NCBI RefSeq assembly: GCF_000597725.1
Contig: NZ_JFBL01000001.1
Coordinates: 1 to 64,000, forward strand
DNA: 64,000 nt
Reading direction: 5' to 3'
Origin: Sulfurospirillum arcachonense DSM 9755
GTDB lineage: Bacteria > Campylobacterota > Campylobacteria > Campylobacterales > Sulfurospirillaceae
The notes under the pieces are model-generated. The model was not told the DNA's origin. It was given only the letters and a program-made list of their open reading frames with translations, and ran no database searches. Position numbers and translations under genes: made by a program. Shown here piece by piece: positions 1 through 64,000 of this stretch (positions within the stretch are counted from its first letter, which is position 1; each line of letters opens with the position of its first letter).

Positions 1-1230
1 AAGAAGGTTTGTTTGATCTGCAATATCTCCTATTACTTGAAGAACATCTTTTACTTGTTCTGTATCTTGGCTAAGTTGTTGTATTTTTACTGCTAATTCT
101 ATTTCTGTTGCTGCACTTACTTTTATTTCTTCTGTCAAATCAAGGATTGCTTGGTTTGCTTCTTTTAGAAATACATTTGCTTGAATCAAATCTTCTTTAG
201 ATGTTTTTGCTTCATCTATACTTGATCCCATCTCATTTTTTATAGTATCTGCTTGTTTTGTTGTAGTATTTACTACATCAGTTGACTCTTCTAAGAGTTT
301 TCCTACTTGAAGTGATGTTGTTGAGAGTTCATGTGCTATAGAAGAGTTCTCATTTGATAGGTTTTTTGCATCTGCTATAAGTATTCTTACTTTTTCTATG
401 AAGGCGTTTGTTCCTTCACTCGCTTGTGCTATTTCATCACGTCCTATAATTTCTAATTTTTTTGTTAAATCTCCATCTCCACTTGAAAGATCATTTGTTC
501 TATCTATAAGATTGTTTAGTGGGGTTGAGACTACTTTTTTAATAAGAAACATATTTACTAAAATATTCATAACTATAAGCCCTAACGCTACAAGTATAAA
601 AAAAGCTATCTCTTCAACAATAGTTTTATTAACTCTATCTCTTATAACAGTAATTTCTCTGTGAACATTATCAACATATACTCCTGTTCCAATCATCCAA
701 TTATACGGTTCAAAATTAGTTGCATAACTAAATTTTTGTTCTGGAACAGCATCTTTTTTCTTTGGCCATAAATAAGCAACTATACCACCACCATTTTTGG
801 CTGCTTTTATTAAATCTTGGATAACAAAAACACCATTTTTATCTTTAATTTGGTTTAAATTTTTCCCTTCTAACTGAGGTTTTATAGGGAAAAGTACATT
901 TGTACCATCATGTTCATAAATAAAAACATAACCGCTTTTATCTTTAAAAAATTTCAAACCTCTTAATGTCTCTTTAATAGTATATTTTATTTCTTTATCA
1001 TCTTTACCCTCTTTTTTAAGAGCACTATACTGAGCTTGAACAATACCTTTTACTATTTCTATTTCATTCTTTAACTCTGTTTTTCTGGACATATACATAT
1101 TATCTTCAAATTCACTTAATATAATATTTTGTTCTTTATTCATACTATGATTAGCTAAACCAATCAGTACCCCGCCTACAATTAACAATGAAATAATTAA
1201 TGATATGCTAATACGTGTAGATATTTTCAT
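1..1230 (-). CDS. methyl-accepting chemotaxis protein with Cache sensor (3' end outside window)
   Basis: Open frame read by hand from an ATG at 1230 with a good GGAGGG site; it runs off the left edge, so only about 410 N-terminal residues are visible. Order: membrane segment near residues 7-27, periplasmic single-Cache (sCache_2-type) domain with FKDKSGYVFIYEHDG and PQLEGKNL, second membrane segment near 205-228, HAMP linker, then the start of the coiled-coil signalling domain. The last visible residues, GDIADQTNLL, are the beginning of the highly conserved receptor hairpin tip, which is cut by the window edge. The family senses small ligands in the periplasm and controls CheA. The ligand is unknown; Cache_2 receptors often bind short carboxylates. 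Confidence 0.93.
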   Translation of the reverse strand, partial: MKISTRISISLIISLLIVGGVLIGLANHSMNKEQNIILSEFEDNMYMSRKTELKNEIEIVKGIVQAQYSALKKEGKDDKEIKYTIKETLRGLKFFKDKSGYVFIYEHDGTNVLFPIKPQLEGKNLNQIKDKNGVFVIQDLIKAAKNGGGIVAYLWPKKKDAVPEQKFSYATNFEPYNWMIGTGVYVDNVHREITVIRDRVNKTIVEEIAFFILVALGLIVMNILVNMFLIKKVVSTPLNNLIDRTNDLSSGDGDLTKKLEIIGRDEIAQASEGTNAFIEKVRILIADAKNLSNENSSIAHELSTTSLQVGKLLEESTDVVNTTTKQADTIKNEMGSSIDEAKTSKEDLIQANVFLKEANQAILDLTEEIKVSAATEIELAVKIQQLSQDTEQVKDVLQVIGDIADQTNLL

Positions 1231-1273
1231 TATTCACCCTCCATATGGTATTTAGCACAATTGCTATGTAAAT

Positions 1274-1279
1274 ATTATA
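1274..1279 (-). promoter_or_regulatory. candidate -10 element for the chemoreceptor gene
   Basis: On the minus strand GATATAAT lies about 45 bases before the chemoreceptor ATG, preceded by a T-rich stretch instead of a clear -35 box. That is usual for sigma70 promoters of Campylobacterota. Seen by eye only. Confidence 0.4.
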
Positions 1280-1321
1280 TCTTAAAATTGACAAAAATGA
1301 CGCGAATATTATTGAATAGTT

Positions 1322-3418
1322 TTAATCTTCATAGTAAAAAACTAAATTTTTCCCTTTTTTCTTTGCTTTATATAATTCGCCATCTACTTTAGTAAAAACT
1401 TTTTCTATACTATCACCTTTTTTAAATTCTGCAACACCAAAACTTGCACTCAATAATTTTGCCTCTGTAAATGTATATGCAAAAATTGCTTTTCTAAATT
1501 TTTCAGCTAATTCAACTGCACCCTTGATATCTGTTTCATGACATATGAGCAAAAATTCTTCTCCACCCCATCTACCAAAAACATCTGTTTTTCTTTTGTT
1601 ATCAAGTATAATTTGTGATATTTCTTGTAAAATTTTATCACCTATTTGATGTCCAAATTTATCATTTACTTTTTTAAAATCATCAATATCAAATAAAATA
1701 ATACTAAGAGGCCTTTGAAATCTATCAAAAAGCTTTTTTTCATAAAGCATCATGTCATCTAATTTTGAGCGATTATATATACCGGTTAATTTATCAATAA
1801 ATGAAAGTTTTTTTAGTTGTTTATTATATAAAAGAAGCTGATAATGTCTGTAAATAATAAATATAATAATTGCACAAATAAAATAAAATAATTCTCTCAA
1901 ATATTTAAACTCTGCTTTAACAGTATAGTTAAGAGGAATCCATTTGTTTAATATTTGTTGGTGCTTTTCTTCATCAATAGAACTAATAGCTTTTTCAAAA
2001 ACACTCAATAATAATGGAGCATCATTTCTTATAGCTATTCCTAATTCCCATTTTTCATCAAATTTACCTATTATTTTTAAAGAACCAAAATAATCACTTT
2101 GTATTTGATATGCAACAGTAGGTAATGTATCAATAAATCCAAAAAGCTCTTCTTTCTCTACTCTATCCAATCCATCTTTTATACTCTCTACTTCTACTAA
2201 ATTTATATTTGGGTATTTTACTCTAAAAAAATTTCTATACCCATACCCTGATACGATACCAATTGATTCTCCTTTAATTGTATTTAACTCTGGATAAAAA
2301 ATTTTATCCACTTTAGAGACTAAAACAAGTGGTATATTAAGATATGGTTTTGTAAAATTCATATACGATTTTCTTTGAGGTGTTTGCATTGCTAATGATA
2401 AAATATCACATTTTCTTTTTTGCGCAAAAGAAAGAGACTCTGACCAACTCTTTGTATTAATAAGCTTTATTGGTATATTGATTTTTTCTTCTATAAGATT
2501 GATATACTCACTAGACATCCCAATATGTTGCCCATTTTTATTTTTTTCTAAAGGCATCCAATTAGGATCAATACACATATTTATAATTTTTTTATTTTGT
2601 AAATATTTTTTTTCTTCTGAACTAATGATTATGCTCTTTATATTAGCAGATGAACCTAACCATTTATTTTTTATTTTCAACAACTCTTCTTCTGTTACAC
2701 TACTTATTGCTTTATTAAAAAGTGTTTGTAAAATTTGATTGTTTTTTTGAAACATTAGATGTAAACTATAACTCTCACCACCATCAATAGTTATTTTTGA
2801 AGCAATATGAAGATTAGAAAGCATCTGCTTTTTTATAATATAATTTGCAGTAAAAAAATCTTCAATTGTAGCATCTGCTAAACCAAAAGCTACTGCTTCT
2901 AATGCTTCTTTTGAAGTACTAAACTCTAAAAATATAATACGTTTATATTTCTTTTTTATCAATTCTGCACTTGACCAACCTTTAATCACTGCTAAAATCT
3001 TACCATCCATATCATTTAAAGATTTAATCTTTTTTTCTTTGCTTTGTGTAATCAGTGAGAGACGCATTTTTAAAAACTCATCACTGAAAAGTGCTATTTT
3101 TTCTCTTTCTTGAGTTTTTCTCGCAGGATATAAAACATCTAATGTACCTGTTATAAACTTTTTATTTAAACTTTTCCAGTTATCAGTAACAAATACAACA
3201 TCTAAACCAATTTTAGTTGCTAAAAGTTTAAAATAATCAACAGCATACCCTTTTGCTTTTTCTTGTTGATTAAAATCATAAGGATACCAATCTAATTCAT
3301 TTGAAACTTTAAGAATATGCTTTTGACCAATATAATTTTTTTCTTCATCAGTTAAGTTTAATATAGTAGCATTTAAAGATATACTGAGTAATAATAAAAG
3401 AAATAAAAAAATTCTCAT
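1322..3418 (-). CDS. diguanylate cyclase with two periplasmic solute-binding domains
   Basis: I place the start at 3418, not 45 bases upstream, because GGAG sits six bases before this ATG and a signal peptide (MRIFLFLLLLLSISLNA) begins there. The product has about 698 residues. Two tandem bacterial solute-binding-protein-3 (PBPb) domains fill roughly residues 20-500, a single membrane helix follows near 525-545, and a GGDEF domain ends the protein. The active site is GGEEF, and RKTD five residues before it is an intact product-inhibition I-site. Inference: a membrane receptor that turns amino-acid-like ligand binding into cyclic-di-GMP synthesis. Ligand unknown. It probably has its own promoter. 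Confidence 0.9.
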   Translation of the reverse strand: MRIFLFLLLLLSISLNATILNLTDEEKNYIGQKHILKVSNELDWYPYDFNQQEKAKGYAVDYFKLLATKIGLDVVFVTDNWKSLNKKFITGTLDVLYPARKTQEREKIALFSDEFLKMRLSLITQSKEKKIKSLNDMDGKILAVIKGWSSAELIKKKYKRIIFLEFSTSKEALEAVAFGLADATIEDFFTANYIIKKQMLSNLHIASKITIDGGESYSLHLMFQKNNQILQTLFNKAISSVTEEELLKIKNKWLGSSANIKSIIISSEEKKYLQNKKIINMCIDPNWMPLEKNKNGQHIGMSSEYINLIEEKINIPIKLINTKSWSESLSFAQKRKCDILSLAMQTPQRKSYMNFTKPYLNIPLVLVSKVDKIFYPELNTIKGESIGIVSGYGYRNFFRVKYPNINLVEVESIKDGLDRVEKEELFGFIDTLPTVAYQIQSDYFGSLKIIGKFDEKWELGIAIRNDAPLLLSVFEKAISSIDEEKHQQILNKWIPLNYTVKAEFKYLRELFYFICAIIIFIIYRHYQLLLYNKQLKKLSFIDKLTGIYNRSKLDDMMLYEKKLFDRFQRPLSIILFDIDDFKKVNDKFGHQIGDKILQEISQIILDNKRKTDVFGRWGGEEFLLICHETDIKGAVELAEKFRKAIFAYTFTEAKLLSASFGVAEFKKGDSIEKVFTKVDGELYKAKKKGKNLVFYYED

Positions 3419-3510
3419 TATATCTCCATAAATTTTTATAGAGATAATATTATCATAATCCACTACTTCTTATTCTTAAATACCCTTATTTTATTTATAA
3501 TAATTATGAT

Positions 3511-5106
3511 TTAAAATATTTTCATACCAAGTTGTGCAAAAAGTATCATCAACACTAAAGACATAGGGTAAACAGCTGCATAAGCTATAGATGAATACTC
3601 AGTCTTTGTTGTATTGTTTATCATGCTTAATGTTGGAGTCGATACCATAGCACCAGAAAGTAATCCTAATATATTTATAAAATTCATCTTTAAAAACACT
3701 CTACATATAACTGTCACTATTAAAATTGGTAATATTAGCCCACCTAGTGCTATATAAACTGGGATAAATCCATTTAAGGAGATTGCTTCAACAAGATACT
3801 TACCTGCATTTGTTCCAATTGTAGCCATAAATATTAACTGCCCCAGTGTTTTCATCATACTTGTTGAATGAGGTGATAACTGCCAAACAATAGGTCCAAT
3901 TCGTCCTAATCTACCTAGAATAATAGCTGTAAGTAAAATCCCTCCAACAAAACTCAGTTTAATACTACCAATACCTGGAAAAGTAAAAGGAATACTCCCT
4001 AATAATATACCTAAAACAATACCTAGTGAGATGGGTAAAAAATCTGCTGCTGGGTATTTAAGTAAATCATTTCCTATGATTTTTGTCACTCTTTGACCAT
4101 ATTCTTGTGGAGCAACCACATAAAGTTTATCTCCTAATCTTAATGTCAATCCAGGATATGGCGTGATATCTATGCCTGAGCGTCTTACTTTTGTAATCAC
4201 AGTACGAAGTGATTGTAATTGAGTTAATTGAGCTATTTTTTTACCAACTATTTTTGGTGATGCAACCAATAATCTATACACTTTCATATCATCATGAAAC
4301 TCAACTGATTCTTTTATCTCTTCACCTAAAATTATCTCTAGTTTTTTTAACTCAGTAGCAGTTCCTGAAGCTCTTAAAATATCATGAATATTAAGAATAG
4401 GATTTTCATCTATATTTTCATTGTTTTCATGTAGCTCAATTCTTTCAATAATAGCACCTGTCATATCTTCAATTTGAGATTTTTTAATATCTGAATTTTT
4501 AAAGTTATCATTTGTAATTTTATAATTTTTAGTAAAAACATCTGGATATTTTGCTCTTTGATTTACTTCATATAGTTCTATCTCTTTATTTAAATCCACT
4601 CTAAAAAGAATAGGTAAAATACGAATAAATAAAACAGTAACAACAATACAAAAAGGATAGACTAACCCAAATATAACAGAAATTGAAGGATCATTTTCTA
4701 CTTCCAATGCAGAAGCTAAAGCAGGTACGCTTGTTAATGAGCCTGCAAAAATACCTTCTATTGTTCCAGTAGGTAATTTCATATACATACCAACAACTAA
4801 AATCACTATAAAGATAAGCGAAACTAAAAGTATTGCCAATAAATTTAATCTTACACCATTTTTTTTAATAGTTTCAAAAAAACCAGGACCTGATTGTAAA
4901 CCAACGGCATAAATAAAAATAGCTAAACCAAAAAATTTAAACTCATCGGATATCACCATACCAAAATGTCCAGCTACAAGTGCAACTATGAGCATAGCAG
5001 TAATATCAAGAGAAAAACCTTTTATTTTTATATTACCAAGAATATAACCTATAGAGATTATGGAAAAAAGATAGAAAATTTCATTGTGAATCATAAGATA
5101 TGCCAT
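3511..5106 (-). CDS. AspT/YidE-family putative transporter with TrkA-C domains
   Basis: 531 residues with a duplicated hydrophobic architecture: an N-terminal half of about five helices with GHFGMVISDEFKFFG and YAVGLQSGPGF, a central hydrophilic part with TrkA-C-like sequence (KIVGKKIAQLTQLQSLRTVI, about residues 255-340), and a second half repeating the pattern (GRLGRIGP, TIGTNAGKYLVEA). This is the layout of the aspartate:alanine exchanger AspT and the uncharacterised YidE proteins. AspT exchanges amino acids across the inner membrane; the substrate here cannot be read from sequence. Neither the first Met nor Met5 (5094) has a clear Shine-Dalgarno site. It stands alone between the sensor cyclase and the cold-shock gene. 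Confidence 0.8.
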   Translation of the reverse strand: MAYLMIHNEIFYLFSIISIGYILGNIKIKGFSLDITAMLIVALVAGHFGMVISDEFKFFGLAIFIYAVGLQSGPGFFETIKKNGVRLNLLAILLVSLIFIVILVVGMYMKLPTGTIEGIFAGSLTSVPALASALEVENDPSISVIFGLVYPFCIVVTVLFIRILPILFRVDLNKEIELYEVNQRAKYPDVFTKNYKITNDNFKNSDIKKSQIEDMTGAIIERIELHENNENIDENPILNIHDILRASGTATELKKLEIILGEEIKESVEFHDDMKVYRLLVASPKIVGKKIAQLTQLQSLRTVITKVRRSGIDITPYPGLTLRLGDKLYVVAPQEYGQRVTKIIGNDLLKYPAADFLPISLGIVLGILLGSIPFTFPGIGSIKLSFVGGILLTAIILGRLGRIGPIVWQLSPHSTSMMKTLGQLIFMATIGTNAGKYLVEAISLNGFIPVYIALGGLILPILIVTVICRVFLKMNFINILGLLSGAMVSTPTLSMINNTTKTEYSSIAYAAVYPMSLVLMILFAQLGMKIF

Positions 5107-5165
5107 TAATATTTTAATTTAGGCGAATTATACTACAATTTTGGGGATTTATGTGAGAAAGGGGT

Positions 5166-5190
5166 AACGAGCGAAAATATTTCGCTCGTT
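5166..5190 (-). terminator. hairpin after the cold-shock gene
   Basis: AACGAGCGAA and TTCGCTCGTT form a perfect 10-bp stem with a 5-base AT loop, just after the stop of the cold-shock gene on the minus strand. The tract after it (CCCCTTTCT) is a weak U-run, so a terminator is likely but not ideal. Confidence 0.65.
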
Positions 5191-5196
5191 GCGTTA

Positions 5197-5415
5197 TTAT
5201 AAAGCAGTAACGTTTTCTGCTTGAGGACCTTTTTGGCCTTCACCAACAGTATAAGTAACTTTTTGGCCTTCTTCTAAAGATACACGTCCGTATCCTGAGT
5301 TATTTACTTGACGAAAATGAACGAATACATCTTTTCCACCATCATCTGGTTGGATAAATCCAAAACCTTTTTCACTGTTAAACCATTTTACTGATCCATT
5401 TACTAAATCTGCCAT
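5197..5415 (-). CDS. cspA: cold-shock domain protein
   Basis: 72 residues, the normal length for a single cold-shock OB-fold protein. Both RNA-binding motifs are present: RNP1 as KGFGFI and RNP2 as VFVHF, after the usual [13 protein letters not shown] opening. AAGGA stands seven bases before the ATG. Such proteins bind single-stranded RNA or DNA and melt RNA structure. The 237 bases between this gene and the next one upstream hold no other gene; a leader of 100 bases or more, usual for csp mRNAs, would fit there. Whether it is cold-induced or constitutive cannot be told. Confidence 0.95.
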
Positions 5416-5652
5416 TGCAATTCCTTTTTGTTTATTCTCTAAATGAGCTTTTTTTAAAATATAAAATGAAGTTTTTTGTCACGGTTTTACTGCTCACTAA
5501 AGTCAACAAATAAAAACTGATTAAATAGAAAACTTTAAATCACTTTTCAAGGTAACAATTATACCTGAAAAAAATTAATTTTGCACCAAATATTGCTTTT
5601 TTTTTCAATTTATGTGCACTTTTCCCTAATATACGCACTTTTCTACTCTTTT

Positions 5653-6678
5653 TTATGTCCAGACACCTTCTATTTTATATCCACAATAGCAACAAATTCC
5701 TTTTTCATTAAGTTTATTTGTTACATATTGTCCAATGTGTCCTTCTCTTTTTATAACTTTTTCTTTACAACGAGGACAATACGTAGATTCATAATCCTCA
5801 TCATCAATATTTCCTACATAAACATATTTTAATCCCTCTTCTTGTGCTATTTTATATGCTCTTCTTAATGTTGCTTTTGGTGTATTTGGAGTATCAAGCA
5901 TTTTATATGTGGGATGAAATGCTGAAAGATGCCAGGGTATAGAAGTATCTACACTAGCTATAAATTTTGCAATACTACGAATCTCTTCATCAGAATCATT
6001 TTTATCTGGAATCAAAAGTGTTGTTATCTCTATCCAAATTCTTTTTTGATATGCATACTTTACAGCTTCTAAAACAGGTTTCAATCTTGCTCCACAAATT
6101 TTTCTATAAAACTCATCAGAAAAACTTTTTATATCTATATTCATTCCATCTAAAAATGGAGCGAGTAAATCTATGGCTTTACGAGTTTCAAAACCACTTG
6201 TTACATAAATATTTTTTAATCCACTCTCATGTGCTAGTTTTGCAGTCTCATAGGTATACTCAAAAAATACAATAGGTTCATTGTACGTATAGGCAATAGA
6301 TTGGCATTGATGCTCAATTGCAAGGGCAACAATTTCTTTACATGTAAGCTTTTGTCCAACTATCTTATGACTATTTTCTTTTGGATATTGAGAGATACTG
6401 TGATTTTGACAAAATAGGCACGAAAAATTACAACCAATAGTTCCAACTGAAAATGCTTTACTCGTTGGAAGAAAATGAAACATTGGTTTTTTTTCTATGG
6501 GATCAATATGAGCAGCACTAACCAGTTCATACACTAAAAGTTGTAATTCTCCCTTTTGAACTTGACGCACACCACAAATCCCATACTCCCCTTCTTGAAG
6601 TTTACAAGCATGCGCACACGCTTGACATAAAACTTGTCCATCACTCAATCTTTTGCTCAACCATGCTTCTTGAGTCAT
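5653..6678 (-). CDS. amrS: AmmeMemoRadiSam system radical SAM enzyme
   Basis: I choose the ATG at 6678 (MTQEAWLSKR), which has AGGA seven bases upstream and matches the usual family N-terminus; the frame is open to 6708, where it would overlap modD. About 341 residues. An N-terminal cysteine cluster (CQACAHACK, then CGVRQ) precedes the radical SAM motif CNFSCLFC (CxxxCxxC) near residue 85, and the C-terminus has a zinc-ribbon-like pair of cysteine knuckles (CPRC, CCYCG). The family is related to pyruvate-formate-lyase activases and is named for neighbours Memo and AMMECR1 in other genomes; neither is here. Its substrate is not established. It follows modD closely and could be co-transcribed. 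Confidence 0.9.
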   Translation of the reverse strand: MTQEAWLSKRLSDGQVLCQACAHACKLQEGEYGICGVRQVQKGELQLLVYELVSAAHIDPIEKKPMFHFLPTSKAFSVGTIGCNFSCLFCQNHSISQYPKENSHKIVGQKLTCKEIVALAIEHQCQSIAYTYNEPIVFFEYTYETAKLAHESGLKNIYVTSGFETRKAIDLLAPFLDGMNIDIKSFSDEFYRKICGARLKPVLEAVKYAYQKRIWIEITTLLIPDKNDSDEEIRSIAKFIASVDTSIPWHLSAFHPTYKMLDTPNTPKATLRRAYKIAQEEGLKYVYVGNIDDEDYESTYCPRCKEKVIKREGHIGQYVTNKLNEKGICCYCGYKIEGVWT

Positions 6679-6686
6679 ATTTATTC

Positions 6687-7532
6687 CTATATTATGCTCA
6701 TTTTGCATCCAATGTCAGTCATGCCATTAAAATAAATAGCACTAGTGACTATTCCATCTACGCCACTTTTGGCATATTTATCTGCATTTTTTATATTTAC
6801 TCCACCAGCTACTAATATCTTTACATGTACAAAATGTTTATTTTTGTACTTTATAACTTTTTCTAAAAGCTCTACACTCACTTTATCAAGCTGAATAACA
6901 TCAACACCCACTTGCATTAAAGAGATAGAGTCTTCTAAACTTTCTGATTCTACTACAACCTTTTTTTCTGGTGTTTTTGCTTTTATCTTTTTTACTTCAT
7001 CATAAAAAACTTCATCACTTTTATATACCAATCTATGATTAGGAAAAAACAGTATAGTTTCACTTAATCCTAAACGATGCGGCATTGCTCCACCATTCAT
7101 AATAGATTTTATACAAAACCTTTTTGCAAAAGGAAAAGTTTTACGTGTTGCTAAAAGTTCAATATTTGGATTTGATTTGAGCATTATTTTTTTCATTTCA
7201 TAGGCATAATTTGCCATCTTACAACTATACTCTAAAATAACTTGTGATGACCTCCATGCTTGATGAACTTTTTCATAGTCTCCACTAAATGAAAGTAAAA
7301 CATCTCCTTTTTTTGCCAAAGTTTTTGAAGATACACATGTTTCAACTTTACAACCAAGAAGTTTAGCAATCCTTGCAGATTCTTCAGAACAAGAGACTAA
7401 AGTATCTTCTCTAGTATATATTTCCAATCGAGCTTTTTTATCACTACAATTTTGAGTATATGTAGTCAAATCAAAATATGGAATATCCTCTTTTATATAT
7501 TCCATTAATTCTATATCAGTTAAATTAAACAA
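6687..7532 (-). CDS. modD: ModD, quinolinate-phosphoribosyltransferase-like molybdenum protein
   Basis: 281 residues, homologous to NadC; the opening DIPYFDLTTY and RKTFPFAKRF in mid-sequence match ModD proteins found in mod operons more than NadC proper. The start is TTG at 7532 with AAGGA seven bases upstream; the next ATG (7505) lacks a site. The barrel end carries the phosphate-binding AGGVN and SGVDGIVTSA. ModD is associated with molybdate transport operons in many bacteria, but its reaction has not been shown. A 41-base gap separates it from modC, so it is probably the last or second-last gene of the operon. A NadC role in NAD synthesis is the alternative. Confidence 0.82.
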   Translation of the reverse strand: MFNLTDIELMEYIKEDIPYFDLTTYTQNCSDKKARLEIYTREDTLVSCSEESARIAKLLGCKVETCVSSKTLAKKGDVLLSFSGDYEKVHQAWRSSQVILEYSCKMANYAYEMKKIMLKSNPNIELLATRKTFPFAKRFCIKSIMNGGAMPHRLGLSETILFFPNHRLVYKSDEVFYDEVKKIKAKTPEKKVVVESESLEDSISLMQVGVDVIQLDKVSVELLEKVIKYKNKHFVHVKILVAGGVNIKNADKYAKSGVDGIVTSAIYFNGMTDIGCKMSII

Positions 7533-7573
7533 TATTTTTCCTTATATAATTTCTTTTTACATAAAATAATAAA

Positions 7574-8425
7574 CTATTTACTTATAATAGGAGAAAAAGC
7601 TTTTGTACCAACATTGACTGTGTCTCCAATTTTTAAATGGTGTGATTCCTCTTCTGATATAACTATTTCAACAATTTGTTGTCCAATAGAGATGATAGCT
7701 ATATATATCACATCAACTTTAATAATATTTAAAATTTCCCCTTCAAAAGAAAACTTTTGAGAGCCATTTGTTTTTAAAAGAATTTCCCGAGGATTTCCGT
7801 CATTTAATATCAAACCTTCTTTTAAAACAATTACCCGATTTGCAAGTCTATATATTTCACTTGGATCATGACTTACCATAATAGTTGTAGTATTAAACTC
7901 TTTATGCAAAAGTAAAATTTCATTTTGAAGTTTTATTCTCATAGCTGGATCAAGAGCAGATAAAGGCTCATCCATAAGAAGAAGTTTTGGTCTGTTCATC
8001 ATCGCTCTACACAAACTCACTCTTTGCTTTTGTCCACCACTTAAACTATTAGGATATCTTTTTCCAAGTTCTGTAAGTTCTGTAAGTTCTAAAAGGTATT
8101 TGGCTAACTCTTTATCTTTATTCACAAAAAGCAAATTATCTTCTATACTCATATTAGGGAAAAGTGCATAATCTTGAAATACAAAACCTATTTTTCTTTT
8201 TTGTGGCACTAAACAATGATTCTCATCAAGCCAAGCTTCACCATCAATATGTATTTCACCATCTGCAGTTTCAAGTCCTGCTAAAATTCTAAGTAAAGTT
8301 GTCTTACCACTTCCACTTACTCCAGCTAAAGCAACAAAATCATTTTTTTCTATCTGTAAATCAACCATCAAATCCATAGTACCATTGCTACCATGAAGTC
8401 TTTTCTTTATATCAATATTTATCAT
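7574..8425 (-). CDS. modC: molybdate/tungstate ABC transporter ATPase
   Basis: 283 residues. Walker A GVSGSGKTTLL near residue 36, signature LSGGQKQRV near 124, Walker B LLLMDEP, and switch His in VSHDPSE are intact. A C-terminal TOBE-like extension (about 215-283, KIGDTVNVGTKAF) is typical of ModC and may bind oxyanion for trans-inhibition. The start overlaps the modB stop as ATGA, implying translational coupling. It energises uptake of molybdate or tungstate across the inner membrane with ModB. Confidence 0.94.
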   Translation of the reverse strand: MINIDIKKRLHGSNGTMDLMVDLQIEKNDFVALAGVSGSGKTTLLRILAGLETADGEIHIDGEAWLDENHCLVPQKRKIGFVFQDYALFPNMSIEDNLLFVNKDKELAKYLLELTELTELGKRYPNSLSGGQKQRVSLCRAMMNRPKLLLMDEPLSALDPAMRIKLQNEILLLHKEFNTTTIMVSHDPSEIYRLANRVIVLKEGLILNDGNPREILLKTNGSQKFSFEGEILNIIKVDVIYIAIISIGQQIVEIVISEEESHHLKIGDTVNVGTKAFSPIISK

Positions 8426-9123
8426 TTGTCAATTCCAGTGAGTTTTTTATTAAATCTGTGGTTAAAAACATATACACTTAAAAGTACTATAAAACTTATA
8501 ATAACCATGATTGCACTATAAACATGTGCACTCGTATAATCTAATATTTCAACAAACTCATAAATAGCAACTGAAGCAACCTTTGTCTCTTTTGGAATAC
8601 TACCACCTACCATTAAAACTACTCCAAACTCCCCAACAGTATGTGCAAAAGTAACAATAATTGCTGTTAAAAGAGATGGTTTTATATTTGGTAATGCAAC
8701 TCTTAATAAAGTTTGTATTTTATTTTTTCCACTTACATAAGAAGCTTCAATCATGTTTTTATTTATACTCTCAAACCCACTTTGAAGTGGTTGTACCATA
8801 AATGGCAAAGAGTAAAAACAACTAGCAATAACCAAGCCTGTAAAATTAAAAACTAATTTTATACCAAAATACTCATCAAAAAAAGCACCTATAGGCGAAT
8901 TATGCGATAAAGCCCACAAAATATAAAAACCAAGAACTGAGGGAGGAAGAACTATAGGAAGGGCACTTATGGCTTCTAAATATGGTTTCATTTTTGATTT
9001 AGTTTGTGATAAAAACCAAGCCAATGGTAAAGAAACAAAAAATAAAATCACAGTAGTAATCCCCGCTAATTTAAAAGATAATAAAAATGGTCCAAACTCC
9101 AAGTTTTGTAAAATTTCAATCAC
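8422..9123 (-). CDS. modB: molybdate/tungstate ABC transporter permease
   Basis: 233 residues with about five or six membrane helices and the binding-protein-dependent permease EAA loop (EASYVSGKNKIQTLLRVALPNIKPSLLTA). The LPIVLPPSVLGFYIL segment is characteristic of ModB. Start is GTG overlapping the previous stop as GTGA. It forms the membrane channel for ModA-delivered oxyanion. Confidence 0.94.
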   Translation of the reverse strand: MIEILQNLEFGPFLLSFKLAGITTVILFFVSLPLAWFLSQTKSKMKPYLEAISALPIVLPPSVLGFYILWALSHNSPIGAFFDEYFGIKLVFNFTGLVIASCFYSLPFMVQPLQSGFESINKNMIEASYVSGKNKIQTLLRVALPNIKPSLLTAIIVTFAHTVGEFGVVLMVGGSIPKETKVASVAIYEFVEILDYTSAHVYSAIMVIISFIVLLSVYVFNHRFNKKLTGIDK

Positions 9124-9515
9124 ACTAAAACCTCTTTTATAGAAAGTTCACTTGCTCTTATAAATACTGTTACTTCATCACCTACATGTAAATCCATCGC
9201 ATCTACATTTTGCGTTGTAAGAATACTTTCTAAACTTATGTCATTTGATAAAGTTTTTATATTAGATAAAAGCTTCCCTTTTGATATGTCAGTTATTTTT
9301 GCTTTTAATTGATTTGAAAAGCTTATCTGGCCTGAAAAGTTTTTTGCTATAGCAACACTTGTAGATTTTACAGCTAGTTTAACTTTTGAATCAATTTTAA
9401 CTTTTCCCAATTCTAAACTCATCATAAAAAGTGATTGATTTGAAATTTCAAACTCTACTATATTTAAACTTTCATTATTTTGTATATCTACAACTGTTGC
9501 TATATGCTCATTCAT
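9120..9515 (-). CDS. stand-alone Mop/TOBE molybdate-binding protein
   Basis: 131 residues made of two TOBE/Mop-like repeats (about 1-65 and 66-131); the second has NQLKAKITDISKGKLLSNI and the closing DLHVGDEVTVFIRASEL. Mop domains bind molybdate or tungstate at subunit interfaces. Overlaps both neighbours by four bases, so the product is coupled to modA and modB. Known context: C. jejuni also carries a molybdopterin-binding-like gene between modA and modB, so the arrangement is conserved in the phylum. Inference: cytoplasmic storage or buffering of Mo. Confidence 0.85.
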   Translation of the reverse strand: MNEHIATVVDIQNNESLNIVEFEISNQSLFMMSLELGKVKIDSKVKLAVKSTSVAIAKNFSGQISFSNQLKAKITDISKGKLLSNIKTLSNDISLESILTTQNVDAMDLHVGDEVTVFIRASELSIKEVLV

Positions 9516-10261
9516 GGCACTAAATATCCATAAGATTCAAAGATTTTTCTAGCTTTTTGTCCCAATATAAAGTCATAAAAATCTTTTACTCCTTTAGTAT
9601 TTTCACCATTTTTCAAAATAACTATGCCTTGATTAATCGGTGTATAGAGTTTTGGATTAACATCTACCCAATTTATATTTTTTTTAAACTTGGCCATTTT
9701 TGGGCTATATAAAGATGACTTTGCTATAAAACCAAGATCAGTTGCGGTTATAGTATAAGCTACTGTTTGAGAAATAGACTCTGCGTAAACAAGTTTATCT
9801 TTTGTACTATCATATATTTTTGCATTTTTAAATGCCTCAACAGCTGCCTTTCCATATGGTGCTGTTTTAGGATTTGCAATTGCTATTTTATTTATACTTG
9901 CTTCTTTTGCAAGTTCTATACCTTTAGTAAAGTCTTGTTTTTTATTACTTAACATTGCTAGGGAACCTTGTGCGTAAATTACTGGTTTTGTAATAGCAAT
10001 TTTATCTACATGTAAAGCTTTTGGATACTTCATGTTTGCTGCCATAAAAAGTCCATAAGGGGCACCATTTTTTATTTGAGCCGTAAGTTTTCCACTACTA
10101 CCTAAAGTAACTCTTACTTCCGTTTCTGGATATGCCTTGTTAAACTCTTTTTTTAACTGAGGTATCGCATAGCTTACATTTGCTGCAACTGCTATATTAA
10201 TAACTTCAGCTAAAGCAAAACTACTCAATACTAAAAGTCCTAATACTATCTTTTTAAACAT
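9512..10261 (-). CDS. modA: periplasmic molybdate/tungstate-binding protein
   Basis: 249 residues with a cleavable signal peptide (MFKKIVLGLLVLSSFALA). The mature part begins INIAVAANVSYAIPQLKKEF and contains TLGSSGKLTAQIKNGAP, the oxyanion-binding Ser region of ModA. AGGAGA precedes the ATG. It captures molybdate or tungstate for ModBC. Selectivity between the two anions cannot be read by eye. First gene of the mod transport operon, nine bases after modE. Confidence 0.93.
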   Translation of the reverse strand: MFKKIVLGLLVLSSFALAEVINIAVAANVSYAIPQLKKEFNKAYPETEVRVTLGSSGKLTAQIKNGAPYGLFMAANMKYPKALHVDKIAITKPVIYAQGSLAMLSNKKQDFTKGIELAKEASINKIAIANPKTAPYGKAAVEAFKNAKIYDSTKDKLVYAESISQTVAYTITATDLGFIAKSSLYSPKMAKFKKNINWVDVNPKLYTPINQGIVILKNGENTKGVKDFYDFILGQKARKIFESYGYLVP

Positions 10262-10269
10262 ATCTTCTC

Positions 10270-11052
10270 CTATTTTCCTATGATTATACTACTTGATTTT
10301 ATCATTGTACAAACTTTTGTGCCAACTTCTAAATTTAAAGATTCAACTGATCCTGTTGTAATAGTTGCCACAACAACATCTGTATCTCCAACATCTACAC
10401 TCACTTGTGAATTGACCTCTCCTTTTTTTACATTTGTAACTACACCAACAAGCTTATTGCGAGCACTTGTTTGTAAATCTAAAACTGTTGTTAAAATAAC
10501 AGAAGATGCTTTGATAATAGCAACCACACCGTTACCAACTTCCAAACCAAGCTCTTCCACAGCACTATTAGTAATATTTGAAACCAATACTACTCCACTC
10601 TTAAGTACCACACTCACTTCTGCATTTACTTTTGCTCTTTTTATATCACCTATTTTTCCAAATAGTTGATTTCTTGCACTTATATGCATTGAGAGTCTCC
10701 TTATTGTTTTCATAGTTCCATTATCCATGTCAGTTAACAAGGTTAATTTTTCTAAAAATCTTTTTTGTTCTATTTCAATAATTTCATATGTCTTTAAGAG
10801 ATTTTTTCCATAAGAAGTAAGTTTTGTACCACCTCCTCCCGCACCGCCTGTCTCTTTCTCTACAATTGGAGTAGGAGAAAGGTTGTTCATAGCATCTACT
10901 GCTTCCCATGCACTTTTATAACTCATAGGAACTACTTTAGCCGCTTTAGAGATTGAGCCAACTTTATCTATTGCATGAAGGAGGTTAATTCTTTTTTCAA
11001 GTAAAAATGGTGTATTTGCTAATTCTAAGGTCAGATTAGATGATATTTCCAA
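10270..11052 (-). CDS. modE: ModE, molybdate-responsive transcription regulator
   Basis: 260 residues. N-terminal LysR-type winged helix (about 20-100; DKVGSISKAAKVVPMSYKSAWEAVDAM), then two Mop domains, each opening with SARNQL or SARNKL, the ModE/Mop signature. The start is TTG with AAGGA seven bases upstream; no ATG fits better. Full two-Mop length is like E. coli ModE, which binds molybdate and represses modABC. It lies first in the operon, directly before modA, so autoregulation is likely; a matching inverted repeat stands just upstream. Confidence 0.92.
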   Translation of the reverse strand: MEISSNLTLELANTPFLLEKRINLLHAIDKVGSISKAAKVVPMSYKSAWEAVDAMNNLSPTPIVEKETGGAGGGGTKLTSYGKNLLKTYEIIEIEQKRFLEKLTLLTDMDNGTMKTIRRLSMHISARNQLFGKIGDIKRAKVNAEVSVVLKSGVVLVSNITNSAVEELGLEVGNGVVAIIKASSVILTTVLDLQTSARNKLVGVVTNVKKGEVNSQVSVDVGDTDVVVATITTGSVESLNLEVGTKVCTMIKSSSIIIGK

Positions 11053-11081
11053 GTATTTTCCTTCGTTGTATTTTTAAAAAC

Positions 11082-11101
11082 ATAACGAAATATAGCGTTA
11101 T
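11082..11101. promoter_or_regulatory. modE: candidate ModE operator
   Basis: ATAACG and CGTTAT form a perfect inverted repeat around an 8-base AT-rich centre, 30 bases upstream of the modE start. The CGTTAT...ATAACG-type half-sites resemble the E. coli ModE operator core (CGxTATAT ... TATATAACG). By position it would control modE-mod transcription. Inference from position and resemblance. Confidence 0.55.
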
Positions 11102-11155
11102 ATATCTTAAGATATAATGAAATTAGAAAATAGATTTTATAAGTAAAGGAATATT

Positions 11156-11488
11156 TTAAAGTCTACAAGCCCAACAATTATCTTGATTTTCGCAGCTTGA
11201 ACAACAAGGAACACTTTCACCTATAGATTCAAATATAAATTTTTTCCATAGCATATTTTTAGGTTTTCTTTTATGTAAGATTGGAAAATGTTTTTGCATA
11301 TATCCTCTCATCTGTTCGCGACTTTTTAAACCTAAGTCTTCATAAAGATGATTCATTTCTAAAGAAACTTCTGCAAGACGGGGAGCTACTTCATGTAAAG
11401 CTTTTTCATCTTTCGCATACCGTTGCAAAAATAGAGTTACTTTATCTTGTAATATATTTAATTCTGTTGTATCAATCACTTTTTCCAT
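11156..11488 (-). CDS. nifQ: NifQ-like iron-sulfur molybdenum donor
   Basis: 110 residues, shorter than typical NifQ (about 170-190). The family core is clear: HLYEDLGLKSREQMRGYM, HFPILHKRKPKNMLWKKF, then a C-terminal cysteine cluster CCSSCENQDNCWAC. Known: NifQ carries an Fe-S/Mo cluster and donates Mo to NifEN for FeMo-cofactor synthesis. Here the last three ligands keep C-x2-C-x5-C spacing, but the first cysteine of the usual C-x4-C is missing; instead there is an adjacent Cys before and one two residues after. GGAGA precedes the ATG. Its place beside modE and modA couples nitrogenase cofactor supply to Mo uptake, far from the other nif genes of the window. Confidence 0.78.
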   Translation of the reverse strand: MEKVIDTTELNILQDKVTLFLQRYAKDEKALHEVAPRLAEVSLEMNHLYEDLGLKSREQMRGYMQKHFPILHKRKPKNMLWKKFIFESIGESVPCCSSCENQDNCWACRL

Positions 11489-11575
11489 GATATCTCCATA
11501 AAATTACAAATATTAGAGCACTTCAAATATAGATATTATAGAATATTCCTTTAAAAAGAGCTAATACTAATAATT

Positions 11576-14086
11576 TTACATATTTTTTTTTGTTTTATTA
11601 GTTGCTATTGCTTCATATGGATTTTCTGGCCAATAGTGTTTTTTATATTTACCTCTTAACTCTTTTCTTACCTCATCATAAGAATTTTTCCAAAAACTTT
11701 CTAAATCATATGTTATTTGTATAGGCAAACGCGCAGGACTTAGAAGATGAACTTGTAAAGCTATTGTGTTGTTAAGAATTTTTGGAGCGAGCCTTAATCC
11801 AAAAACTTCTTGTATTTTCACTGCGAATATTGGAGTTTTAATGTTTGAATAATCAATACTTATAAATGACCCACTTGGTACTTTTATACTCTTAGGTACT
11901 AATTTGTCTAAAAGTTTTTGATTTTCCCATGATATTTGTGATAATAAGATATTGTACATATTGAGGGTTTCTAACTCTTTTATTGTTTTTATGTTTGTCA
12001 AATAAGGGGCTATCCAAACGTCTAAAGTCTCCATCAAACTCTCATCACTAAAATCTATTAAATCTGTTTTTGTATGAGCATTTAAAAAATTTACCCTATT
12101 TCTTAAACTCTTTGCTTCTTTACTCCAAGTAAGAAGCTCTAATCCTTCTTCTTTTAATAATTTAATAAGCAAGTCTTTAAAATCTCTTTTATCAGTTTTA
12201 GTACTTGATATTGAGGAAAGTTGCAATTGTAAAAAACATTTATTTTCACGTATGTCTAACTTTTTAGTTTGTTTGTTATACTTTATGCTCTCTTGAGTTT
12301 TAATATATGAATCAAAATACTTCTCAACCATATATAAAGTTATACTACATGCTTGGTTTATATAAGAGTCTTGCTCATGAGCGTTAAGATTTGGCACCAC
12401 TAAATACTCTTCACTAAACAGGCTATCTTCTACATGTAAAGTAGCTCCTTTACCATTACTCAGTTTATATTTCGCATCACCTTGGCTTCTTTTTTTCGCT
12501 AATCTATCAGGATAAGCAAACAATAATAAAATACCAATCATTTCAACTTCAAAACTTTTTGATGATATGACTACTTTTTTTATACTCTTTAACTTTTTAT
12601 AAAAAGAGTCCGCTTCTTTTAATACCTCTTTTGATACAAATTTATTGATATATTCACTTTGAAAATCTTTTTCATAAAGATGTATAAATCTAGTTCTTAT
12701 GTCACTATCTCTAAAAGTATTTTTAAAAATATCTTTTGCATTTAAAAGTGCACCCAAAAGACAGGCTTCATAAGCATAACCTAACTCATTTGCTTTGAGT
12801 ATCATATATGAGTATCTAGGATGCATTCCTAAAGATAGAGCATCTTTCCCAAATAGAGTAATTTGATACAATTTATCTAGCATCATAAGTTCTTGTAGTA
12901 CTTCTTTACTCTTAGCTATAACTTTCTTGTCAGGTATATCTAACCAACACAGTTCATCGAACTCATCTACTCCCCATAAAGCTAAATCCAACACTACTGA
13001 ACTTAAATCAGTTCTTAGTATCTCTGGTTTTGTACTCTCTTGTAAAATTTTATTTTTATGCCATAACCTATAACATTTACCAGAAGATAATCTTCCTGCT
13101 CGCCCTGCTCTTTGAGTTGCTGAATCTTGTGAAATAAAACTAAGTTCTAAATGGTTCATACCAGTTGCATAATTATAGCGAGAGAGTTTTTCTAGCCCTG
13201 AATCAATCACAATTTTTATCCCTTCTATTGTTAAAGAAGTTTGAGCAATATTTGTTGAGAGAATAATTTTTCTTTTATCTGATTTTTCTATAGCTCTATC
13301 TTGATCTTGTTTAGACAAAGTAGAATATAAAGGAAGAATTTGCATTTTTTTATCTTCTATCTTTTGACTTAAAACTTTTTGTAAAGCTTTTATCTCTCTA
13401 ATCCCTGCTAAAAATACCAAGATATCACCACTCTCTTCTTTTAAAGCTTTTAAGATTGTCTGTAAAAGTACTGTATTGAGAGTTTTTACTGTTGGCTGAG
13501 AAATATGTGATTCTAAATAATTCATTTGTACATCATAAATCTTTCCTTGTGACGTAACTACTGGAACATTGCCTAAAAGATTTATAAGTGCTTCAGAGTT
13601 TAAAGTAGCAGACATAATCAAAATCTTTAAATCATCTCTTAGTAACTCTTGTACTTGTAAAGATAAAGCTAATGACAAATCTGTATGTATACTTCTCTCA
13701 TGAAACTCATCAAAAATTACTAAGGCTGCATTCTCTAAAGATTGATTATTTTGAAGTTTTTTAACAAGTATTGCTTCTGTGAGAACTAAAATCTTTGTGT
13801 GTACTGAAGTGCACTTATCCATTTTGATTTGATAACCAACTCTTTGCCCTACTTTTTCCCCTAAACTTTTTGCCATCTGTATAGCTACTTGGCGTGCAGC
13901 AACACGTCTTGGCTCTAAGACAATAATAATTTTATTATCAAGCCAAGGCTCATCTAATAAAGAGATAGGCACTACCGTACTTTTTCCTGCTCCTGGAGGT
14001 GCTTGTAAAATAAGCTTAGTGTTTACTCTTAGTTTTTCTTTTATCTCAGGTATAACTTCATTTATAGGTAATTTTTGCATAAACAA
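11576..14086 (-). CDS. hrpB: ATP-dependent helicase HrpB
   Basis: 836 residues, the usual HrpB length. DEAH-family motifs: I APPGAGKSTV, II IFDEFHERS (DEFH variant), III MSATLN, VI QRAGRAGR. The C-terminal HrpB domain follows, with the family's SPARLPIQIT and YKKHYWPENP. HrpB is an RNA-helicase-like protein of poorly known function. The start is TTG at 14086 (GGA five bases before) or ATG six bases later; both are plausible. A TTTACATGTAAA palindrome overlaps its upstream region. Confidence 0.93.
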   Translation of the reverse strand: MFMQKLPINEVIPEIKEKLRVNTKLILQAPPGAGKSTVVPISLLDEPWLDNKIIIVLEPRRVAARQVAIQMAKSLGEKVGQRVGYQIKMDKCTSVHTKILVLTEAILVKKLQNNQSLENAALVIFDEFHERSIHTDLSLALSLQVQELLRDDLKILIMSATLNSEALINLLGNVPVVTSQGKIYDVQMNYLESHISQPTVKTLNTVLLQTILKALKEESGDILVFLAGIREIKALQKVLSQKIEDKKMQILPLYSTLSKQDQDRAIEKSDKRKIILSTNIAQTSLTIEGIKIVIDSGLEKLSRYNYATGMNHLELSFISQDSATQRAGRAGRLSSGKCYRLWHKNKILQESTKPEILRTDLSSVVLDLALWGVDEFDELCWLDIPDKKVIAKSKEVLQELMMLDKLYQITLFGKDALSLGMHPRYSYMILKANELGYAYEACLLGALLNAKDIFKNTFRDSDIRTRFIHLYEKDFQSEYINKFVSKEVLKEADSFYKKLKSIKKVVISSKSFEVEMIGILLLFAYPDRLAKKRSQGDAKYKLSNGKGATLHVEDSLFSEEYLVVPNLNAHEQDSYINQACSITLYMVEKYFDSYIKTQESIKYNKQTKKLDIRENKCFLQLQLSSISSTKTDKRDFKDLLIKLLKEEGLELLTWSKEAKSLRNRVNFLNAHTKTDLIDFSDESLMETLDVWIAPYLTNIKTIKELETLNMYNILLSQISWENQKLLDKLVPKSIKVPSGSFISIDYSNIKTPIFAVKIQEVFGLRLAPKILNNTIALQVHLLSPARLPIQITYDLESFWKNSYDEVRKELRGKYKKHYWPENPYEAIATNKTKKNM

Positions 14087-14094
14087 TTGTATCC

Positions 14095-14106
14095 TTTACA
14101 TGTAAA
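14095..14106. repeat. dispersed palindrome TTTACATGTAAA
   Basis: Perfect 12-bp palindrome just upstream of hrpB, one of the dispersed family described in the findings. Other exact core copies outside the entries listed separately begin at 6338 (in amrS), 18695 (in dgt), 24210, 31026, 41058 and 55521. Confidence 0.9.
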
Positions 14107-14125
14107 AGATATTATAAAGTATCCC

Positions 14126-15565
14126 CTAAAAAAAACTCAAACAAGTCAATATAATAGCTGGACCAGCAATACCCGCTATCAAACCAATCAATAAAAAATC
14201 TTTTGTAAAGAGTTTCCCAGAAGAAAAAGCTATAGCATTAGGTGGTGTGGAGACTGGAAGTATCATAGCACATGATGCACATAAAGCAACAGAAATCACC
14301 ATAAAAGATATAACACTATCTCCTAAAGTACTTACAAGTGCTATAACTAAAGGTAACATGATATTTGTTGCTGCAGTATTACTCATAAAGTTTGAAACCA
14401 ATACTATAATAGCAGCAAATATTGATACAATAATATAGATGCTTAAACCTTCTAAATTTATTTGTGTGCCCAACCAACCATCAAGTCCTGTTTTACTTAC
14501 TCCAGCACCAATTGAAAGACCCCCAATAATAAGTATAATAACATCCCATCTAATAGAACTTATATCTTCTTTATCAATCAAACCAAAAAGAGTAAAAACA
14601 ACTATAGGCAACAAAGAGACAACAGTAAGTGGAATATGATGAAAAGGTCCTGTTAACCAAAGTAAAATGGTTGTAGAAGCTGTAACAATAACTAAGACTT
14701 TTTTCCAACTTGGAATTTTCGGAACTGTGGTGAATTCTGTCGTTGAATCATCATAATGTTTTACATGTTTAACTTTACTAATATCTATAATATCTTCATT
14801 AGATGGATAAACTTTTAATATAACAAACCTTAAAACCAAAACTATTAGTATTGCAGGAGGTAAAGCTATCATCATCCATGATACAAAAGAAGGAGCATCA
14901 TCTCCTAATATACCTACAGCAATTGCATTTGGAGGAGTACCTATAATAGTTCCCATACCTCCAATATTTGCTGATACTACAACTGCAAGTAAAATTCCCT
15001 TTTGAAAAGGATTATCTTTTTTCATGTTTTTTAGTATAGGAATTAACAGTGTCATCATCATAGCCGTTGTTGCAGTGTTAGAAACAAACATAGATAAAAC
15101 AAAAGTAACAAGCATAAGCCCTGAAAGAATATTTTTTGGTTTATTACCAAAATAAAACAGAGCCTTTTTTGCAAGCCATAAATCTAGTTTTGTTTTTGAT
15201 GCAGCAATAGCTAAAATAAAACCTGAAAGAAATAAAAATATTAAAGGAGATGACCAAGATTTTAAAAAATACGTCCACTCTTTTGAACCACTACTAAAAT
15301 CAAAATCATGAAATCCTAAAAAAAGAATTTCTAATGCAATAATTAAAAAAGAGACAGCAAAAGCTGGAACAGCTTCACTCATCCATAACAAGGCAGAAAA
15401 AACCATAATAAAAAGCATATAAGAAGCTTGTACACTCAAGCCTACATAATCTGGCATAAAAGCAATAAAATATGCAATAAATAAAGAAATCAGAAATTTA
15501 CTCAGTGAACTCTTTACTGTCATTTTTAGTCTATTGTTTATAATCTTTCGATTTTTATTTATCAT
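14126..15565 (-). CDS. DASS-family (SLC13) sodium:dicarboxylate/sulfate symporter
   Basis: 479 residues with about 11-12 membrane helices. The two hallmark substrate and sodium-binding signatures are present: SNTATTAMMM near residue 162 and SNTAATNIMLP near 390, each followed by a Pro-rich hairpin (GTPPNAIAVG, STPPNAIAFSSG). The start ATG has AAAGG six bases upstream. Family members import C4-dicarboxylates, citrate or sulfate with Na+. The neighbouring genes do not reveal the substrate. Confidence 0.9.
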   Translation of the reverse strand: MINKNRKIINNRLKMTVKSSLSKFLISLFIAYFIAFMPDYVGLSVQASYMLFIMVFSALLWMSEAVPAFAVSFLIIALEILFLGFHDFDFSSGSKEWTYFLKSWSSPLIFLFLSGFILAIAASKTKLDLWLAKKALFYFGNKPKNILSGLMLVTFVLSMFVSNTATTAMMMTLLIPILKNMKKDNPFQKGILLAVVVSANIGGMGTIIGTPPNAIAVGILGDDAPSFVSWMMIALPPAILIVLVLRFVILKVYPSNEDIIDISKVKHVKHYDDSTTEFTTVPKIPSWKKVLVIVTASTTILLWLTGPFHHIPLTVVSLLPIVVFTLFGLIDKEDISSIRWDVIILIIGGLSIGAGVSKTGLDGWLGTQINLEGLSIYIIVSIFAAIIVLVSNFMSNTAATNIMLPLVIALVSTLGDSVISFMVISVALCASCAMILPVSTPPNAIAFSSGKLFTKDFLLIGLIAGIAGPAIILTCLSFF

Positions 15566-15912
15566 AATGACCTTTTTCTATTGTCTGCTAGTTTTTTTGC
15601 GCGTGAGATTATAGCTAATTAAATACTTAATCTATATTAAATAATTACTATTTTTATAATAACATAAGATTACAAACTCTTTTTTTCATAAGAAAAAGAA
15701 GATACAGATGCGAATACTAAACAATAAATACACCTGAAATTAATAGTTTAATGTGATAACGTAAACTCATATATAATATTTATCCATACATAATCCTTTA
15801 TTAAATTTATTATAACAATATTTATTATTTTATATATACATTATGATTCATGAGTGAGATTTAAGATAATACTATTTTTTATGATGTATAATAATCAAGA
15901 AGAAGGGGATTT
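15566..15912. other. gene-free divergent promoter region
   Basis: 347 bases, extremely A+T-rich, between the divergently transcribed symporter and sensor kinase genes. It must hold both promoters. I see no ORF, RNA-like structure or strong inverted repeat. Confidence 0.6.
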
Positions 15913-17757
15913 GTGAGATTTTTTAAAATACTTATATTAATATTTTATACAACTGTTCTTTATGCTCAACCTTTATATATGAGTAATCATGTAAAACTTA
16001 CGAATATACTACCATACTCTAAAATTTACATAGATAAAAGTCAAACTTTAACAATAAATAATATTTTAAAAAACGATATTCCTTTTAAAAAAAATAAACA
16101 AAATATTTTAAGCTTTGGTTTTTCCCCAAATTTTGACGTTTGGATACAATTTTCCCTTACAAACAACTCAAAAAAAACAATTCACAAAATAGTAGAATAC
16201 AAAAACCCCCTTACAACACATATAGAATTTTATGATCCTGATAAAAACTTTGTAGTCCAAAAAGATGGTCTTTTTACTATAAATACAAAAAGAAGAACAC
16301 TCAATCCTATCTTTCACATATTGATAAAACCACATGAAACTAAAACTTATTATTTAAAAGCCTCTTCATACATAACTACGCTTATTATTAACATTAATAT
16401 GTGGGATAGTACAAGTTTTTATCAAACAGAAGTAAAACATCAATTTATTTTGGCACTTTTTTTTGGTGCTATGATGATACTTGGTTTTTATAATCTATTT
16501 ATATTTTTCTTTACTAAAGATATAAGTTATCTTTTTTATTTTTTATATGTTGTTGGTGTTGTTATTCACCATGGTCTTTATGTAGGTGTTGTACATATCT
16601 ATATACTCAACCAAACTTGGATTATACATATAGTTAATAATGCTGCATTTGCCGCTGCTTTACCAATTTTTTGGTTAGTTCTTTTTACAAAAACTTTTTT
16701 AAGAACTAAACAGTATCCTATTCTCGATAAATTATTAACTCTCTTGATTATTTTACTTCCTTTTACTACATTAGTATTTACGTTGACAAATGAATTTAAC
16801 AAATATAGAAATATTATGCCTGTTTTAGTGCTTTCATATTTAATATTTATAACTATTTATGCTGTTTTTAAAAAAAATAGACAAGCTTATTTTATTTTAA
16901 TTGGTTGGTCTGCTATATTTATAGCTATTTTATTTATGCTGTTATCTAGCGTAGGAATGTTTAGTATATATCAATATATCCCATACTATATAGAAGTTTC
17001 ACTTGTTTTTGAAGCCGTTATATTTTCCATTGCTTTAGCAGATAGAATAAAACAACTCCAAGCCGATAAAGAAAAAGCAAATCAAAAGCTTTTTGATCAA
17101 CAAGTCAATGAAAGAAGAAGACTCTTTATGCAAGTAGAAGAAAAAACTAGAGACTTAAAAATAGCATTAGATGAAAAACAACTTCTTTTAAAAGAGTTAA
17201 ATCATAGAGTCAAAAATAATATGCAAACTATAGTTTCGCTCATAAGACTACAAAAAGATAAAATTAAAGATGAAAAATTAAAAGATGTACTCACTACAAT
17301 ACAAAACAGAATAAAATCAATCAGTCATTTACATGAACTTTTATATGAAAATGAAACCATAGCTTATGTAAATGCTTATGAGTATTTTGAACTTATTATT
17401 GAAGGGATTGAAGAGAGTTATGAAAATGAAGTCAATATACATATAGATATACAAACCAAACTGAAAAATGAACAAGCCATTTACTGTGGTCTTATCCTTA
17501 ATGAACTCATAACAAATTCTTTAAAATACGCTTTTCCTAATCAAAAAGGAAATATATATATTAGTTTGAAAAAAAATAAAAACACATATGACTTATCTAT
17601 CAGTGATGATGGTATAGGCTATAATCAATCTATGCCTACAAATTCTTTAGGAAACATTCTAGTAGATACTTTAGTCAAAAGACAGATAAAAGGAAATATA
17701 ACCGTCGATTCAAAAGATGGCGTAAAAGTAAGGATAACATGGGAAGACAATGAGTAA
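15913..17757 (+). CDS. 7TMR-DISM sensor histidine kinase (HisKA_2 type)
   Basis: 614 residues; GTG start with GAAGGGG upstream and a signal peptide (LILIFYTTVLYA). Residues about 25-170 are a periplasmic 7TMR-DISMED2-like domain, about 175-385 contain seven membrane helices, and a coiled linker leads to the kinase. The phosphoacceptor is in LNHRVKNNMQ, the HisKA_2/HWE form; HATPase motifs are LNELITNSLKYAF (N box) and SDDGIGY (G1). Known: DISM receptors are thought to sense carbohydrates or other small molecules. The stop overlaps the response regulator by 8 bases, so the two form one system. Confidence 0.92.
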   Translation: MRFFKILILIFYTTVLYAQPLYMSNHVKLTNILPYSKIYIDKSQTLTINNILKNDIPFKKNKQNILSFGFSPNFDVWIQFSLTNNSKKTIHKIVEYKNPLTTHIEFYDPDKNFVVQKDGLFTINTKRRTLNPIFHILIKPHETKTYYLKASSYITTLIININMWDSTSFYQTEVKHQFILALFFGAMMILGFYNLFIFFFTKDISYLFYFLYVVGVVIHHGLYVGVVHIYILNQTWIIHIVNNAAFAAALPIFWLVLFTKTFLRTKQYPILDKLLTLLIILLPFTTLVFTLTNEFNKYRNIMPVLVLSYLIFITIYAVFKKNRQAYFILIGWSAIFIAILFMLLSSVGMFSIYQYIPYYIEVSLVFEAVIFSIALADRIKQLQADKEKANQKLFDQQVNERRRLFMQVEEKTRDLKIALDEKQLLLKELNHRVKNNMQTIVSLIRLQKDKIKDEKLKDVLTTIQNRIKSISHLHELLYENETIAYVNAYEYFELIIEGIEESYENEVNIHIDIQTKLKNEQAIYCGLILNELITNSLKYAFPNQKGNIYISLKKNKNTYDLSISDDGIGYNQSMPTNSLGNILVDTLVKRQIKGNITVDSKDGVKVRITWEDNE

Positions 17758-18439
17758 AGCCAAAATACTTGTAGTAGAAGATGAAAGTATAGTAGCACTT
17801 GATATAAAAAATGCCCTCATAAATTTAAATTTTCAAGTAACAGATATGGTAACTAACTATGATGATGCTATGCAAAGTATAAAAAAAAATAGACCAGATA
17901 TCTTACTCACTGATATTCATCTAGAAAATAGCAAAGATGGAATAGAGCTCGCTAAAGATATGCAAAAGATAGAAACTATCCCTGTTATATACCTTACAGC
18001 ATTTGCAGATGACGATACTATACAAAGAGCTATTGAAACAAATCCAGTAAATTATCTTCATAAACCTTTTAAAAGAAAAGAGTTAAAATCTGCCCTTCTT
18101 TTAAGTATATATAAAATCAACCAATCAAGTCAGGAAGTCATATCAACCAATTGTAAAAATTTAGGGTTTAACTACTATTTTGATTTAGAAAACAATGCAC
18201 TTTATTATAATACTATGCTAATAAAACTTACTCAAAAAGAGACTGAACTACTCAATATACTGATTCAAGCAAAAGGAACTTTAGTCTCTATTGAAACGTT
18301 AGAAAATATGCTATGGCCTGAAAATATAGTCTCAAATAGCACACTAAGAACACTTATTTATAGATTAAGAACAAAATTAGAATACAAACTCATTGAAACT
18401 GTACACTCTACAGGATTAAGATTAGTTCCTCTTTACTAA
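17750..18439 (+). CDS. OmpR-type response regulator
   Basis: 229 residues. Receiver domain residues 1-120 with acidic pair in VEDE, phosphoacceptor Asp in LLTDIHL, Thr in YLTAFAD and Lys in HKPFKR. A winged-helix DNA-binding domain fills about 140-229 (QKETELLNILIQAKGTLVS, LRTLIYRLRTKL). Partner of the DISM kinase, whose gene overlaps its start. The targets are unknown. Confidence 0.94.
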   Translation: MSKAKILVVEDESIVALDIKNALINLNFQVTDMVTNYDDAMQSIKKNRPDILLTDIHLENSKDGIELAKDMQKIETIPVIYLTAFADDDTIQRAIETNPVNYLHKPFKRKELKSALLLSIYKINQSSQEVISTNCKNLGFNYYFDLENNALYYNTMLIKLTQKETELLNILIQAKGTLVSIETLENMLWPENIVSNSTLRTLIYRLRTKLEYKLIETVHSTGLRLVPLY

Positions 18440-18447
18440 TTAATTAC

Positions 18448-19893
18448 CTACTTTAGCGCTAAGAGTGTTTTATACTCATCTAAAGCATAATCATCTGTCA
18501 TACCACTAATATAATCTATAACAAGCCTCACTCTATAATACCACTCTAGCATTTCATAGGCTTCTATATCTTCTTTATTTAATTTTTCTACATCCTTTTT
18601 GTAAGCCACAATCTGCTTTGATGAAATCCTTTTTATAAGTCTCATAGCAATAAAACACTCTATTTTTTTATCTTCTATAAGTTTTTTAAAGTCTTTACAT
18701 GTAAGAGATAAAAGTGGTTTATATATATCTAGTAAACCATTGATGATAGAATAACCTTGAAGCTCTAAAGTTTGAACATGTCTATTTTGATAAATGTACT
18801 TTACAGATATGTTTTGTAAAATCTTGATAGCTTTATAATATTTACTTGTTTTATCATACTCTAATAAAGCAGAATTGAACTCTCCATTGAAAATAGACTC
18901 ATGATTATCTATATAAATATCAACTACGTGCTTCACTAAAGAATTCACAAGATTTGCACGAATCAAAGTAAAAAACATATTAAATTGATACGGCTCTTCA
19001 TCTTTTTTTGCTTGTTCATATCTTTTTTGTATCACTTCTAACAGATAATTTTCATCCTCTTTTTCACACTCTTTTTTTATTAAGTTATACACCTCATCAA
19101 GGCTCAGTATACCCTTCTCTACTGAGTCTTCTAAATCGGCTGTTAAGTACGATATATCATCAGCTGCTTCCATAATATATGTGATAGGAAACCTACATCC
19201 ACTCTTTACATATAGAGCTTTTTGAATCTTTTGTATAAACTTTTTTTCACTATAATAAAACCCTGGTTTTTTCTTTAAATAATCTAATGCATCATCTTCA
19301 AAAGGTTTATCTTCATACGCACCTCTAGTATACTTTAAAACTGAGAGTATCTGCGTATAAGAAAGATTGAGTCTTTGAAGCTTGGTTATAACTCTTAAGG
19401 CCTGTGCATTTCCATCGTAGTTACATATATCTTTGCTTAGTTCTTCTTTAAGTTCTTTGGTCTTTTTGGTAGTACATGTATAGTTATTTAAAATACTTAC
19501 AGCATTATCTTTCATCCATTTATTTATAGTTTGCTCTGCAAAATGCCCAAAAGGAGGATTGCCTATATCGTGAAGTAAACTTGTCATTTCCGCTGTTGAT
19601 ACAAAAGCATTTTCTAACTCTTCAAGTTTATACTTTTCTAAACCTTCTTTTTTAAGTTTTGTAAAAATTGTTTTAGCAATAAAACGAGCATTTTGTGATA
19701 CTTCCAAAGAATGAGTAAGTCTTGTACGAATAGAAGCATTAAGCTCAAGTGCAAAAACTTGTGTACGTTTTTGAAGACGTCTTAAAGCTGGAGCAGAAAG
19801 AATACGACCTCTATCACTCTCTATAGAAACTTCTATATTTGTTGCGGGGTAAAACTCTCTATCTAAGGTAAATTTTTTAGTATAATCAATCAT
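18448..19893 (-). CDS. dgt: deoxyguanosinetriphosphate triphosphohydrolase (dGTPase)
   Basis: 481 residues with ATG at 19893; a TTG directly before it is also in frame. HD-domain metal ligands appear as H in THSLEVSQ, HD in LLHDIGNPPFGHFAE, and a later D in AADDISYLTAD. The N-terminal RRLQKRTQVFAL is the family substrate motif. It hydrolyses dGTP to deoxyguanosine and triphosphate, affecting dNTP pools and sometimes phage resistance. It contains an exact TTTACATGTAAG motif (18694) read as LTCK. Convergent with the response regulator. Confidence 0.93.
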   Translation of the reverse strand: MIDYTKKFTLDREFYPATNIEVSIESDRGRILSAPALRRLQKRTQVFALELNASIRTRLTHSLEVSQNARFIAKTIFTKLKKEGLEKYKLEELENAFVSTAEMTSLLHDIGNPPFGHFAEQTINKWMKDNAVSILNNYTCTTKKTKELKEELSKDICNYDGNAQALRVITKLQRLNLSYTQILSVLKYTRGAYEDKPFEDDALDYLKKKPGFYYSEKKFIQKIQKALYVKSGCRFPITYIMEAADDISYLTADLEDSVEKGILSLDEVYNLIKKECEKEDENYLLEVIQKRYEQAKKDEEPYQFNMFFTLIRANLVNSLVKHVVDIYIDNHESIFNGEFNSALLEYDKTSKYYKAIKILQNISVKYIYQNRHVQTLELQGYSIINGLLDIYKPLLSLTCKDFKKLIEDKKIECFIAMRLIKRISSKQIVAYKKDVEKLNKEDIEAYEMLEWYYRVRLVIDYISGMTDDYALDEYKTLLALK

Positions 19894-19976
19894 CAATCTT
19901 CTCTTTGTATATTCTAATTTTTACTTGATATGTTAACATTTTAAAAATTTTATATTACTTTCATCAAATACAATGC

Positions 19977-21125
19977 TTAAACAACTGATTTAGCATGCTT
20001 TTTAAATAAAAATTCTCGTCCAACTTTAACCATTGGCTTATTATCATAAGCGATAATATCTGCTGTTGCATATGTTTCACTCCATCTCTCAGGTAAAAAT
20101 GATCCTGTGCCAATAATATCGATTGGGGCTTTTGCACATGCCATAGAAAGACACTTTTGTGCACTAAATCCAGATGAAGCAATAATACGTACTTTAGGGA
20201 AACCTGCGTTATCTAGTGCCTCACGCATACTCCATAAAGCAGCAGCAGAAACTCCCATACCAATAAGGTCATGAAGTTGAGTTTTTGTACGGTATTCGAG
20301 CATTACATCAGGGGCATGTCTTTCTAAAACTTGATAACTTTTTTGTGTATCCAGTCCTTCTAAAAAACGTCCTCCATGAGTATCAAGACGTACACTAATT
20401 TTTCCTTGCTTAGCTAAGTCAGAAAAAGCATCACAAACCTCTAATGTATCAGTAATTTCACAACCAAAATAATCAGCTAAAATAGGAAGATTTTCCTCAG
20501 GAAAACATTCATGAAACATTTGAGCTGCTTTAAGCGTTGAGCCAGCATATCCAATAAAAGCATGAGGAACAGTACCCAATCCTTTCTCTTTACCAAAAAA
20601 ATGGGCTGTTGCATCCGTAGCATTACCAATAAATCCTACCGCCCCAAGATTCTGTTGTGCAGCTACTGAGCCAACAGAAGCACCATAAGCCATTATTTCA
20701 GCCATTTCTGTTCCGGCACAGTGGCGTGCATCCATAGCTAAAAAAGAGACTTGAGGAAGTGTTTGGCACATCTCATAAGCATTATAAGCTGCAATACATG
20801 CCGAACCTAATTTTTGTAAAATAAGTGTTTCTAATTCGACAATAAAAGCAAAAGAACCACTTAAGTACATTAAAGGCTCTCCAGAGCCAACCCATTCACC
20901 TTCTTTATGCATCTTTTCAATAGTAATGTCTATACTGCGATACGCTGCTTGTGTTTGAATCCACTCTTCAGCTAAGCGTATTGCTGAAAGGACAGGGCGT
21001 CGTAAAAAAAAAGCATAGGTAACTTGCTTATCACCAAAGTGTTCAATGAGAATTTTTGTATTGGAAAAATATTTATCAGTCCACGCTGAGACATCTGTAA
21101 CATTAGATAATGTACTCTTTTGCAT
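19977..21125 (-). CDS. nicotinate phosphoribosyltransferase
   Basis: 382 residues. Conserved blocks of the nicotinate/nicotinamide phosphoribosyltransferase family are seen: FFLRRPVLSAIRLAEEW, MDARHCAGTEMAE, SVRLDTHGGRF and the C-terminal IIASSGFSAQK and DIIGTGSFLP, which bind the PRPP phosphates. AAGGAG precedes the ATG. It salvages nicotinate into the NAD pathway. It has a somewhat higher G+C content than its neighbours by eye. No operon partner. Confidence 0.88.
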   Translation of the reverse strand: MQKSTLSNVTDVSAWTDKYFSNTKILIEHFGDKQVTYAFFLRRPVLSAIRLAEEWIQTQAAYRSIDITIEKMHKEGEWVGSGEPLMYLSGSFAFIVELETLILQKLGSACIAAYNAYEMCQTLPQVSFLAMDARHCAGTEMAEIMAYGASVGSVAAQQNLGAVGFIGNATDATAHFFGKEKGLGTVPHAFIGYAGSTLKAAQMFHECFPEENLPILADYFGCEITDTLEVCDAFSDLAKQGKISVRLDTHGGRFLEGLDTQKSYQVLERHAPDVMLEYRTKTQLHDLIGMGVSAAALWSMREALDNAGFPKVRIIASSGFSAQKCLSMACAKAPIDIIGTGSFLPERWSETYATADIIAYDNKPMVKVGREFLFKKHAKSVV

Positions 21126-21244
21126 AAAGCTCCTTGTTTTTTCATTCTATATTTATATACTCATTTTGCTATACTACGGCTTAAAAAGTAAAAAATGGGT
21201 CTTAAAATCTTCTTTGAAATATATGACTTTAGAAAGAAATAAGA

Positions 21245-22156
21245 ATGATAAATAACACAAAACAATATACACTAATTAAATGGTGGCGAATGATTCGACC
21301 TCATACCCTAACTGCTTCATTTATACCTGTTATCTTAGGAAGTATCTTAGCATTAGAAAACACTAATACAATACAATGGAATCTTTTTTTAGCAATGCTC
21401 ATAGCCTCAGTACTTATTCAAATTGCAACCAATCTTTTTAACGAATACTTCGATTTTAAACGAGGTCTGGATACTGCTGATTCAGTTGGTATTGGTGGTA
21501 GCATTGTACGTGATGGATTTCAACCTAGAACCATTTCTAACTTAGCTAAATTATTATGTTTCATCTCTCTTCTTATAGGACTTTACATTTGTGTTAACAC
21601 TAATTGGTGGGTAGGACTTGCTGGCATTATTTGTATGGCTATAGGTTACCTTTATTCAGGTGGTCCAAGACCTATTGCATATACTCCTTTTGGTGAAATC
21701 GTTTCAGGCCTTTTTATGGGGCTTTTTATTCTTTGGATTTCTTTTTATATTCAAACTGATACCCTTAGTATACGTGCTGTACTTATTTCTTTACCAATTG
21801 GTTTTTTAGTAGGTGCTATTAATATGGCAAATAACATTCGTGACTTAGATAATGACCAAGAAAAAGGACGACGAACCTTACCAATCATATTAGGGCATAA
21901 ACGAGCAGTACAAGTATTTAGTAGCGTTATTATTACAGCTTATCTTTGGCTTGTTTGCTTAGTTATGTTAAAAATTGTTTCTTTTTGGGTTTTAGTAGTC
22001 TTTTTTAGTCTTCCAAAAGCCCTGCAAGCAATTAATAAATTTAAAATCAAAGCAAGTGCAATAGTATTGATGCCAGCTATGCGTGCAACAGCTCAACTCT
22101 CCACTCTTTTTGGACTACTTTTATTTGTAGGACTTGTATTAGAACGTATAATTTAA
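21245..22156 (+). CDS. menA: MenA-like 1,4-dihydroxy-2-naphthoate prenyltransferase
   Basis: 303 residues, UbiA superfamily with about eight or nine helices. The first Asp-rich motif is NEYFDFKRGLD (about residue 62) and the second is NNIRDLDNDQEKGRRT (about 197). RPHTLTASFIPVILGS, SVGIGGSIVRDG and GGPRPIAYTPFGE match the MenA branch as I know it from Bacillus-like bacteria. MenA attaches the prenyl tail in the classical menaquinone pathway, whereas Campylobacterota generally use the futalosine route. So this may be a transferred gene or an enzyme with another acceptor. No other men gene is nearby. Confidence 0.85.
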   Translation: MINNTKQYTLIKWWRMIRPHTLTASFIPVILGSILALENTNTIQWNLFLAMLIASVLIQIATNLFNEYFDFKRGLDTADSVGIGGSIVRDGFQPRTISNLAKLLCFISLLIGLYICVNTNWWVGLAGIICMAIGYLYSGGPRPIAYTPFGEIVSGLFMGLFILWISFYIQTDTLSIRAVLISLPIGFLVGAINMANNIRDLDNDQEKGRRTLPIILGHKRAVQVFSSVIITAYLWLVCLVMLKIVSFWVLVVFFSLPKALQAINKFKIKASAIVLMPAMRATAQLSTLFGLLLFVGLVLERII

Positions 22157-22199
22157 CGGTATATTTAGTACATAAAACTTAATTTTTAAAAGGATATAT

Positions 22200-23063
22200 A
22201 TGCAATACTTGATAATAATAACAATAATATGGGCATTTTCATTTAGTTTTATTGGTGAATTTTTAGCAGGGCATGTAGATAGCTATTTTGCAGTATTAGT
22301 ACGTATAATACTTGCTTCACTAATCTTTTTACCATTTACCAAATTTCGCGCTATTCCAACAGAATTAAAGATTAAAATGTTACTCATCGGTAGTATACAA
22401 ATAGGCTTGATGTACCTTTTCTTTTACCAATCTTTTTTATTTCTTAGTGTTCCGGAAGTTCTTCTTTTTACTATTTTTACACCCATCTACGTGACATTAT
22501 TTTATGATGCATTAAAAAAACAATTCAAACCTTTATACTTAATAAGTACTAACATAGCAGTTTTAGGAACATACATTTTAAGATACCATAATATTAATTC
22601 AGAATTTATCACTGGCTTTTTAATGGTACAAGGAGCAAATATCTGTTTTGCTATTGGACAAAGTTCGTATAAAAAAGTGATGGAATCGCACTCAAATATT
22701 AAACAACGTGATATATTTGGATATTTTTATTTTGGAGCTTTATGTGTAAGCATTATAGCCTTTATCTTTTTTGCTAATCCTCAAAAGATTTCCCCTTCAC
22801 TTATACAATGGTGTGTTTTAATCTGGCTAGGTGTTGTCGCTTCTGGCTTAGGGTATTTTTTATGGAACAAAGGTGCCTGTGAAGTTGATGCTGGAGTACT
22901 TGCTATCATGAATAATGCTTTAGTGCCAGCAGGGCTTATTGTTAACCTTCTTATTTGGGAAAAACCGACCAATTATCTTTTACTAGGCTTAGGGAGTATT
23001 ATCATAGCCTTCTCATTGTGGTTACATCATTTTTTTATAAAGCAATATAGGCTTAGTAAATAA
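22200..23063 (+). CDS. EamA/DMT-family transporter
   Basis: 287 residues with ten predicted membrane helices in two EamA repeats (about 1-130 and 140-285), typical of drug/metabolite transporters. The opening IITIIWAFSFSFIGEFLAG is the usual first helix. AAAAGGA lies about six bases before the ATG. Probably an exporter of amino acids or metabolites; the substrate cannot be predicted. It follows menA by 43 bases and may share its transcript. Confidence 0.88.
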   Translation: MQYLIIITIIWAFSFSFIGEFLAGHVDSYFAVLVRIILASLIFLPFTKFRAIPTELKIKMLLIGSIQIGLMYLFFYQSFLFLSVPEVLLFTIFTPIYVTLFYDALKKQFKPLYLISTNIAVLGTYILRYHNINSEFITGFLMVQGANICFAIGQSSYKKVMESHSNIKQRDIFGYFYFGALCVSIIAFIFFANPQKISPSLIQWCVLIWLGVVASGLGYFLWNKGACEVDAGVLAIMNNALVPAGLIVNLLIWEKPTNYLLLGLGSIIIAFSLWLHHFFIKQYRLSK

Positions 23064-23208
23064 AAAAATTTATTCATAAAATACAGAACTTACACTTAAC
23101 TAATACTACATAGATATAATCCTCCTTCGATACTACACTATATTGAAGTAGATCTTTGTAAACAGTGGTTTATGAAGATCTGTCTTCTTAATATAAAAGG
23201 AAATGTTA

Positions 23209-23502
23209 ATGAATTTTTTACGCAATGATTATGTTAAAGTCAAGTCATTTTTGGGAACAAAAACTTCTATTAATGAAGTAGGTGTAAAACAAAATTATTG
23301 GAAATTGATAAATCACTGTGGTAAAGTACTTAGAAAAAGAGAGATTGCCCATCTTGCTTTTAGTGAAAGTGAATTGCAACTACTCGTTCAATTTGGTGAT
23401 GAAGTTGATAAGTACAATCTATCGTACCATAATGAAGAAAAAAATTCGTTTTGGATACTCCATTCTGACTTAGAATTAGTAAGCACTGCAAATAGTGCTT
23501 AA
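23209..23502 (+). CDS. hypothetical protein
   Basis: I choose the ATG at 23209, with AAGG eight bases upstream; the ATG at 23203 would leave only two or three bases. About 97 residues, soluble, no signal peptide, no cysteine-rich or recognised motif (one Cys only, in INHCGKVL). Mixed helix and strand content; ends DLELVSTANSA. I do not recognise the family. It stands between the EamA transporter and yceI with its own likely promoter. Confidence 0.7.
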   Translation: MNFLRNDYVKVKSFLGTKTSINEVGVKQNYWKLINHCGKVLRKREIAHLAFSESELQLLVQFGDEVDKYNLSYHNEEKNSFWILHSDLELVSTANSA

Positions 23503-23612
23503 AAAGATTGGATGGCTTATAGATTTATTACTATGGATTACATAGAATCACTAAACATTAACTACATATTTTTATTATACAATATCTTAATATTTTAATA
23601 AGGAGTATTACT

Positions 23613-24188
23613 ATGAGTTTATTGAAAGTTTTCCTATTGAGTACTATTGTACTCGTTAGCAGTACATTTGCAGAGAGTTTTATGCTCGATAAAGCACATA
23701 CAAATGTAGGTTTTAAAGCAAAACATCTTTTGGTTTCATCAGTCAATGGTAATTTCGACATGTTCGATGGAAGTATAGAGTTTGACTATATGAAAAAACA
23801 ACTTAAAGCCCTAAAAGGAACAATTAATGTTGCCTCTATTGATACAGACAATGAAAAACGAGATAAGCATTTAAAAAGTCCTGATTTTTTTGATGCAAAA
23901 AAATTCCCTAAAATGACCTTTGTTTCTACAAAAGTAGATGGCAATCACCTTTGGGGAGATTTAACAATCAAAGGTATAACAAAAAATATCAAACTTGAAA
24001 TAGATGATGTAGGGACTATAATTGGACCAAAAAGTAATAAACGTATTGGTTTTGTTTTAGAAGGCAAAATTAATAGATTAGATTATGGACTCAACTGGAA
24101 TAAACTTCTTGAAACAGGTGGGGCTATTGTTTCTAACGAGATCAAACTGATTATTGAGCTAGAAGGTATTGAAAAGAAAAAGATGTAA
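23613..24188 (+). CDS. yceI: YceI-family periplasmic lipid-binding protein
   Basis: 191 residues with a signal peptide (VFLLSTIVLVSSTFA). The lipocalin-like YceI domain starts FMLDKAHTNVGFKAKHLLVS and has GSIEFDY, SPDFFDAKKFPKMTFVST and WGDLTIKGITKNI. Family members bind polyisoprenoid chains in an eight-strand barrel; several are base- or stress-induced. AAGGAG precedes the ATG. It is monocistronic and ends at a terminator shared with marR. Confidence 0.92.
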   Translation: MSLLKVFLLSTIVLVSSTFAESFMLDKAHTNVGFKAKHLLVSSVNGNFDMFDGSIEFDYMKKQLKALKGTINVASIDTDNEKRDKHLKSPDFFDAKKFPKMTFVSTKVDGNHLWGDLTIKGITKNIKLEIDDVGTIIGPKSNKRIGFVLEGKINRLDYGLNWNKLLETGGAIVSNEIKLIIELEGIEKKKM

Positions 24189-24219
24189 AACTACGTTGTA
24201 AAATTATCGTTACATGTAA

Positions 24220-24241
24220 AGCCCTCATAATTTTGAGGGCT
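24220..24241. terminator. bidirectional terminator between yceI and marR
   Basis: AGCCCTCA and TGAGGGCT form an 8-bp stem with a 6-base AT loop between two convergent genes. A TTACATGTAA palindrome (24210-24219) directly abuts its left arm. Confidence 0.8.
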
Positions 24242-24666
24242 TATTTATCACAAATATTTTTCAAATTTCTATTTACTTTTGACAACATAGTTCTAAAGAT
24301 TTTTAAATCTTCTTCTGTAAAATTCTCACTTATATTAGCAATCATATTTTCATCTAATGGGTCAAGCTGCTTTATTAACTCAAAAGCACTTCTAGTTAAA
24401 GTAAGTAAAAAAGCCCTTTGATCACTAGGATTTTTTTGGCGATTAACATAACCTTTTTTTTCTAGCTTATCAACAATAGCTTTTATAGTATTAGGGTCTT
24501 TGTCTACTCTTAGTGATAGTTCTTTTTGAGAAATCTTATCTTCTTCAAATAACTCTTTTAAAACAACCCATTGTTCAGGAGTCACATCATAATTTTTAAA
24601 TTTAAAACTAAGATGCTGATGAATTTCTCTAGCTGTGCGACAAATATCGTATCCTATGGAGTTCAT
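24241..24666 (-). CDS. MarR-family transcription regulator
   Basis: I place the start at 24666 (MNSIGYD), with AGGA seven bases upstream; longer versions would run into the operator. 141 residues. The winged helix is clear: TPEQWVVLKELFEEDKISQKELSLRVDKDPNTIKAIVDKLEKKGYVNRQKNPSDQRAF, including the wing Asp-Arg. MarR proteins usually repress themselves and a neighbour until they bind an aromatic or antibiotic-like ligand. A 27-base operator-like palindrome stands just before it, and the B3-like hydrolase gene lies directly upstream on the same strand. Confidence 0.9.
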   Translation of the reverse strand: MNSIGYDICRTAREIHQHLSFKFKNYDVTPEQWVVLKELFEEDKISQKELSLRVDKDPNTIKAIVDKLEKKGYVNRQKNPSDQRAFLLTLTRSAFELIKQLDPLDENMIANISENFTEEDLKIFRTMLSKVNRNLKNICDK

Positions 24667-24680
24667 GGGCATATCCTTTT

Positions 24681-24707
24681 TACCCATATATCCAAGATAT
24701 ATGGGTA
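24681..24707. promoter_or_regulatory. MarR operator candidate
   Basis: TACCCATATATC and GATATATGGGTA are perfect 12-bp inverted arms around three bases, ending 15 bases before the marR start and 15 bases after the end of the hydrolase gene. Such length and symmetry are typical of a MarR dimer site, so autoregulation is the simplest reading. Confidence 0.75.
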
Positions 24708-24722
24708 TATATTGATAACAGT

Positions 24723-25586
24723 TTAGTTATTGATTGCTTTATTGATAGATTCACGCATTTGTGTATAATACTTTTGTATTCCATCTTTACCAAGAATAAA
24801 AGGATTTTTTTCACCTTTTTTTCTAATTCCAGCTGCTTTTAAATCATCAAATCCTGAACCTATAAATAGATGAGCTGTCAAAGAAACATCTGCATTTACT
24901 TTTTTAGCCTCAGTTATAAAATGCTCAACAGATTTTTTATATGCCAATTTGCTCTTCATATCTCTTGGAATTCCTGTACCACCCCATAAAATAGCATTAT
25001 GTTTTTCACCATCATTCATAACTGGAAATATAAAAGACATACCTCCTGGTGTATGACCTGGAGTTACAAGAATTTTTACCGATCTATCACCTAATGTAAC
25101 TACATCTCCATCTTTTAAAAACATACTTACAGGAGCTTTAGGTGAACGAGGTCCATTTGGTCCTTTATTTAATGTATTCATAAAATCAGTATCTACTTTA
25201 GTCATTGCCACTTTTGCATGATATTTATCGGCTAGATATTTTGCTCCACCATAATGATCACCATGGCCATGAGAGACTAAAATATATTTTAAATCTTTTG
25301 GATCTAAACCAAGTTCTATCATACCTTTTTCAATCATCTTAGCATCATTATCATCCCACATAGAATCTATAAGAATAATACCTTCTGATGTTTTAATTGC
25401 CCAAGTAGTAACACTTACACTACCAATACAATATACATTATCAAAAACCTTTGTTGGTTTCAATGGTGTATTATTCATAAGAAATGCCATAATATGTGCT
25501 GGTGGTTTTCCTGCCATAAGAGGTTGTGATAAAAATGGTAATGCACAAAAAGTTGCAACTATAATTACTTTTATAAATCTATTCAT
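24723..25586 (-). CDS. MBL-fold hydrolase resembling subclass B3 metallo-beta-lactamases
   Basis: Start placed at 25586 (MNRFIKV), where AAAGGA has proper spacing and a signal peptide begins. 287 residues, periplasmic. Zinc ligands: HGHGDH near residue 112, H in TPGHTPGG, and a late H in LTAHLF. That third-site His, the TPGHTPGG block and the C-terminal NPFILG resemble subclass B3 enzymes more than glyoxalase-type MBL proteins. Known B3 enzymes hydrolyse beta-lactams, but related periplasmic hydrolases act on other substrates, so activity is only inferred. A palindrome lies in its promoter and a MarR gene follows. Confidence 0.85.
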   Translation of the reverse strand: MNRFIKVIIVATFCALPFLSQPLMAGKPPAHIMAFLMNNTPLKPTKVFDNVYCIGSVSVTTWAIKTSEGIILIDSMWDDNDAKMIEKGMIELGLDPKDLKYILVSHGHGDHYGGAKYLADKYHAKVAMTKVDTDFMNTLNKGPNGPRSPKAPVSMFLKDGDVVTLGDRSVKILVTPGHTPGGMSFIFPVMNDGEKHNAILWGGTGIPRDMKSKLAYKKSVEHFITEAKKVNADVSLTAHLFIGSGFDDLKAAGIRKKGEKNPFILGKDGIQKYYTQMRESINKAINN

Positions 25587-25607
25587 AAAAATATCCTTTA
25601 AAAAATT

Positions 25608-25625
25608 TAGTACGTACACGTACTA
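25608..25625. promoter_or_regulatory. operator-like inverted repeat before the MBL gene
   Basis: TAGTACG and CGTACTA flank TACA, 22 bases upstream of the chosen MBL start. It differs from the marR operator sequence, so it may be read by another regulator. It is unusually G+C-rich for its surroundings. Confidence 0.55.
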
Positions 25626-25677
25626 TATTCTAAAGTCTACAATATTAGTGTAATAAAGTCAATAAAAAATAGAGTTT

Positions 25678-26610
25678 TTAACTTAAAATATCATCTGCCA
25701 TATATTGCATATTTTTTGCACTATTGTGTAAAGACTTAAGCTCTTCTGGGAGTAATTTATACTTAAGAATTTTACTTGCTCCTTTGCGTGTAACAACAAC
25801 AGGAACATTGACTACAACATTGTGTAAACCATATTCACCCTCTAGATAAATCCCCAATGGTAATACAGAATGTTCATCATTTGCAATAGCTCTAATTATA
25901 CGAAATACACTTGCTGCTGTACTATGATTTGTATTACCTTTTTGAGAAAAAACTGAATAACCAGCATTGATAACATCATTAAAAATTTGCTCTCTATCAA
26001 GCTTTTCTAAGCCATTAAGTTCACAAAATGTATCTACATCTAAACCACAAATATTGCATATACTCCATGGCAGTATACTTCCTTTGCCATGTTCTCCTAA
26101 AACATATCCTATTATATTTTTAGGATCGATACCCACCTTTTTACTCACAATTTTCATAAATCGCGCTGTATCAACAAGTGTTCCTACACTAAGAAGTCTT
26201 GATCTTGGGTATAACCCTTCTTTGTAAGCAACATGGGTAAGTACATCAACAGGATTGGTCACCATAAGAATAATAGCTTGGGGTGCATAGCGATGCAGTT
26301 CACGAATGATTTTCTGAATCAAAACAGAATTTTCTCCTAAAAGTTCTTCTCTAGGTTGTCCTTCTTTTACTGTAATACCAGCAGTAATCACAATAACATC
26401 ACATCTTGCACAATCAACATAATCTCCTACATGTAAATGTGTATTGCTTGCATATGTAAATGATTCAACAAATGAAAAATCAGCTACTTCGCCTAAAGCT
26501 TTTTCAACATTACGATTGACTAAAACAATTTCACTCATATTGCCAAGTGTAAGTAAATAGTTTACAAGCTCTACTCCAACACCACCTGCACCAACAATTC
26601 CAACACGCAT
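25678..26610 (-). CDS. L-2-hydroxyacid dehydrogenase of the lactate/malate dehydrogenase family
   Basis: 310 residues. N-terminal Rossmann fold with GIVGAGGVG; catalytic Asp and Arg in DTARF, proton-relay His in GEHGKG, and substrate Arg in the lid (GQPREEL) are all there. Two key positions are odd. The specificity residue that is Gln in lactate and Arg in malate dehydrogenases aligns with Val (ITVKEGQPR). The usual acidic residue that binds the NAD ribose is replaced in LVNRNVEK by Asn followed by Arg, which suggests NADP use. The substrate is therefore uncertain. Single gene with its own promoter. Confidence 0.85.
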   Translation of the reverse strand: MRVGIVGAGGVGVELVNYLLTLGNMSEIVLVNRNVEKALGEVADFSFVESFTYASNTHLHVGDYVDCARCDVIVITAGITVKEGQPREELLGENSVLIQKIIRELHRYAPQAIILMVTNPVDVLTHVAYKEGLYPRSRLLSVGTLVDTARFMKIVSKKVGIDPKNIIGYVLGEHGKGSILPWSICNICGLDVDTFCELNGLEKLDREQIFNDVINAGYSVFSQKGNTNHSTAASVFRIIRAIANDEHSVLPLGIYLEGEYGLHNVVVNVPVVVTRKGASKILKYKLLPEELKSLHNSAKNMQYMADDILS

Positions 26611-26766
26611 ATATAATCCTTAATCTTTTAGAAAATTATAACACTCTAAATTGTTCTTGTATGGTGAAAATATAACCATCTGTGCTGTATTTATTGTAAT
26701 AAAAAAGTAATTGAGATAGTGTTTGTTTAATACTATGTTTTAGTATCAACTATTATAAGGAAATAA

Positions 26767-26794
26767 TTTCCCTAAAGTGTATACTTTAGGGAAA
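26767..26794. terminator. terminator after the esterase gene
   Basis: TTTCCCTAAAGT and ACTTTAGGGAAA form a perfect 12-bp stem with a GTAT loop right after the esterase stop on the minus strand. Confidence 0.8.
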
Positions 26795-26801
26795 CCGATA
26801 A

Positions 26802-27782
26802 TTATTTTAAATTTTTATCTAAAAACTTTACAATAATGTTAGAAACATCTGTTTGTTCCCATGGAAGATTACCATGACCTGCACCTTTAAGAATATAGAG
26901 TGTAGAATCTACTCCTTTTTCAAGTAAAGCATCATGTAATAACTCTGATTGATTTGCAGCAACACGTCTATCTGCATCACCTACCATTACTAAGAAAGGA
27001 GGACTCTCTTTTGTAATATAATTTATTGGATTAGTTTTTGCTGCTCTTTCAGGATTTGTTAATATCCCACCATTTGTTCTTTGAACAAGAGCCATACCAT
27101 TAACTAATACAGACTCTGGAGAAGATGCATCAAAGTGTAAGTCTTGAATAAATTTAGGTGCACCATAACCAATCTTTGTTAAATCTGAAGCACCAAAAAG
27201 ATCAACAACTGCTTTTACATCACTACGTTGATCTAAGTTATCACCTTTATCAAACTCTTTCAAATCACCAGTAAGCCCTGTCATTGCAGCAAATAATCCA
27301 CCAGCTGAACTACCCATAACAGCAATGTTATCTGGATCTATATTAAAACGTTTTGCATTTGCACGTAAAAAACGTACAGCTGATTTAGCATCAACAAGTG
27401 GTGCTGGGAAAATAGCAGTTGGTACTACACGGTACGAAATACTTGCAACAGCATAACCAGCTTCGGCAATATCAACTTTAAGTTGAAAATTTTTATTTAT
27501 ATTAGCTGATACAAAAGCACCTCCTGGTATAAAAAGAAGCGTTGGTAATGGTTTTTTTGAACCCTTAGGTATCATAATATTCATCTCTAATGGTGTATTT
27601 TCATAACCATAGATTTTTGGTTGTGAATAAACCAAATTAGAAAGAACATCAAGTTGAGGTCTTTTTATCTCAACATCAATCACATGTGTATTTTTGTGAT
27701 CTGTTGTTTTAAGAGATCCTGCCGTTAAATGAACAAGAGAGGTTACTAATATAGCACCTACAAACTTAGAAAAATTTGTCAT
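26802..27782 (-). CDS. secreted alpha/beta-hydrolase (esterase)
   Basis: 326 residues with an N-terminal signal-like helix (FVGAILVTSLVHLTAG). Oxyanion motif PGGAF, nucleophile in GSSAGG, acid in VGDADRRV, His in GAGHGN: a complete catalytic triad of the hormone-sensitive-lipase/BD-FAE group. It probably cleaves small esters in the periplasm. It is transcribed divergently from a LysR regulator 150 bases away, which likely controls it; a porin gene lies beyond the regulator. Confidence 0.88.
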   Translation of the reverse strand: MTNFSKFVGAILVTSLVHLTAGSLKTTDHKNTHVIDVEIKRPQLDVLSNLVYSQPKIYGYENTPLEMNIMIPKGSKKPLPTLLFIPGGAFVSANINKNFQLKVDIAEAGYAVASISYRVVPTAIFPAPLVDAKSAVRFLRANAKRFNIDPDNIAVMGSSAGGLFAAMTGLTGDLKEFDKGDNLDQRSDVKAVVDLFGASDLTKIGYGAPKFIQDLHFDASSPESVLVNGMALVQRTNGGILTNPERAAKTNPINYITKESPPFLVMVGDADRRVAANQSELLHDALLEKGVDSTLYILKGAGHGNLPWEQTDVSNIIVKFLDKNLK

Positions 27783-27932
27783 GTAAATCCTTTAAACTTA
27801 ATTATAGTTAATATATATTTATTAACTGAATAATTTATGATACAATAGAATTATACATAAGTCAAATAGTATAATATATATAATTATTATAATTATTTTG
27901 TTATACTATAGAATAAAATTTGAAAAGGTATT

Positions 27933-28856
27933 ATGATGAATATTAAACAATTACAATTCATATTACAAGTAGTAAAAGAACAAAGTTTTACCAAAGCAGC
28001 ACAAAAACTTGGTGTTTCTCAACCATATCTAAGTCAGTATATCTCTCACATAGAAAGTCAAATGGGAATACTCTTATTTGATAGAGCAATCACACCTGTA
28101 AAATTAACTAATGTAGGTGAGGCTTTTTGTGAAAAAGCTAAAAAAATATTAGATATATATGATGATATGACTTTAGAATTAGATGATTATAATGGTATTA
28201 GATCTGGAAAAATTGTCATTGGAATAACACAAGCAGGTGCTGATTTTATTCCAAAAGTATTGCCAATTTTTCATAAAAAATTTCCAAATATTGAAATAAA
28301 AGTTAAAGAATGCAAAGCTCCAAAAGAAATAGAATCTTTAATACTAAATGGAGATATTGACCTTGGTATACTCCCGTTATTAGGTTCTTTGGAAAACCTA
28401 GACTATCAAGTAGTAGAAGAGAAGCGTATGCTATTAGCACTCCCAATTAAACACCCTTTAGCTAAAAAAATAAAAAAAAATAGTAATAATTTATATCCTT
28501 ACATATCTTTAAAATTACTCAAAGATGAACAATTTGTTCTTCCTGAAAAACCACAACAAATTCATCTTCAGCTTGACAAACCTTTTATAGATGCTGGGTT
28601 TGAGCCTAAAATATTTTGTACCACTCAATCTATGGACGTTGCAAATGCTATAGTAGCATCTGGTATGGGTATCTGTTTTACCTTACCTGAAATAATTCGT
28701 AATGATTTTGCAGATAAAATTACACTTTTCCAAATTGATGAAAAGCATACATTAAAACAGATGGTTATGGCATATAGAAAAGGAAAATATCTCCCTAAGA
28801 TAGTAAAAGAATTCCTTACAGTTTCAAAAAGAATATTATCTAAAAAAGAAAAATAA
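27933..28856 (+). CDS. LysR-family transcription regulator
   Basis: 307 residues. N-terminal winged helix (MNIKQLQFILQVVKEQSFTK, QPYLSQYISHIE) and a C-terminal periplasmic-binding-like effector domain (about 90-300). The closest style is CysB/CynR-like, but the ligand is unknown. Start may be either of two adjacent ATGs. The 150-base divergent region to the esterase is almost pure A+T and includes ATAATTATTATAATTAT, a palindrome that could be a T-N11-A-type site. Confidence 0.92.
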   Translation: MMNIKQLQFILQVVKEQSFTKAAQKLGVSQPYLSQYISHIESQMGILLFDRAITPVKLTNVGEAFCEKAKKILDIYDDMTLELDDYNGIRSGKIVIGITQAGADFIPKVLPIFHKKFPNIEIKVKECKAPKEIESLILNGDIDLGILPLLGSLENLDYQVVEEKRMLLALPIKHPLAKKIKKNSNNLYPYISLKLLKDEQFVLPEKPQQIHLQLDKPFIDAGFEPKIFCTTQSMDVANAIVASGMGICFTLPEIIRNDFADKITLFQIDEKHTLKQMVMAYRKGKYLPKIVKEFLTVSKRILSKKEK

Positions 28857-28896
28857 CATATCTATTTTATTATGACTTTCATATATATTATACTAT

Positions 28897-28926
28897 TTGA
28901 CATATGTGAGTATATTCAAGTACAAT
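28897..28926 (+). promoter_or_regulatory. sigma70 promoter of the porin gene
   Basis: TTGACA (28897-28902), an 18-base spacer, then TACAAT (28921-28926), about 55 bases before the porin ATG. It is the best match to a consensus promoter that I found in the window. Confidence 0.65.
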
Positions 28927-28980
28927 TCTCTAATTCTTAAGTTGATATTAAATATATTAACTAAATAAAAAAGGGGACTT

Positions 28981-30318
28981 ATGAAAAAGATAAGATGTAG
29001 TCTTGCAGCATTAATTTGTTGTAGTATGGCAACTACAAGCGGTTTGGCAAGTGATTCTTTGCGTGATGCATTTACTAATGGTAAAGTGACTGGTGAGCTT
29101 AAGGCTTATTATTTTGATTTAGATGTTGATCAACCTAGCCGTGATGTTGATTTAGCTGCTTCAATTCTTGTTACAGGGGTTAAATTAGGATATAAAACAG
29201 ATTCTTATCATGGTTTTAAACTTGGTACTACTTTTCAATCAAGCTATGCACCATTTGCTGATGATGATGCAAAAAATCAATTTGGTGGCGATATGTATGG
29301 TTCTGGTGCTGTACTATCAGAAGCATATCTTGAGTACAATTTAAATAAAACAAATATTAAAGTAGGTCGCCAAGGGATAGGAAGATATACACCCCTTGTT
29401 AGAGGTAGTAGATCTCGTATGATTGAAGAGTCATTTGAAGGTGCTATGGTAACGAGTATGGAAGTACCTCAAACGGTATTATTAGCTGGATATATTTCAA
29501 AATTTCAAGCAAGAACAACAGTTGCTGGGAATGAATTAAAGTCTATAGCAAATATAGATAGTAGTATTTCTAAGTTTGAGAAAAAAATTGTTTTTTCAAA
29601 TCCTCTTACTATAGTTAAAGCTGTGCCGTTTGATGGTGCATATACTCTTGGTGCAATTAATAAATCAATCCCAAATACAGTATTAGTTGGTAACTATGTA
29701 AGAATTAATGATGTAGAAACTCTAACTAATTATACTCCTAGTGGTGTAATGGCAAAAGGTGATATTGACCTTTATTATGCAGAAGCATTATATACTATAC
29801 CTATGGATGGTTATAGATTTGGTCTTGATACAATGTATGTTGGATCACATATGGGTGGTGAATTAAATGCTATTGATCTTAGTGGTTATTACTTTGGTAT
29901 AAGAGCTAGTATAAAAGACTATAAAGGTTTTGGAGCTCAAATCGCATATGGTACAACTTCTGAAGATGATGGTGTAATCGATAGCTTTGGTAATGGCGGA
30001 ATGGTTTATACTGGAACTGAAATTGGAGGTCCTATCAATGAAATTGCAAAAGACACGGATTCTTATATAATTGGTCTTACATATGATTTTAATACTATTG
30101 GTTGGAAAGGCTTTAAAAGTGGAATCATGTATGGTTATGCAGAGCAAGATTTTAGTGACATAGAATCTACTTCGTATGTATTTACTGCAAATTATAATGT
30201 TCCTTCAGTAAAAGGTCTAAGTTTTGAGCTACACTATGAATCTATGACACAAGAACAAAATTCAGAAGATATAAATCAAAGAGACGAACTAAGATTTAGA
30301 GCAAGATATAGATTTTAA
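28981..30318 (+). CDS. OprD-like outer-membrane porin
   Basis: 445 residues with signal peptide ending near GLASD. Alternating amphipathic strands, SEAYLEYNLNKTNIKVGRQ and RGSRSRMIEESFEG are the typical marks of Campylobacterota OprD/Opr porins, and the protein ends in Phe (FRARYRF), the outer-membrane insertion signal. It should form a channel for small acids or other nutrients. Position after the LysR gene suggests a role with the esterase. AAGGGGA lies before the ATG and a strong hairpin follows the stop. Confidence 0.9.
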   Translation: MKKIRCSLAALICCSMATTSGLASDSLRDAFTNGKVTGELKAYYFDLDVDQPSRDVDLAASILVTGVKLGYKTDSYHGFKLGTTFQSSYAPFADDDAKNQFGGDMYGSGAVLSEAYLEYNLNKTNIKVGRQGIGRYTPLVRGSRSRMIEESFEGAMVTSMEVPQTVLLAGYISKFQARTTVAGNELKSIANIDSSISKFEKKIVFSNPLTIVKAVPFDGAYTLGAINKSIPNTVLVGNYVRINDVETLTNYTPSGVMAKGDIDLYYAEALYTIPMDGYRFGLDTMYVGSHMGGELNAIDLSGYYFGIRASIKDYKGFGAQIAYGTTSEDDGVIDSFGNGGMVYTGTEIGGPINEIAKDTDSYIIGLTYDFNTIGWKGFKSGIMYGYAEQDFSDIESTSYVFTANYNVPSVKGLSFELHYESMTQEQNSEDINQRDELRFRARYRF

Positions 30319-30348
30319 CTATTTGCATCCTTAAAATAAAAATTACAC

Positions 30349-30375
30349 GCATTCCAATAAAATTTATTGGAATGC
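30349..30375 (+). terminator. porin terminator
   Basis: GCATTCCAATAAA and TTTATTGGAATGC form a 12-13-bp stem shortly after the porin stop; the following tract is pyrimidine-rich. Confidence 0.8.
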
Positions 30376-30478
30376 CCTTCCTCTATTTAGACTCAAAAAT
30401 CTTGACTTTAATTAGACATCTACTATAATAAGAATAATAAATTTATATTAGGTATATAATACCTCAAAAGGAATTATT

Positions 30479-30991
30479 ATGAAAACTATACTCCGTTCTC
30501 TTCTCGTTGCTACTTTAGTAGCTGGAACACTTCAAGCTGGCAATATTACAAAACAAGAAGCTCTCAAAATTGTTACACCCTTCTACCAATTTTTAAGTGG
30601 CAAAGTCAGTGCGAAGGAAGTTCAACCTTCATTTGATAAAGATTGGAAGTCTTATTATGGAAATGGAGAAAAGGATTATCGTACTTTTAAACAAACTACT
30701 GGATTCTTGGGAAATGTATTTCGTAAAATGGTACCAAACCTAAAATGGGATATTATAGATACTAAAATGTCTGGTAACACTATCATTGTAAGAGGTGAAG
30801 GAAGTGGTACTGTAGCTGGTCCAGTTTTTATCACATCACCTGTAAAAAAAGGTAAAAGTTTTAAAATCATGAGTATTGATATGCATACGATCAAAAATGG
30901 TAAAGTAGTTAAAACATACCATATTGAAGACTATCGTACAGCATTTAAACAATTAGGTATTGTTAAACCATTTAAAAAAGCTAAAAAATAA
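30479..30991 (+). CDS. secreted SnoaL-like (NTF2-fold) protein
   Basis: 170 residues with signal peptide (MKTILRSLLVATLVAGTLQA). The mature part is a SnoaL/ester-cyclase-like NTF2 fold: FYQFLSGK near the start and IDMHTIKNGKVVKTYHIEDY near the end, the place of the family's His-Asp pair. Many such proteins have no known reaction. AAAGGAAT before the ATG; terminator follows. Monocistronic. Confidence 0.78.
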   Translation: MKTILRSLLVATLVAGTLQAGNITKQEALKIVTPFYQFLSGKVSAKEVQPSFDKDWKSYYGNGEKDYRTFKQTTGFLGNVFRKMVPNLKWDIIDTKMSGNTIIVRGEGSGTVAGPVFITSPVKKGKSFKIMSIDMHTIKNGKVVKTYHIEDYRTAFKQLGIVKPFKKAKK

Positions 30992-31000
30992 CAACTCAAA

Positions 31001-31021
31001 AGGTGGGTTTTACACTCACCT
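31001..31021 (+). terminator. terminator after the SnoaL-like gene
   Basis: AGGTGGG pairs with CTCACCT (one G-T pair) around TTTTACA. A TTACATGTAA palindrome begins five bases after it. Confidence 0.6.
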
Positions 31022-31108
31022 ACTTTTACATGTAATAATAACGGCATAATTTTGCATAGTTTTTAGATACAATACGATAAAAACAAGAAGTAGAATAAGG
31101 AAATATTT

Positions 31109-32413
31109 ATGTCGTTTGAAACACTAGGCTTAACGCCTGAAATCTGTACTGCTGTGAATGAGTTAGGCTATACAAAAGCAACACCTGTGCAAAAAAAAGT
31201 TATCCCTTTAGTATTAGATGGAAAAGATATCATGGCAACAGCACAAACAGGAACAGGTAAAACAGCAGCATATGCACTTCCTATTTTGCAGTTATTGTCT
31301 AAAAAAGAGATTAAAGAAAAAACAATAAGAGTTATAAGATCCCTTGTTTTAGTACCTACAAGAGAGCTTGCAGCACAAGTTGGAAAAAGTATTGAAGCTT
31401 ATGGGAAAAACTACAATTTAAAAAGTTGTGCAGTTTATGGTGGTGTTAAATTTACTCCACAAACTAAAAAACTTGAACGTGGTATTGATATTTTAGTAGC
31501 AACACCCGGGCGTTTATTAGAGCATATTAAACAAGATAATGTAGATCTTTCACATGTAGAAATAGTCGTATTTGATGAATCAGATAGGATTTTAGATATG
31601 GGATTTTGGGAAGAAATTGTAACTCTTTCAAATATGCTTCCAAAAAAACGTCAAACATTACTTTTTTCTGTTGAGCATAACAAATCTCTAAAAAGATTTT
31701 CTGAGTTAACTGTGATAAAACCAGTAAAAATCGATATCAACAATCAAGGTGATTTAGCAAAAAAAGTGAGACAAACTATCTATGTATGTGACGAAAATAA
31801 AAAATCAGCACTTTTATCATACATGATAGGCTCACGCAACTGGCATCAAGTATTGGTTTTTACAAAAACGAAAAAAAGTGCAGACGAAGTAGGTGCATAT
31901 CTTGAAGATAGTGGTTTAAAAACATTAATCTTACATGGTGATAAAGCTCATTCTAAACGTACTAAAGCACTTAAAGATTTTAAAGCTGGAACTATTCGTG
32001 TACTCGTAGCAACAGATATTGCATCCCGTGGTCTTGACATTGAAGAACTCCCTCATGTTATTAACTATGAACTTCCGGGAGATGCTGAAGACTACATTCA
32101 CCGTATAGGAAGAACCGGACGTGCAGGAAATGAAGGTGAAGCTATCTCTTTAGTTTGTAAAGAAGAAAAAAGTGTTTTAAAAGATATAGAAAGACTACTC
32201 AAATATGGGCTTAAAGTAGAATTTTTTGAAGGATTTGAGCCAAAAGACTGGGTAGAAAAAGAAGCGAGAAAACACACGCTTAGAGGAAAAATAGAGCGAA
32301 GCCAAGAAAAAAGAAGTAAAACTGCCAACAATGTAGCGGGCATGAGAAAGAAAAAAGCAAACGACAGAAATGCTCAAAAAAAGGCAACGCTTAGAAAAAG
32401 AAAGAAAAAGTAA
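31109..32413 (+). CDS. DEAD-box RNA helicase, RhlE-like, with altered motifs II and III
   Basis: 434 residues. Intact Q motif region (TKATPVQKK), motif I AQTGTGKT, Ia PTRELA, Ib TPGR and VI HRIGRTGRAG; the C-terminal 60 residues are a Lys/Arg-rich tail typical of RhlE. Motif II is DESD instead of DEAD, and motif III is SVE instead of SAT (LLFSVEHNKSL). The first keeps the catalytic acids; the second removes residues that couple ATP hydrolysis to unwinding. A role in ribosome assembly or RNA decay is usual for the family. Single gene with a clear terminator. Confidence 0.92.
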   Translation: MSFETLGLTPEICTAVNELGYTKATPVQKKVIPLVLDGKDIMATAQTGTGKTAAYALPILQLLSKKEIKEKTIRVIRSLVLVPTRELAAQVGKSIEAYGKNYNLKSCAVYGGVKFTPQTKKLERGIDILVATPGRLLEHIKQDNVDLSHVEIVVFDESDRILDMGFWEEIVTLSNMLPKKRQTLLFSVEHNKSLKRFSELTVIKPVKIDINNQGDLAKKVRQTIYVCDENKKSALLSYMIGSRNWHQVLVFTKTKKSADEVGAYLEDSGLKTLILHGDKAHSKRTKALKDFKAGTIRVLVATDIASRGLDIEELPHVINYELPGDAEDYIHRIGRTGRAGNEGEAISLVCKEEKSVLKDIERLLKYGLKVEFFEGFEPKDWVEKEARKHTLRGKIERSQEKRSKTANNVAGMRKKKANDRNAQKKATLRKRKKK

Positions 32414-32415
32414 AA

Positions 32416-32434
32416 AAAGGGGATTCTCCCCTTT
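32416..32434 (+). terminator. terminator after the DEAD-box gene
   Basis: AAAGGGGA, TTC loop, TCCCCTTT, then AATTTT: a textbook intrinsic terminator two bases after the stop. Confidence 0.88.
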
Positions 32435-32527
32435 AATTTTGAACAATATCCCAAAAAATTACTAGTATCCTTTATCATTTTAAAATTGTGATAGAATGCA
32501 AAATCATAACAGAAAGAAAGGTTGTCG

Positions 32528-33754
32528 ATGACTCATAACACTTTTTCTATTCGTGCCATTTCGCCTTTATTCCTTGCCATATCTTTTTTGGCATTAGGGT
32601 ATGGAATCATTTTTACTTTCATAGGTATCTATCTTAAAGAGTCAGGAACTACTAATGCTAGTATAGGTGTTATCAATGCTTGCTTTTATTTAGGTTCTAT
32701 TCTAGCTTCTATTTTTAGCCAAAAAATTATTACTAACGTCGGGCATATACGAAGTTTTGCTACATTTGCCTCTGTTATGGTTGTTGCTTTTTTAATGCAT
32801 GCAGTTTTTTTCAATGAAATGTTATGGGCACTTTTACGATTTTTTTCTGGTTTTGCCTTTTATGCCTTATTGATTATTCTTGAGAGTTGGCTCAATGAAA
32901 AAAGCTCTCCAGAATCTAGGGGAACTGTTTTAGCAATTTATAGTATTACTTTTTATCTTTCAACTGCTGTTGGACAACTTTTTTTAAACTTAGGAGACAA
33001 CCTTAAACAACATCTTTTTACAATTGGTTCAGCGCTTATTCTTTGCTCTATTATCGTTATTTCATTAACCAAAATCAAAGAACCTTTTTTAGAACCCTTT
33101 GAAAGATATAGTTTTCCTAAAATCTATTCTGTTGTTCCTTTGGCTGTAACAGGAAGCTTTCTTGGTGGGATTTTTGTTAGTGGATTTTTCACCATGTTTC
33201 CTATTTATATCTTGAGTAAATTTGACTCCCTTGAAGTTGTATCATATTTTATGATTATAACATTGTGTGGAGGATTGATTTCTCAATGGCCCATAGGTAA
33301 ACTCTCGGATAAATACGGTAGACGTAAAGTGATATCCTCTAGTGCTTTTTTTACAGCTTTTTCCTCTCTTCTTTTTATTTTTTCTAGCTCTTCTATTATG
33401 CTCACTTATGTATGTGGGTTTTCATTGGGTATGACTATTTTTTCTATTTATCCTTTAAGTCTTGCTAGAGCAAATGATGTTGTTGATGAAAACAAAGATA
33501 TTGTAGAGATTACTCGAACACTCCTTTTTACTAATAGCATAGGTTCTTTTCTTTCCCCTTTACTCATAGGTATTTTATCGACTTACTTTGAGCACAGTAT
33601 GTTTATCATGTTTTTTATACTCAATATTTTCTTGGCTTTTTACGCTCTTTCTAAAGAGAAAGTTCCTGATGATGATATGAGTGAATATGTCAATGTACCA
33701 GTCGTTTCAGGAGCAGAACTCCCTCAGCTAGACCCAAGGCAAGATGCAGAATAG
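32528..33754 (+). CDS. MFS transporter (YcaD-like)
   Basis: 408 residues from the ATG at 32528, which has AAAGG six bases upstream; a TTG two codons earlier is possible. Twelve membrane helices. GKLSDKYGRRKV is the MFS loop 8-9 motif, and SGFAFYALLIILESWLNEK resembles the YcaD/YfkF group. Its function is presumably efflux or uptake of a small molecule, substrate unknown. A CTTTACATGTAAAG palindrome begins at the stop codon. Confidence 0.88.
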   Translation: MTHNTFSIRAISPLFLAISFLALGYGIIFTFIGIYLKESGTTNASIGVINACFYLGSILASIFSQKIITNVGHIRSFATFASVMVVAFLMHAVFFNEMLWALLRFFSGFAFYALLIILESWLNEKSSPESRGTVLAIYSITFYLSTAVGQLFLNLGDNLKQHLFTIGSALILCSIIVISLTKIKEPFLEPFERYSFPKIYSVVPLAVTGSFLGGIFVSGFFTMFPIYILSKFDSLEVVSYFMIITLCGGLISQWPIGKLSDKYGRRKVISSSAFFTAFSSLLFIFSSSSIMLTYVCGFSLGMTIFSIYPLSLARANDVVDENKDIVEITRTLLFTNSIGSFLSPLLIGILSTYFEHSMFIMFFILNIFLAFYALSKEKVPDDDMSEYVNVPVVSGAELPQLDPRQDAE

Positions 33755-33768
33755 CTTTACATGTAAAG
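33755..33768. repeat. dispersed palindrome CTTTACATGTAAAG
   Basis: Perfect 14-bp palindrome one base after the MFS stop codon; longest form of the dispersed family. Confidence 0.92.
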
Positions 33769-34013
33769 TATCGCCAATTATAAGCTGATATTTTGTAAGC
33801 TATACTCATGCTACATACTTCTTATATACTCTGTCTTAGAGTCTATCCTTTTAAATTTTACTGCATGTAAACTAGTCACACAATAATTTAAAAGTTTAGA
33901 GGGTTATTGGAAAAAAGTTACCTCATAGTCAGCTTACGGAGGTGCTGAACAATGGTATATGCGTAATGAATCAATGTATCTACAAAATGGCATAAAAACA
34001 TGATTCTAGTATT

Positions 34014-34166
34014 GGGGTATAAAGACGTTTTTACGTCTGAAAGAAGGGATTTCCAAAGTATGTGGGTGTGTGCCTACTAGCAAACGCTTGTAGATGAGCG
34101 TTATCGCCGTCTATCCCCTCAACTCGGCTTTCAAAATGAATAAAACTGAGGGAAATAACTGGAGAG
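34014..34166 (+). promoter_or_regulatory. structured mRNA leader with competing helices (riboswitch-like)
   Basis: The 417 bases between the MFS gene and the HbpS/GlcG gene hold no supported ORF, but the last 160 are highly structured. GGGG-ATA-GACG (34014-34027) can pair with CGTC-TAT-CCCC (34108-34118), closing a junction with hairpins GTGGG/CCTAC (34062-34077) and AACGCT/AGCGTT (34083-34102). Alternatively AGACGT folds with ACGTCT (34023-34038), and CCCTCA (34116-34121) with TGAGGG (34147-34152), nine bases before the ribosome-binding site. I do not recognise a known riboswitch class. Upstream of it, 33908-33950 also shows ACCTC/GAGGT pairing. Confidence 0.5.
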
Positions 34167-34171
34167 TACAA

Positions 34172-34660
34172 ATGGTTAATTTTAAAAAGAAGTTCTTAGT
34201 CACAGTATTGTTAAGCTTTGCCTTATTGAGTTCTAGTAGCCTAATGGCAAAGGGAAATGTTGGAATTACCTTAGACCAAGCAACGGTAATTGTTAAAGCT
34301 GCTAAAGCACAAGCTTTAAAACAAGGGACATTAATGAACATTGCAGTTGTTGATGCTGGTGCAAACCTTACAGCATTTGTCCGTATGGATGGTGCTTTTA
34401 TGGGGAGTATAGATATCTCTATAAAAAAAGCAAAAACTGCAAGACTTTTTAATATGCCTACAGGAAAATTAGGTGAGCTAGCACAACCTGGTAAACCTTT
34501 GTATAACATTGAATTCTCAAATAATGGACTTATTACATTTCCTGGTGGTGTGCCATTAAAAGATAAAGAGGGTAACATCATCGGTGCTATTGGTGTTAGT
34601 GGAAGTAGTGTAGAAAACGATCACGAAGTTGCTATGGCTGGTGCTGCTGCACTAAAATAA
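34172..34660 (+). CDS. HbpS/GlcG-family secreted protein
   Basis: Start chosen at 34172: GGAGA is seven bases upstream and a signal peptide follows ([19 protein letters not shown]); a longer frame from 34094 has no site. 162 residues. The single HbpS/GlcG domain shows [47 protein letters not shown] and [20 protein letters not shown]. Family members include a heme-binding sensor protein of Streptomyces and proteins of glycolate or propanediol clusters. Role here unknown. Its expression is likely governed by the structured leader. Confidence 0.87.
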
Positions 34661-34671
34661 TAGCTATCATT

Positions 34672-34701
34672 TAGACAGGTTAGATTAACATAGCCTGTCT
34701 A
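34672..34701. terminator. bidirectional terminator
   Basis: TAGACAGG and CCTGTCTA form an 8-bp stem between the convergent HbpS-like and DUF2779 genes, two bases from the latter's stop. Confidence 0.65.
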
Positions 34702-34703
34702 CT

Positions 34704-36179
34704 TTACACTTCCTTCAACTTTTTCAAAATCTTCACCATCGCCAAAGTATCTAACTCACAGTAAGCCAAGAGTTGTTTTCTTATCTCTTTTTGCTCCTGC
34801 TCACTCTTTACATGTAAAGATGCAAATGCCCTCATAGCTTGGCTTCCGTTTTGTATGCCTTCTAACTCTTTGTAGGCTTTTTCAAACTCAGGAACAAGTG
34901 CTGGTAAGACGTACTTTATAGAGTAACTTCCTTGCATACTTGGAGTTACGAAGTGCTTTTTTTGAAAAGGAGTCATCAAGTCTTTCATGTTTTCATGGAT
35001 ATGCATAAGATGTTCACTCAAGTCTTCAAACTGCTCGGCAAGTCTTTTTATGACACCTTTTTCAAAACTCATATTGTACGCTAAAGTGTTTACATGTAAA
35101 GGTATGTTTTTGACTAACTGTTCTGCTAAAGCACGTCTAGGGTCAACACCCACATCTGCTAAAAACTCATAATGCTCCAAAACCCCATCACTATGCTCTA
35201 CATGTAAAGAGTATTGAAATGGTATCTGTTGGTATGGACTGATGCCTTTGAAAAGTGGCACAGCTTGTTGGTAAGTCTCAAAGTCTAAATGATAAAGCGG
35301 ATAGGACAAACTCTCACAAAACTCTTTGATAGCCTTTACATGTATATGTGTTTCACCTGATTTGTAGTTTTGTACTGCACTGCTTTGTTTTGGAGTCATA
35401 GCAAAGTCTTCTGGCACATCTTTTATATCTACTATGCCTTGCTCGTACAACTCTATCTGCTTTTTGCTCCCAAGGTTAAAAATGTTAAAAACACTATACT
35501 CAGGGATATTTCTCTGTATCTTCCAGCAATACTCTTTTGCATCGCACTCATAAGGACTTTTACAATGCTTTCCAATCTCTATGTCAGGTTCGTTCTCTTT
35601 GTCATCAAGATAAGCTTTAAACTCGCTCAAATGACTAGGTATATCATGTTGTAAAGCTCTCACCTCTTCGCTCACATCTACCACACAAAACAACTCTTTT
35701 AAATCCAACTCATCGCCTCTTAAATAAGAGTTGTTTACATGTACCACATAAGCTTCTTTTACACAAAAACCAAGATGAGCGAGAACATAGTACTGGATAG
35801 AGACATCATGAAGATATATATCTTTGAGTCCCGTTGAGCTTTTTACTTCGTAGAGTGATACTTCACAACCTTTTACATGTAAGACATCTACCATAACCAA
35901 AATACCACCGTAGTTAAACGTAGCCTCGTAGATATACTCTACTCCTTCATCGATAAGTCTTTGTGTCGTAGCTATCATCTCATCGTAGTTTTTAGAGTAA
36001 GGCACTTCCTTGCCACCAGCAAAAAGCTCACAAGCCAAATCCCCGACTACATTTCCCGTCTCAAATACTGCCTTGGCTGACTCGTCAGGTGGAGTAAGGA
36101 CTTCGGGCTTGTACTTTTTTAGCCATAGAGATTTTGGGCACTGGATGGCTCTGGTGTAAAGGGATTTTGATAAGTTCAT
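34704..36179 (-). CDS. DUF2779 protein: Cas4-like nuclease fused to a DEDD-type exonuclease domain
   Basis: 491 residues. The N-terminal half looks like a PD-(D/E)XK nuclease with an iron-sulfur cluster: first Cys in AIQCPKSLW, catalytic strand VSLYEVKSST, and three Cys in CKSPYECDAKEYC near residues 207-219. The C-terminal half (about 290-490, DUF2779) has YHLDFET and AYCELDTLAM, as in ribonuclease-H-like 3'-5' exonucleases. Function not established; the fold suggests DNA or RNA processing. Its start overlaps the MFS stop as ATGA. The gene carries six TTTACATGTAAA-type motifs in 1.5 kb, the densest cluster of the window. Confidence 0.82.
   Translation of the reverse strand: MNLSKSLYTRAIQCPKSLWLKKYKPEVLTPPDESAKAVFETGNVVGDLACELFAGGKEVPYSKNYDEMIATTQRLIDEGVEYIYEATFNYGGILVMVDVLHVKGCEVSLYEVKSSTGLKDIYLHDVSIQYYVLAHLGFCVKEAYVVHVNNSYLRGDELDLKELFCVVDVSEEVRALQHDIPSHLSEFKAYLDDKENEPDIEIGKHCKSPYECDAKEYCWKIQRNIPEYSVFNIFNLGSKKQIELYEQGIVDIKDVPEDFAMTPKQSSAVQNYKSGETHIHVKAIKEFCESLSYPLYHLDFETYQQAVPLFKGISPYQQIPFQYSLHVEHSDGVLEHYEFLADVGVDPRRALAEQLVKNIPLHVNTLAYNMSFEKGVIKRLAEQFEDLSEHLMHIHENMKDLMTPFQKKHFVTPSMQGSYSIKYVLPALVPEFEKAYKELEGIQNGSQAMRAFASLHVKSEQEQKEIRKQLLAYCELDTLAMVKILKKLKEV
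34806..35883. repeat. cluster of six TTTACATGTAAA-type palindromes inside the DUF2779 gene
   Basis: Copies begin near 34806, 35088, 35199, 35335, 35733 and 35872; three keep the exact core TTACATGTAA. In the gene's frame most are read as LHVK or LHVN/LHVE. Confidence 0.88.
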
Positions 36180-37387
36180 GATTCTTTAGTATTCCAAAGA
36201 TACTTGGCAAACAACAAAGCTATCACAATAGCAAACAAGCCTTCAAAAGCAATAGTTATAGGAGCACCAATATAGTGAGAAATCGAACCTACTGCTAATG
36301 ATCCTAAAGGTTGCATACCAAAAAGTGCCATAGCAAAATAGCTTATTACTCTTCCTCTCATCTGTGCGGATGTTGTAGTTTGTAATAAAGTGTTGATGAT
36401 GGCTATATGCATCATCATCCCAAAACCAGCTAATGCCGCAACTATATAAGCTAAGACAAGACTATGAGTGGTAGAAAAAAGAACTAGCCCTACTCCAAAA
36501 ACAATCGTTGCTCCTATCAAAATCTTTCTCAAATTTATAGAAGATTTAAAAGATGCCAAAGTGATAGCAGCACAAAAAGCACCTATACCTATGAAACTAT
36601 TGAGATACCCATATGTAGCAGCATCACCACCAAATGTTTCTTTAGCCATAATGGGAAGGAGTGTTACATAAGGAAAGACAAAAAAACTAGTCAAAGAGAG
36701 CATCAAAATAAGCATCCCAATCATAGGCGTTTGAAAAATATAACTCCAGCCCTCTTTTAGTCCATCTATAACTTTTGTCTTGTTAATTGGTGATAAATAC
36801 TTAGGAAATCGCATCATAAGAAGAGTTGTTATAACTGCAACAAAGCTTACTGAGTTGAGTATAAAACAGACTCCTGCTCCATATTTTGCTAAAAGTATTC
36901 CTGAAACTGCAGGGCCAAAAAGCCTCGCTAAATTAACCATGGAAGAGTTGAGAGCTATGGCATTTGGGAGGTGCGATTTGTCATCTATCATATGATGGAC
37001 TAAAGATTGTCTTGTCGGGATATCAAATGCATTTATGATGCCCAAAGTCACACTGAGTGCCAAAATCTCTACAACACTATAATCTGTGAAAACAACAACT
37101 AGAGTCATCAAAATCGCTTGAATCATAGACGCGATTTGCGTTAGTAAAAGAACTTTGTATTTGTTATACTGATCGGCTACTGCACCGCCTAAAAGTGAAA
37201 ATAAGAAAGATGGAAACTGTGTAGCAAAGACGGCAAGTCCAAGCATAAACGCCGAGTTTGTCTTCTCATAAATGATCCAATAAACTGCTGTACGTTGTAC
37301 CCATGTACCAGTCAGAGAGATAGACTGACCAAAAAAATATAATCTATAATTACGACTGCGAAAAGCATTGAAAGTGTTAATATTCAT
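36176..37387 (-). CDS. MFS transporter (MFS_3, EntS-like)
   Basis: 403 residues, twelve helices. FRSRNYRLYFFGQSISLTGTWVQ is the characteristic N-terminus of the MFS_3 group of exporters, and GGAVADQYNKYKV is loop 2-3. Family members such as EntS export siderophores, but most have unknown substrates. It is translationally coupled to the DUF2779 gene downstream, which has no obvious functional link. Confidence 0.88.
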   Translation of the reverse strand: MNINTFNAFRSRNYRLYFFGQSISLTGTWVQRTAVYWIIYEKTNSAFMLGLAVFATQFPSFLFSLLGGAVADQYNKYKVLLLTQIASMIQAILMTLVVVFTDYSVVEILALSVTLGIINAFDIPTRQSLVHHMIDDKSHLPNAIALNSSMVNLARLFGPAVSGILLAKYGAGVCFILNSVSFVAVITTLLMMRFPKYLSPINKTKVIDGLKEGWSYIFQTPMIGMLILMLSLTSFFVFPYVTLLPIMAKETFGGDAATYGYLNSFIGIGAFCAAITLASFKSSINLRKILIGATIVFGVGLVLFSTTHSLVLAYIVAALAGFGMMMHIAIINTLLQTTTSAQMRGRVISYFAMALFGMQPLGSLAVGSISHYIGAPITIAFEGLFAIVIALLFAKYLWNTKES

Positions 37388-37594
37388 ATTAGATAACTTC
37401 TTTATATTTTGACTTTTTATTTTGTTAACTGTTTTGTAAAATCAACTATTTGTAGTAGAAAATTCTATAGAGCTGTATGAGGATTTTACTACTTTCAAAC
37501 TTAGATATTCTTATTTTAAATAAAATAATCTCATACTTAAGTATTCTCTCTTTTAACATTAACTCTTTACATGTATATCTTTTTATATCACTAG

Positions 37595-38440
37595 CTAACT
37601 TTTTTCTGATAGTTCACTTCCGCATTTCATACAGTATTTTGCATTTGATTCATGTGATTTATAGCCACATGACTCACAAACTCTACTGTCATAATTTCGA
37701 CGTAAAGAAGTAGCGAGTTCAGCTGTATATATCCCTGTAGGAACAGCTATAATCCCATAACCAAGTAGTATCAACATAGAAGCAACTATCTGACCTAAAG
37801 GAGTTACAGGAGTAATATCTCCAAACCCAACAGTAGTGACACTTACAAGTGCCCAGTACATAGAGATAGGGATACTTGTAAAACCATGTTCTGGACCTTC
37901 TACTAAAAATATAATCGCCCCAAAAACTGTTATAATAGCCAACATAGCAAGTAAAAATACAAAAATCTTTCTCCAACTATTTAACAATGAATTGATCAAA
38001 ACACTACTCTCTTTTGTATAACGCCTTAAGTGTAAAATCTCAAAAATCCGTAAGATACGAAGTACTCTAAGTACCGCAAGATACTGAGCTCCTATAAAAA
38101 GAAGAGACAAATACATAGGTAAAAGAGCAAATAAATCTATAACCCCATAAAAGCTACGAGCAAAACGAAAAGGTTGTTTGACTACTGCCAAACGGATTAT
38201 ATACTCGATAGTAAAAAGAGTTGTAAAAACCCACTCTATTTGAAGGAGTAACCTACCGTGGCTTAGGTGAATCGTACCAATAGAATCAAAAAGAGCAACA
38301 AGAACACTTAATAATATAACAAGAATAAGCACTATGTCAAACCACTTACCTGCATGTGTATCGTTTCCAAAAACTATATCAAAAATCTTTATTTTCCATT
38401 TGCTATTTTCATTTGGACTTGGTGAATAAAACCTTGCCAT
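37595..38440 (-). CDS. voltage-gated-type potassium channel with C-terminal zinc ribbon
   Basis: 281 residues: S1-S4 (about 30-150) with an Arg-rich S4 (LRVLRILRIFEILHLRR), S5, pore with selectivity filter TTVGFGD, and S6. The C-terminus carries a zinc ribbon CESCGYKSHESNAKYCMKCG, an addition not found in classical Kv channels. AGGAG precedes the ATG. Should conduct K+ in the inner membrane; the ribbon may gate or assemble the channel (inference). Confidence 0.9.
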   Translation of the reverse strand: MARFYSPSPNENSKWKIKIFDIVFGNDTHAGKWFDIVLILVILLSVLVALFDSIGTIHLSHGRLLLQIEWVFTTLFTIEYIIRLAVVKQPFRFARSFYGVIDLFALLPMYLSLLFIGAQYLAVLRVLRILRIFEILHLRRYTKESSVLINSLLNSWRKIFVFLLAMLAIITVFGAIIFLVEGPEHGFTSIPISMYWALVSVTTVGFGDITPVTPLGQIVASMLILLGYGIIAVPTGIYTAELATSLRRNYDSRVCESCGYKSHESNAKYCMKCGSELSEKS

Positions 38441-38563
38441 AAACTCTCCTAAAGATAACTTTTATAGTGATTATATTCTAATTTAAAATTAAAAAGAAGA
38501 ATACACTTTTTTTTTATTTAAAAATATTATGTTAAAATATGATAATTTGAAAGGTAATACAAT

Positions 38564-40417
38564 ATGATAAAACCTGTAAAAGTCATCACCGATAATGTTT
38601 CAGAAGAACTACGCCATGTTGCTAGTGAAAACTCTATACTTGATTCTACACTTCGCATTGAGATTAATTCTATTACTACTTTGGTTCAAACTGCTGATAC
38701 AGATTTTGTTGAAGTAGCCAAAGACGCCCTTAATACCTACAAAGAAGAAAAAAGCTTAAGAGATAATACTCTTGAGTTTAAACAACAATACGACATAAAA
38801 ATAAAATCTAAACGTACAGATTATACTTTTAAAGATGTGTATTCTGAAATAGAGTTCGAAGAAAATGATACACTTGCATATCTTGTTATAAAACAAGGTT
38901 CAAGACTAAAGTATGAAGATGGACTTTATGATGGTTTTTTAGAGTATATTACTGAGCAAAAACTAAGAGCAAATATAATGCTTTATCTGTTTGATATAGA
39001 TTATGAAAGTACTATTAAAGAGTTTGTAAACCTAGTACAAAAAATCACACTAATGACATTTAAAGAAGACAAAAAAATCCTAATCGCAAAAAGTGTTAAT
39101 GCCACTGATGGAGTAGTATCTAAACTTATTAAGAATATTGAAGAGAAGAGTGATGTTCAGACTAAAGATAGTACAGGAAAAGTTGATCACTCAAATAGAG
39201 GAGTCTTCATAAACTGTACGCAAGATGAACAACTTTTTGAATTTATCAAGCCTCAGCAAGGAGAACATGGTAGAACTTGTAAAGGTGATATTATCGAAGC
39301 ACAAACGATAAATCTAGACGATGCACCGACATTTACAGTTGACGATAGCATTGAGGTGCAAGATAGTCTTGAAAACATAAAATACCTCTCGACTAAAAAC
39401 GGTTTTCTTATAAAAAATGCAAATCAATACTCTGTAATCAATAACTTAGAAATAGATGAGATATCCTTTAAAACCACTGGAACAATCAACGCCGATTTAG
39501 ATGCAGACATAACTATCAATGTAACAAAAAATGACCCTTTAGAAGATGCCGTTGCAGAAGGTATGCACATAACAGTCAAACACCTCGTAGTAAGAGGAAA
39601 TGTTGGACCTAACACTAAAATAAAAACAGATGATATATCTATAGGTGGTCAAACTCACAATAGATCTTCTATAAAATGTATCGATGCGGACATAAAACAA
39701 CATAGAGGTAAAATAATAGGTCGCGAAATCAAAATAAACACTCTTGAAGGTGGTGAAGTTGTTGCAGATAAAGCGATCATCGAGCATGCTGTGCGAGGGA
39801 AGATTAAAGCAAAAACTATCCAGATAGGCACGCTTGGCTCAAACGTTACTATGGAATCCCCAGAATATATCCAAGTAGATATGATAACAGGTGGAGAAAA
39901 TACGTTTGTTATTGATACTTCAATAGTAAGTGCTTTTGATGAAGAGAAAAAAGCTAAAATAGATTATGGGCAAAAGCTAAAAGATGAGTTGAAGCTTCTA
40001 CTAGCATCACTTAAAGAATCTGCTGAAAAAGTCCAAAAGAATTTAGCTCCTTGTAAAAAAATACAAGCTATGATTCTTAAAAATAAAAACGAAGGTGTAA
40101 ATATACCTGATGTTCTTATTAAAAATTTAAAATCATGCAAAGCCATGATGGCTCGTTATAAAAAGTTTAAAGAAGACGTTGCAGATAAAAAAAATCAACT
40201 TGAAAAAGCAAAAAGTGGACAACTTGAATCCAATTTAGCTATCTTTGATGCCAAAATAGTAGTGAAAAAGCCTATAAAAGGGTTTAATAGCATCGTATAT
40301 AGATTGAGTAATCCTGATAGAGAAATAGTTCTAAAAACAGATAAAAGTATGAGTAAACCTACATTTAAAATCAGAGAAGATTATAATGGTGTCTTGAAAA
40401 TAGTAAATGTAAACTAA
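38564..40417 (+). CDS. DUF342 (FapA-family) protein
   Basis: 617 residues. The central part (about 205-470) is the DUF342/FapA domain: VDHSNRGVFINC, PQQGEHGRTCKG and a run of beta-helix-like turns (VVRGNVGPNTKIKTDDISIGG, EGGEVVADKAIIEHAVRGK). A charged coiled coil follows at about 480-560. Such proteins, called flagellar assembly protein A in some Vibrio, are involved in polar organisation or flagella; the role in Campylobacterota is not settled. Divergent from the channel gene; AAAGG before the ATG. Confidence 0.85.
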   Translation: MIKPVKVITDNVSEELRHVASENSILDSTLRIEINSITTLVQTADTDFVEVAKDALNTYKEEKSLRDNTLEFKQQYDIKIKSKRTDYTFKDVYSEIEFEENDTLAYLVIKQGSRLKYEDGLYDGFLEYITEQKLRANIMLYLFDIDYESTIKEFVNLVQKITLMTFKEDKKILIAKSVNATDGVVSKLIKNIEEKSDVQTKDSTGKVDHSNRGVFINCTQDEQLFEFIKPQQGEHGRTCKGDIIEAQTINLDDAPTFTVDDSIEVQDSLENIKYLSTKNGFLIKNANQYSVINNLEIDEISFKTTGTINADLDADITINVTKNDPLEDAVAEGMHITVKHLVVRGNVGPNTKIKTDDISIGGQTHNRSSIKCIDADIKQHRGKIIGREIKINTLEGGEVVADKAIIEHAVRGKIKAKTIQIGTLGSNVTMESPEYIQVDMITGGENTFVIDTSIVSAFDEEKKAKIDYGQKLKDELKLLLASLKESAEKVQKNLAPCKKIQAMILKNKNEGVNIPDVLIKNLKSCKAMMARYKKFKEDVADKKNQLEKAKSGQLESNLAIFDAKIVVKKPIKGFNSIVYRLSNPDREIVLKTDKSMSKPTFKIREDYNGVLKIVNVN

Positions 40418-40527
40418 AACTTTTTACTTTTTTTTACAAAAACTTTACATAAATAAAAACAAGTACCATCACACATAATGAATAAAGAGAAACCGATAAA
40501 ATCATAGTTGTTCCTTTGTACAAAACT

Positions 40528-40541
40528 CTTTACATGTAAAG
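40528..40541. repeat. dispersed palindrome CTTTACATGTAAAG
   Basis: Perfect 14-bp palindrome between two convergent genes, ten bases from the lipase-like stop. The surrounding 134-base gap holds no other clear feature. Confidence 0.92.
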
Positions 40542-40551
40542 AAATTTTATA

Positions 40552-41922
40552 TTATAATTTCTCTTCATTAGGTTTTCTATCTATAAAATCTTTTTTTGCA
40601 TCTTTCACAGTATCCAATACAAAAGTATTTTCAGCAATTCTTCGTTGCAAGATGACATCAACCATGACAGTTTGATTTGGTAGCAACAAATGCTCTAGTT
40701 TTATATCTTCAGATCTAAACTCTGCTGGGAGATAATGGCTAAAACCTTCATCAGGTCTAGCTACAATTCTAATGCCTAGTTTCCCATCTTTTACTTCTTT
40801 TAATTTACTGTAGTTAAAATAGTAAATTAAATTTCCACTTAAATTGTTTTTTTGCCTATCTACAAAAAATCCTTTTGGTAGCTTATTTGGGTCATAGTCA
40901 TCCCCTGCCAATAAAAGCATATCGTAGTCATGGATTTCATTACCCAAGTTATCTTGTACATTAAAAACAAACATTATATATTTATCACTTTTTGCTTGAG
41001 CGTTTTTTGTTCTTCCTATCATCTCATTTGATAGTTTATTATACTCTTCAAAAGTCTTTACATGTAATGATTTTAAGATAGAATTGACTACAGGTTTAAC
41101 AACACGTTTTTTCTTGACACTGTTCATTATCCCATATTTATCACCTGAGTGACTTGCACCTTTTATGACTTCAAAGGCACAATTAGTAGATTTTCTAATC
41201 TCACCTTCTACTTTTAAAGGATAAGCGTTTATAATTGTCCCAGCGATTTTTGCATCAATCATTTCGCTATTACAATCTTGTTTTAATACAACTTTTTGAT
41301 AGTTCATGTTAGCACCAGACAATCGAACAACGCCATCACTACCTTTTTCAACTAAATAATGGTTAATAAAATCATAAAAATGCTCATCTATCTTTTCACC
41401 ACTTAAAACAAAAGGATAAAAAGTATCTTCGTAAGAATAATCTAGAAAAGAACTGTTCAAGTTCCATTGACCTTGACTTCCAAGTTGAAGCCAATTTAAA
41501 ACACCAACACCCGGTTCAATATCGTTCCACCAAGCTTTTATACGTCCTACTTTTTCTTTACCCAAAACAGCCAAAGCAGAACCATGGTTTGCAGGAGCAA
41601 GCATAACAAGATGTGTTAAAGGAATCTTGGTTAAATCGTTTTTATAAAACAAATCAATCCACAACCTCATAACAGGTCCACCAGTAGAATGAGTAATACA
41701 AGCAAAACTCTCATCTCCAAGCTTTTCAACTCTCGCTTTTTCAAAAGCACGAGCAATATCTTCTAAATTGACTTCATCATGAAAGCTAATGTACTCTCCA
41801 AGATAAATATTTTCTATCTCTACATGTAAAGATGCATCTGCCTCACGCTCTAACACCTGCGGTAACTCTCCATAAGTCTCAGTTGAAGTAACACTCCAAC
41901 CATGTACAAATACTAGTTTCAT
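40552..41922 (-). CDS. lipase-like alpha/beta-hydrolase
   Basis: 456 residues, no signal peptide. It opens KLVFVHGWSVTSTETYGELP, with the oxyanion HG, and the nucleophile elbow is HSTGGPV, so catalytic Ser is near residue 97. A large C-terminal region (about 300-456) of beta character is not part of the hydrolase fold; it has FVDRQ, LIYYFNYSKL and IRIVARPDEGFSHYLPAEF. The layout recalls cytoplasmic phospholipase or effector-like lipases, but no secretion genes are nearby. Contains copies of the palindrome read as SLHVEIE and SLHVKTF. Confidence 0.75.
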   Translation of the reverse strand: MKLVFVHGWSVTSTETYGELPQVLEREADASLHVEIENIYLGEYISFHDEVNLEDIARAFEKARVEKLGDESFACITHSTGGPVMRLWIDLFYKNDLTKIPLTHLVMLAPANHGSALAVLGKEKVGRIKAWWNDIEPGVGVLNWLQLGSQGQWNLNSSFLDYSYEDTFYPFVLSGEKIDEHFYDFINHYLVEKGSDGVVRLSGANMNYQKVVLKQDCNSEMIDAKIAGTIINAYPLKVEGEIRKSTNCAFEVIKGASHSGDKYGIMNSVKKKRVVKPVVNSILKSLHVKTFEEYNKLSNEMIGRTKNAQAKSDKYIMFVFNVQDNLGNEIHDYDMLLLAGDDYDPNKLPKGFFVDRQKNNLSGNLIYYFNYSKLKEVKDGKLGIRIVARPDEGFSHYLPAEFRSEDIKLEHLLLPNQTVMVDVILQRRIAENTFVLDTVKDAKKDFIDRKPNEEKL

Positions 41923-42024
41923 CTAATCTATCCTTTATACATAATTATCTTTAAAACCAACAAGACTAAAATTAAATTAGCCTGTCACCTTTAATTCTAA
42001 AACTATCCAATATATTTAACATAT

Positions 42025-42660
42025 TTATTCCTTTTTATCTTTACATGTAGATAAAGCAACATCCTTAGATTCAAATTTTTCTAATGCTTTGTTGAGTTTA
42101 TATGCATGATAATACTCTGCTAAAGAATATCCAAAAAATACAAACAATAAACCTAGGCCACCAGTATAAAAAAAGAAATTTATAAAAGATTCTAAGTCGT
42201 GTTTAATAACCAACATGATTAAGTTTAAAATATACATGATGATAACACAAGCTATTCCTATTAGAGAACTATACAAATTGATTTTTTCAAACCATCCTAT
42301 TTTTACTTTTATCTCATCTGTTTCATGATCAAGATAGTTCATTGACATCCTCAGTCTTTTCCATGTAAAAGTATTTTTATCTTTGTTATGCAACTCTGTT
42401 AACTGTTTTCGCAAAGTTGTCTCTACTCTTATCCCGATAGCACTTTTAAATGCCGCATTATTTATCTCTTCTTTTATCATTTCTTTTGTATTTTCATGCA
42501 GATGTTTGTTTTCATATAGAGAACTTAAATAGTTCACTTTTCGCAATTTTACTTGGTCAAAAAGATTTAAAATCTTTTTTGCATATATAGCTACTACAAT
42601 AACAAATAAAATAGGTATCAAAATATTTGCTTTATCCGCGTACATTAATATTGGCTGCAT
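42025..42660 (-). CDS. hypothetical membrane protein
   Basis: 211 residues: one helix at 11-29, a charged cytoplasmic stretch (about 35-125), then two helices near 130-155 and 162-185, and a Lys-rich tail. AAGGA precedes the ATG. Sequence such as MNYLDHETDEIKVKIGWFEKI is not known to me. Same strand as the lipase-like gene, 102 bases upstream of it, and may be co-expressed. Confidence 0.75.
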   Translation of the reverse strand: MQPILMYADKANILIPILFVIVVAIYAKKILNLFDQVKLRKVNYLSSLYENKHLHENTKEMIKEEINNAAFKSAIGIRVETTLRKQLTELHNKDKNTFTWKRLRMSMNYLDHETDEIKVKIGWFEKINLYSSLIGIACVIIMYILNLIMLVIKHDLESFINFFFYTGGLGLLFVFFGYSLAEYYHAYKLNKALEKFESKDVALSTCKDKKE

Positions 42661-42693
42661 TGTATTCCTTTTTATTATTGTTTTATCCAGTTC

Positions 42694-42707
42694 TTTACAT
42701 GTAAAGA
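42694..42707. repeat. dispersed palindrome CTTTACATGTAAAG
   Basis: Perfect 14-bp copy 34 bases upstream of the membrane-protein start. Confidence 0.92.
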
Positions 42708-42785
42708 ATTTTTATATTATATTTTACCCTGAACTCTTAAATCCAACATTTGAAATGCAAGAAATTTATCAAATCTTTTCGAAAA

Positions 42786-42907
42786 TGATGTTGAACTGTT
42801 TGAGTTGAAAAACTATACTACATGTATAGGTTTTTAACGAGTTTTCAACATCAGAAAATATTTTATCAATTTCTGATAAGCACTTCATCCGTTGGGAGCT
42901 TTTTTTC
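42786..42907 (+). ncRNA. candidate small structured RNA with terminator
   Basis: In a 360-base gene-free gap, TGATGTTGAA (42786-42795) pairs with TTCAACATCA (42844-42853), enclosing GTT-AAAAACTATAC (42804-42818) and GTATAG-TTTTT-AAC (42824-42838). TTATCA/TGATAA follows (42863-42879), then AAGC..GCTT with a seven-T run (42878-42907), like an intrinsic terminator on the plus strand. TCAGAAA/TTTCTGA offers a competing helix. No promoter is clear. It could instead be a large cruciform or the 3' end of the helicase mRNA read on the other strand. Confidence 0.4.
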
Positions 42908-42982
42908 TTTCTTTTTTTACGGTTATAAAAAGGAAATTACTCCCTACAATACTGTACTTACTCTAAAAAGTTTTGAGTTTAG

Positions 42983-43018
42983 TTCCGACCTATTTTAATT
43001 GGTAAACTGTCCCCGGAA
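42983..43018. repeat. possible REP/RAYT-type repeat remnant
   Basis: TTCCG...CGGAA ends with CTGTCCCCGGAATT, two bases from the helicase stop. From memory, similar CCCCGGAATT ends occur beside REP-associated transposase elements in many genomes. No transposase is present. It may mark the edge of the inserted OLD-helicase pair. Confidence 0.35.
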
Positions 43019-43020
43019 TT

Positions 43021-44130
43021 TTATAATTTCCAATTTTCAATTTCATCAATACTTAGTTTATCTAAATAAGTATAAACAATACCAACGCTATGTCTTGCCC
43101 TTGTAATAGCTACATAAAATTTTGCACGACTTGTACCATCAAGGCTTTTATTTTTCAAAATAAAATCTAATATCTTTTGAGTTGGATAGATCAAAACCCT
43201 ATCAAACCCTAAACCTTTTGATTCACCAAAGTTCATTACAGAGTAATTTGCATTAACCTTCTTTCCCCTGTTCCACACCAATTGCAAAGGCTGATACTGT
43301 GCTAAATATGTATCAATATCTTTTTCTCTAATAAAAAATATTCCTTTATGCTCTACTTCATCATTCTGTTTTGATGTAGGAACTGCATAATCAGGAAATA
43401 ATTTAGAAGAAAACTTACAAATTAACTCATTATTTCTATAACTACAATTCAAACTTTCTTCATCAATTTCAACTGTAATTCTTTTACATTCATTTTGAAT
43501 AAACTCTTTTATTTTTCCATCTTTATATTTTGGATATTTTTTTGCATGATGTGTTAAATAAGTAACTTGTCTAGAATCACCAACTAATACAATATTTGAA
43601 TTAGTTTGAAATAATAGCTTTATTAATTCCAAGTCATACCCTGCTAAATCCTGAACTTCATCTATAAAAACATACTCATAAATTCGACTTATTCTATCAA
43701 AGACTACACCTTTACTTTTTTCATTGCATTTGAAAACAAATTTTGACAACTTATCAGAGTAAATTTTATATTCTTTGGAAAAATAATGTTTATCAACTTC
43801 TTCCTCTTTATAGTAAACAGGAAATTTTCCTCTAAATTTTAAACCGGATTGCTCATTTACTAAAAGCATCCCATTGATTTTTTTATCAGTTAAATAATCT
43901 TGATACGGTTTCACCCCATGTTGGAGTAACATTGAAAACCAAGTTTGAATGGTCACATTTTTTGGAATTGCACCGTTTATTTCTATAAATTTCTTTTTTA
44001 TCTCGCTTTCATTTGCTTCTGTATATGTTGTGATTAATACTTCTTTATCTTGCTTCAAAGCTTCTTTTATTAGATATGTGGTTTTACCAGCTCCAGCAGC
44101 AGCGATAATAAGTTTATTTATCTTACTCAT
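43021..44130 (-). CDS. compact UvrD-like helicase, GajB-like
   Basis: 369 residues. Motif I AAAGAGKTTYL, Ia ITTYTEANESEIKKKF, II FIDEVQDL, III VGDSRQVTY, IV/V MNFGESKGLGFDRVLIYP and VI YVAITRARHS are all in order, so it is a complete but minimal superfamily-1A helicase core, shorter than typical GajB (about 490). It starts three bases after the OLD nuclease stop. Class 2 OLD nucleases are defined by such a helicase partner; together they resemble the Gabija anti-phage system, in which GajB senses DNA ends or nucleotide state. Coupling and order support one operon. Confidence 0.85.
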   Translation of the reverse strand: MSKINKLIIAAAGAGKTTYLIKEALKQDKEVLITTYTEANESEIKKKFIEINGAIPKNVTIQTWFSMLLQHGVKPYQDYLTDKKINGMLLVNEQSGLKFRGKFPVYYKEEEVDKHYFSKEYKIYSDKLSKFVFKCNEKSKGVVFDRISRIYEYVFIDEVQDLAGYDLELIKLLFQTNSNIVLVGDSRQVTYLTHHAKKYPKYKDGKIKEFIQNECKRITVEIDEESLNCSYRNNELICKFSSKLFPDYAVPTSKQNDEVEHKGIFFIREKDIDTYLAQYQPLQLVWNRGKKVNANYSVMNFGESKGLGFDRVLIYPTQKILDFILKNKSLDGTSRAKFYVAITRARHSVGIVYTYLDKLSIDEIENWKL

Positions 44131-44133
44131 CTT

Positions 44134-45759
44134 TTATTTTATTGCGTCCATAATGTAAGTAGGAAAAACTATATCTTCTTGTGTATCAAATATTTTTAAA
44201 GCACATTCTGTTTTGTTGCTTTTCATATATTTTCTTAAATCATCTTCTGTAGCGTATGATGTACCAAAAATTTTGTTTAGTTTTGCCAAACTATTAAATT
44301 TTAAAATCTTAGGCTCTAATGTATTGTAATTATAGGGTTTATCTCCAATATTTAAATCACCACTGTCAATATCTCTATCAAAGCAAATTTTTATATTTTG
44401 TGATTTCGAGTATTTTTTATACTTTTTATCTAATGCTTCAACATTTCCATCACTGTCTGTAAGTACAACAACTTCTTTGTTTATCTTTTCTGCAATTTCT
44501 AAAAATCTCTTAAATGCAATACCAACAGAAATGACATCTATTTCATCCTCAATAGGCAGTTTTTCGCTATTTTGAAGCATATAGGCTTTTTGAATAACAA
44601 GCTCATCGGAATCACCCTCGACCAGTATCGCTTTTTTACATAAAATCAATCTCAAAGTATCATAACCAGCTATTTTTTCAAAAAATCTCTGTGTTTCTGG
44701 TGATAGTTTATTAAGCCGTGTTGTTTGTTTGTCATGTAAAAAAATCAGGTGCTCTAATCCTAACTTGTTCGCTACAAAGCTACTATGAGTTGATATTATG
44801 ATTTGTTTGTCTTCATTTCCCGTTTTGATTTTATTGATTAGGGCATTTAACTTAGTGTGACTTAAGTGATTTTCTGGTTCTTCGATTAAAAGTAAATTTG
44901 ATTCTTTACTTTTTTTATGACTTAAAGCTAAATCAGTTTTAATAATACATTGTTCACCTTTACCTATAAAGTGAAAAGGAATATCATCAAAATATGTCAT
45001 AAGACTATTTTCCCAAGCATTTTTTGAAACTAGTTCTACAGATAATGCCAACTCTTTTGCTGTCAATGTGGAGTGAGTTTTAACTTTAGAATTGATTGTT
45101 TGGATGCTTTCATCTTCCATAAACGCATCTCTCATTTTTCTATGAGCTTGAGAAATTTGAACCAAATCATTTTCATCTAAATTTTCTCTAATTATTCTTG
45201 ACAAGTAAACATCAGAGCCATTTTGAAAACGATTTGATGAAGAATCAATGAATGCAGACTTAATAGGAATACTTCTTGAAGTGATACTATAATCTCGTCC
45301 AAACGAAGACCAAACTATCTCATAATATTCTATTGGTAAAGTTTTTATATTGTCTTTATCTTTTAAAAGTTCATTGTATGCATTTTGGTATTTTTCATCA
45401 AAAGCTATTTTAAATGAAACACCGCTTTCTTTATCTTTTTTTTCATAATTTAACTTACCTTCAAATTGTGGATAGCTTCCATCTTCAAAAAATATTTCAA
45501 TAAGTATGTATGGTAAAGTTTCTGGATTTTCTAGATACTCTTGAATACATTCATAATTAAATAGATACTCTGTCAAATCATTTTTTAGATACTTTCCATT
45601 TAATAAACCCGTAAGAGCTAAATGGATAGCTTCTAAAATTGTTGATTTTCCTGCTTCATTATTTCCAACAAGAATATTTAAACCACCATTTACATTTAAC
45701 TCTAATTTTCTAAAACTCTTAAAGTTTTCAATATAGATTTTTTTTATTTTCATTTTCAT
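44134..45759 (-). CDS. OLD-family ATP-dependent nuclease with TOPRIM domain, GajA-like
   Basis: 541 residues. ABC-type ATPase: Walker A GNNEAGKST near residue 32, signature-like GKGEQ near 265, Walker B LLLIEEPENHLSH and H-loop ISTHSSF. The C-terminal TOPRIM domain has Glu in LVEGDSDELV and the Asp pair in VVLTDSDGNVEAL, so nuclease residues are intact. Length fits GajA (about 580) and class 2 OLD. It starts eight bases after the sbcC stop with AAGGAAAAGG overlapping the gap. Known Gabija systems nick phage DNA and respond to NTP depletion. Function inferred from the pair. Confidence 0.86.
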   Translation of the reverse strand: MKMKIKKIYIENFKSFRKLELNVNGGLNILVGNNEAGKSTILEAIHLALTGLLNGKYLKNDLTEYLFNYECIQEYLENPETLPYILIEIFFEDGSYPQFEGKLNYEKKDKESGVSFKIAFDEKYQNAYNELLKDKDNIKTLPIEYYEIVWSSFGRDYSITSRSIPIKSAFIDSSSNRFQNGSDVYLSRIIRENLDENDLVQISQAHRKMRDAFMEDESIQTINSKVKTHSTLTAKELALSVELVSKNAWENSLMTYFDDIPFHFIGKGEQCIIKTDLALSHKKSKESNLLLIEEPENHLSHTKLNALINKIKTGNEDKQIIISTHSSFVANKLGLEHLIFLHDKQTTRLNKLSPETQRFFEKIAGYDTLRLILCKKAILVEGDSDELVIQKAYMLQNSEKLPIEDEIDVISVGIAFKRFLEIAEKINKEVVVLTDSDGNVEALDKKYKKYSKSQNIKICFDRDIDSGDLNIGDKPYNYNTLEPKILKFNSLAKLNKIFGTSYATEDDLRKYMKSNKTECALKIFDTQEDIVFPTYIMDAIK

Positions 45760-45767
45760 CCTTTTCC

Positions 45768-48137
45768 TTACACTTCCACAACCCTCTCAAACATCTCCTT
45801 AATCTCCATCTCATGACTTATAATAAATATCTGTCGATATTGTTCTTTTATGGTATGAAACGCTTCCAAGATTTCCATACGTCTGCTTTCATCTTGGCTT
45901 CCGAAAACTTCGTCAAATGCCAAGAAACCTATGCTACTTGCTCCGCTTAGTTCAGTAAGAGTTTTACTTATGGCTATGCGTAGGACTAGGTTTGCTAGGT
46001 CTACTTCTCCACCGCTAAATCTCTCTATGGGGTACTTTTTGCCCTCATCGTAGATGTAAAAGTCAAAGTCGTTGCTTACTTCTATGTGTTGGTATTTGCC
46101 TTTGGTTATGGTCGCGTACATCTGTGAGGCAATTGCAGAGATGCGTGGGGCTACTTTTGAGTTTAGGCGGGTTTTGAACTCGCTTAGGCTTAGTTTGATT
46201 TTCTCGTAGTCTTGTAAGTCATCTTTTTTGGTCTGTACTTTTTTGAGTTGGGCTTCATTGTTTTGCAAGGAGTGTTGCAGAGTCTTTATCTCTCCCTCAC
46301 TTTTGGCTATGAGAACTTTTATATCGTTTAGTTTGTTTGTGTTTTCATCTTTTGAGAGTTGGAGTTTTTCATGCTCTTGGAGTCTGTTTTTGTGTGCTAC
46401 TTCATCGTAGTTTACACTTTTGTACTCTTCCTCTTTTGCTTTACATGTAAGGCTCAGTTTGGCTATCTGTTTTGTGCAGTTTTCCAACTCTACTTTGAGG
46501 CTTTTTTCTCTTTTTAACTCCGTCTCAAGACTCAGAGCGTGTCTGTGTTTTGGAGTAAGTTCTTCGTAGGCTTTTTGTATGTTTACATGTAAAGCCTCAT
46601 CGTAGCTAAATTGCTCGAGAGTTTTAAGCTCTTCTTTGTTTTTTATACCCTTTTTTTCGACTCCTGAAAAGTACTCTTGTGCCTGGCTCAAATCTTTTTG
46701 TTTGCTTTTTATGATGTTTATTTTGTTGCTTAGTTCTTGGTACTCTTTATCTTTTACTTTCTTTTGCTCAACAAGTGTTGCTTTTTGTGTTTGGACGGTT
46801 TTGAGTTGTGTGCTGTACGCTTCTATCTTTTTTTGGTGTGTATTTTGTACTTGTCCTAGTAAAGAGTCTATGACATTGTCATACTCTTCTAAAAGTGGTC
46901 TTGTACAAGTCGGACACGCTGAGTCTTTGCCTAGACTTTTTATGTGTGTTATCTTTGCGTTTGTTTCGTTTATGACTCTCTGTTCGGCTGCGATTTCGAG
47001 TTCTATCTCTTTTTCTATCGTCTGTTTTGCTTCTATCTCATCTTGGCGTATGCTCAAGTCTTGCTCTAAGTTCTTTGCATCAAAGCTATATTTTTCCATC
47101 ATCTCACAAGCTTTTTGCAGTGCTTTTATATCTGCTTTGGATTTTTTCCACTGCTCTGTGAGTTGGACTTGTTCTTTTTGAAGTCCCTCTTTTTTGAGGC
47201 TATACTCTTTGAGTTTGGCTTGTTCTTGCAGCTTTACATGTAAGGCTTCAAACTCTTGTTTTATGCCCTCGTATTTTTGAAGTTCTCTGGCTTTGAGTTC
47301 TAAGTCTTGAAGCTCTTGTGTGAGTCTTTTTTGGTTTTTGATTTGGTTTTGTATGGAGTTTTGGACTAACTCAATGTCTGTGAAAAGTTTTTGTTTTTTC
47401 TCTTTAGTCTTAGCAAATCCCTCTAACTCTTTTTTTATTTCAACCTCTTTAGTTTTAAACTCTTCTAAGACTCTATTTTGTTTAGTAATCTCTTCTTTTT
47501 GTGTGCTTATCAGAGTGTTTATCTCTTTTATCTGGGTCTGTTTTGCTTTGACATCATCTTCACTTAAAAGCACCTCAGCAAATGCACTTATCTCGCGTTT
47601 AAGCTCACGACTTTTTTCTACCAACTCTTTTTCTACAAAGTCGATTTTCTCCAAACCCAAAAGCTTTCTTATCATCTTTTTTCTATCTTCATTTTTCAAA
47701 GTACTCAGGCTTGTGAGTTCTTTTTGAGATGCAAAAAGAGTATGCATAAAAGCATCTTTGCTCATCTTGGTTAGTTTTATTATAGCTGTCGTTACCTCTT
47801 TGGCTCCGCTTGTTGTAAGCTCACCGTTTTTATAAAACTTTGCATTGGCACTCATAACTTTTCCACGAAACTCACGCACTACTTTATACTCTAGACTCTC
47901 AAACTCAAAGTCCAGTTCCACGACCACTGCATCTTTACTCGAAGCATTGGCGTTTCTTAGTATATCTTTGTTGCCTCTTTTTTTAGCTTCCCCATATAAG
48001 GCAAAAAGGATACCTTCAAAAAGTGTAGATTTTCCACTTCCATTTTTCCCGATGATACCTATAAGACCTTCGTTAAACTCTATGGTTTTGCTCACATACT
48101 TTTTAAAATTTTCAAGGTGAAGTTTAGTGAGTATCAT
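45768..48137 (-). CDS. sbcC: SbcC/Rad50-type exonuclease subunit
   Basis: 789 residues from the ATG at 48137 (a GTG just before is possible). Walker A GKNGSGKST, zinc-hook CPTC (SACPTCTRPL) near the middle between two long coiled coils, signature RFSGGEVDLA and Walker B FLAFDEVFGSQDESRR. Shorter than E. coli SbcC (about 1050) because the coiled coils are short. With SbcD it cleaves DNA hairpins and blocked ends. The start overlaps the sbcD stop. It holds three exact palindrome cores. Confidence 0.95.
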   Translation of the reverse strand: MILTKLHLENFKKYVSKTIEFNEGLIGIIGKNGSGKSTLFEGILFALYGEAKKRGNKDILRNANASSKDAVVVELDFEFESLEYKVVREFRGKVMSANAKFYKNGELTTSGAKEVTTAIIKLTKMSKDAFMHTLFASQKELTSLSTLKNEDRKKMIRKLLGLEKIDFVEKELVEKSRELKREISAFAEVLLSEDDVKAKQTQIKEINTLISTQKEEITKQNRVLEEFKTKEVEIKKELEGFAKTKEKKQKLFTDIELVQNSIQNQIKNQKRLTQELQDLELKARELQKYEGIKQEFEALHVKLQEQAKLKEYSLKKEGLQKEQVQLTEQWKKSKADIKALQKACEMMEKYSFDAKNLEQDLSIRQDEIEAKQTIEKEIELEIAAEQRVINETNAKITHIKSLGKDSACPTCTRPLLEEYDNVIDSLLGQVQNTHQKKIEAYSTQLKTVQTQKATLVEQKKVKDKEYQELSNKINIIKSKQKDLSQAQEYFSGVEKKGIKNKEELKTLEQFSYDEALHVNIQKAYEELTPKHRHALSLETELKREKSLKVELENCTKQIAKLSLTCKAKEEEYKSVNYDEVAHKNRLQEHEKLQLSKDENTNKLNDIKVLIAKSEGEIKTLQHSLQNNEAQLKKVQTKKDDLQDYEKIKLSLSEFKTRLNSKVAPRISAIASQMYATITKGKYQHIEVSNDFDFYIYDEGKKYPIERFSGGEVDLANLVLRIAISKTLTELSGASSIGFLAFDEVFGSQDESRRMEILEAFHTIKEQYRQIFIISHEMEIKEMFERVVEV

Positions 48138-48323
48138 CACTCACCTCCTCATAATTTGCAAAGAGTTCTTTTACTTTATTTTTGAGTCTGTCATACTCTT
48201 TTTCTTGGCTCTCTTCTTTGATATGTTCTAAAAAATACTCTTCAAGCGAGAGGGCTTCTACGTCCCCTAGATTTGCATCTTCATCTGTTTTTTTGAACTC
48301 TCTTTTTATGTTTACATGTAAGG
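46439..48323. repeat. cluster of TTTACATGTAAA-type palindromes in sbcC/sbcD
   Basis: Exact cores at 46441, 46583, 47234 (sbcC) and 48312 (sbcD), plus the one-mismatch CTACATGTAAAG near 48427. They are read as LHVK/LHVN or LTCK in the proteins. Confidence 0.88.
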
Positions 48324-49242
48324 CTTTTTCAAAAAGGTTTTTTATGTCATTGGCTTGTATATCTATGGACTGTAAGGGTGTTAGATTTGTTAGTTTTACT
48401 TCTACTAAAGCCTCTTTTATATCTTCTACATGTAAAGCTTCTATCGAGCTTTCAAAGTCCTCACAATCTATCTCATATGTTTTTATAGGTCGTATGTTTA
48501 TCTCATGGTAGTTTACTGACAAAGATTCGTCTATGTCTACTACTACAAAACCTTTTGAGTTTCGTTTGTCGTTGAGGCTTGTTCGCTCGGTACTTCCTGC
48601 ATAATAAACATTTTCATGTTTTCCTACTTTTTGGAATCCATGCCAGTGTCCTAGACCTACGTAGTCCATTTTAGCAAACACATCTTCTTTGTTTGGAGGG
48701 TAAACCCACTCACCAAACTCAGCCATAAGATACCACGCTCCAACGGAGCAGTGAAGCATCATGATGTTTTTTCTGTTTGAGTCTATGTTTTGCTCACAAA
48801 GTTCTATTTGAGAGAGTGCTTTGGTATCGTCATTCATATGAGGCAAGGTATGAAAAACTGCATCTTCAAACTCTATTTTTTTGTATTTTTGTTCGTATGA
48901 AAGGTGTATATTTTGAAAGTTTTCAAATATCTTGAGGATTGGGCTACTAAGGTTTGTACGAGGCGTGGAGTGATTTCCCGCTATCATGATAAAAGGGATA
49001 TTCAGTTCATTTATGATTTTAAACTGTTCAAGCGCAAAAGTAATCGCCCTATTGCTTGGGCTTGAGCGGTGAAACAAGTCACCTGTGTGGATGATATAAT
49101 CAGGTTTGATTATCTTTATGTTTTTAACAACTTGCGAGAAAGCATCGTAAAAGTCAGCTTCTCTTTGATTTATATTGTCCTCATCGAGTATTTCAAGGTC
49201 ATTAAAACCTAAATGAGTATCTGAAAAATGGATTATTTTCAA
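48124..49242 (-). CDS. sbcD: SbcD/Mre11-type nuclease subunit
   Basis: 372 residues, TTG start with GGGAG upstream. Calcineurin-like phosphoesterase ligands: SDTHLG, HTGDLFHR, AGNHS, LHCSVG and GLGHWHG. Partner of SbcC in the hairpin nuclease complex. First gene of the sbcD-sbcC-OLD-helicase run. No SOS box was recognised upstream. Confidence 0.95.
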   Translation of the reverse strand: MKIIHFSDTHLGFNDLEILDEDNINQREADFYDAFSQVVKNIKIIKPDYIIHTGDLFHRSSPSNRAITFALEQFKIINELNIPFIMIAGNHSTPRTNLSSPILKIFENFQNIHLSYEQKYKKIEFEDAVFHTLPHMNDDTKALSQIELCEQNIDSNRKNIMMLHCSVGAWYLMAEFGEWVYPPNKEDVFAKMDYVGLGHWHGFQKVGKHENVYYAGSTERTSLNDKRNSKGFVVVDIDESLSVNYHEINIRPIKTYEIDCEDFESSIEALHVEDIKEALVEVKLTNLTPLQSIDIQANDIKNLFEKALHVNIKREFKKTDEDANLGDVEALSLEEYFLEHIKEESQEKEYDRLKNKVKELFANYEEVSDDTH

Positions 49243-49355
49243 CTATTGTGTCTCCCAAATCATACTTACATAAATAATATCATAAAATTGTCATAAATGA
49301 TGTAAAAAAATATAATTATATAATAAATATCCATATTAAATAAAACTTAATGTTT

Positions 49356-49389
49356 TGTGACGCCCACTGTGACGCTCTTACTATACAAT
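49356..49389 (+). promoter_or_regulatory. direct repeats and -10 element before the acyltransferase gene
   Basis: TGTGACGC occurs twice (49356-49363 and 49368-49375), followed after eight bases by TACAAT (49384-49389), a good -10. The repeats take the place of a -35 box, a usual position for an activator such as a response regulator. They are the most G+C-rich bases of the area. Confidence 0.5.
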
Positions 49390-49415
49390 AATTATACATC
49401 TTATAAGGAGTAAAA

Positions 49416-50156
49416 ATGATTAATCTAAACAAAAATCATTCATTGGACGAGTTACGTGGGGTTATACGAAAAAGTATATACGAAAGAATCAATGTTGATG
49501 AGCAAAAAAAAGTTTTAGAACTTTTTAACCAAAGAGTGTTTTTAGAAGAGACTATAGATAAATCTATCTCTTTTAATAAAAAATTGAATTGGGATGAAAG
49601 TAATACAAACTATCAACTTACAACAACAGCTGAAGAGCTTATAGAAGTATTTAAACTAAGAAGTAATGTTTTTACTGAGATAAACTATCAAGAAGAGTTT
49701 CCTGATACTATTGAGGGTTTGAACTTTGACAAGTTCGATCACAACTCGGCTATCATCTATTGTGCAAAAGATGGAGAATTTACAGGAACTTCAAGAATCA
49801 TTTTTGATTCTAAAGATAAATTGCCTACAGATAGTAAATTTTCTTTCAACTATCTAAGAGAGAAAAATCTTTCTTTATGTGAAACATCAAGATTTACTAT
49901 AAAAAAAGATACTGGTGGACTTAGCCTAGATTTTAAAAATATCATGAGAGCCTACTATGAAATCACTACAAATAACAACTTAGATTTAGTTGTATCAGGG
50001 ATAAAAGAAGAGCATTACAAAATGTACTCTAAATTTGGTGGGATGAACATAGAAAAAGAACTTGATGCTTATGGAGAAATAGAACTTCCTTGTTTAGTTA
50101 TTTCATGGAATCCATATATTGCATCGAAATTTTTTAAGCGTTCTTTTTTAAGATAA
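49416..50156 (+). CDS. LuxI/FeeM-like N-acyltransferase
   Basis: 246 residues. After about 65 N-terminal residues of unknown type the protein follows the autoinducer-synthase pattern: KLRSNVF (Arg24, Phe28 of LuxI), Tyr for Trp34, FDKFD, GTSRII (Arg69), and CETSRF (Glu100 and Arg103). These are the conserved residues of acyl-homoserine-lactone synthases and of FeeM-type N-acyl amino acid synthases, both GNAT-fold. Homoserine-lactone versus amino-acid acceptor cannot be decided. AAGGAG precedes the ATG and a strong terminator follows; no LuxR gene is adjacent. Confidence 0.7.
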   Translation: MINLNKNHSLDELRGVIRKSIYERINVDEQKKVLELFNQRVFLEETIDKSISFNKKLNWDESNTNYQLTTTAEELIEVFKLRSNVFTEINYQEEFPDTIEGLNFDKFDHNSAIIYCAKDGEFTGTSRIIFDSKDKLPTDSKFSFNYLREKNLSLCETSRFTIKKDTGGLSLDFKNIMRAYYEITTNNNLDLVVSGIKEEHYKMYSKFGGMNIEKELDAYGEIELPCLVISWNPYIASKFFKRSFLR

Positions 50157-50164
50157 AAGAACAT

Positions 50165-50189
50165 AAAGGGTTGTTTGAAACAACCCTTT
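50165..50189 (+). terminator. acyltransferase terminator overlapping a palindrome
   Basis: AAAGGGTTGTTT and AAACAACCCTTT give a 10-12-bp stem nine bases after the stop. The palindrome TTTACATGTAAA (50187-50198) starts within its right arm. Confidence 0.82.
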
Positions 50190-50198
50190 ACATGTAAA
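50187..50198. repeat. dispersed palindrome TTTACATGTAAA
   Basis: Exact copy overlapping the terminator and supplying the stop codon (ATG-TAA) of the symporter remnant on the minus strand. Confidence 0.9.
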
Positions 50199-50481
50199 AG
50201 ATCATAATAAGTCCAGCACCTGTTCCTGAACTACTTGTTGTTGTAAATGCAACTGATTGAGCTGAAATAATACCTTTGTAAAATTTTAAAGGATTTAGTT
50301 TTGCTATGAAAGTAAGAGTTCCACCCATAGTTAAAAGTACATGGATGATACAACCTACATAAACACCTAAGATAACCTTACCAAGACTTAGTAAAACATC
50401 AATTCCATATGAAGCAGATACCCATGCCATCAAACCAAATACACCATATGGAGCAAATGCAATAATATATTTTAATAGATA
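50188..50481 (-). pseudogene. remnant of a dicarboxylate/amino-acid:cation symporter (GltP/DctA family)
   Basis: The frame reads FNYLLKYIIAFAPYGVFGLM and continues MAWVSASYGIDVLLSLGK to NPLKFYKG, AFTTTSSSGT, about one quarter of the family (about 400-430 residues). Both ends are missing: just after SSSGT, where the family continues LPVTM, the sequence changes to GAGLIMIFYM and stops at the palindrome. No Shine-Dalgarno site. Clearly decayed DNA between the acyltransferase and the LRR gene. Confidence 0.78.
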
Positions 50482-50523
50482 ATTAAATATAAAGGGTTTT
50501 AAGTAAAACTCCCTTATATGAGA

Positions 50524-51531
50524 TTATGTCTTTGCTAAATCACAAAATTCTATAGTATGGATGTTTAATACATCTTCATACTTGATTTCATTTTTACCTA
50601 AATAAAGATTTTTTAATTTACGTAGATTGGAGAAAGACTCAGGAAGCGTTTTTAAACAGTTTTCTTCAACATCAAGTTCAAGCAAATTCTCCAAATCACC
50701 TATATGAGTGGGAAGCTTTTCCAAACTGTTTTCACTGACACTCAAATAATTTAGCTTTTTTAGTTCACATATCTTATCTGGTAGATTTTTTAAGTTATTA
50801 TTATCTAAAGTCAATATTTGCAAATCTTCTAGTTTTGAAATATCAAAATCCAAATTTTCTAAATTGTTACCATTGAGATTGAGTTTAATCAGCATATCAT
50901 GAGACTCTAAAGAAGGAAGGTTTTTTATCTGATTTCCTTCTAAAAGAAGAGTTTGAAGCTCTGCAATCTCACTAATTGAGTTTGGTAAAGATGTCAATTC
51001 ATTGTACGATAAATCTAAGAAGTAGAGTGCACTCATATCTGCAAATACATCAGGTAACTCTTTGAGTAAATTTGTATCTAAAGAGAGATAGAGTAGTTTG
51101 TTTAAGTTTTTTAGCTTCTCACTTATGTGTTCTATAAAGTTCGTCGCTAAGGTAAGTCGAGTCATGTTTTTGAGATTATAAAATTCATTTGGTAACTCTT
51201 TGAGTCTATTACCATTTATGTTTAAAACCATCAAATTTTCTAGTGCACCAATCTCTGATGGTAACTCTTCTAAAAGATTGTTTTCACACTGCAAATTTCT
51301 CAATTTCTTCAAGTTTTTTATGCATGTTGGCAATTTTCTCAATCTGTTATTTGTCAAGTTTAAAATACTCAAATTTGAAAATGCTCCTAAACTCTCAGGC
51401 AATTCTCTGATTTGATTGTTACTTAAGTTTATAGAAACTACACTTTCCCACTCTTCTATATTAGTTGGTAAAGTAGTTTTTATATTATTGACCCTTAGCC
51501 ATTTTGAAAAATCAACAAACTCTTTTTTCAT
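50524..51531 (-). CDS. leucine-rich-repeat protein of the nif cluster
   Basis: 335 residues, nearly all of it about twelve LRRs of 23 residues with the pattern LxxLxLxxNxLxxLPxxI, after a 28-residue cap. No signal peptide or membrane helix, so cytoplasmic. LRR proteins are protein-binding scaffolds; it is the last intact gene of the nifB-led minus-strand run, four bases after the Bfd-like gene. A role in nitrogen fixation is inferred only from position. Confidence 0.85.
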   Translation of the reverse strand: MKKEFVDFSKWLRVNNIKTTLPTNIEEWESVVSINLSNNQIRELPESLGAFSNLSILNLTNNRLRKLPTCIKNLKKLRNLQCENNLLEELPSEIGALENLMVLNINGNRLKELPNEFYNLKNMTRLTLATNFIEHISEKLKNLNKLLYLSLDTNLLKELPDVFADMSALYFLDLSYNELTSLPNSISEIAELQTLLLEGNQIKNLPSLESHDMLIKLNLNGNNLENLDFDISKLEDLQILTLDNNNLKNLPDKICELKKLNYLSVSENSLEKLPTHIGDLENLLELDVEENCLKTLPESFSNLRKLKNLYLGKNEIKYEDVLNIHTIEFCDLAKT

Positions 51532-51534
51532 ACT

Positions 51535-51768
51535 CTAACGTCCCCTCTTTTGTTCAATCAAAAAATCAATCTGTTCGTAATCAATACTACCAAATTCTAT
51601 CATATTAAACAGAGCCATTAAAGGTCTTCTACAACATGTTTGATTGCATTCTGTCACGAGTTTTTTTGCTTTTTTATATGGAAGATCTGTATTTTGAAAA
51701 ATCTCTATAGCTTGTGAAACTGTTTTATTTCCACACTCACAGATGATTTTATCTTCTTGATTTTGCAT
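51535..51768 (-). CDS. small cysteine protein, Bfd-like [2Fe-2S] candidate
   Basis: 77 residues. Cysteines in IICECGNKTVSQAI near the start and in ECNQTCCRRP in the middle recall the C-x-C ... C-x(3-4)-C arrangement of Bfd-like [2Fe-2S] domains, also found within NifU. It lies between the Rop-like and LRR genes with gaps under five bases, so co-expressed. Cluster binding is plausible, not shown. Confidence 0.65.
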   Translation of the reverse strand: MQNQEDKIICECGNKTVSQAIEIFQNTDLPYKKAKKLVTECNQTCCRRPLMALFNMIEFGSIDYEQIDFLIEQKRGR

Positions 51769-51772
51769 ATTT

Positions 51773-51979
51773 TTACTTTAAGAAGTCATGCTTTGCTTTA
51801 AAATCTAACATCTCTTTCATCGATATTTGTATCTTTTGGCTAAGTTCTGGCAACATAGCGTAGTCATACCAAAGTGTATCTTCTACTATGTCATGAATTT
51901 GTCCTGCTAGTTCAGAAATCTTTCTTTTTTGAGTTGCAAGCTCTTTTTTTATAACCTTTTGTTCTTCATTTAGTCCCAT
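51773..51979 (-). CDS. Rop-like (DUF683/CCE_0567-type) nitrogen fixation protein
   Basis: Start set at 51979 because AAGGAG is six bases upstream; a longer frame to 52000 would overlap the GNAT gene. 68 residues, mostly a helical hairpin: EEQKVIKKELATQKRKISELAGQ, then HDIVEDTLWYDYAMLPELSQKI. This matches the small Rop-like family regularly found in nif clusters; a cyanobacterial member binds metal. Exact role unknown. Confidence 0.72.
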   Translation of the reverse strand: MGLNEEQKVIKKELATQKRKISELAGQIHDIVEDTLWYDYAMLPELSQKIQISMKEMLDFKAKHDFLK

Positions 51980-51989
51980 ATCTTCTCCT

Positions 51990-52805
51990 TTATAGACCAT
52001 ATATCATTTGTATATTTATCTCTGGTTTTTCATTTTTATACATAAGATTATAACCCTCAGTTAACTCAAAATTGTAAGTAAGGTACAAATCTGTAATCTC
52101 TTTGACTTCACTTGGAATAAAAGCAATAATCTTTTTTAATCCTCTATGATAAATCACCCCTCTTAAAAGTTTTTCTGCATCATCACTCCAAGAAGGATCC
52201 ATAATCCATGGTGAAAGTTTTATAATGTTTTTATTGAGTGCGTATGAGTGTTGGTAACCTCTTTGAGTTGATAATAAAAGTGAAGATGACTTAAACATGG
52301 ATTTAGTCACATAATCAAACCTATCTTCCTTGTAAGTCTTTTCATCTACTCTTTTTAGAGTAGGTTTAAAATTTTCATTACTTATGCTTTTTGCTGTGGC
52401 ATTTGTAAAGTTAAATGCACCTGATTTTCCACTGTAAGTCGCTTTTGAAAATTTTGCATAACTTTTAAATCCAAAACTTTCAAAAACTTCTTTTTCATCT
52501 TCTAAGGAGAGTATATAGATAGACTTATTTTCTTCACTAATATTTGTAAGTAGTATTTTTATAAGTCGTTTTTTTACTTCTTTGCTTAACTCTTTTTGAT
52601 AATAAAAGTTGTTTATATACACACTCTCTTCAAACATATACGCACTGATAAATCCCAAAAGTTTTTTATCTTCATAAGCTCCAAAACATAAACTTTGATT
52701 GTAAAAAGCAGTATTAAGTATGAGTTTTTTGTCTATGACTTGCGTCTTTTCAAACTCTAATAAATCACTTTCAAAACTACTTTTTCTAATCCAACCTACG
52801 AACAT
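51990..52805 (-). CDS. GNAT-like protein of the nif cluster
   Basis: 271 residues with two GNAT-like halves: FISAYMFEESVYINNFYYQK and VFESFGFKSYAKF in the first, and LLRGVIYHRGLKKIIAFIP, LYLTYNFELTEGYNLMYK in the second. The acetyl-CoA loop is poorly conserved, so it may not be an active acetyltransferase. The start overlaps nifV by ten bases in another frame. Substrate unknown; nif-linked by operon position. Confidence 0.65.
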   Translation of the reverse strand: MFVGWIRKSSFESDLLEFEKTQVIDKKLILNTAFYNQSLCFGAYEDKKLLGFISAYMFEESVYINNFYYQKELSKEVKKRLIKILLTNISEENKSIYILSLEDEKEVFESFGFKSYAKFSKATYSGKSGAFNFTNATAKSISNENFKPTLKRVDEKTYKEDRFDYVTKSMFKSSSLLLSTQRGYQHSYALNKNIIKLSPWIMDPSWSDDAEKLLRGVIYHRGLKKIIAFIPSEVKEITDLYLTYNFELTEGYNLMYKNEKPEINIQMIYGL

Positions 52806-53902
52806 AAGTATAACTCTTTGAGCTCATTTGTATTCATCACTTTTTTTCTGCCTGTAACGATTTGTCTTACAAGAGGAAGTATCTCTTGAAGTCTATCTTT
52901 ATCCGCAGTTATACCACTTAATCTTAGGTGATAATCTAGTGTTGCACTTCCCGAGTGTTTGCCTATAGGATAGTGTCTAGCAAGTCCAACACTTTCAGGA
53001 GTAAACGCTTCATAAGCATTTTTAGACTTTATCATCCCATCTACATGTATACCTGATTCATGAGAAAAAATATGCTCTCCTATGATTGGTTGGTTAGTGT
53101 CTATTGGTTTGTTTGCAGCCAAACTAACAGTACTTACTAACTCTTTTAATATAGAAGGTTTTATCTCTCTTTTTTCTCCAAATTGTTGGCTTAAACTCAT
53201 CAAAACTTGCTCAAAAGAAGCATTTCCAGCACGTTCTCCCAAACCTATTACAGTCGTATTTGCACTCTTTGCACCTGCTTCAATGCCTATGATTGAGTTT
53301 GCTGTAGCCATACCAAAGTCATTATGCATATGCATCTCAATGTCAAGCAAATCAAAAGATGTTAAGTAGCTGATATTTTCATATGTTTTGTGAGGTGTTA
53401 AAATCCCTACTGTATCACAGTAACGAAATCTATCGGCTCCTAAACTCTTACCAAACTCTAAAACTTCTTTTAAAAATCCAAGATCAGCTCTACTAGAGTC
53501 TTCCCCTCCAATACATACAAATAAGCCTTCATCTTTTGCTATTTTTACCACTTCTTCTAAGTTTCTAAAAAGCTTCTCTTTTTGCCCACCAAATTTCACA
53601 TTAATCAATTCATCTGAAACAGGGATAGACAAATCTACAGCTTTCACACCACACTCTAAACTTGCTTCTAAATCTTTTTTTGTAGCCCTATTCCAACTCA
53701 TGATTTGGATTGGAAGGTTAAGCGCTAAAATCTCTTTTAAATCATCTCTCTCTTTGTCTCCCATAATAGGAATACCAACTTCAAGCTCATCAACTCCTGC
53801 TTCATATAACAAACGAGCAATCAGAAGTTTCTCTTTTGTGTTAAATGCAACATAAGGAGCTTGTTCTCCATCACGCAGTGTTGTATCGTTGATAAGAGCC
53901 AT
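52796..53902 (-). CDS. nifV: homocitrate synthase NifV
   Basis: 368 residues. DRE-TIM fold: NDTTLRDGEQAPYVAF at the N-terminus, RYCDTVGILTP, metal ligands in EMHMHNDFGMA, and TTVIGLGERAGN. It condenses acetyl-CoA and 2-oxoglutarate to homocitrate, an organic ligand of FeMo-cofactor. Its ATG overlaps the nifB stop (TAATG). NifV rather than 2-isopropylmalate synthase is favoured by short length and by neighbours. Confidence 0.93.
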   Translation of the reverse strand: MALINDTTLRDGEQAPYVAFNTKEKLLIARLLYEAGVDELEVGIPIMGDKERDDLKEILALNLPIQIMSWNRATKKDLEASLECGVKAVDLSIPVSDELINVKFGGQKEKLFRNLEEVVKIAKDEGLFVCIGGEDSSRADLGFLKEVLEFGKSLGADRFRYCDTVGILTPHKTYENISYLTSFDLLDIEMHMHNDFGMATANSIIGIEAGAKSANTTVIGLGERAGNASFEQVLMSLSQQFGEKREIKPSILKELVSTVSLAANKPIDTNQPIIGEHIFSHESGIHVDGMIKSKNAYEAFTPESVGLARHYPIGKHSGSATLDYHLRLSGITADKDRLQEILPLVRQIVTGRKKVMNTNELKELYLCS

Positions 53903-55332
53903 TATCCTGCCTCTTGCTCTTCACATGTAAAGTGTTTTTTATACGCTTCGTAAACTGAACGCTCTATTGGTTGTAAAGCGTAACTTTCATCACATATAAG
54001 ACCTATAGAGTTAAGCTCATCCATAGGACAATCCCCTATTTTTTCTGTTAACAATATATCACAGTCTTTTAGTGTCTCTTTTATCTCTTCGATTGGATTA
54101 TTGTCACAATTTTCTGGTCCACTACAATATGCACTCTCTATCTTACGGTGCATTACAAACTTGATAGCTTTATCTCCAGCTTCATAAATCAAAAATTCAC
54201 TCGCACTACCAAAATGCATATTAACCATGCCTTCACCACCTGTTGTAACGGCTATAAGTTTTGTCTGGCTAGTACTACTTAACTCTTCTTTAGTTGCTTG
54301 TTCTATTTTGATTCTATCGTTTGCTTTTTCAAGATGTTTTCTCCAGTTTTCTATCATCTCATGTTTTTTCACTCTTGCTTCTAGGTTATATACCTCTTCA
54401 AGTTCTTCAAAACTTTTTGATGTAAACGTCTCTTTTGCAAACTCTTCACTCTTATCTTCTCCAATAAGTCCAACTGCATCTGCTCTACACTGTCTACAAT
54501 GGCTCATAAGTTTCATATCCATTCCACATGCTTCTTGTGCTGCCATAACTTCTTGGTCAGTTGCACTCTTAACTCCATCTAATCCAAACTTTGTTCCAAA
54601 TTCTGGAGCTGAGAGTAGTGGCATGATGTTATGTAAAAACACATTTAATTCTTTGAGTTTTTTAGCTACATTTGGAAGGTCTTTATCGTTGACTCCTGAG
54701 ATTAAAACTGAGTTTGCTTTGACTAAAATCCCTCTATCAGTAAGCATCTTTATGCCTTCTAATTGTTGTTTTAAAAGTCTTTTTGCACCCTCTTTTCCTC
54801 TAAGCTTTTTATGCTCCCAATGTACCCAAGGATATATCTTGCTTCCTATCTCACCAGTTTCATCCACGGTATTGATAGTAACTGTTACATGGTCTATATT
54901 GTACTTTACAATTTCATCTATATACTCAGTAAGTTTAAGTCCATTGGTAGATAAACAAAACTTTAAATCTGGACTTTTTTCTTGAAGTATTTTAAATGTT
55001 TCAAAAGTCTTTTTTGGATTGGCTAGAGCATCACCAGGTCCTGCAATCCCTACTACAGAGAGTTGCTGAATCTCACCACCAACATAAAGTACTTTTTTCG
55101 CAGCTTCTATAGGCTGAAGCTTGCCACTTGTTACTCCTGGTCGACTCTCATTAGAACAGTCATATTTTCTATTGCAATAATTACATTGAATATTACAAGC
55201 AGGAGCTACTGGAAGATGTATACGAGCATAGTGCTGATGAGCCCCTTCACTATAACATGGATGGTTTTTGATCTTCTCTTGAATTTCTTCGTTTACATTT
55301 GTAGTCGGTGAACTAGTGCAAGAACAACTCAT
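53902..55332 (-). CDS. nifB: FeMo-cofactor biosynthesis protein NifB
   Basis: 476 residues with both standard parts: a radical SAM domain (CNIQCNYCNRKYDCSNESRPG near residue 50) and a C-terminal NifX/NafY-like domain from about 350 (AVTTGGEGMVNMHFGSASEF, YCSGPENCDNN). An additional Cys cluster HCRQCRADAVGLIGED is the other NifB hallmark. It makes the NifB-co carbide cluster from Fe-S precursors. Likely co-transcribed with nifV and the small genes after it. I found no sigma54 (GG-N10-GC) promoter in the 51-base gap upstream. Confidence 0.96.
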   Translation of the reverse strand: MSCSCTSSPTTNVNEEIQEKIKNHPCYSEGAHQHYARIHLPVAPACNIQCNYCNRKYDCSNESRPGVTSGKLQPIEAAKKVLYVGGEIQQLSVVGIAGPGDALANPKKTFETFKILQEKSPDLKFCLSTNGLKLTEYIDEIVKYNIDHVTVTINTVDETGEIGSKIYPWVHWEHKKLRGKEGAKRLLKQQLEGIKMLTDRGILVKANSVLISGVNDKDLPNVAKKLKELNVFLHNIMPLLSAPEFGTKFGLDGVKSATDQEVMAAQEACGMDMKLMSHCRQCRADAVGLIGEDKSEEFAKETFTSKSFEELEEVYNLEARVKKHEMIENWRKHLEKANDRIKIEQATKEELSSTSQTKLIAVTTGGEGMVNMHFGSASEFLIYEAGDKAIKFVMHRKIESAYCSGPENCDNNPIEEIKETLKDCDILLTEKIGDCPMDELNSIGLICDESYALQPIERSVYEAYKKHFTCEEQEAG

Positions 55333-55383
55333 AATATATCCTTTATTTATTTCTTAAAGGATAATATTCATAAAGTGTTCCTC

Positions 55384-55830
55384 TTAGTTTTCTTCTTTTT
55401 TAAACTGCACCATACTAGAGCGTTTGAAACCCTGTTTCTCATAGAAGGTATGTGCTTTTAAATTATCAAAGTCTGTAAAAAGAGTAAGTCGTTTGAGTTT
55501 TTTTCTCTTTGCGAAAGTCTTTACATGTAATAAAAGTTTTGAACCTATGTCTTGCCCTCTATACTTTGGTGAAACAACAACATCTTCTATAATACCAACC
55601 TTTGAACCAAGTGAAGTACTTACACTATATAAAAGATTTACCATACCTACAATTTTGTTCTTCTTTGTTGCTACAAAAATGTCCCCTACTTTTTTATTAG
55701 AGAGTATAAGGCTCAAACCTTTAGCTTGTTTTTTTGTGTCTGCTTTGAATTCTACTTCTTGTTCAAAGAGATATGAAAGTAGTTTTACTAACTCCTCTAT
55801 ATCAGTCAATTTTGCTTTTCTTATACGCAT
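55384..55830 (-). CDS. GNAT-family N-acetyltransferase
   Basis: 148 residues, the normal GNAT length. The acetyl-CoA loop is VVSPKYRGQDIGSKLLLH and the fold ends FYEKQGFKRS. It is 51 bases upstream of nifB on the same strand and may start the nifB transcript. AAAGGA precedes the ATG. It contains TTTACATGTAAT read as LLHVKTF. Substrate unknown. Confidence 0.85.
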   Translation of the reverse strand: MRIRKAKLTDIEELVKLLSYLFEQEVEFKADTKKQAKGLSLILSNKKVGDIFVATKKNKIVGMVNLLYSVSTSLGSKVGIIEDVVVSPKYRGQDIGSKLLLHVKTFAKRKKLKRLTLFTDFDNLKAHTFYEKQGFKRSSMVQFKKEEN

Positions 55831-55925
55831 AACTTTTCCTTTATGAAACTATAACACAAAATTATCTAAAGGAATACAATATGCATATATACCTACTAAA
55901 TAACAAAATACTTAAAGGAGTAATT

Positions 55926-56312
55926 ATGGCTGTTATGATAACTGAGGAATGTATCTCTTGTGAAGCATGTGCACCAGAGTGTCCAGTAGCTGCAATTCTA
56001 GATGAATCAAATGAAAAAAATCCTAAAGATGGTGTTTTTTATGTAAAACCTGAATCTTGTGTAGAGTGTGTAGGTCATGCAGATCTTCCAAGATGTGCTG
56101 AAGCCTGTCCTACTGAAGGTGCTATTGTTTGGGATATGCCTTATACTATGGATTTTAATGACTACTACAAAAATGGTAATGAAAGTGGTGCATACAAAAT
56201 AAGAGAACATAAGAAAAAAGGTCTTATGCTTCCAGAAATAAAATCACAATCTTTCAACGAAGCAATAACAATGGATACTAGAACTGCTCACGCAAATGTA
56301 GGTGAGTTTTAA
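55926..56312 (+). CDS. nif-cluster 2x[4Fe-4S] ferredoxin, first copy
   Basis: Start set at 55926, where AAGGAG is seven bases upstream. 128 residues. First cluster motif CISCEACAPECP, second CVECVGHADLPRCAEACP with the enlarged loop typical of FdxN/FdxB-type nif ferredoxins. A C-terminal extension (about 80-128; YTMDFNDYYKNGNESGAYKI) is shared with the second copy. Likely electron donor in nitrogen fixation or to NifB. Divergent from the nifB run. Confidence 0.9.
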   Translation: MAVMITEECISCEACAPECPVAAILDESNEKNPKDGVFYVKPESCVECVGHADLPRCAEACPTEGAIVWDMPYTMDFNDYYKNGNESGAYKIREHKKKGLMLPEIKSQSFNEAITMDTRTAHANVGEF

Positions 56313-56314
56313 CC

Positions 56315-56695
56315 ATGGCAGTTATGATAACAGACCTATGTATTAACTGTGATAGTTGTGTAGATGAATGTCCAGCAACAGCAATAGTAGGTGCAGATGA
56401 TTCGCCACTTGAAAATGCTGAGTTTACGTATGTAAAACCTGAAAAGTGTATTGAGTGTGTTGACTCTTCTGTACCAAAATGTTTTGATGCTTGTCCTACA
56501 GAAGGTGCTATTGTTTGGGATATGCCTTATACTGCTGAGTTTAATACATACTATATGGATGGTAATGATAATGGGACTTACAAGATAAGAATTCATAAGA
56601 AAAAAGGTATCTTTTCTCCTGAAGCACAACCTCGTCCTTTTAGAGATACGATAGATATGAATGATAGAGCTTCTCATACTCCCCTAGATTTCTAA
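56315..56695 (+). CDS. nif-cluster 2x[4Fe-4S] ferredoxin, second copy
   Basis: 126 residues, clearly a tandem duplicate of the preceding gene: both begin MAVMIT and share ACPTEGAIVWDMPYT and the YKIR-HKKKG tail. Motifs CINCDSCVDECP and CIECVDSSVPKCFDACP. Two-base gap, no own Shine-Dalgarno, so translation is probably coupled. Differences concentrate in the loop between clusters and in the C-terminal extension, hinting at divided roles. Confidence 0.9.
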   Translation: MAVMITDLCINCDSCVDECPATAIVGADDSPLENAEFTYVKPEKCIECVDSSVPKCFDACPTEGAIVWDMPYTAEFNTYYMDGNDNGTYKIRIHKKKGIFSPEAQPRPFRDTIDMNDRASHTPLDF

Positions 56696-56699
56696 TATA

Positions 56700-56711
56700 T
56701 TTACATGTAAA
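56700..56711. repeat. dispersed palindrome TTTACATGTAAA
   Basis: Exact copy five bases after the second ferredoxin stop, abutting the terminator. Confidence 0.9.
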
Positions 56712-56743
56712 GAGTATAAAGTGTTCAAGCTGCTTTATACTCT
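56711..56743 (+). terminator. ferredoxin operon terminator
   Basis: AGAGTATAAAG and CTTTATACTCT form an 11-bp stem with an 11-base loop. The remaining 200 bases to the next gene are A+T-rich with no other feature seen. Confidence 0.7.
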
Positions 56744-56948
56744 CTAGATGACGATATTTTATTTAAAAAATTCAACACTTTCCTTACTATTTACAGTTAA
56801 ATAATCGATATATACTTTAACATTGATTGAAAATAACTTTTTATTTTGACGAAATAATATTTCAACTTTAATTTATATATAAGTCTAACTCAACTAAAAT
56901 ACCCTCTTAGATTTTCGTGGAAAATTAACCAAATAAAAGGAACCTATT

Positions 56949-57596
56949 GTGAAAAAAATTCTCATACTTTTAACTCTTGTTGCACTATTTTTCAGTGCTT
57001 GCCAAAAAAAAGACGATACTACTAAATCAAACGAAACAATCAACGGTGTTTCAATAACTAATCCAATGAAGATTGATAAAAACAATCAATCTATCACTAT
57101 TTTAGCAAAAGTAAACGGAAAATACCTTACTGAAAACACACGTCACGCAGTTGTTTTTAAAGATGGAAAATTTGGAGATAAACCAGTTTTTATAGCTCTT
57201 GCTAATCAACTTGATTTTTACAAAGCAATGATAGAAATCGGTGGTGTTGCAGGTAACAATATGACAAAACAAAATGCTACAAAAACAAAAGTCGAAGGCC
57301 AAAAAGTAAACGTAAGCGTAACATGGAATGGCGCTCCAAAAAGCTATGATATTAATGAAGTAATTAGCGATAGCAATAAACTACCTATCGATATGAGATT
57401 TGGTGGCAATGAAGAAAATTCTAAAAAGTTTAATACAGGATGTATTGCTTGTTTAGATAGTTGTGCTGTTGGTATCATCTCAAATCATACATATACTTTT
57501 GGTGCTGTTGAAAAACGTAGCGAAGTTGTTTTTCATGGTAATGCAAGTGTTTTACCACAAGATGGTACACTTATAGCAGTTACGTTTAAACTATAA
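56949..57596 (+). CDS. YdjY-like lipoprotein
   Basis: 215 residues, GTG start with AAAGGAA upstream; lipobox FFSACQ makes it a membrane-anchored lipoprotein. The body follows the YdjY pattern (ENTRHAVVFKDGKFGDK, KAMIEIGGVAGNNM, VSVTWNGAPKSYDI). Four cysteines occur in the latter part, including CIACLDSC, a possible metal or Fe-S site. Function unknown. The next gene starts one base after its stop. Confidence 0.72.
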   Translation: MKKILILLTLVALFFSACQKKDDTTKSNETINGVSITNPMKIDKNNQSITILAKVNGKYLTENTRHAVVFKDGKFGDKPVFIALANQLDFYKAMIEIGGVAGNNMTKQNATKTKVEGQKVNVSVTWNGAPKSYDINEVISDSNKLPIDMRFGGNEENSKKFNTGCIACLDSCAVGIISNHTYTFGAVEKRSEVVFHGNASVLPQDGTLIAVTFKL

Positions 57597-57977
57597 ATGA
57601 ATAAACTCTCTTTAGCATGTTTCTATGCTTTTTGTGGACTACTTTTAGCAATTTGCATATCTCTAATCATTTCTATGAATGTATGGTTAGAGATGCGAAT
57701 TCATGAAAGGCTTGTTATTGGAGTTTGTGTTGGACTTGGTATTCTTTTTTCTCTTTTTAAAAGAAAAACTTCTCCCGCACTATTTTTTGTATTGCAAAGT
57801 CTAATGTTTTTACTCTGTTTTTGGTTTTCCAAAATGGACTTAATCTACTATATCATACGAAATTTTTATCTAAGTGGTATTTCTATTTTTACAATAAAAA
57901 TAGTATTTTTAAGTATATTAACATTTTTTAACGGCATTGTTTTTTTTCAAATCTTTGTGAAAAAAGCAAAACTTTAA
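57597..57977 (+). CDS. hypothetical four-helix membrane protein
   Basis: 126 residues, about four membrane helices (roughly 6-28, 36-53, 58-76, 96-120). It starts at the base after the stop of the YdjY-like gene, so the two are certainly coupled. I do not recognise a family. Confidence 0.72.
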   Translation: MNKLSLACFYAFCGLLLAICISLIISMNVWLEMRIHERLVIGVCVGLGILFSLFKRKTSPALFFVLQSLMFLLCFWFSKMDLIYYIIRNFYLSGISIFTIKIVFLSILTFFNGIVFFQIFVKKAKL

Positions 57978-57979
57978 AG

Positions 57980-58000
57980 AAGGAGACAAATAGTCTCCTT
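57980..58000 (+). terminator. terminator
   Basis: AAGGAGAC, AAATA loop, GTCTCCTT, then TTTTC: a clear intrinsic terminator two bases after the membrane-protein stop. Confidence 0.88.
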
Positions 58001-58019
58001 TTTTCATTACTTTTTTAAA

Positions 58020-58553
58020 TTAAAAATCTTTTTCTATCTTAAACGCATCAAAGATAATATCAATCGCACTCATACGTGCCCCATGATTTGTAGCGTCTAG
58101 TATATCTGCATCACTGTAATCCAAATCTCTTAAGATTTGAACATCACTTGCTTCTACATCATGAGGAGTTCTTACTGCTTTAAGTACAAAAAGAAGCATT
58201 GCTTTCTCTTTTTCATCTAATTTTGCATCACTCGGATTTGCTCTCATAACTTCAACATCTTTTGGAGACCAATTGAGCATATTGATAAGCATTGAAGAGT
58301 TAAAGTCTACACAATAACTACAATTGTTTTTATCAGAAACAAGAGTTCTTATACAAGCTAATAGTGCCATAGAAAGCGTATCATGGTTAAGATAATGTCC
58401 TATAAAACTCATTTGCTGTTTTAAAAGACTTGGGCTTGAGCTAAAAAGTAAAGCAGTGTTTGCAACTCTTCCTCTCATCGCTTTTATCTGAGTGTATATT
58501 TCTGCTAACTCACCTGTTGCATTCTCTGGTTGGATAGTATTGATAATTGGCAT
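58020..58553 (-). CDS. AhpD-like/carboxymuconolactone-decarboxylase-family protein
   Basis: 177 residues, alpha-helical CMD fold. The redox pair is CSYC in NNCSYCVDFNSS; the family His that usually follows (CxxCxxxH) is Asn here, so peroxidase activity may be altered. Starts one base within the end of the isochorismatase-fold gene, so they are one operon under the TetR operators. Likely redox or aromatic-compound defence. Confidence 0.83.
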   Translation of the reverse strand: MPIINTIQPENATGELAEIYTQIKAMRGRVANTALLFSSSPSLLKQQMSFIGHYLNHDTLSMALLACIRTLVSDKNNCSYCVDFNSSMLINMLNWSPKDVEVMRANPSDAKLDEKEKAMLLFVLKAVRTPHDVEASDVQILRDLDYSDADILDATNHGARMSAIDIIFDAFKIEKDF

Positions 58554-59113
58554 TATTTTTCCTTTTTAATTAAATTTTTCCATTCATTGAGTGTTAAAAC
58601 ACGACTAAATCCAAACTCTTGTGCTACTAAAAAAGAACGATGAAGTTCTTCTGCACTTACCGCTCCTGCTTCATTTTTAAAATCAAGTGTTCCATTGGCA
58701 TCACTCAAAAATTCTACATTAAAACCAAGCTGTGAAGCATCACGAGCAGTTGCATCACAACAATTTTGTGTCATATAACCAACAATTGCGACAGTATCAA
58801 TCCCAAGACTTCGTAATCTCCAGTTAAGATCCGTTCCTATAAAAGAACTTGCATGGTTTTTTTCTATATACAAATCTGGTTTGATTTGTTTAATGTCATC
58901 ATGAAACTCCCAGTTATGACTCTCTCTTACAAATGCTTTTGCATCGGCTTTCAGTGCCGTATGTTGTACAAAAATTATAAATGTATTTGTTTGTTGTGCT
59001 TCTTTGATAGCAGTTTTAATATGCTCAAAACTATTAGGAGGATAACTAATAGGTAAAGCCCCTCCACTAAAATACTCATTTTGAACATCAACAACAATAA
59101 GTGCTCTTTTCAT
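58553..59113 (-). CDS. isochorismatase-family cysteine hydrolase
   Basis: Start chosen at 59113 (MKRALIVVDVQNEYF) with AAGGAG upstream; the longer frame reaches into the operator. 186 residues. Triad: Asp in VDVQNEYF, Lys of PDLYIEKNHASSF and nucleophile Cys in YMTQNCCDATARDA. The family hydrolyses amides or isochorismate-like ethers; the substrate is unknown. Divergent from tetR with operators between. Confidence 0.88.
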   Translation of the reverse strand: MKRALIVVDVQNEYFSGGALPISYPPNSFEHIKTAIKEAQQTNTFIIFVQHTALKADAKAFVRESHNWEFHDDIKQIKPDLYIEKNHASSFIGTDLNWRLRSLGIDTVAIVGYMTQNCCDATARDASQLGFNVEFLSDANGTLDFKNEAGAVSAEELHRSFLVAQEFGFSRVLTLNEWKNLIKKEK

Positions 59114-59130
59114 ATAAACTCCTTTTAATG

Positions 59131-59146
59131 TTGACTGTTTGGTCAA
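59131..59146. promoter_or_regulatory. TetR operator candidate 1
   Basis: TTGACTGTTTGGTCAA, inverted repeat with one mismatch, 17 bases upstream of the hydrolase ATG. Confidence 0.72.
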
Positions 59147-59163
59147 ATGAATTATAACGTATG

Positions 59164-59179
59164 TTGACTAAATAGTCAA
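59164..59179. promoter_or_regulatory. TetR operator candidate 2
   Basis: TTGACTAAATAGTCAA, perfect 6-bp arms; centre 33 bases (about three helix turns) from operator 1, so two dimers could bind the same face of the divergent promoter. Confidence 0.76.
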
Positions 59180-59224
59180 GTAGTGAAAAATTATGCTATA
59201 ATTACACTAGAAATAAGGATATTT

Positions 59225-59794
59225 ATGGAAAACACAAGAGACAAACTAATCGATGCAACCTTTGATGAGATTTATTCTCATGGTTATCAAGGTGCTCCAC
59301 TAACGGACATACTTAAAAAAGCAGGTGTTCACAAAGGTTCAATGTATCACTTTTTCAAAAATAAAAAAGAGATGGCCTTAGCAGCTATTGGTGAAAAAAT
59401 GTTTGAAAAATTTAATGAGAGATATAGTTATGTTGAAAGTTATCAAATAGGAATTCTTGATGAGTTTTACAAAAGATTAAGAGATCTTACAGCCAGAGAT
59501 TTTAAACGTGGTTGTCCTATTGCAAATATAGTTCAAGAGATGTCAAATATAGATGAAGATTTTAATGTTTTGATGAAATCCATCTATGAAGTATTTCGTG
59601 AAAATGTAAAATCTATTTTAGATAAAGCTATTGAGATAAAAGAGTTAAAACCTTGCGACACAACAAAACTGGCACTTTTTATCACATCTACTCTTGAAGG
59701 AGCTATCCTTTCAGCAAAAGCTACAGGCGATGAGCAAGACTATCTTGATGTTATAGATGAGATGATAGATTATATTCAAATGAAAAGAGGTTAA
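59225..59794 (+). CDS. TetR-family transcription regulator
   Basis: Start chosen at 59225 with AAGGA upstream. 189 residues. N-terminal HTH: TRDKLIDATFDEIYSHGYQG and TDILKKAGVHKGSMYHFFKNK. The C-terminal ligand domain (about 60-189) resembles the TetR/AcrR group that controls isochorismatase or reductase genes. Very likely represses the divergent hydrolase/AhpD-like operon through the two operators. Convergent overlap of four bases with clpX. Confidence 0.92.
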   Translation: MENTRDKLIDATFDEIYSHGYQGAPLTDILKKAGVHKGSMYHFFKNKKEMALAAIGEKMFEKFNERYSYVESYQIGILDEFYKRLRDLTARDFKRGCPIANIVQEMSNIDEDFNVLMKSIYEVFRENVKSILDKAIEIKELKPCDTTKLALFITSTLEGAILSAKATGDEQDYLDVIDEMIDYIQMKRG

Positions 59795-61002
59795 TTAGCC
59801 TCTTTATCTTTTTTATAAAACTCTAATTGTATCTCTTCATTTCCTTCAATAAAATCTTTTGTAATAAAACATTTTTGTACTTCTTCTCTAGAAGGTAAGT
59901 CATATTGAAGTGGAAGCATGATTTTTTCTATAATTCCTCGAAGTCCTCTAGCACCCACACCTTTCTCTTCTGCACTTTTGGCGATTGAGTGTAAGGCATC
60001 GTCACTAAATTCAAGCTCAACTCCATCGAGTTCAAAAAGTGCTTGATACTGTTTTATAATAGCATTTTGTGGCTCTTTTAAAACTCTTACCAAATCTTCA
60101 ATGCTAAGTTCATTAAGCATAGCAACAACTGGTATACGTCCTATAAACTCAGGAATCAAACCAAAACTAATCAAATCTTTTGATTCTACCTCATCACTTT
60201 TATCTGTGGTCTCTTCTTTTAAAAAACCCATCTTTTTAGACTCTTTATCACTCTTAGTTTTTTCATCTCCTACAAGACCTACAAAAGCCCCACCACAGAT
60301 AAAAAGAACATGTGTTGTATCAAACAGAACTGTTTCGGCAGTTGAGTTTTTTCTGCTTCCTTTGAGAGGCACATACACTTCTCCACCCTCTAAGATTTTT
60401 AAAAGACCTTGTTGCACCCCTTCACCACTTACATCACGTCCACTTGTACTACTCTCAGATTTATTGGCTATTTTGTCTATCTCATCTATATAGATTATCC
60501 CTTTTTGCGCTTTGTCTATATCAAAATCAGCTGCAGCTAAAAGACGAGAGAGTATAGACTCTACATCTTCACCTACATATCCAGCTTCTGTAAGAGCTGT
60601 TGCATCTGCTACTGTAAAAGGTACGTCCATAATCCTCGCTAAAGATTTTGCAAGAAGTGTTTTTCCGCTTCCTGTTGGACCTATGAGCATAATGTTCGAT
60701 TTTTCTATCTCTACGTCTTTAAAAACTGGTTTATCAATACGTTTGTAGTGAGAGTAAAGTGCTACACTAAGAACTTTTTTTGCCTCTTCTTGTCCTATGA
60801 CATAATTATCAAGATGTTCTTTGAGTTTTTGAGGTACTTTTAACCCTTTTTGAAACTCATCACGAGCAAGTTTTAATTCATCTTTTCTTAAGACCATACT
60901 ACAAGTTTCAATACACTCATTGCAGATATGAGCTTCTTCAGCACTAAAGATTTTTGTAACTTCCTTCATTGGCTTACCACAAAAACTACATATCATACTC
61001 AT
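59791..61002 (-). CDS. clpX: ClpX ATP-dependent unfoldase, nif-linked copy
   Basis: 403 residues. Zinc-binding domain CSFCGK...CNECIETC, Walker A GPTGSGKTLLA, Walker B YIDEIDKIA, pore GYVGEDVES and RKNSTAE, IGF-like loop FICGGAFVGL for ClpP docking, and sensor II GARGLRGI. Complete. It is fourth in an overlapping operon with nifA. Known: Azotobacter vinelandii has a second ClpX within nif genes that controls NifB and NifEN levels; this may be analogous, or it may be the only clpX of the genome. Confidence 0.93.
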   Translation of the reverse strand: MSMICSFCGKPMKEVTKIFSAEEAHICNECIETCSMVLRKDELKLARDEFQKGLKVPQKLKEHLDNYVIGQEEAKKVLSVALYSHYKRIDKPVFKDVEIEKSNIMLIGPTGSGKTLLAKSLARIMDVPFTVADATALTEAGYVGEDVESILSRLLAAADFDIDKAQKGIIYIDEIDKIANKSESSTSGRDVSGEGVQQGLLKILEGGEVYVPLKGSRKNSTAETVLFDTTHVLFICGGAFVGLVGDEKTKSDKESKKMGFLKEETTDKSDEVESKDLISFGLIPEFIGRIPVVAMLNELSIEDLVRVLKEPQNAIIKQYQALFELDGVELEFSDDALHSIAKSAEEKGVGARGLRGIIEKIMLPLQYDLPSREEVQKCFITKDFIEGNEEIQLEFYKKDKEAN

Positions 61003-61823
61003 TATATCGACCTTAAAAAATCATTCGGATTTTGTTGTATAACCTCTAGATTATGTGAAGCTATAAACTTATCTTCTTTTTTACTAAACTCTTCTTTTTC
61101 ACTCACTATAAAACCACCACTTAACTCTAAAGTGATCTCATTTGATACCATTCTGTAAGTATCACGGCTAAAATCCACGCCTAAAAAAAGATATGATTTA
61201 TCTTTTCTGAACTCTTTTAAAAATGCTGGCATTGCGTATCCACCCATAGCTTCAGTCAACCAATCAACAAAGTCAGCATCACTCACTATAAAATTTTTCT
61301 CAGGTATGGTACTTCCCATAGGTTTAAACAAAATCGGTAACTCACCATTTAATTCTTCTTTAGATACAATATCATAACTCTTACTGTCTAAGTTATACAT
61401 GTAAACAATAAATCTATCATAGCCACCCATGACTCTACTCACTCCAGTAACCATAAAATGAGGAACATCTTCGTAAACTTTACAACTGCTATCGTCCATA
61501 TTTGTATCTATAAGATATTTTGGTTTAAGCTCTTTCAAAAACTCATATACAGGCGGTAAATCGTACTCTTTTGAACTATAGATGTGATTTGTCATCTGCG
61601 TTATGTATTCGCGTCCTTTTCTTTGCTCTAAACTCATAGCCGCTCTTGTATACTCATACATAAGTCTTGGACTCATAGCTCTACCATTATTAAGGGCTAA
61701 GACAAAAGAATCACTATCGTAGGGTAGCTCTTTCCCCTCTTTACATGTCACACCTTTAAATACACCCATTCCTAAAAATGGAACTAAACTTCCTTCGATT
61801 AACTTTTGTTTTATACTATCCAT
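61002..61823 (-). CDS. SIR2-like domain protein of the nifA operon
   Basis: 273 residues. The N-terminal IEGSLVPFLGMGVFKG matches the first NAD-binding loop of SIR2-like proteins (usually VPFLGAGxS), with Met-Gly-Val-Phe instead of Ala-Gly-x-Ser. Later parts fit only loosely: PKYLIDTNMDDS, LPILFKPMGS, KSYLFLGVDFS. No catalytic His-Asp zinc deacetylase core is visible. It may bind or cleave NAD, or be a sensor. Overlaps the genes on both sides. Confidence 0.66.
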   Translation of the reverse strand: MDSIKQKLIEGSLVPFLGMGVFKGVTCKEGKELPYDSDSFVLALNNGRAMSPRLMYEYTRAAMSLEQRKGREYITQMTNHIYSSKEYDLPPVYEFLKELKPKYLIDTNMDDSSCKVYEDVPHFMVTGVSRVMGGYDRFIVYMYNLDSKSYDIVSKEELNGELPILFKPMGSTIPEKNFIVSDADFVDWLTEAMGGYAMPAFLKEFRKDKSYLFLGVDFSRDTYRMVSNEITLELSGGFIVSEKEEFSKKEDKFIASHNLEVIQQNPNDFLRSI

Positions 61824-62349
61824 GACATCCTACTCCTGTGTAAGTAACATAAGCTTTATTGAGTTCTATATGTAACCTATCTATGTCAAACTTGTTTTCA
61901 ATGACATTAGGCATATCTACATAAAACACTGCTCCATCTTTTGAAATCAAAAAGAGTGCTTTTGTAAGCTTGTCTTTAAGAGTACCTTGTTCAATTTTCG
62001 TTCCATACATATTTCCAAACTCATCTTCTTCATCAAAAAAGAGTTCAAACTTTTTAAGTTTTTGTATTAGATTTAGGCTTTTTTCATCGTACTTATTAAA
62101 AATTAAATAGCAATTTATATCTACTTGTATATCAAACATAAACTCATCAATATAAAGTATCTCATCTTCAAACTCACAAGAAGGAAAAGAGATAAACATC
62201 GTCATAGCTTTATTAGCGTGACTTCTTTTTAACTCTTTTTTTTGCTTACATGTAGAAAGAACTTCTACATTTTCAGCCATATAACCAATATCCATAAAGT
62301 CATCAACTAAAACTTGTTCTTCGTCCTTATATGTGTATTTAGAGTCCAT
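61816..62349 (-). CDS. thiol-peroxidase-like (Tpx/redoxin fold) protein
   Basis: 177 residues. The C-terminal half follows Tpx: YGTKIEQGTLKDKLTKALFLISKDGAVFYVDM. A Cys at the position of the peroxidatic Cys occurs in ISFPSCEFEDEIL, but the classical T/S-x-x-C context is changed. So it may be a peroxiredoxin, a thiol switch or an inactive relative. Overlaps nifA by eleven bases and the SIR2-like gene by eight, all in one transcript. Confidence 0.7.
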   Translation of the reverse strand: MDSKYTYKDEEQVLVDDFMDIGYMAENVEVLSTCKQKKELKRSHANKAMTMFISFPSCEFEDEILYIDEFMFDIQVDINCYLIFNKYDEKSLNLIQKLKKFELFFDEEDEFGNMYGTKIEQGTLKDKLTKALFLISKDGAVFYVDMPNVIENKFDIDRLHIELNKAYVTYTGVGCHG

Positions 62350-63868
62350 ATTTTTTCACTTTATATCTTAACTGTCTTGGTGTAATTGCTAAAAGCTCCG
62401 CTGCTTCAACTTGATTATCCTTGCACATCTTAAGAGCTGCAACTAATGCATCTTTTTCCAACTCTTCTAAAGTCTTATTCGCAAGTGTTATCTCTTTATA
62501 CTCTTCTTCAATTTTTTCTGCTTTAAGAGCAGGTAACATCAAAAACATATCTTTAGCACTTATACCTTCTTCATGTCCCATAAGAACAATTCTTTCTAAG
62601 GTATTTTCCAGCTCTCTTACATTTCCAGGCCATGGATAGCCCATTAGTTTATCCATAGCTTCATCTAAAATCTTTACATTTTTTTTGTGATTTTTCATAG
62701 ATTTTTCTAAGAAAAAATTCACCAACAATCGTATGTCTTCTCCACGTTCCCTTAGTGGTGGCAAATCTATAGGAATAACATTGAGTCTATAATATAAATC
62801 TTCTCTAAACTCTCCATCTTTTACCATCTGTTCTAAGTTTCTATTGGTTGCTGCGACTAGACGAACATTGACCTTTATGGTTTTACTTCCACCTACTCTT
62901 TCAAACTCCCTCTCTTGTAAAACACGAAGAAGTTTCACTTGTGCAGAAGCTGAGATATCGCCTATCTCATCTAAGAAAAGTGTTCCACCATCTGCTAACT
63001 CAAAACGACCTTTTCTTGTCTCTTTCGCATCCGTAAAAGCACCCTTTTCATGCCCAAAAAGTTCACTTTCAAGTAAAGTATCTGTAATAGCAGCACAGTT
63101 TAGTTTTATAAAAGCACCCTCTTTTCTTTTACTTCTTTTATGTATCGAGGAAGCTACTAACTCTTTTCCTGTTCCTGTTTCTCCACGAACTAAAATTGTA
63201 ACATCACTAGGAGCAATTCTTTCTATGATGTTATAAACACCCTTCATTTTTTCACTCTCACCTATAATGTCACCAAAATTATGTGCTTTAGAGTCCCACT
63301 CCATTTTATAATACAGTTTTAAATCATTGAGTTTTTCTTTTTCACTCTCAACAATATTGTGTGAATGCATTGCTTGTGCAAAAAATGAGCTTACGATAGA
63401 TAAAATCCTTACAGTTTCATCAAAACCTATCTCTGTTGATTTTGTAAGATTTGTTGCAAGTACTCCTATGACTTCATTTTCTACTATCATAGGAACAGCT
63501 ACATAAGAGATCGTATCACTTGTTATATTGCCCGTTTTATTTAAAAACAAAACATCATTGTGAACATTTTCAATAACGATAGGTTGCATACTTTCGATAG
63601 CTTGTCCGGTTGCCCCTTCTCCTAAACGATAACTTGCAACATTTTTTTGATGTCGAGAGAGATTTATAGAAGCATATACTTTTAGTATATTGTCTTCTTC
63701 TAACTTGTAAATAGCACAATTTTCTAGATTTAAAGATTTTTTCAAAGCATGCAGAGACTTTTCTAATGACTTAACAATATCACCTCTAGAATCTGCAATA
63801 AAATTTGCTATATCAAATAAAACAGCAAGTTCTCTTTTTGTTAGACAGGCTTCACATAAATTATTCAT
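62339..63868 (-). CDS. nifA: NifA, sigma54-dependent nitrogen fixation activator
   Basis: 509 residues. GAF domain about 18-170, AAA+ domain about 200-430 with Walker A GETGTGKE, Walker B GGTLFLDEIGD and arginine finger region FREDLYYRLNV, then Fis-type HTH (NQVEAAELLAITPRQLRYKVKK). The sigma54 contact loop is GAFTDA rather than GAFTGA. The interdomain linker has no C-x4-C, so it is not the oxygen-sensing rhizobial type; two Cys lie at the very N-terminus (CEACLTKRE). Upstream, ACTAC/GTAGT (63901-63911) is a small inverted repeat that may be an operator; no NifA or sigma54 site was found there. Confidence 0.93.
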   Translation of the reverse strand: MNNLCEACLTKRELAVLFDIANFIADSRGDIVKSLEKSLHALKKSLNLENCAIYKLEEDNILKVYASINLSRHQKNVASYRLGEGATGQAIESMQPIVIENVHNDVLFLNKTGNITSDTISYVAVPMIVENEVIGVLATNLTKSTEIGFDETVRILSIVSSFFAQAMHSHNIVESEKEKLNDLKLYYKMEWDSKAHNFGDIIGESEKMKGVYNIIERIAPSDVTILVRGETGTGKELVASSIHKRSKRKEGAFIKLNCAAITDTLLESELFGHEKGAFTDAKETRKGRFELADGGTLFLDEIGDISASAQVKLLRVLQEREFERVGGSKTIKVNVRLVAATNRNLEQMVKDGEFREDLYYRLNVIPIDLPPLRERGEDIRLLVNFFLEKSMKNHKKNVKILDEAMDKLMGYPWPGNVRELENTLERIVLMGHEEGISAKDMFLMLPALKAEKIEEEYKEITLANKTLEELEKDALVAALKMCKDNQVEAAELLAITPRQLRYKVKKYGL

Positions 63869-64000
63869 CGTAACTTCTTTTTTAATTAGTTTGTATTTAG
63901 ACTACCGTAGTACTCCACCCCTATGAAAACTACTAAGGTCTATAATATACTATATATATATTAAAAAATATACATTTTCGTGAATAATTTTTAATCAATC

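Follow-up and report, generated by a model that had tools for sequence, protein, structure and literature searches.

Several riboswitch classes that act on translation, namely preQ1-I and preQ1-II, SAM-II, SAM-V and SAM/SAH, are H-type pseudoknots that lie next to the ribosome-binding site (RBS) and carry an A/U-rich third loop. Few riboswitches are known in the bacterial class that includes Sulfurospirillum. HbpS/GlcG-type proteins occur very widely, and little is understood of what they do physiologically or how they are controlled; a leader RNA gating such a gene, if real, would offer a handle on its signal. In the tisB mRNA of E. coli, a standby pseudoknot sits close to the 5' end, with some 100 nt between it and the sequestered RBS (PMC7708055). 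At the DNA level, RR2, an OmpR-family regulator of Sulfurospirillum, binds CTATW-N17-CTATW direct repeats at -35 (PMC7755780).

We analyzed a stretch of 64,000 nucleotides of Sulfurospirillum arcachonense DSM 9755 (the window; contig NZ_JFBL01000001.1, positions 1 to 64,000), in which a segment at 34014-34171 lies directly 5' of an hbpS-like ORF. The segment contains 43.8% G+C against 31.3% window-wide, a level reached by 0.8% of 153-nt stretches, as a first-pass annotation had sensed in describing its base composition as unlike its neighbourhood. The homologous leader of Sulfurospirillum sp. UBA12182 is also G+C-richer (36% versus 28% for its own locus), suggesting that the unusual composition is tied to the element or to where it came from. 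The annotation also found no likeness to a riboswitch class familiar to it, and Rfam covariance models indeed gave no family match in the window or the homologous loci L044, L039 and L041, the best scores coming from chance-level eukaryotic or Bacteroides models far under their gathering scores. A search for a second copy in the genome returned only chance-length matches, as did one through 150 relatives, plasmids and phages for DNA resembling the segment, and a literature search found no published hbpS leader RNA.

Promoter, predicted leader and homologues of the hbpS-like gene

The features that frame the segment, all on the forward strand, are the following.

33799-33820, forward: promoter element GCTATACTCATGCTACATACTT, 22 bp, an 11-bp direct repeat (GCTA.../GCTA...), kept 5' of all five Sulfurospirillaceae hbpS genes
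33825-33830, forward: -10 hexamer TATACT, at constant spacing after the direct repeat
33938-33942, forward: far-upstream GGAGG, present in five of five Sulfurospirillaceae leaders and in the high-GC locus L038
33994-34012, forward: sequence block AAAAACATGATTCTAGTAT, nearly unchanged in the UBA12182 alignment (AAAAACACGATTCTCGTAT) within an otherwise diverged leader
34161-34164, forward: Shine-Dalgarno GGAG, 8 nt after stem 2 (see below) and 7 nt before the ATG, kept in UBA12182
34172-34660, forward: hbpS-like gene for a 162-residue secreted HbpS/GlcG-type protein (Pfam PF03928, E 1.6e-39), start kept in UBA12182

The preceding MFS gene ends at 33754, and the conserved direct-repeat promoter, which sits 340-370 nt 5' of the ATG, supports transcription of the segment. 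Judging from this promoter, transcription would start near 33837, which would give a leader of about 335 nt containing the whole segment. The other hbpS promoters carry TATACT, TAGAAT or TAATAT as -10 at equal spacing, and this spacing also holds for other genes bearing the element. The corresponding pattern GCTATNNTCATGCTANNTACTT (11-bp direct repeat, then -10) has matches in 34 of the 44 family genomes, with 1-10 sites in each Sulfurospirillum (g3) genome and nearly no matches for the reversed pattern; the window's genome has only one exact site. The inspected sites lie mostly 5' of genes for ferredoxin, aldehyde ferredoxin oxidoreductase, Opr-type porins, ACR3 transporters and chemoreceptor-like proteins, and the genes with the element likely form a response-regulator regulon. 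The repeats at 33799-33820 resemble RR2 operators (PMC7755780) in being CTATA-like, with six-nucleotide gaps, and in overlapping -35, but most sites of the present pattern have CTAYR as the second repeat, and the repeats belong to promoter DNA and not to the RNA element. This resemblance may serve as a lead to the regulator, short of an identification.

The GGAGG motif is found 150-250 nt 5' of the hbpS start (about 120 nt in L038) in every leader seen (L037, L038, L039, L040 and L041), and possibly acts as a ribosome standby or mRNA-stabilising site. A leader peptide following it was considered and rejected, its reading frames not being common to the leaders.

Six of the 44 family genomes, including the window's own, encode an HbpS-like protein or a near relative. 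The closest homologue is that of UBA12182 (G010; L037/L044), whose protein is 95% identical and whose leader can be aligned with that of the window from the promoter through the start codon, with about 67% identity apart from CCCTCAA and TGAGGG, which are both unchanged. Three Sulfurospirillum sensu stricto hbpS genes (proteins about 71% identical) have shorter, different leaders without the element; treated as a separate structured group, these three gave no structural signal (z +0.2). L038 (G018, contig C25) is a high-GC contig in a Sulfurospirillum assembly, probably contamination or a recent transfer, and carries an hbpS gene with 77% identity together with a sigma-54-type regulator. With a single close alignable homologue, the structural comparison is one of two leaders. 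A model of the pseudoknot/RBS segment, searched across the 44 family genomes, matched only these two hbpS leaders; the next-best matches had E values of 0.02-0.9, and the six loci inspected fell within unrelated genes or at their borders.

A search for hbpS returned one relative in genome contigs and zero in viral contigs. On a Hymenobacter plasmid (L068, 2053-4727), an hbpS homologue lies between genes for a SnoaL-like ester cyclase and a formaldehyde dehydrogenase; a SnoaL-like gene is also found near hbpS in the window (30479-30991).

Conserved pairing in the distal leader

The distal leader contains the following paired and unpaired features, again on the forward strand.

34023-34038, forward: hairpin A, AGACGT-TTTT-ACGTCT; inner five pairs kept, two of the five compensatory, outermost pair not kept
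34045-34061, forward: unpaired block AGGGATTTCCAAAGTAT, conserved in UBA12182
34062-34077, forward: hairpin B, GTGGGTGTGTGCCTAC (UBA12182 GAAGGTGTAGCCTTC); five pairs kept, one of the five compensatory and one changed from G-U to A-U
34083-34102, forward: hairpin C, AACGCT-TGTAGATG-AGCGTT; window only, UBA12182 being 13 nt shorter here, with no counterpart
34106-34128, forward: pseudoknot stem 1, GCCG (34106-34109) with CGGC (34125-34128); four of four pairs kept, two of them compensatory, in an ungapped sequence alignment
34116-34152, forward: pseudoknot stem 2, CCCTCA (34116-34121) with TGAGGG (34147-34152); six of six pairs kept, sequence unchanged
34130-34140, forward: mini-hairpin TTCA-AAA-TGAA in loop 3 (UBA12182 TTTG-AGA-TAAA), short and weak; four of four pairs kept, one compensatory and one changed on one side

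The two stems nearest to the gene were read from an alignment of the final 70 nt by sequence alone, which is ungapped over both of them. Stem 2 is the local helix that the first-pass annotation had placed just 5' of the RBS, and it is indeed found there. Stem 1, which was not listed by that annotation, reads GCTA/TAGC in UBA12182. The stems interlock: the 5' strand of stem 2 falls between the two strands of stem 1, and the 3' strand of stem 1 between those of stem 2. Formed together, they would make an H-type pseudoknot with loops of 6 nt (loop 1), 3 nt (loop 2) and 17-18 nt (loop 3, A/U-rich). Since each stem has one strand in the loop of the other and both are kept, an H-type pseudoknot is likely; we infer that the stems form simultaneously. 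Nevertheless, a strong competing hairpin (CUCAAAG/CUUUGAG) is possible in UBA12182, and alternative folds of the window lie within a few kcal/mol.

Across stems 1 and 2 and the mini-hairpin, 14 of 14 pairs are retained in either sequence, whereas shifting the partner strand by 1-3 columns leaves 32-48% of cells paired. Under a column-shuffle null, a helix of this kind has a probability of about 3%; in a pairwise shuffle control, 62 of 500 shuffles did as well, a consequence of comparing only two sequences. Stem 2 does not vary between the two leaders, and the covariation amounts to a handful of changes. Upstream, GACGT/ACGTC of hairpin A becomes GATGC/GCATC in UBA12182, with an apical hairpin inserted, its 3' strand there having been placed by hand as MAFFT misses it; the hairpin B stem GTGGG/CCTAC becomes GAAGG/CCTTC.

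The whole leader folded as a single sequence is unremarkable (z -1.0 to -1.25), and positions 34010-34124 alone reach z -2.8. Consensus folds of sequence-only alignments gave z -3.5 for the pseudoknot/RBS segment, -4.1 for hairpin B and -2.9 for the whole distal part, compared with -0.6 for the upstream leader and -0.1 for the first 160 nt of the gene. Another hbpS coding stretch taken as a control gave -2.3, so pairwise values of about -2 to -3 do not settle the matter alone. The hand alignment gave -5.7, a value somewhat favourable to structure since the 3' strand of hairpin A was hand-placed. Between these two sequences, the structure is kept with compensatory changes, as expected for a cis-regulatory RNA, so that the lack of covariation which the earlier annotation had named as speaking against its proposal is not what the two leaders show.

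It is also conceivable that the segment has no function as RNA, and that its similarity reflects recent common ancestry with chance complementarity, or DNA sites for a regulator. The comparison of two sequences only leaves room for this explanation, as do the direct-repeat DNA operators that exist further upstream in the hbpS promoter. Nevertheless, the low consensus scores fall exactly in the pseudoknot/RBS segment and hairpin B, none upstream, and there are three compensatory pairs within the pseudoknot segment alone, which makes this explanation improbable.

The long-range helix and the coding alternative

The first-pass annotation proposed that the C-rich segment switches between the local partner described above and a distant G-rich one.

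34014-34027 with 34108-34118, forward: long-range helix GGGG-ATA-GACG with CGTC-TAT-CCCC, not conserved

The complementary stretches are all present where the annotation had placed them, and GGGG/CCCC alone gives a fold less than 1 kcal/mol from the best in the window, which is in keeping with a switch of the C-rich segment between two partners, 34014-34027 and TGAGGG. Nevertheless, UBA12182 lacks the GGGG, and there 4 of the 11 pairs of the long-range helix are broken and 1 is gapped. A duplex as good is reached by 15% to 46% of dinucleotide shuffles, and forcing the complete helix costs 7.6 kcal/mol over the best fold of the window. We therefore reject the long-range helix as a conserved state, and such a two-state switch is very unlikely. 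The broader notion of a regulatory RNA fares better than this particular switch, with a structured leader showing compensatory changes, no Rfam match and no coding signal. The kept AGGG at 34045-34048, within the unpaired block, is complementary to CCCT at 34116-34119 and could compete with stem 2, but with 4 bp this pairing is too short to judge or to carry the claim of a second state.

A decayed or small coding sequence would be another source of conservation. An 18-codon stretch over the pseudoknot gives similar peptides in UBA12182 and the window (one of them IVAIFPLKVAFEINSIEG), and the differences fall mostly in third positions (10 of 20). This bias is not significant (p 0.25), however, and relative to hbpS the stretch is in frame in the window and out of frame in UBA12182. 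Moreover, the frame contains stops and no usable start codon, and the spacing of the conserved blocks differs by indels of 13 and 14 nt. These features make the gene fragment that the earlier annotation had named as its own alternative unlikely, and a coding origin in general highly doubtful. We regard the segment as non-coding, the reading frame not being kept between the homologues.

Putative function and comparison with known leaders

No intrinsic terminator or terminator-like site was found in the leader, so any control would act on translation or mRNA stability. With its 3' end at position -20 relative to the start codon, stem 2 stops 8 nt short of the Shine-Dalgarno sequence, where the 30S footprint is expected to have its upstream boundary. 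Our leading reading, a tentative one, is that hairpins A and B and the H-type pseudoknot in the 3' part of the leader form a cis-acting element of translational control. The mRNA leader would carry A and B, followed by the pseudoknot ending just before the hbpS Shine-Dalgarno sequence; once folded, the pseudoknot would stand against the 30S footprint and hinder or organise 30S docking, thereby altering initiation. Opening of the pseudoknot, or pairing of CCCU elsewhere, would change initiation, and a ligand, a protein or the ribosome could shift the balance between folds. An effect on hbpS expression, and a signal in the form of a metabolite, a protein or ribosomal access, are what this arrangement would imply.

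A constitutive structured 5' UTR that senses nothing, in which the hairpins together with the pseudoknot would protect the mRNA or aid 30S loading with GGAGG as standby site, is a less likely but serious alternative. All five Sulfurospirillaceae hbpS leaders are long and have a far-upstream GGAGG within otherwise differing sequences, the comparison of the two leaders revealed no kept second conformation, and the tisB mRNA provides a precedent for a pseudoknot combined with a single-stranded standby region (PMC7708055). This alternative leaves unexplained that CCCTCAA and TGAGGG, by the Shine-Dalgarno sequence, belong to the best-preserved parts of the leader, and the standby role of GGAGG would itself be an inferred one.

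A more specific form of the control reading is that of a novel class of small-molecule riboswitch, in which a compact H-type pseudoknot would sense a signal linked to the HbpS-like protein and gate its translation; we consider this improbable. Heme, iron or an aldehyde might be such signals, as a guess from the relatives of HbpS only, and none of our results ties the element to heme, B12, glycolate or metals. Altogether, the local parts of the first observation are real, and the segment is a credible new candidate leader RNA with two members.

Compared with the preQ1 and SAM-type riboswitches, this candidate is also a small H-type pseudoknot with an A/U-rich loop 3, located directly 5' of the RBS and without a terminator. 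It differs in having no counterpart in Rfam, in preceding a gene that does not belong to the biosynthesis or transport of those ligands, and in a stem 2 that stops 8 nt before the Shine-Dalgarno sequence, whereas theirs include it. With tisB, the candidate shares a long leader that combines a pseudoknot with a distant single-stranded ribosome-landing region (PMC7708055). In contrast to tisB, the hbpS pseudoknot abuts the RBS, which is not stably sequestered.
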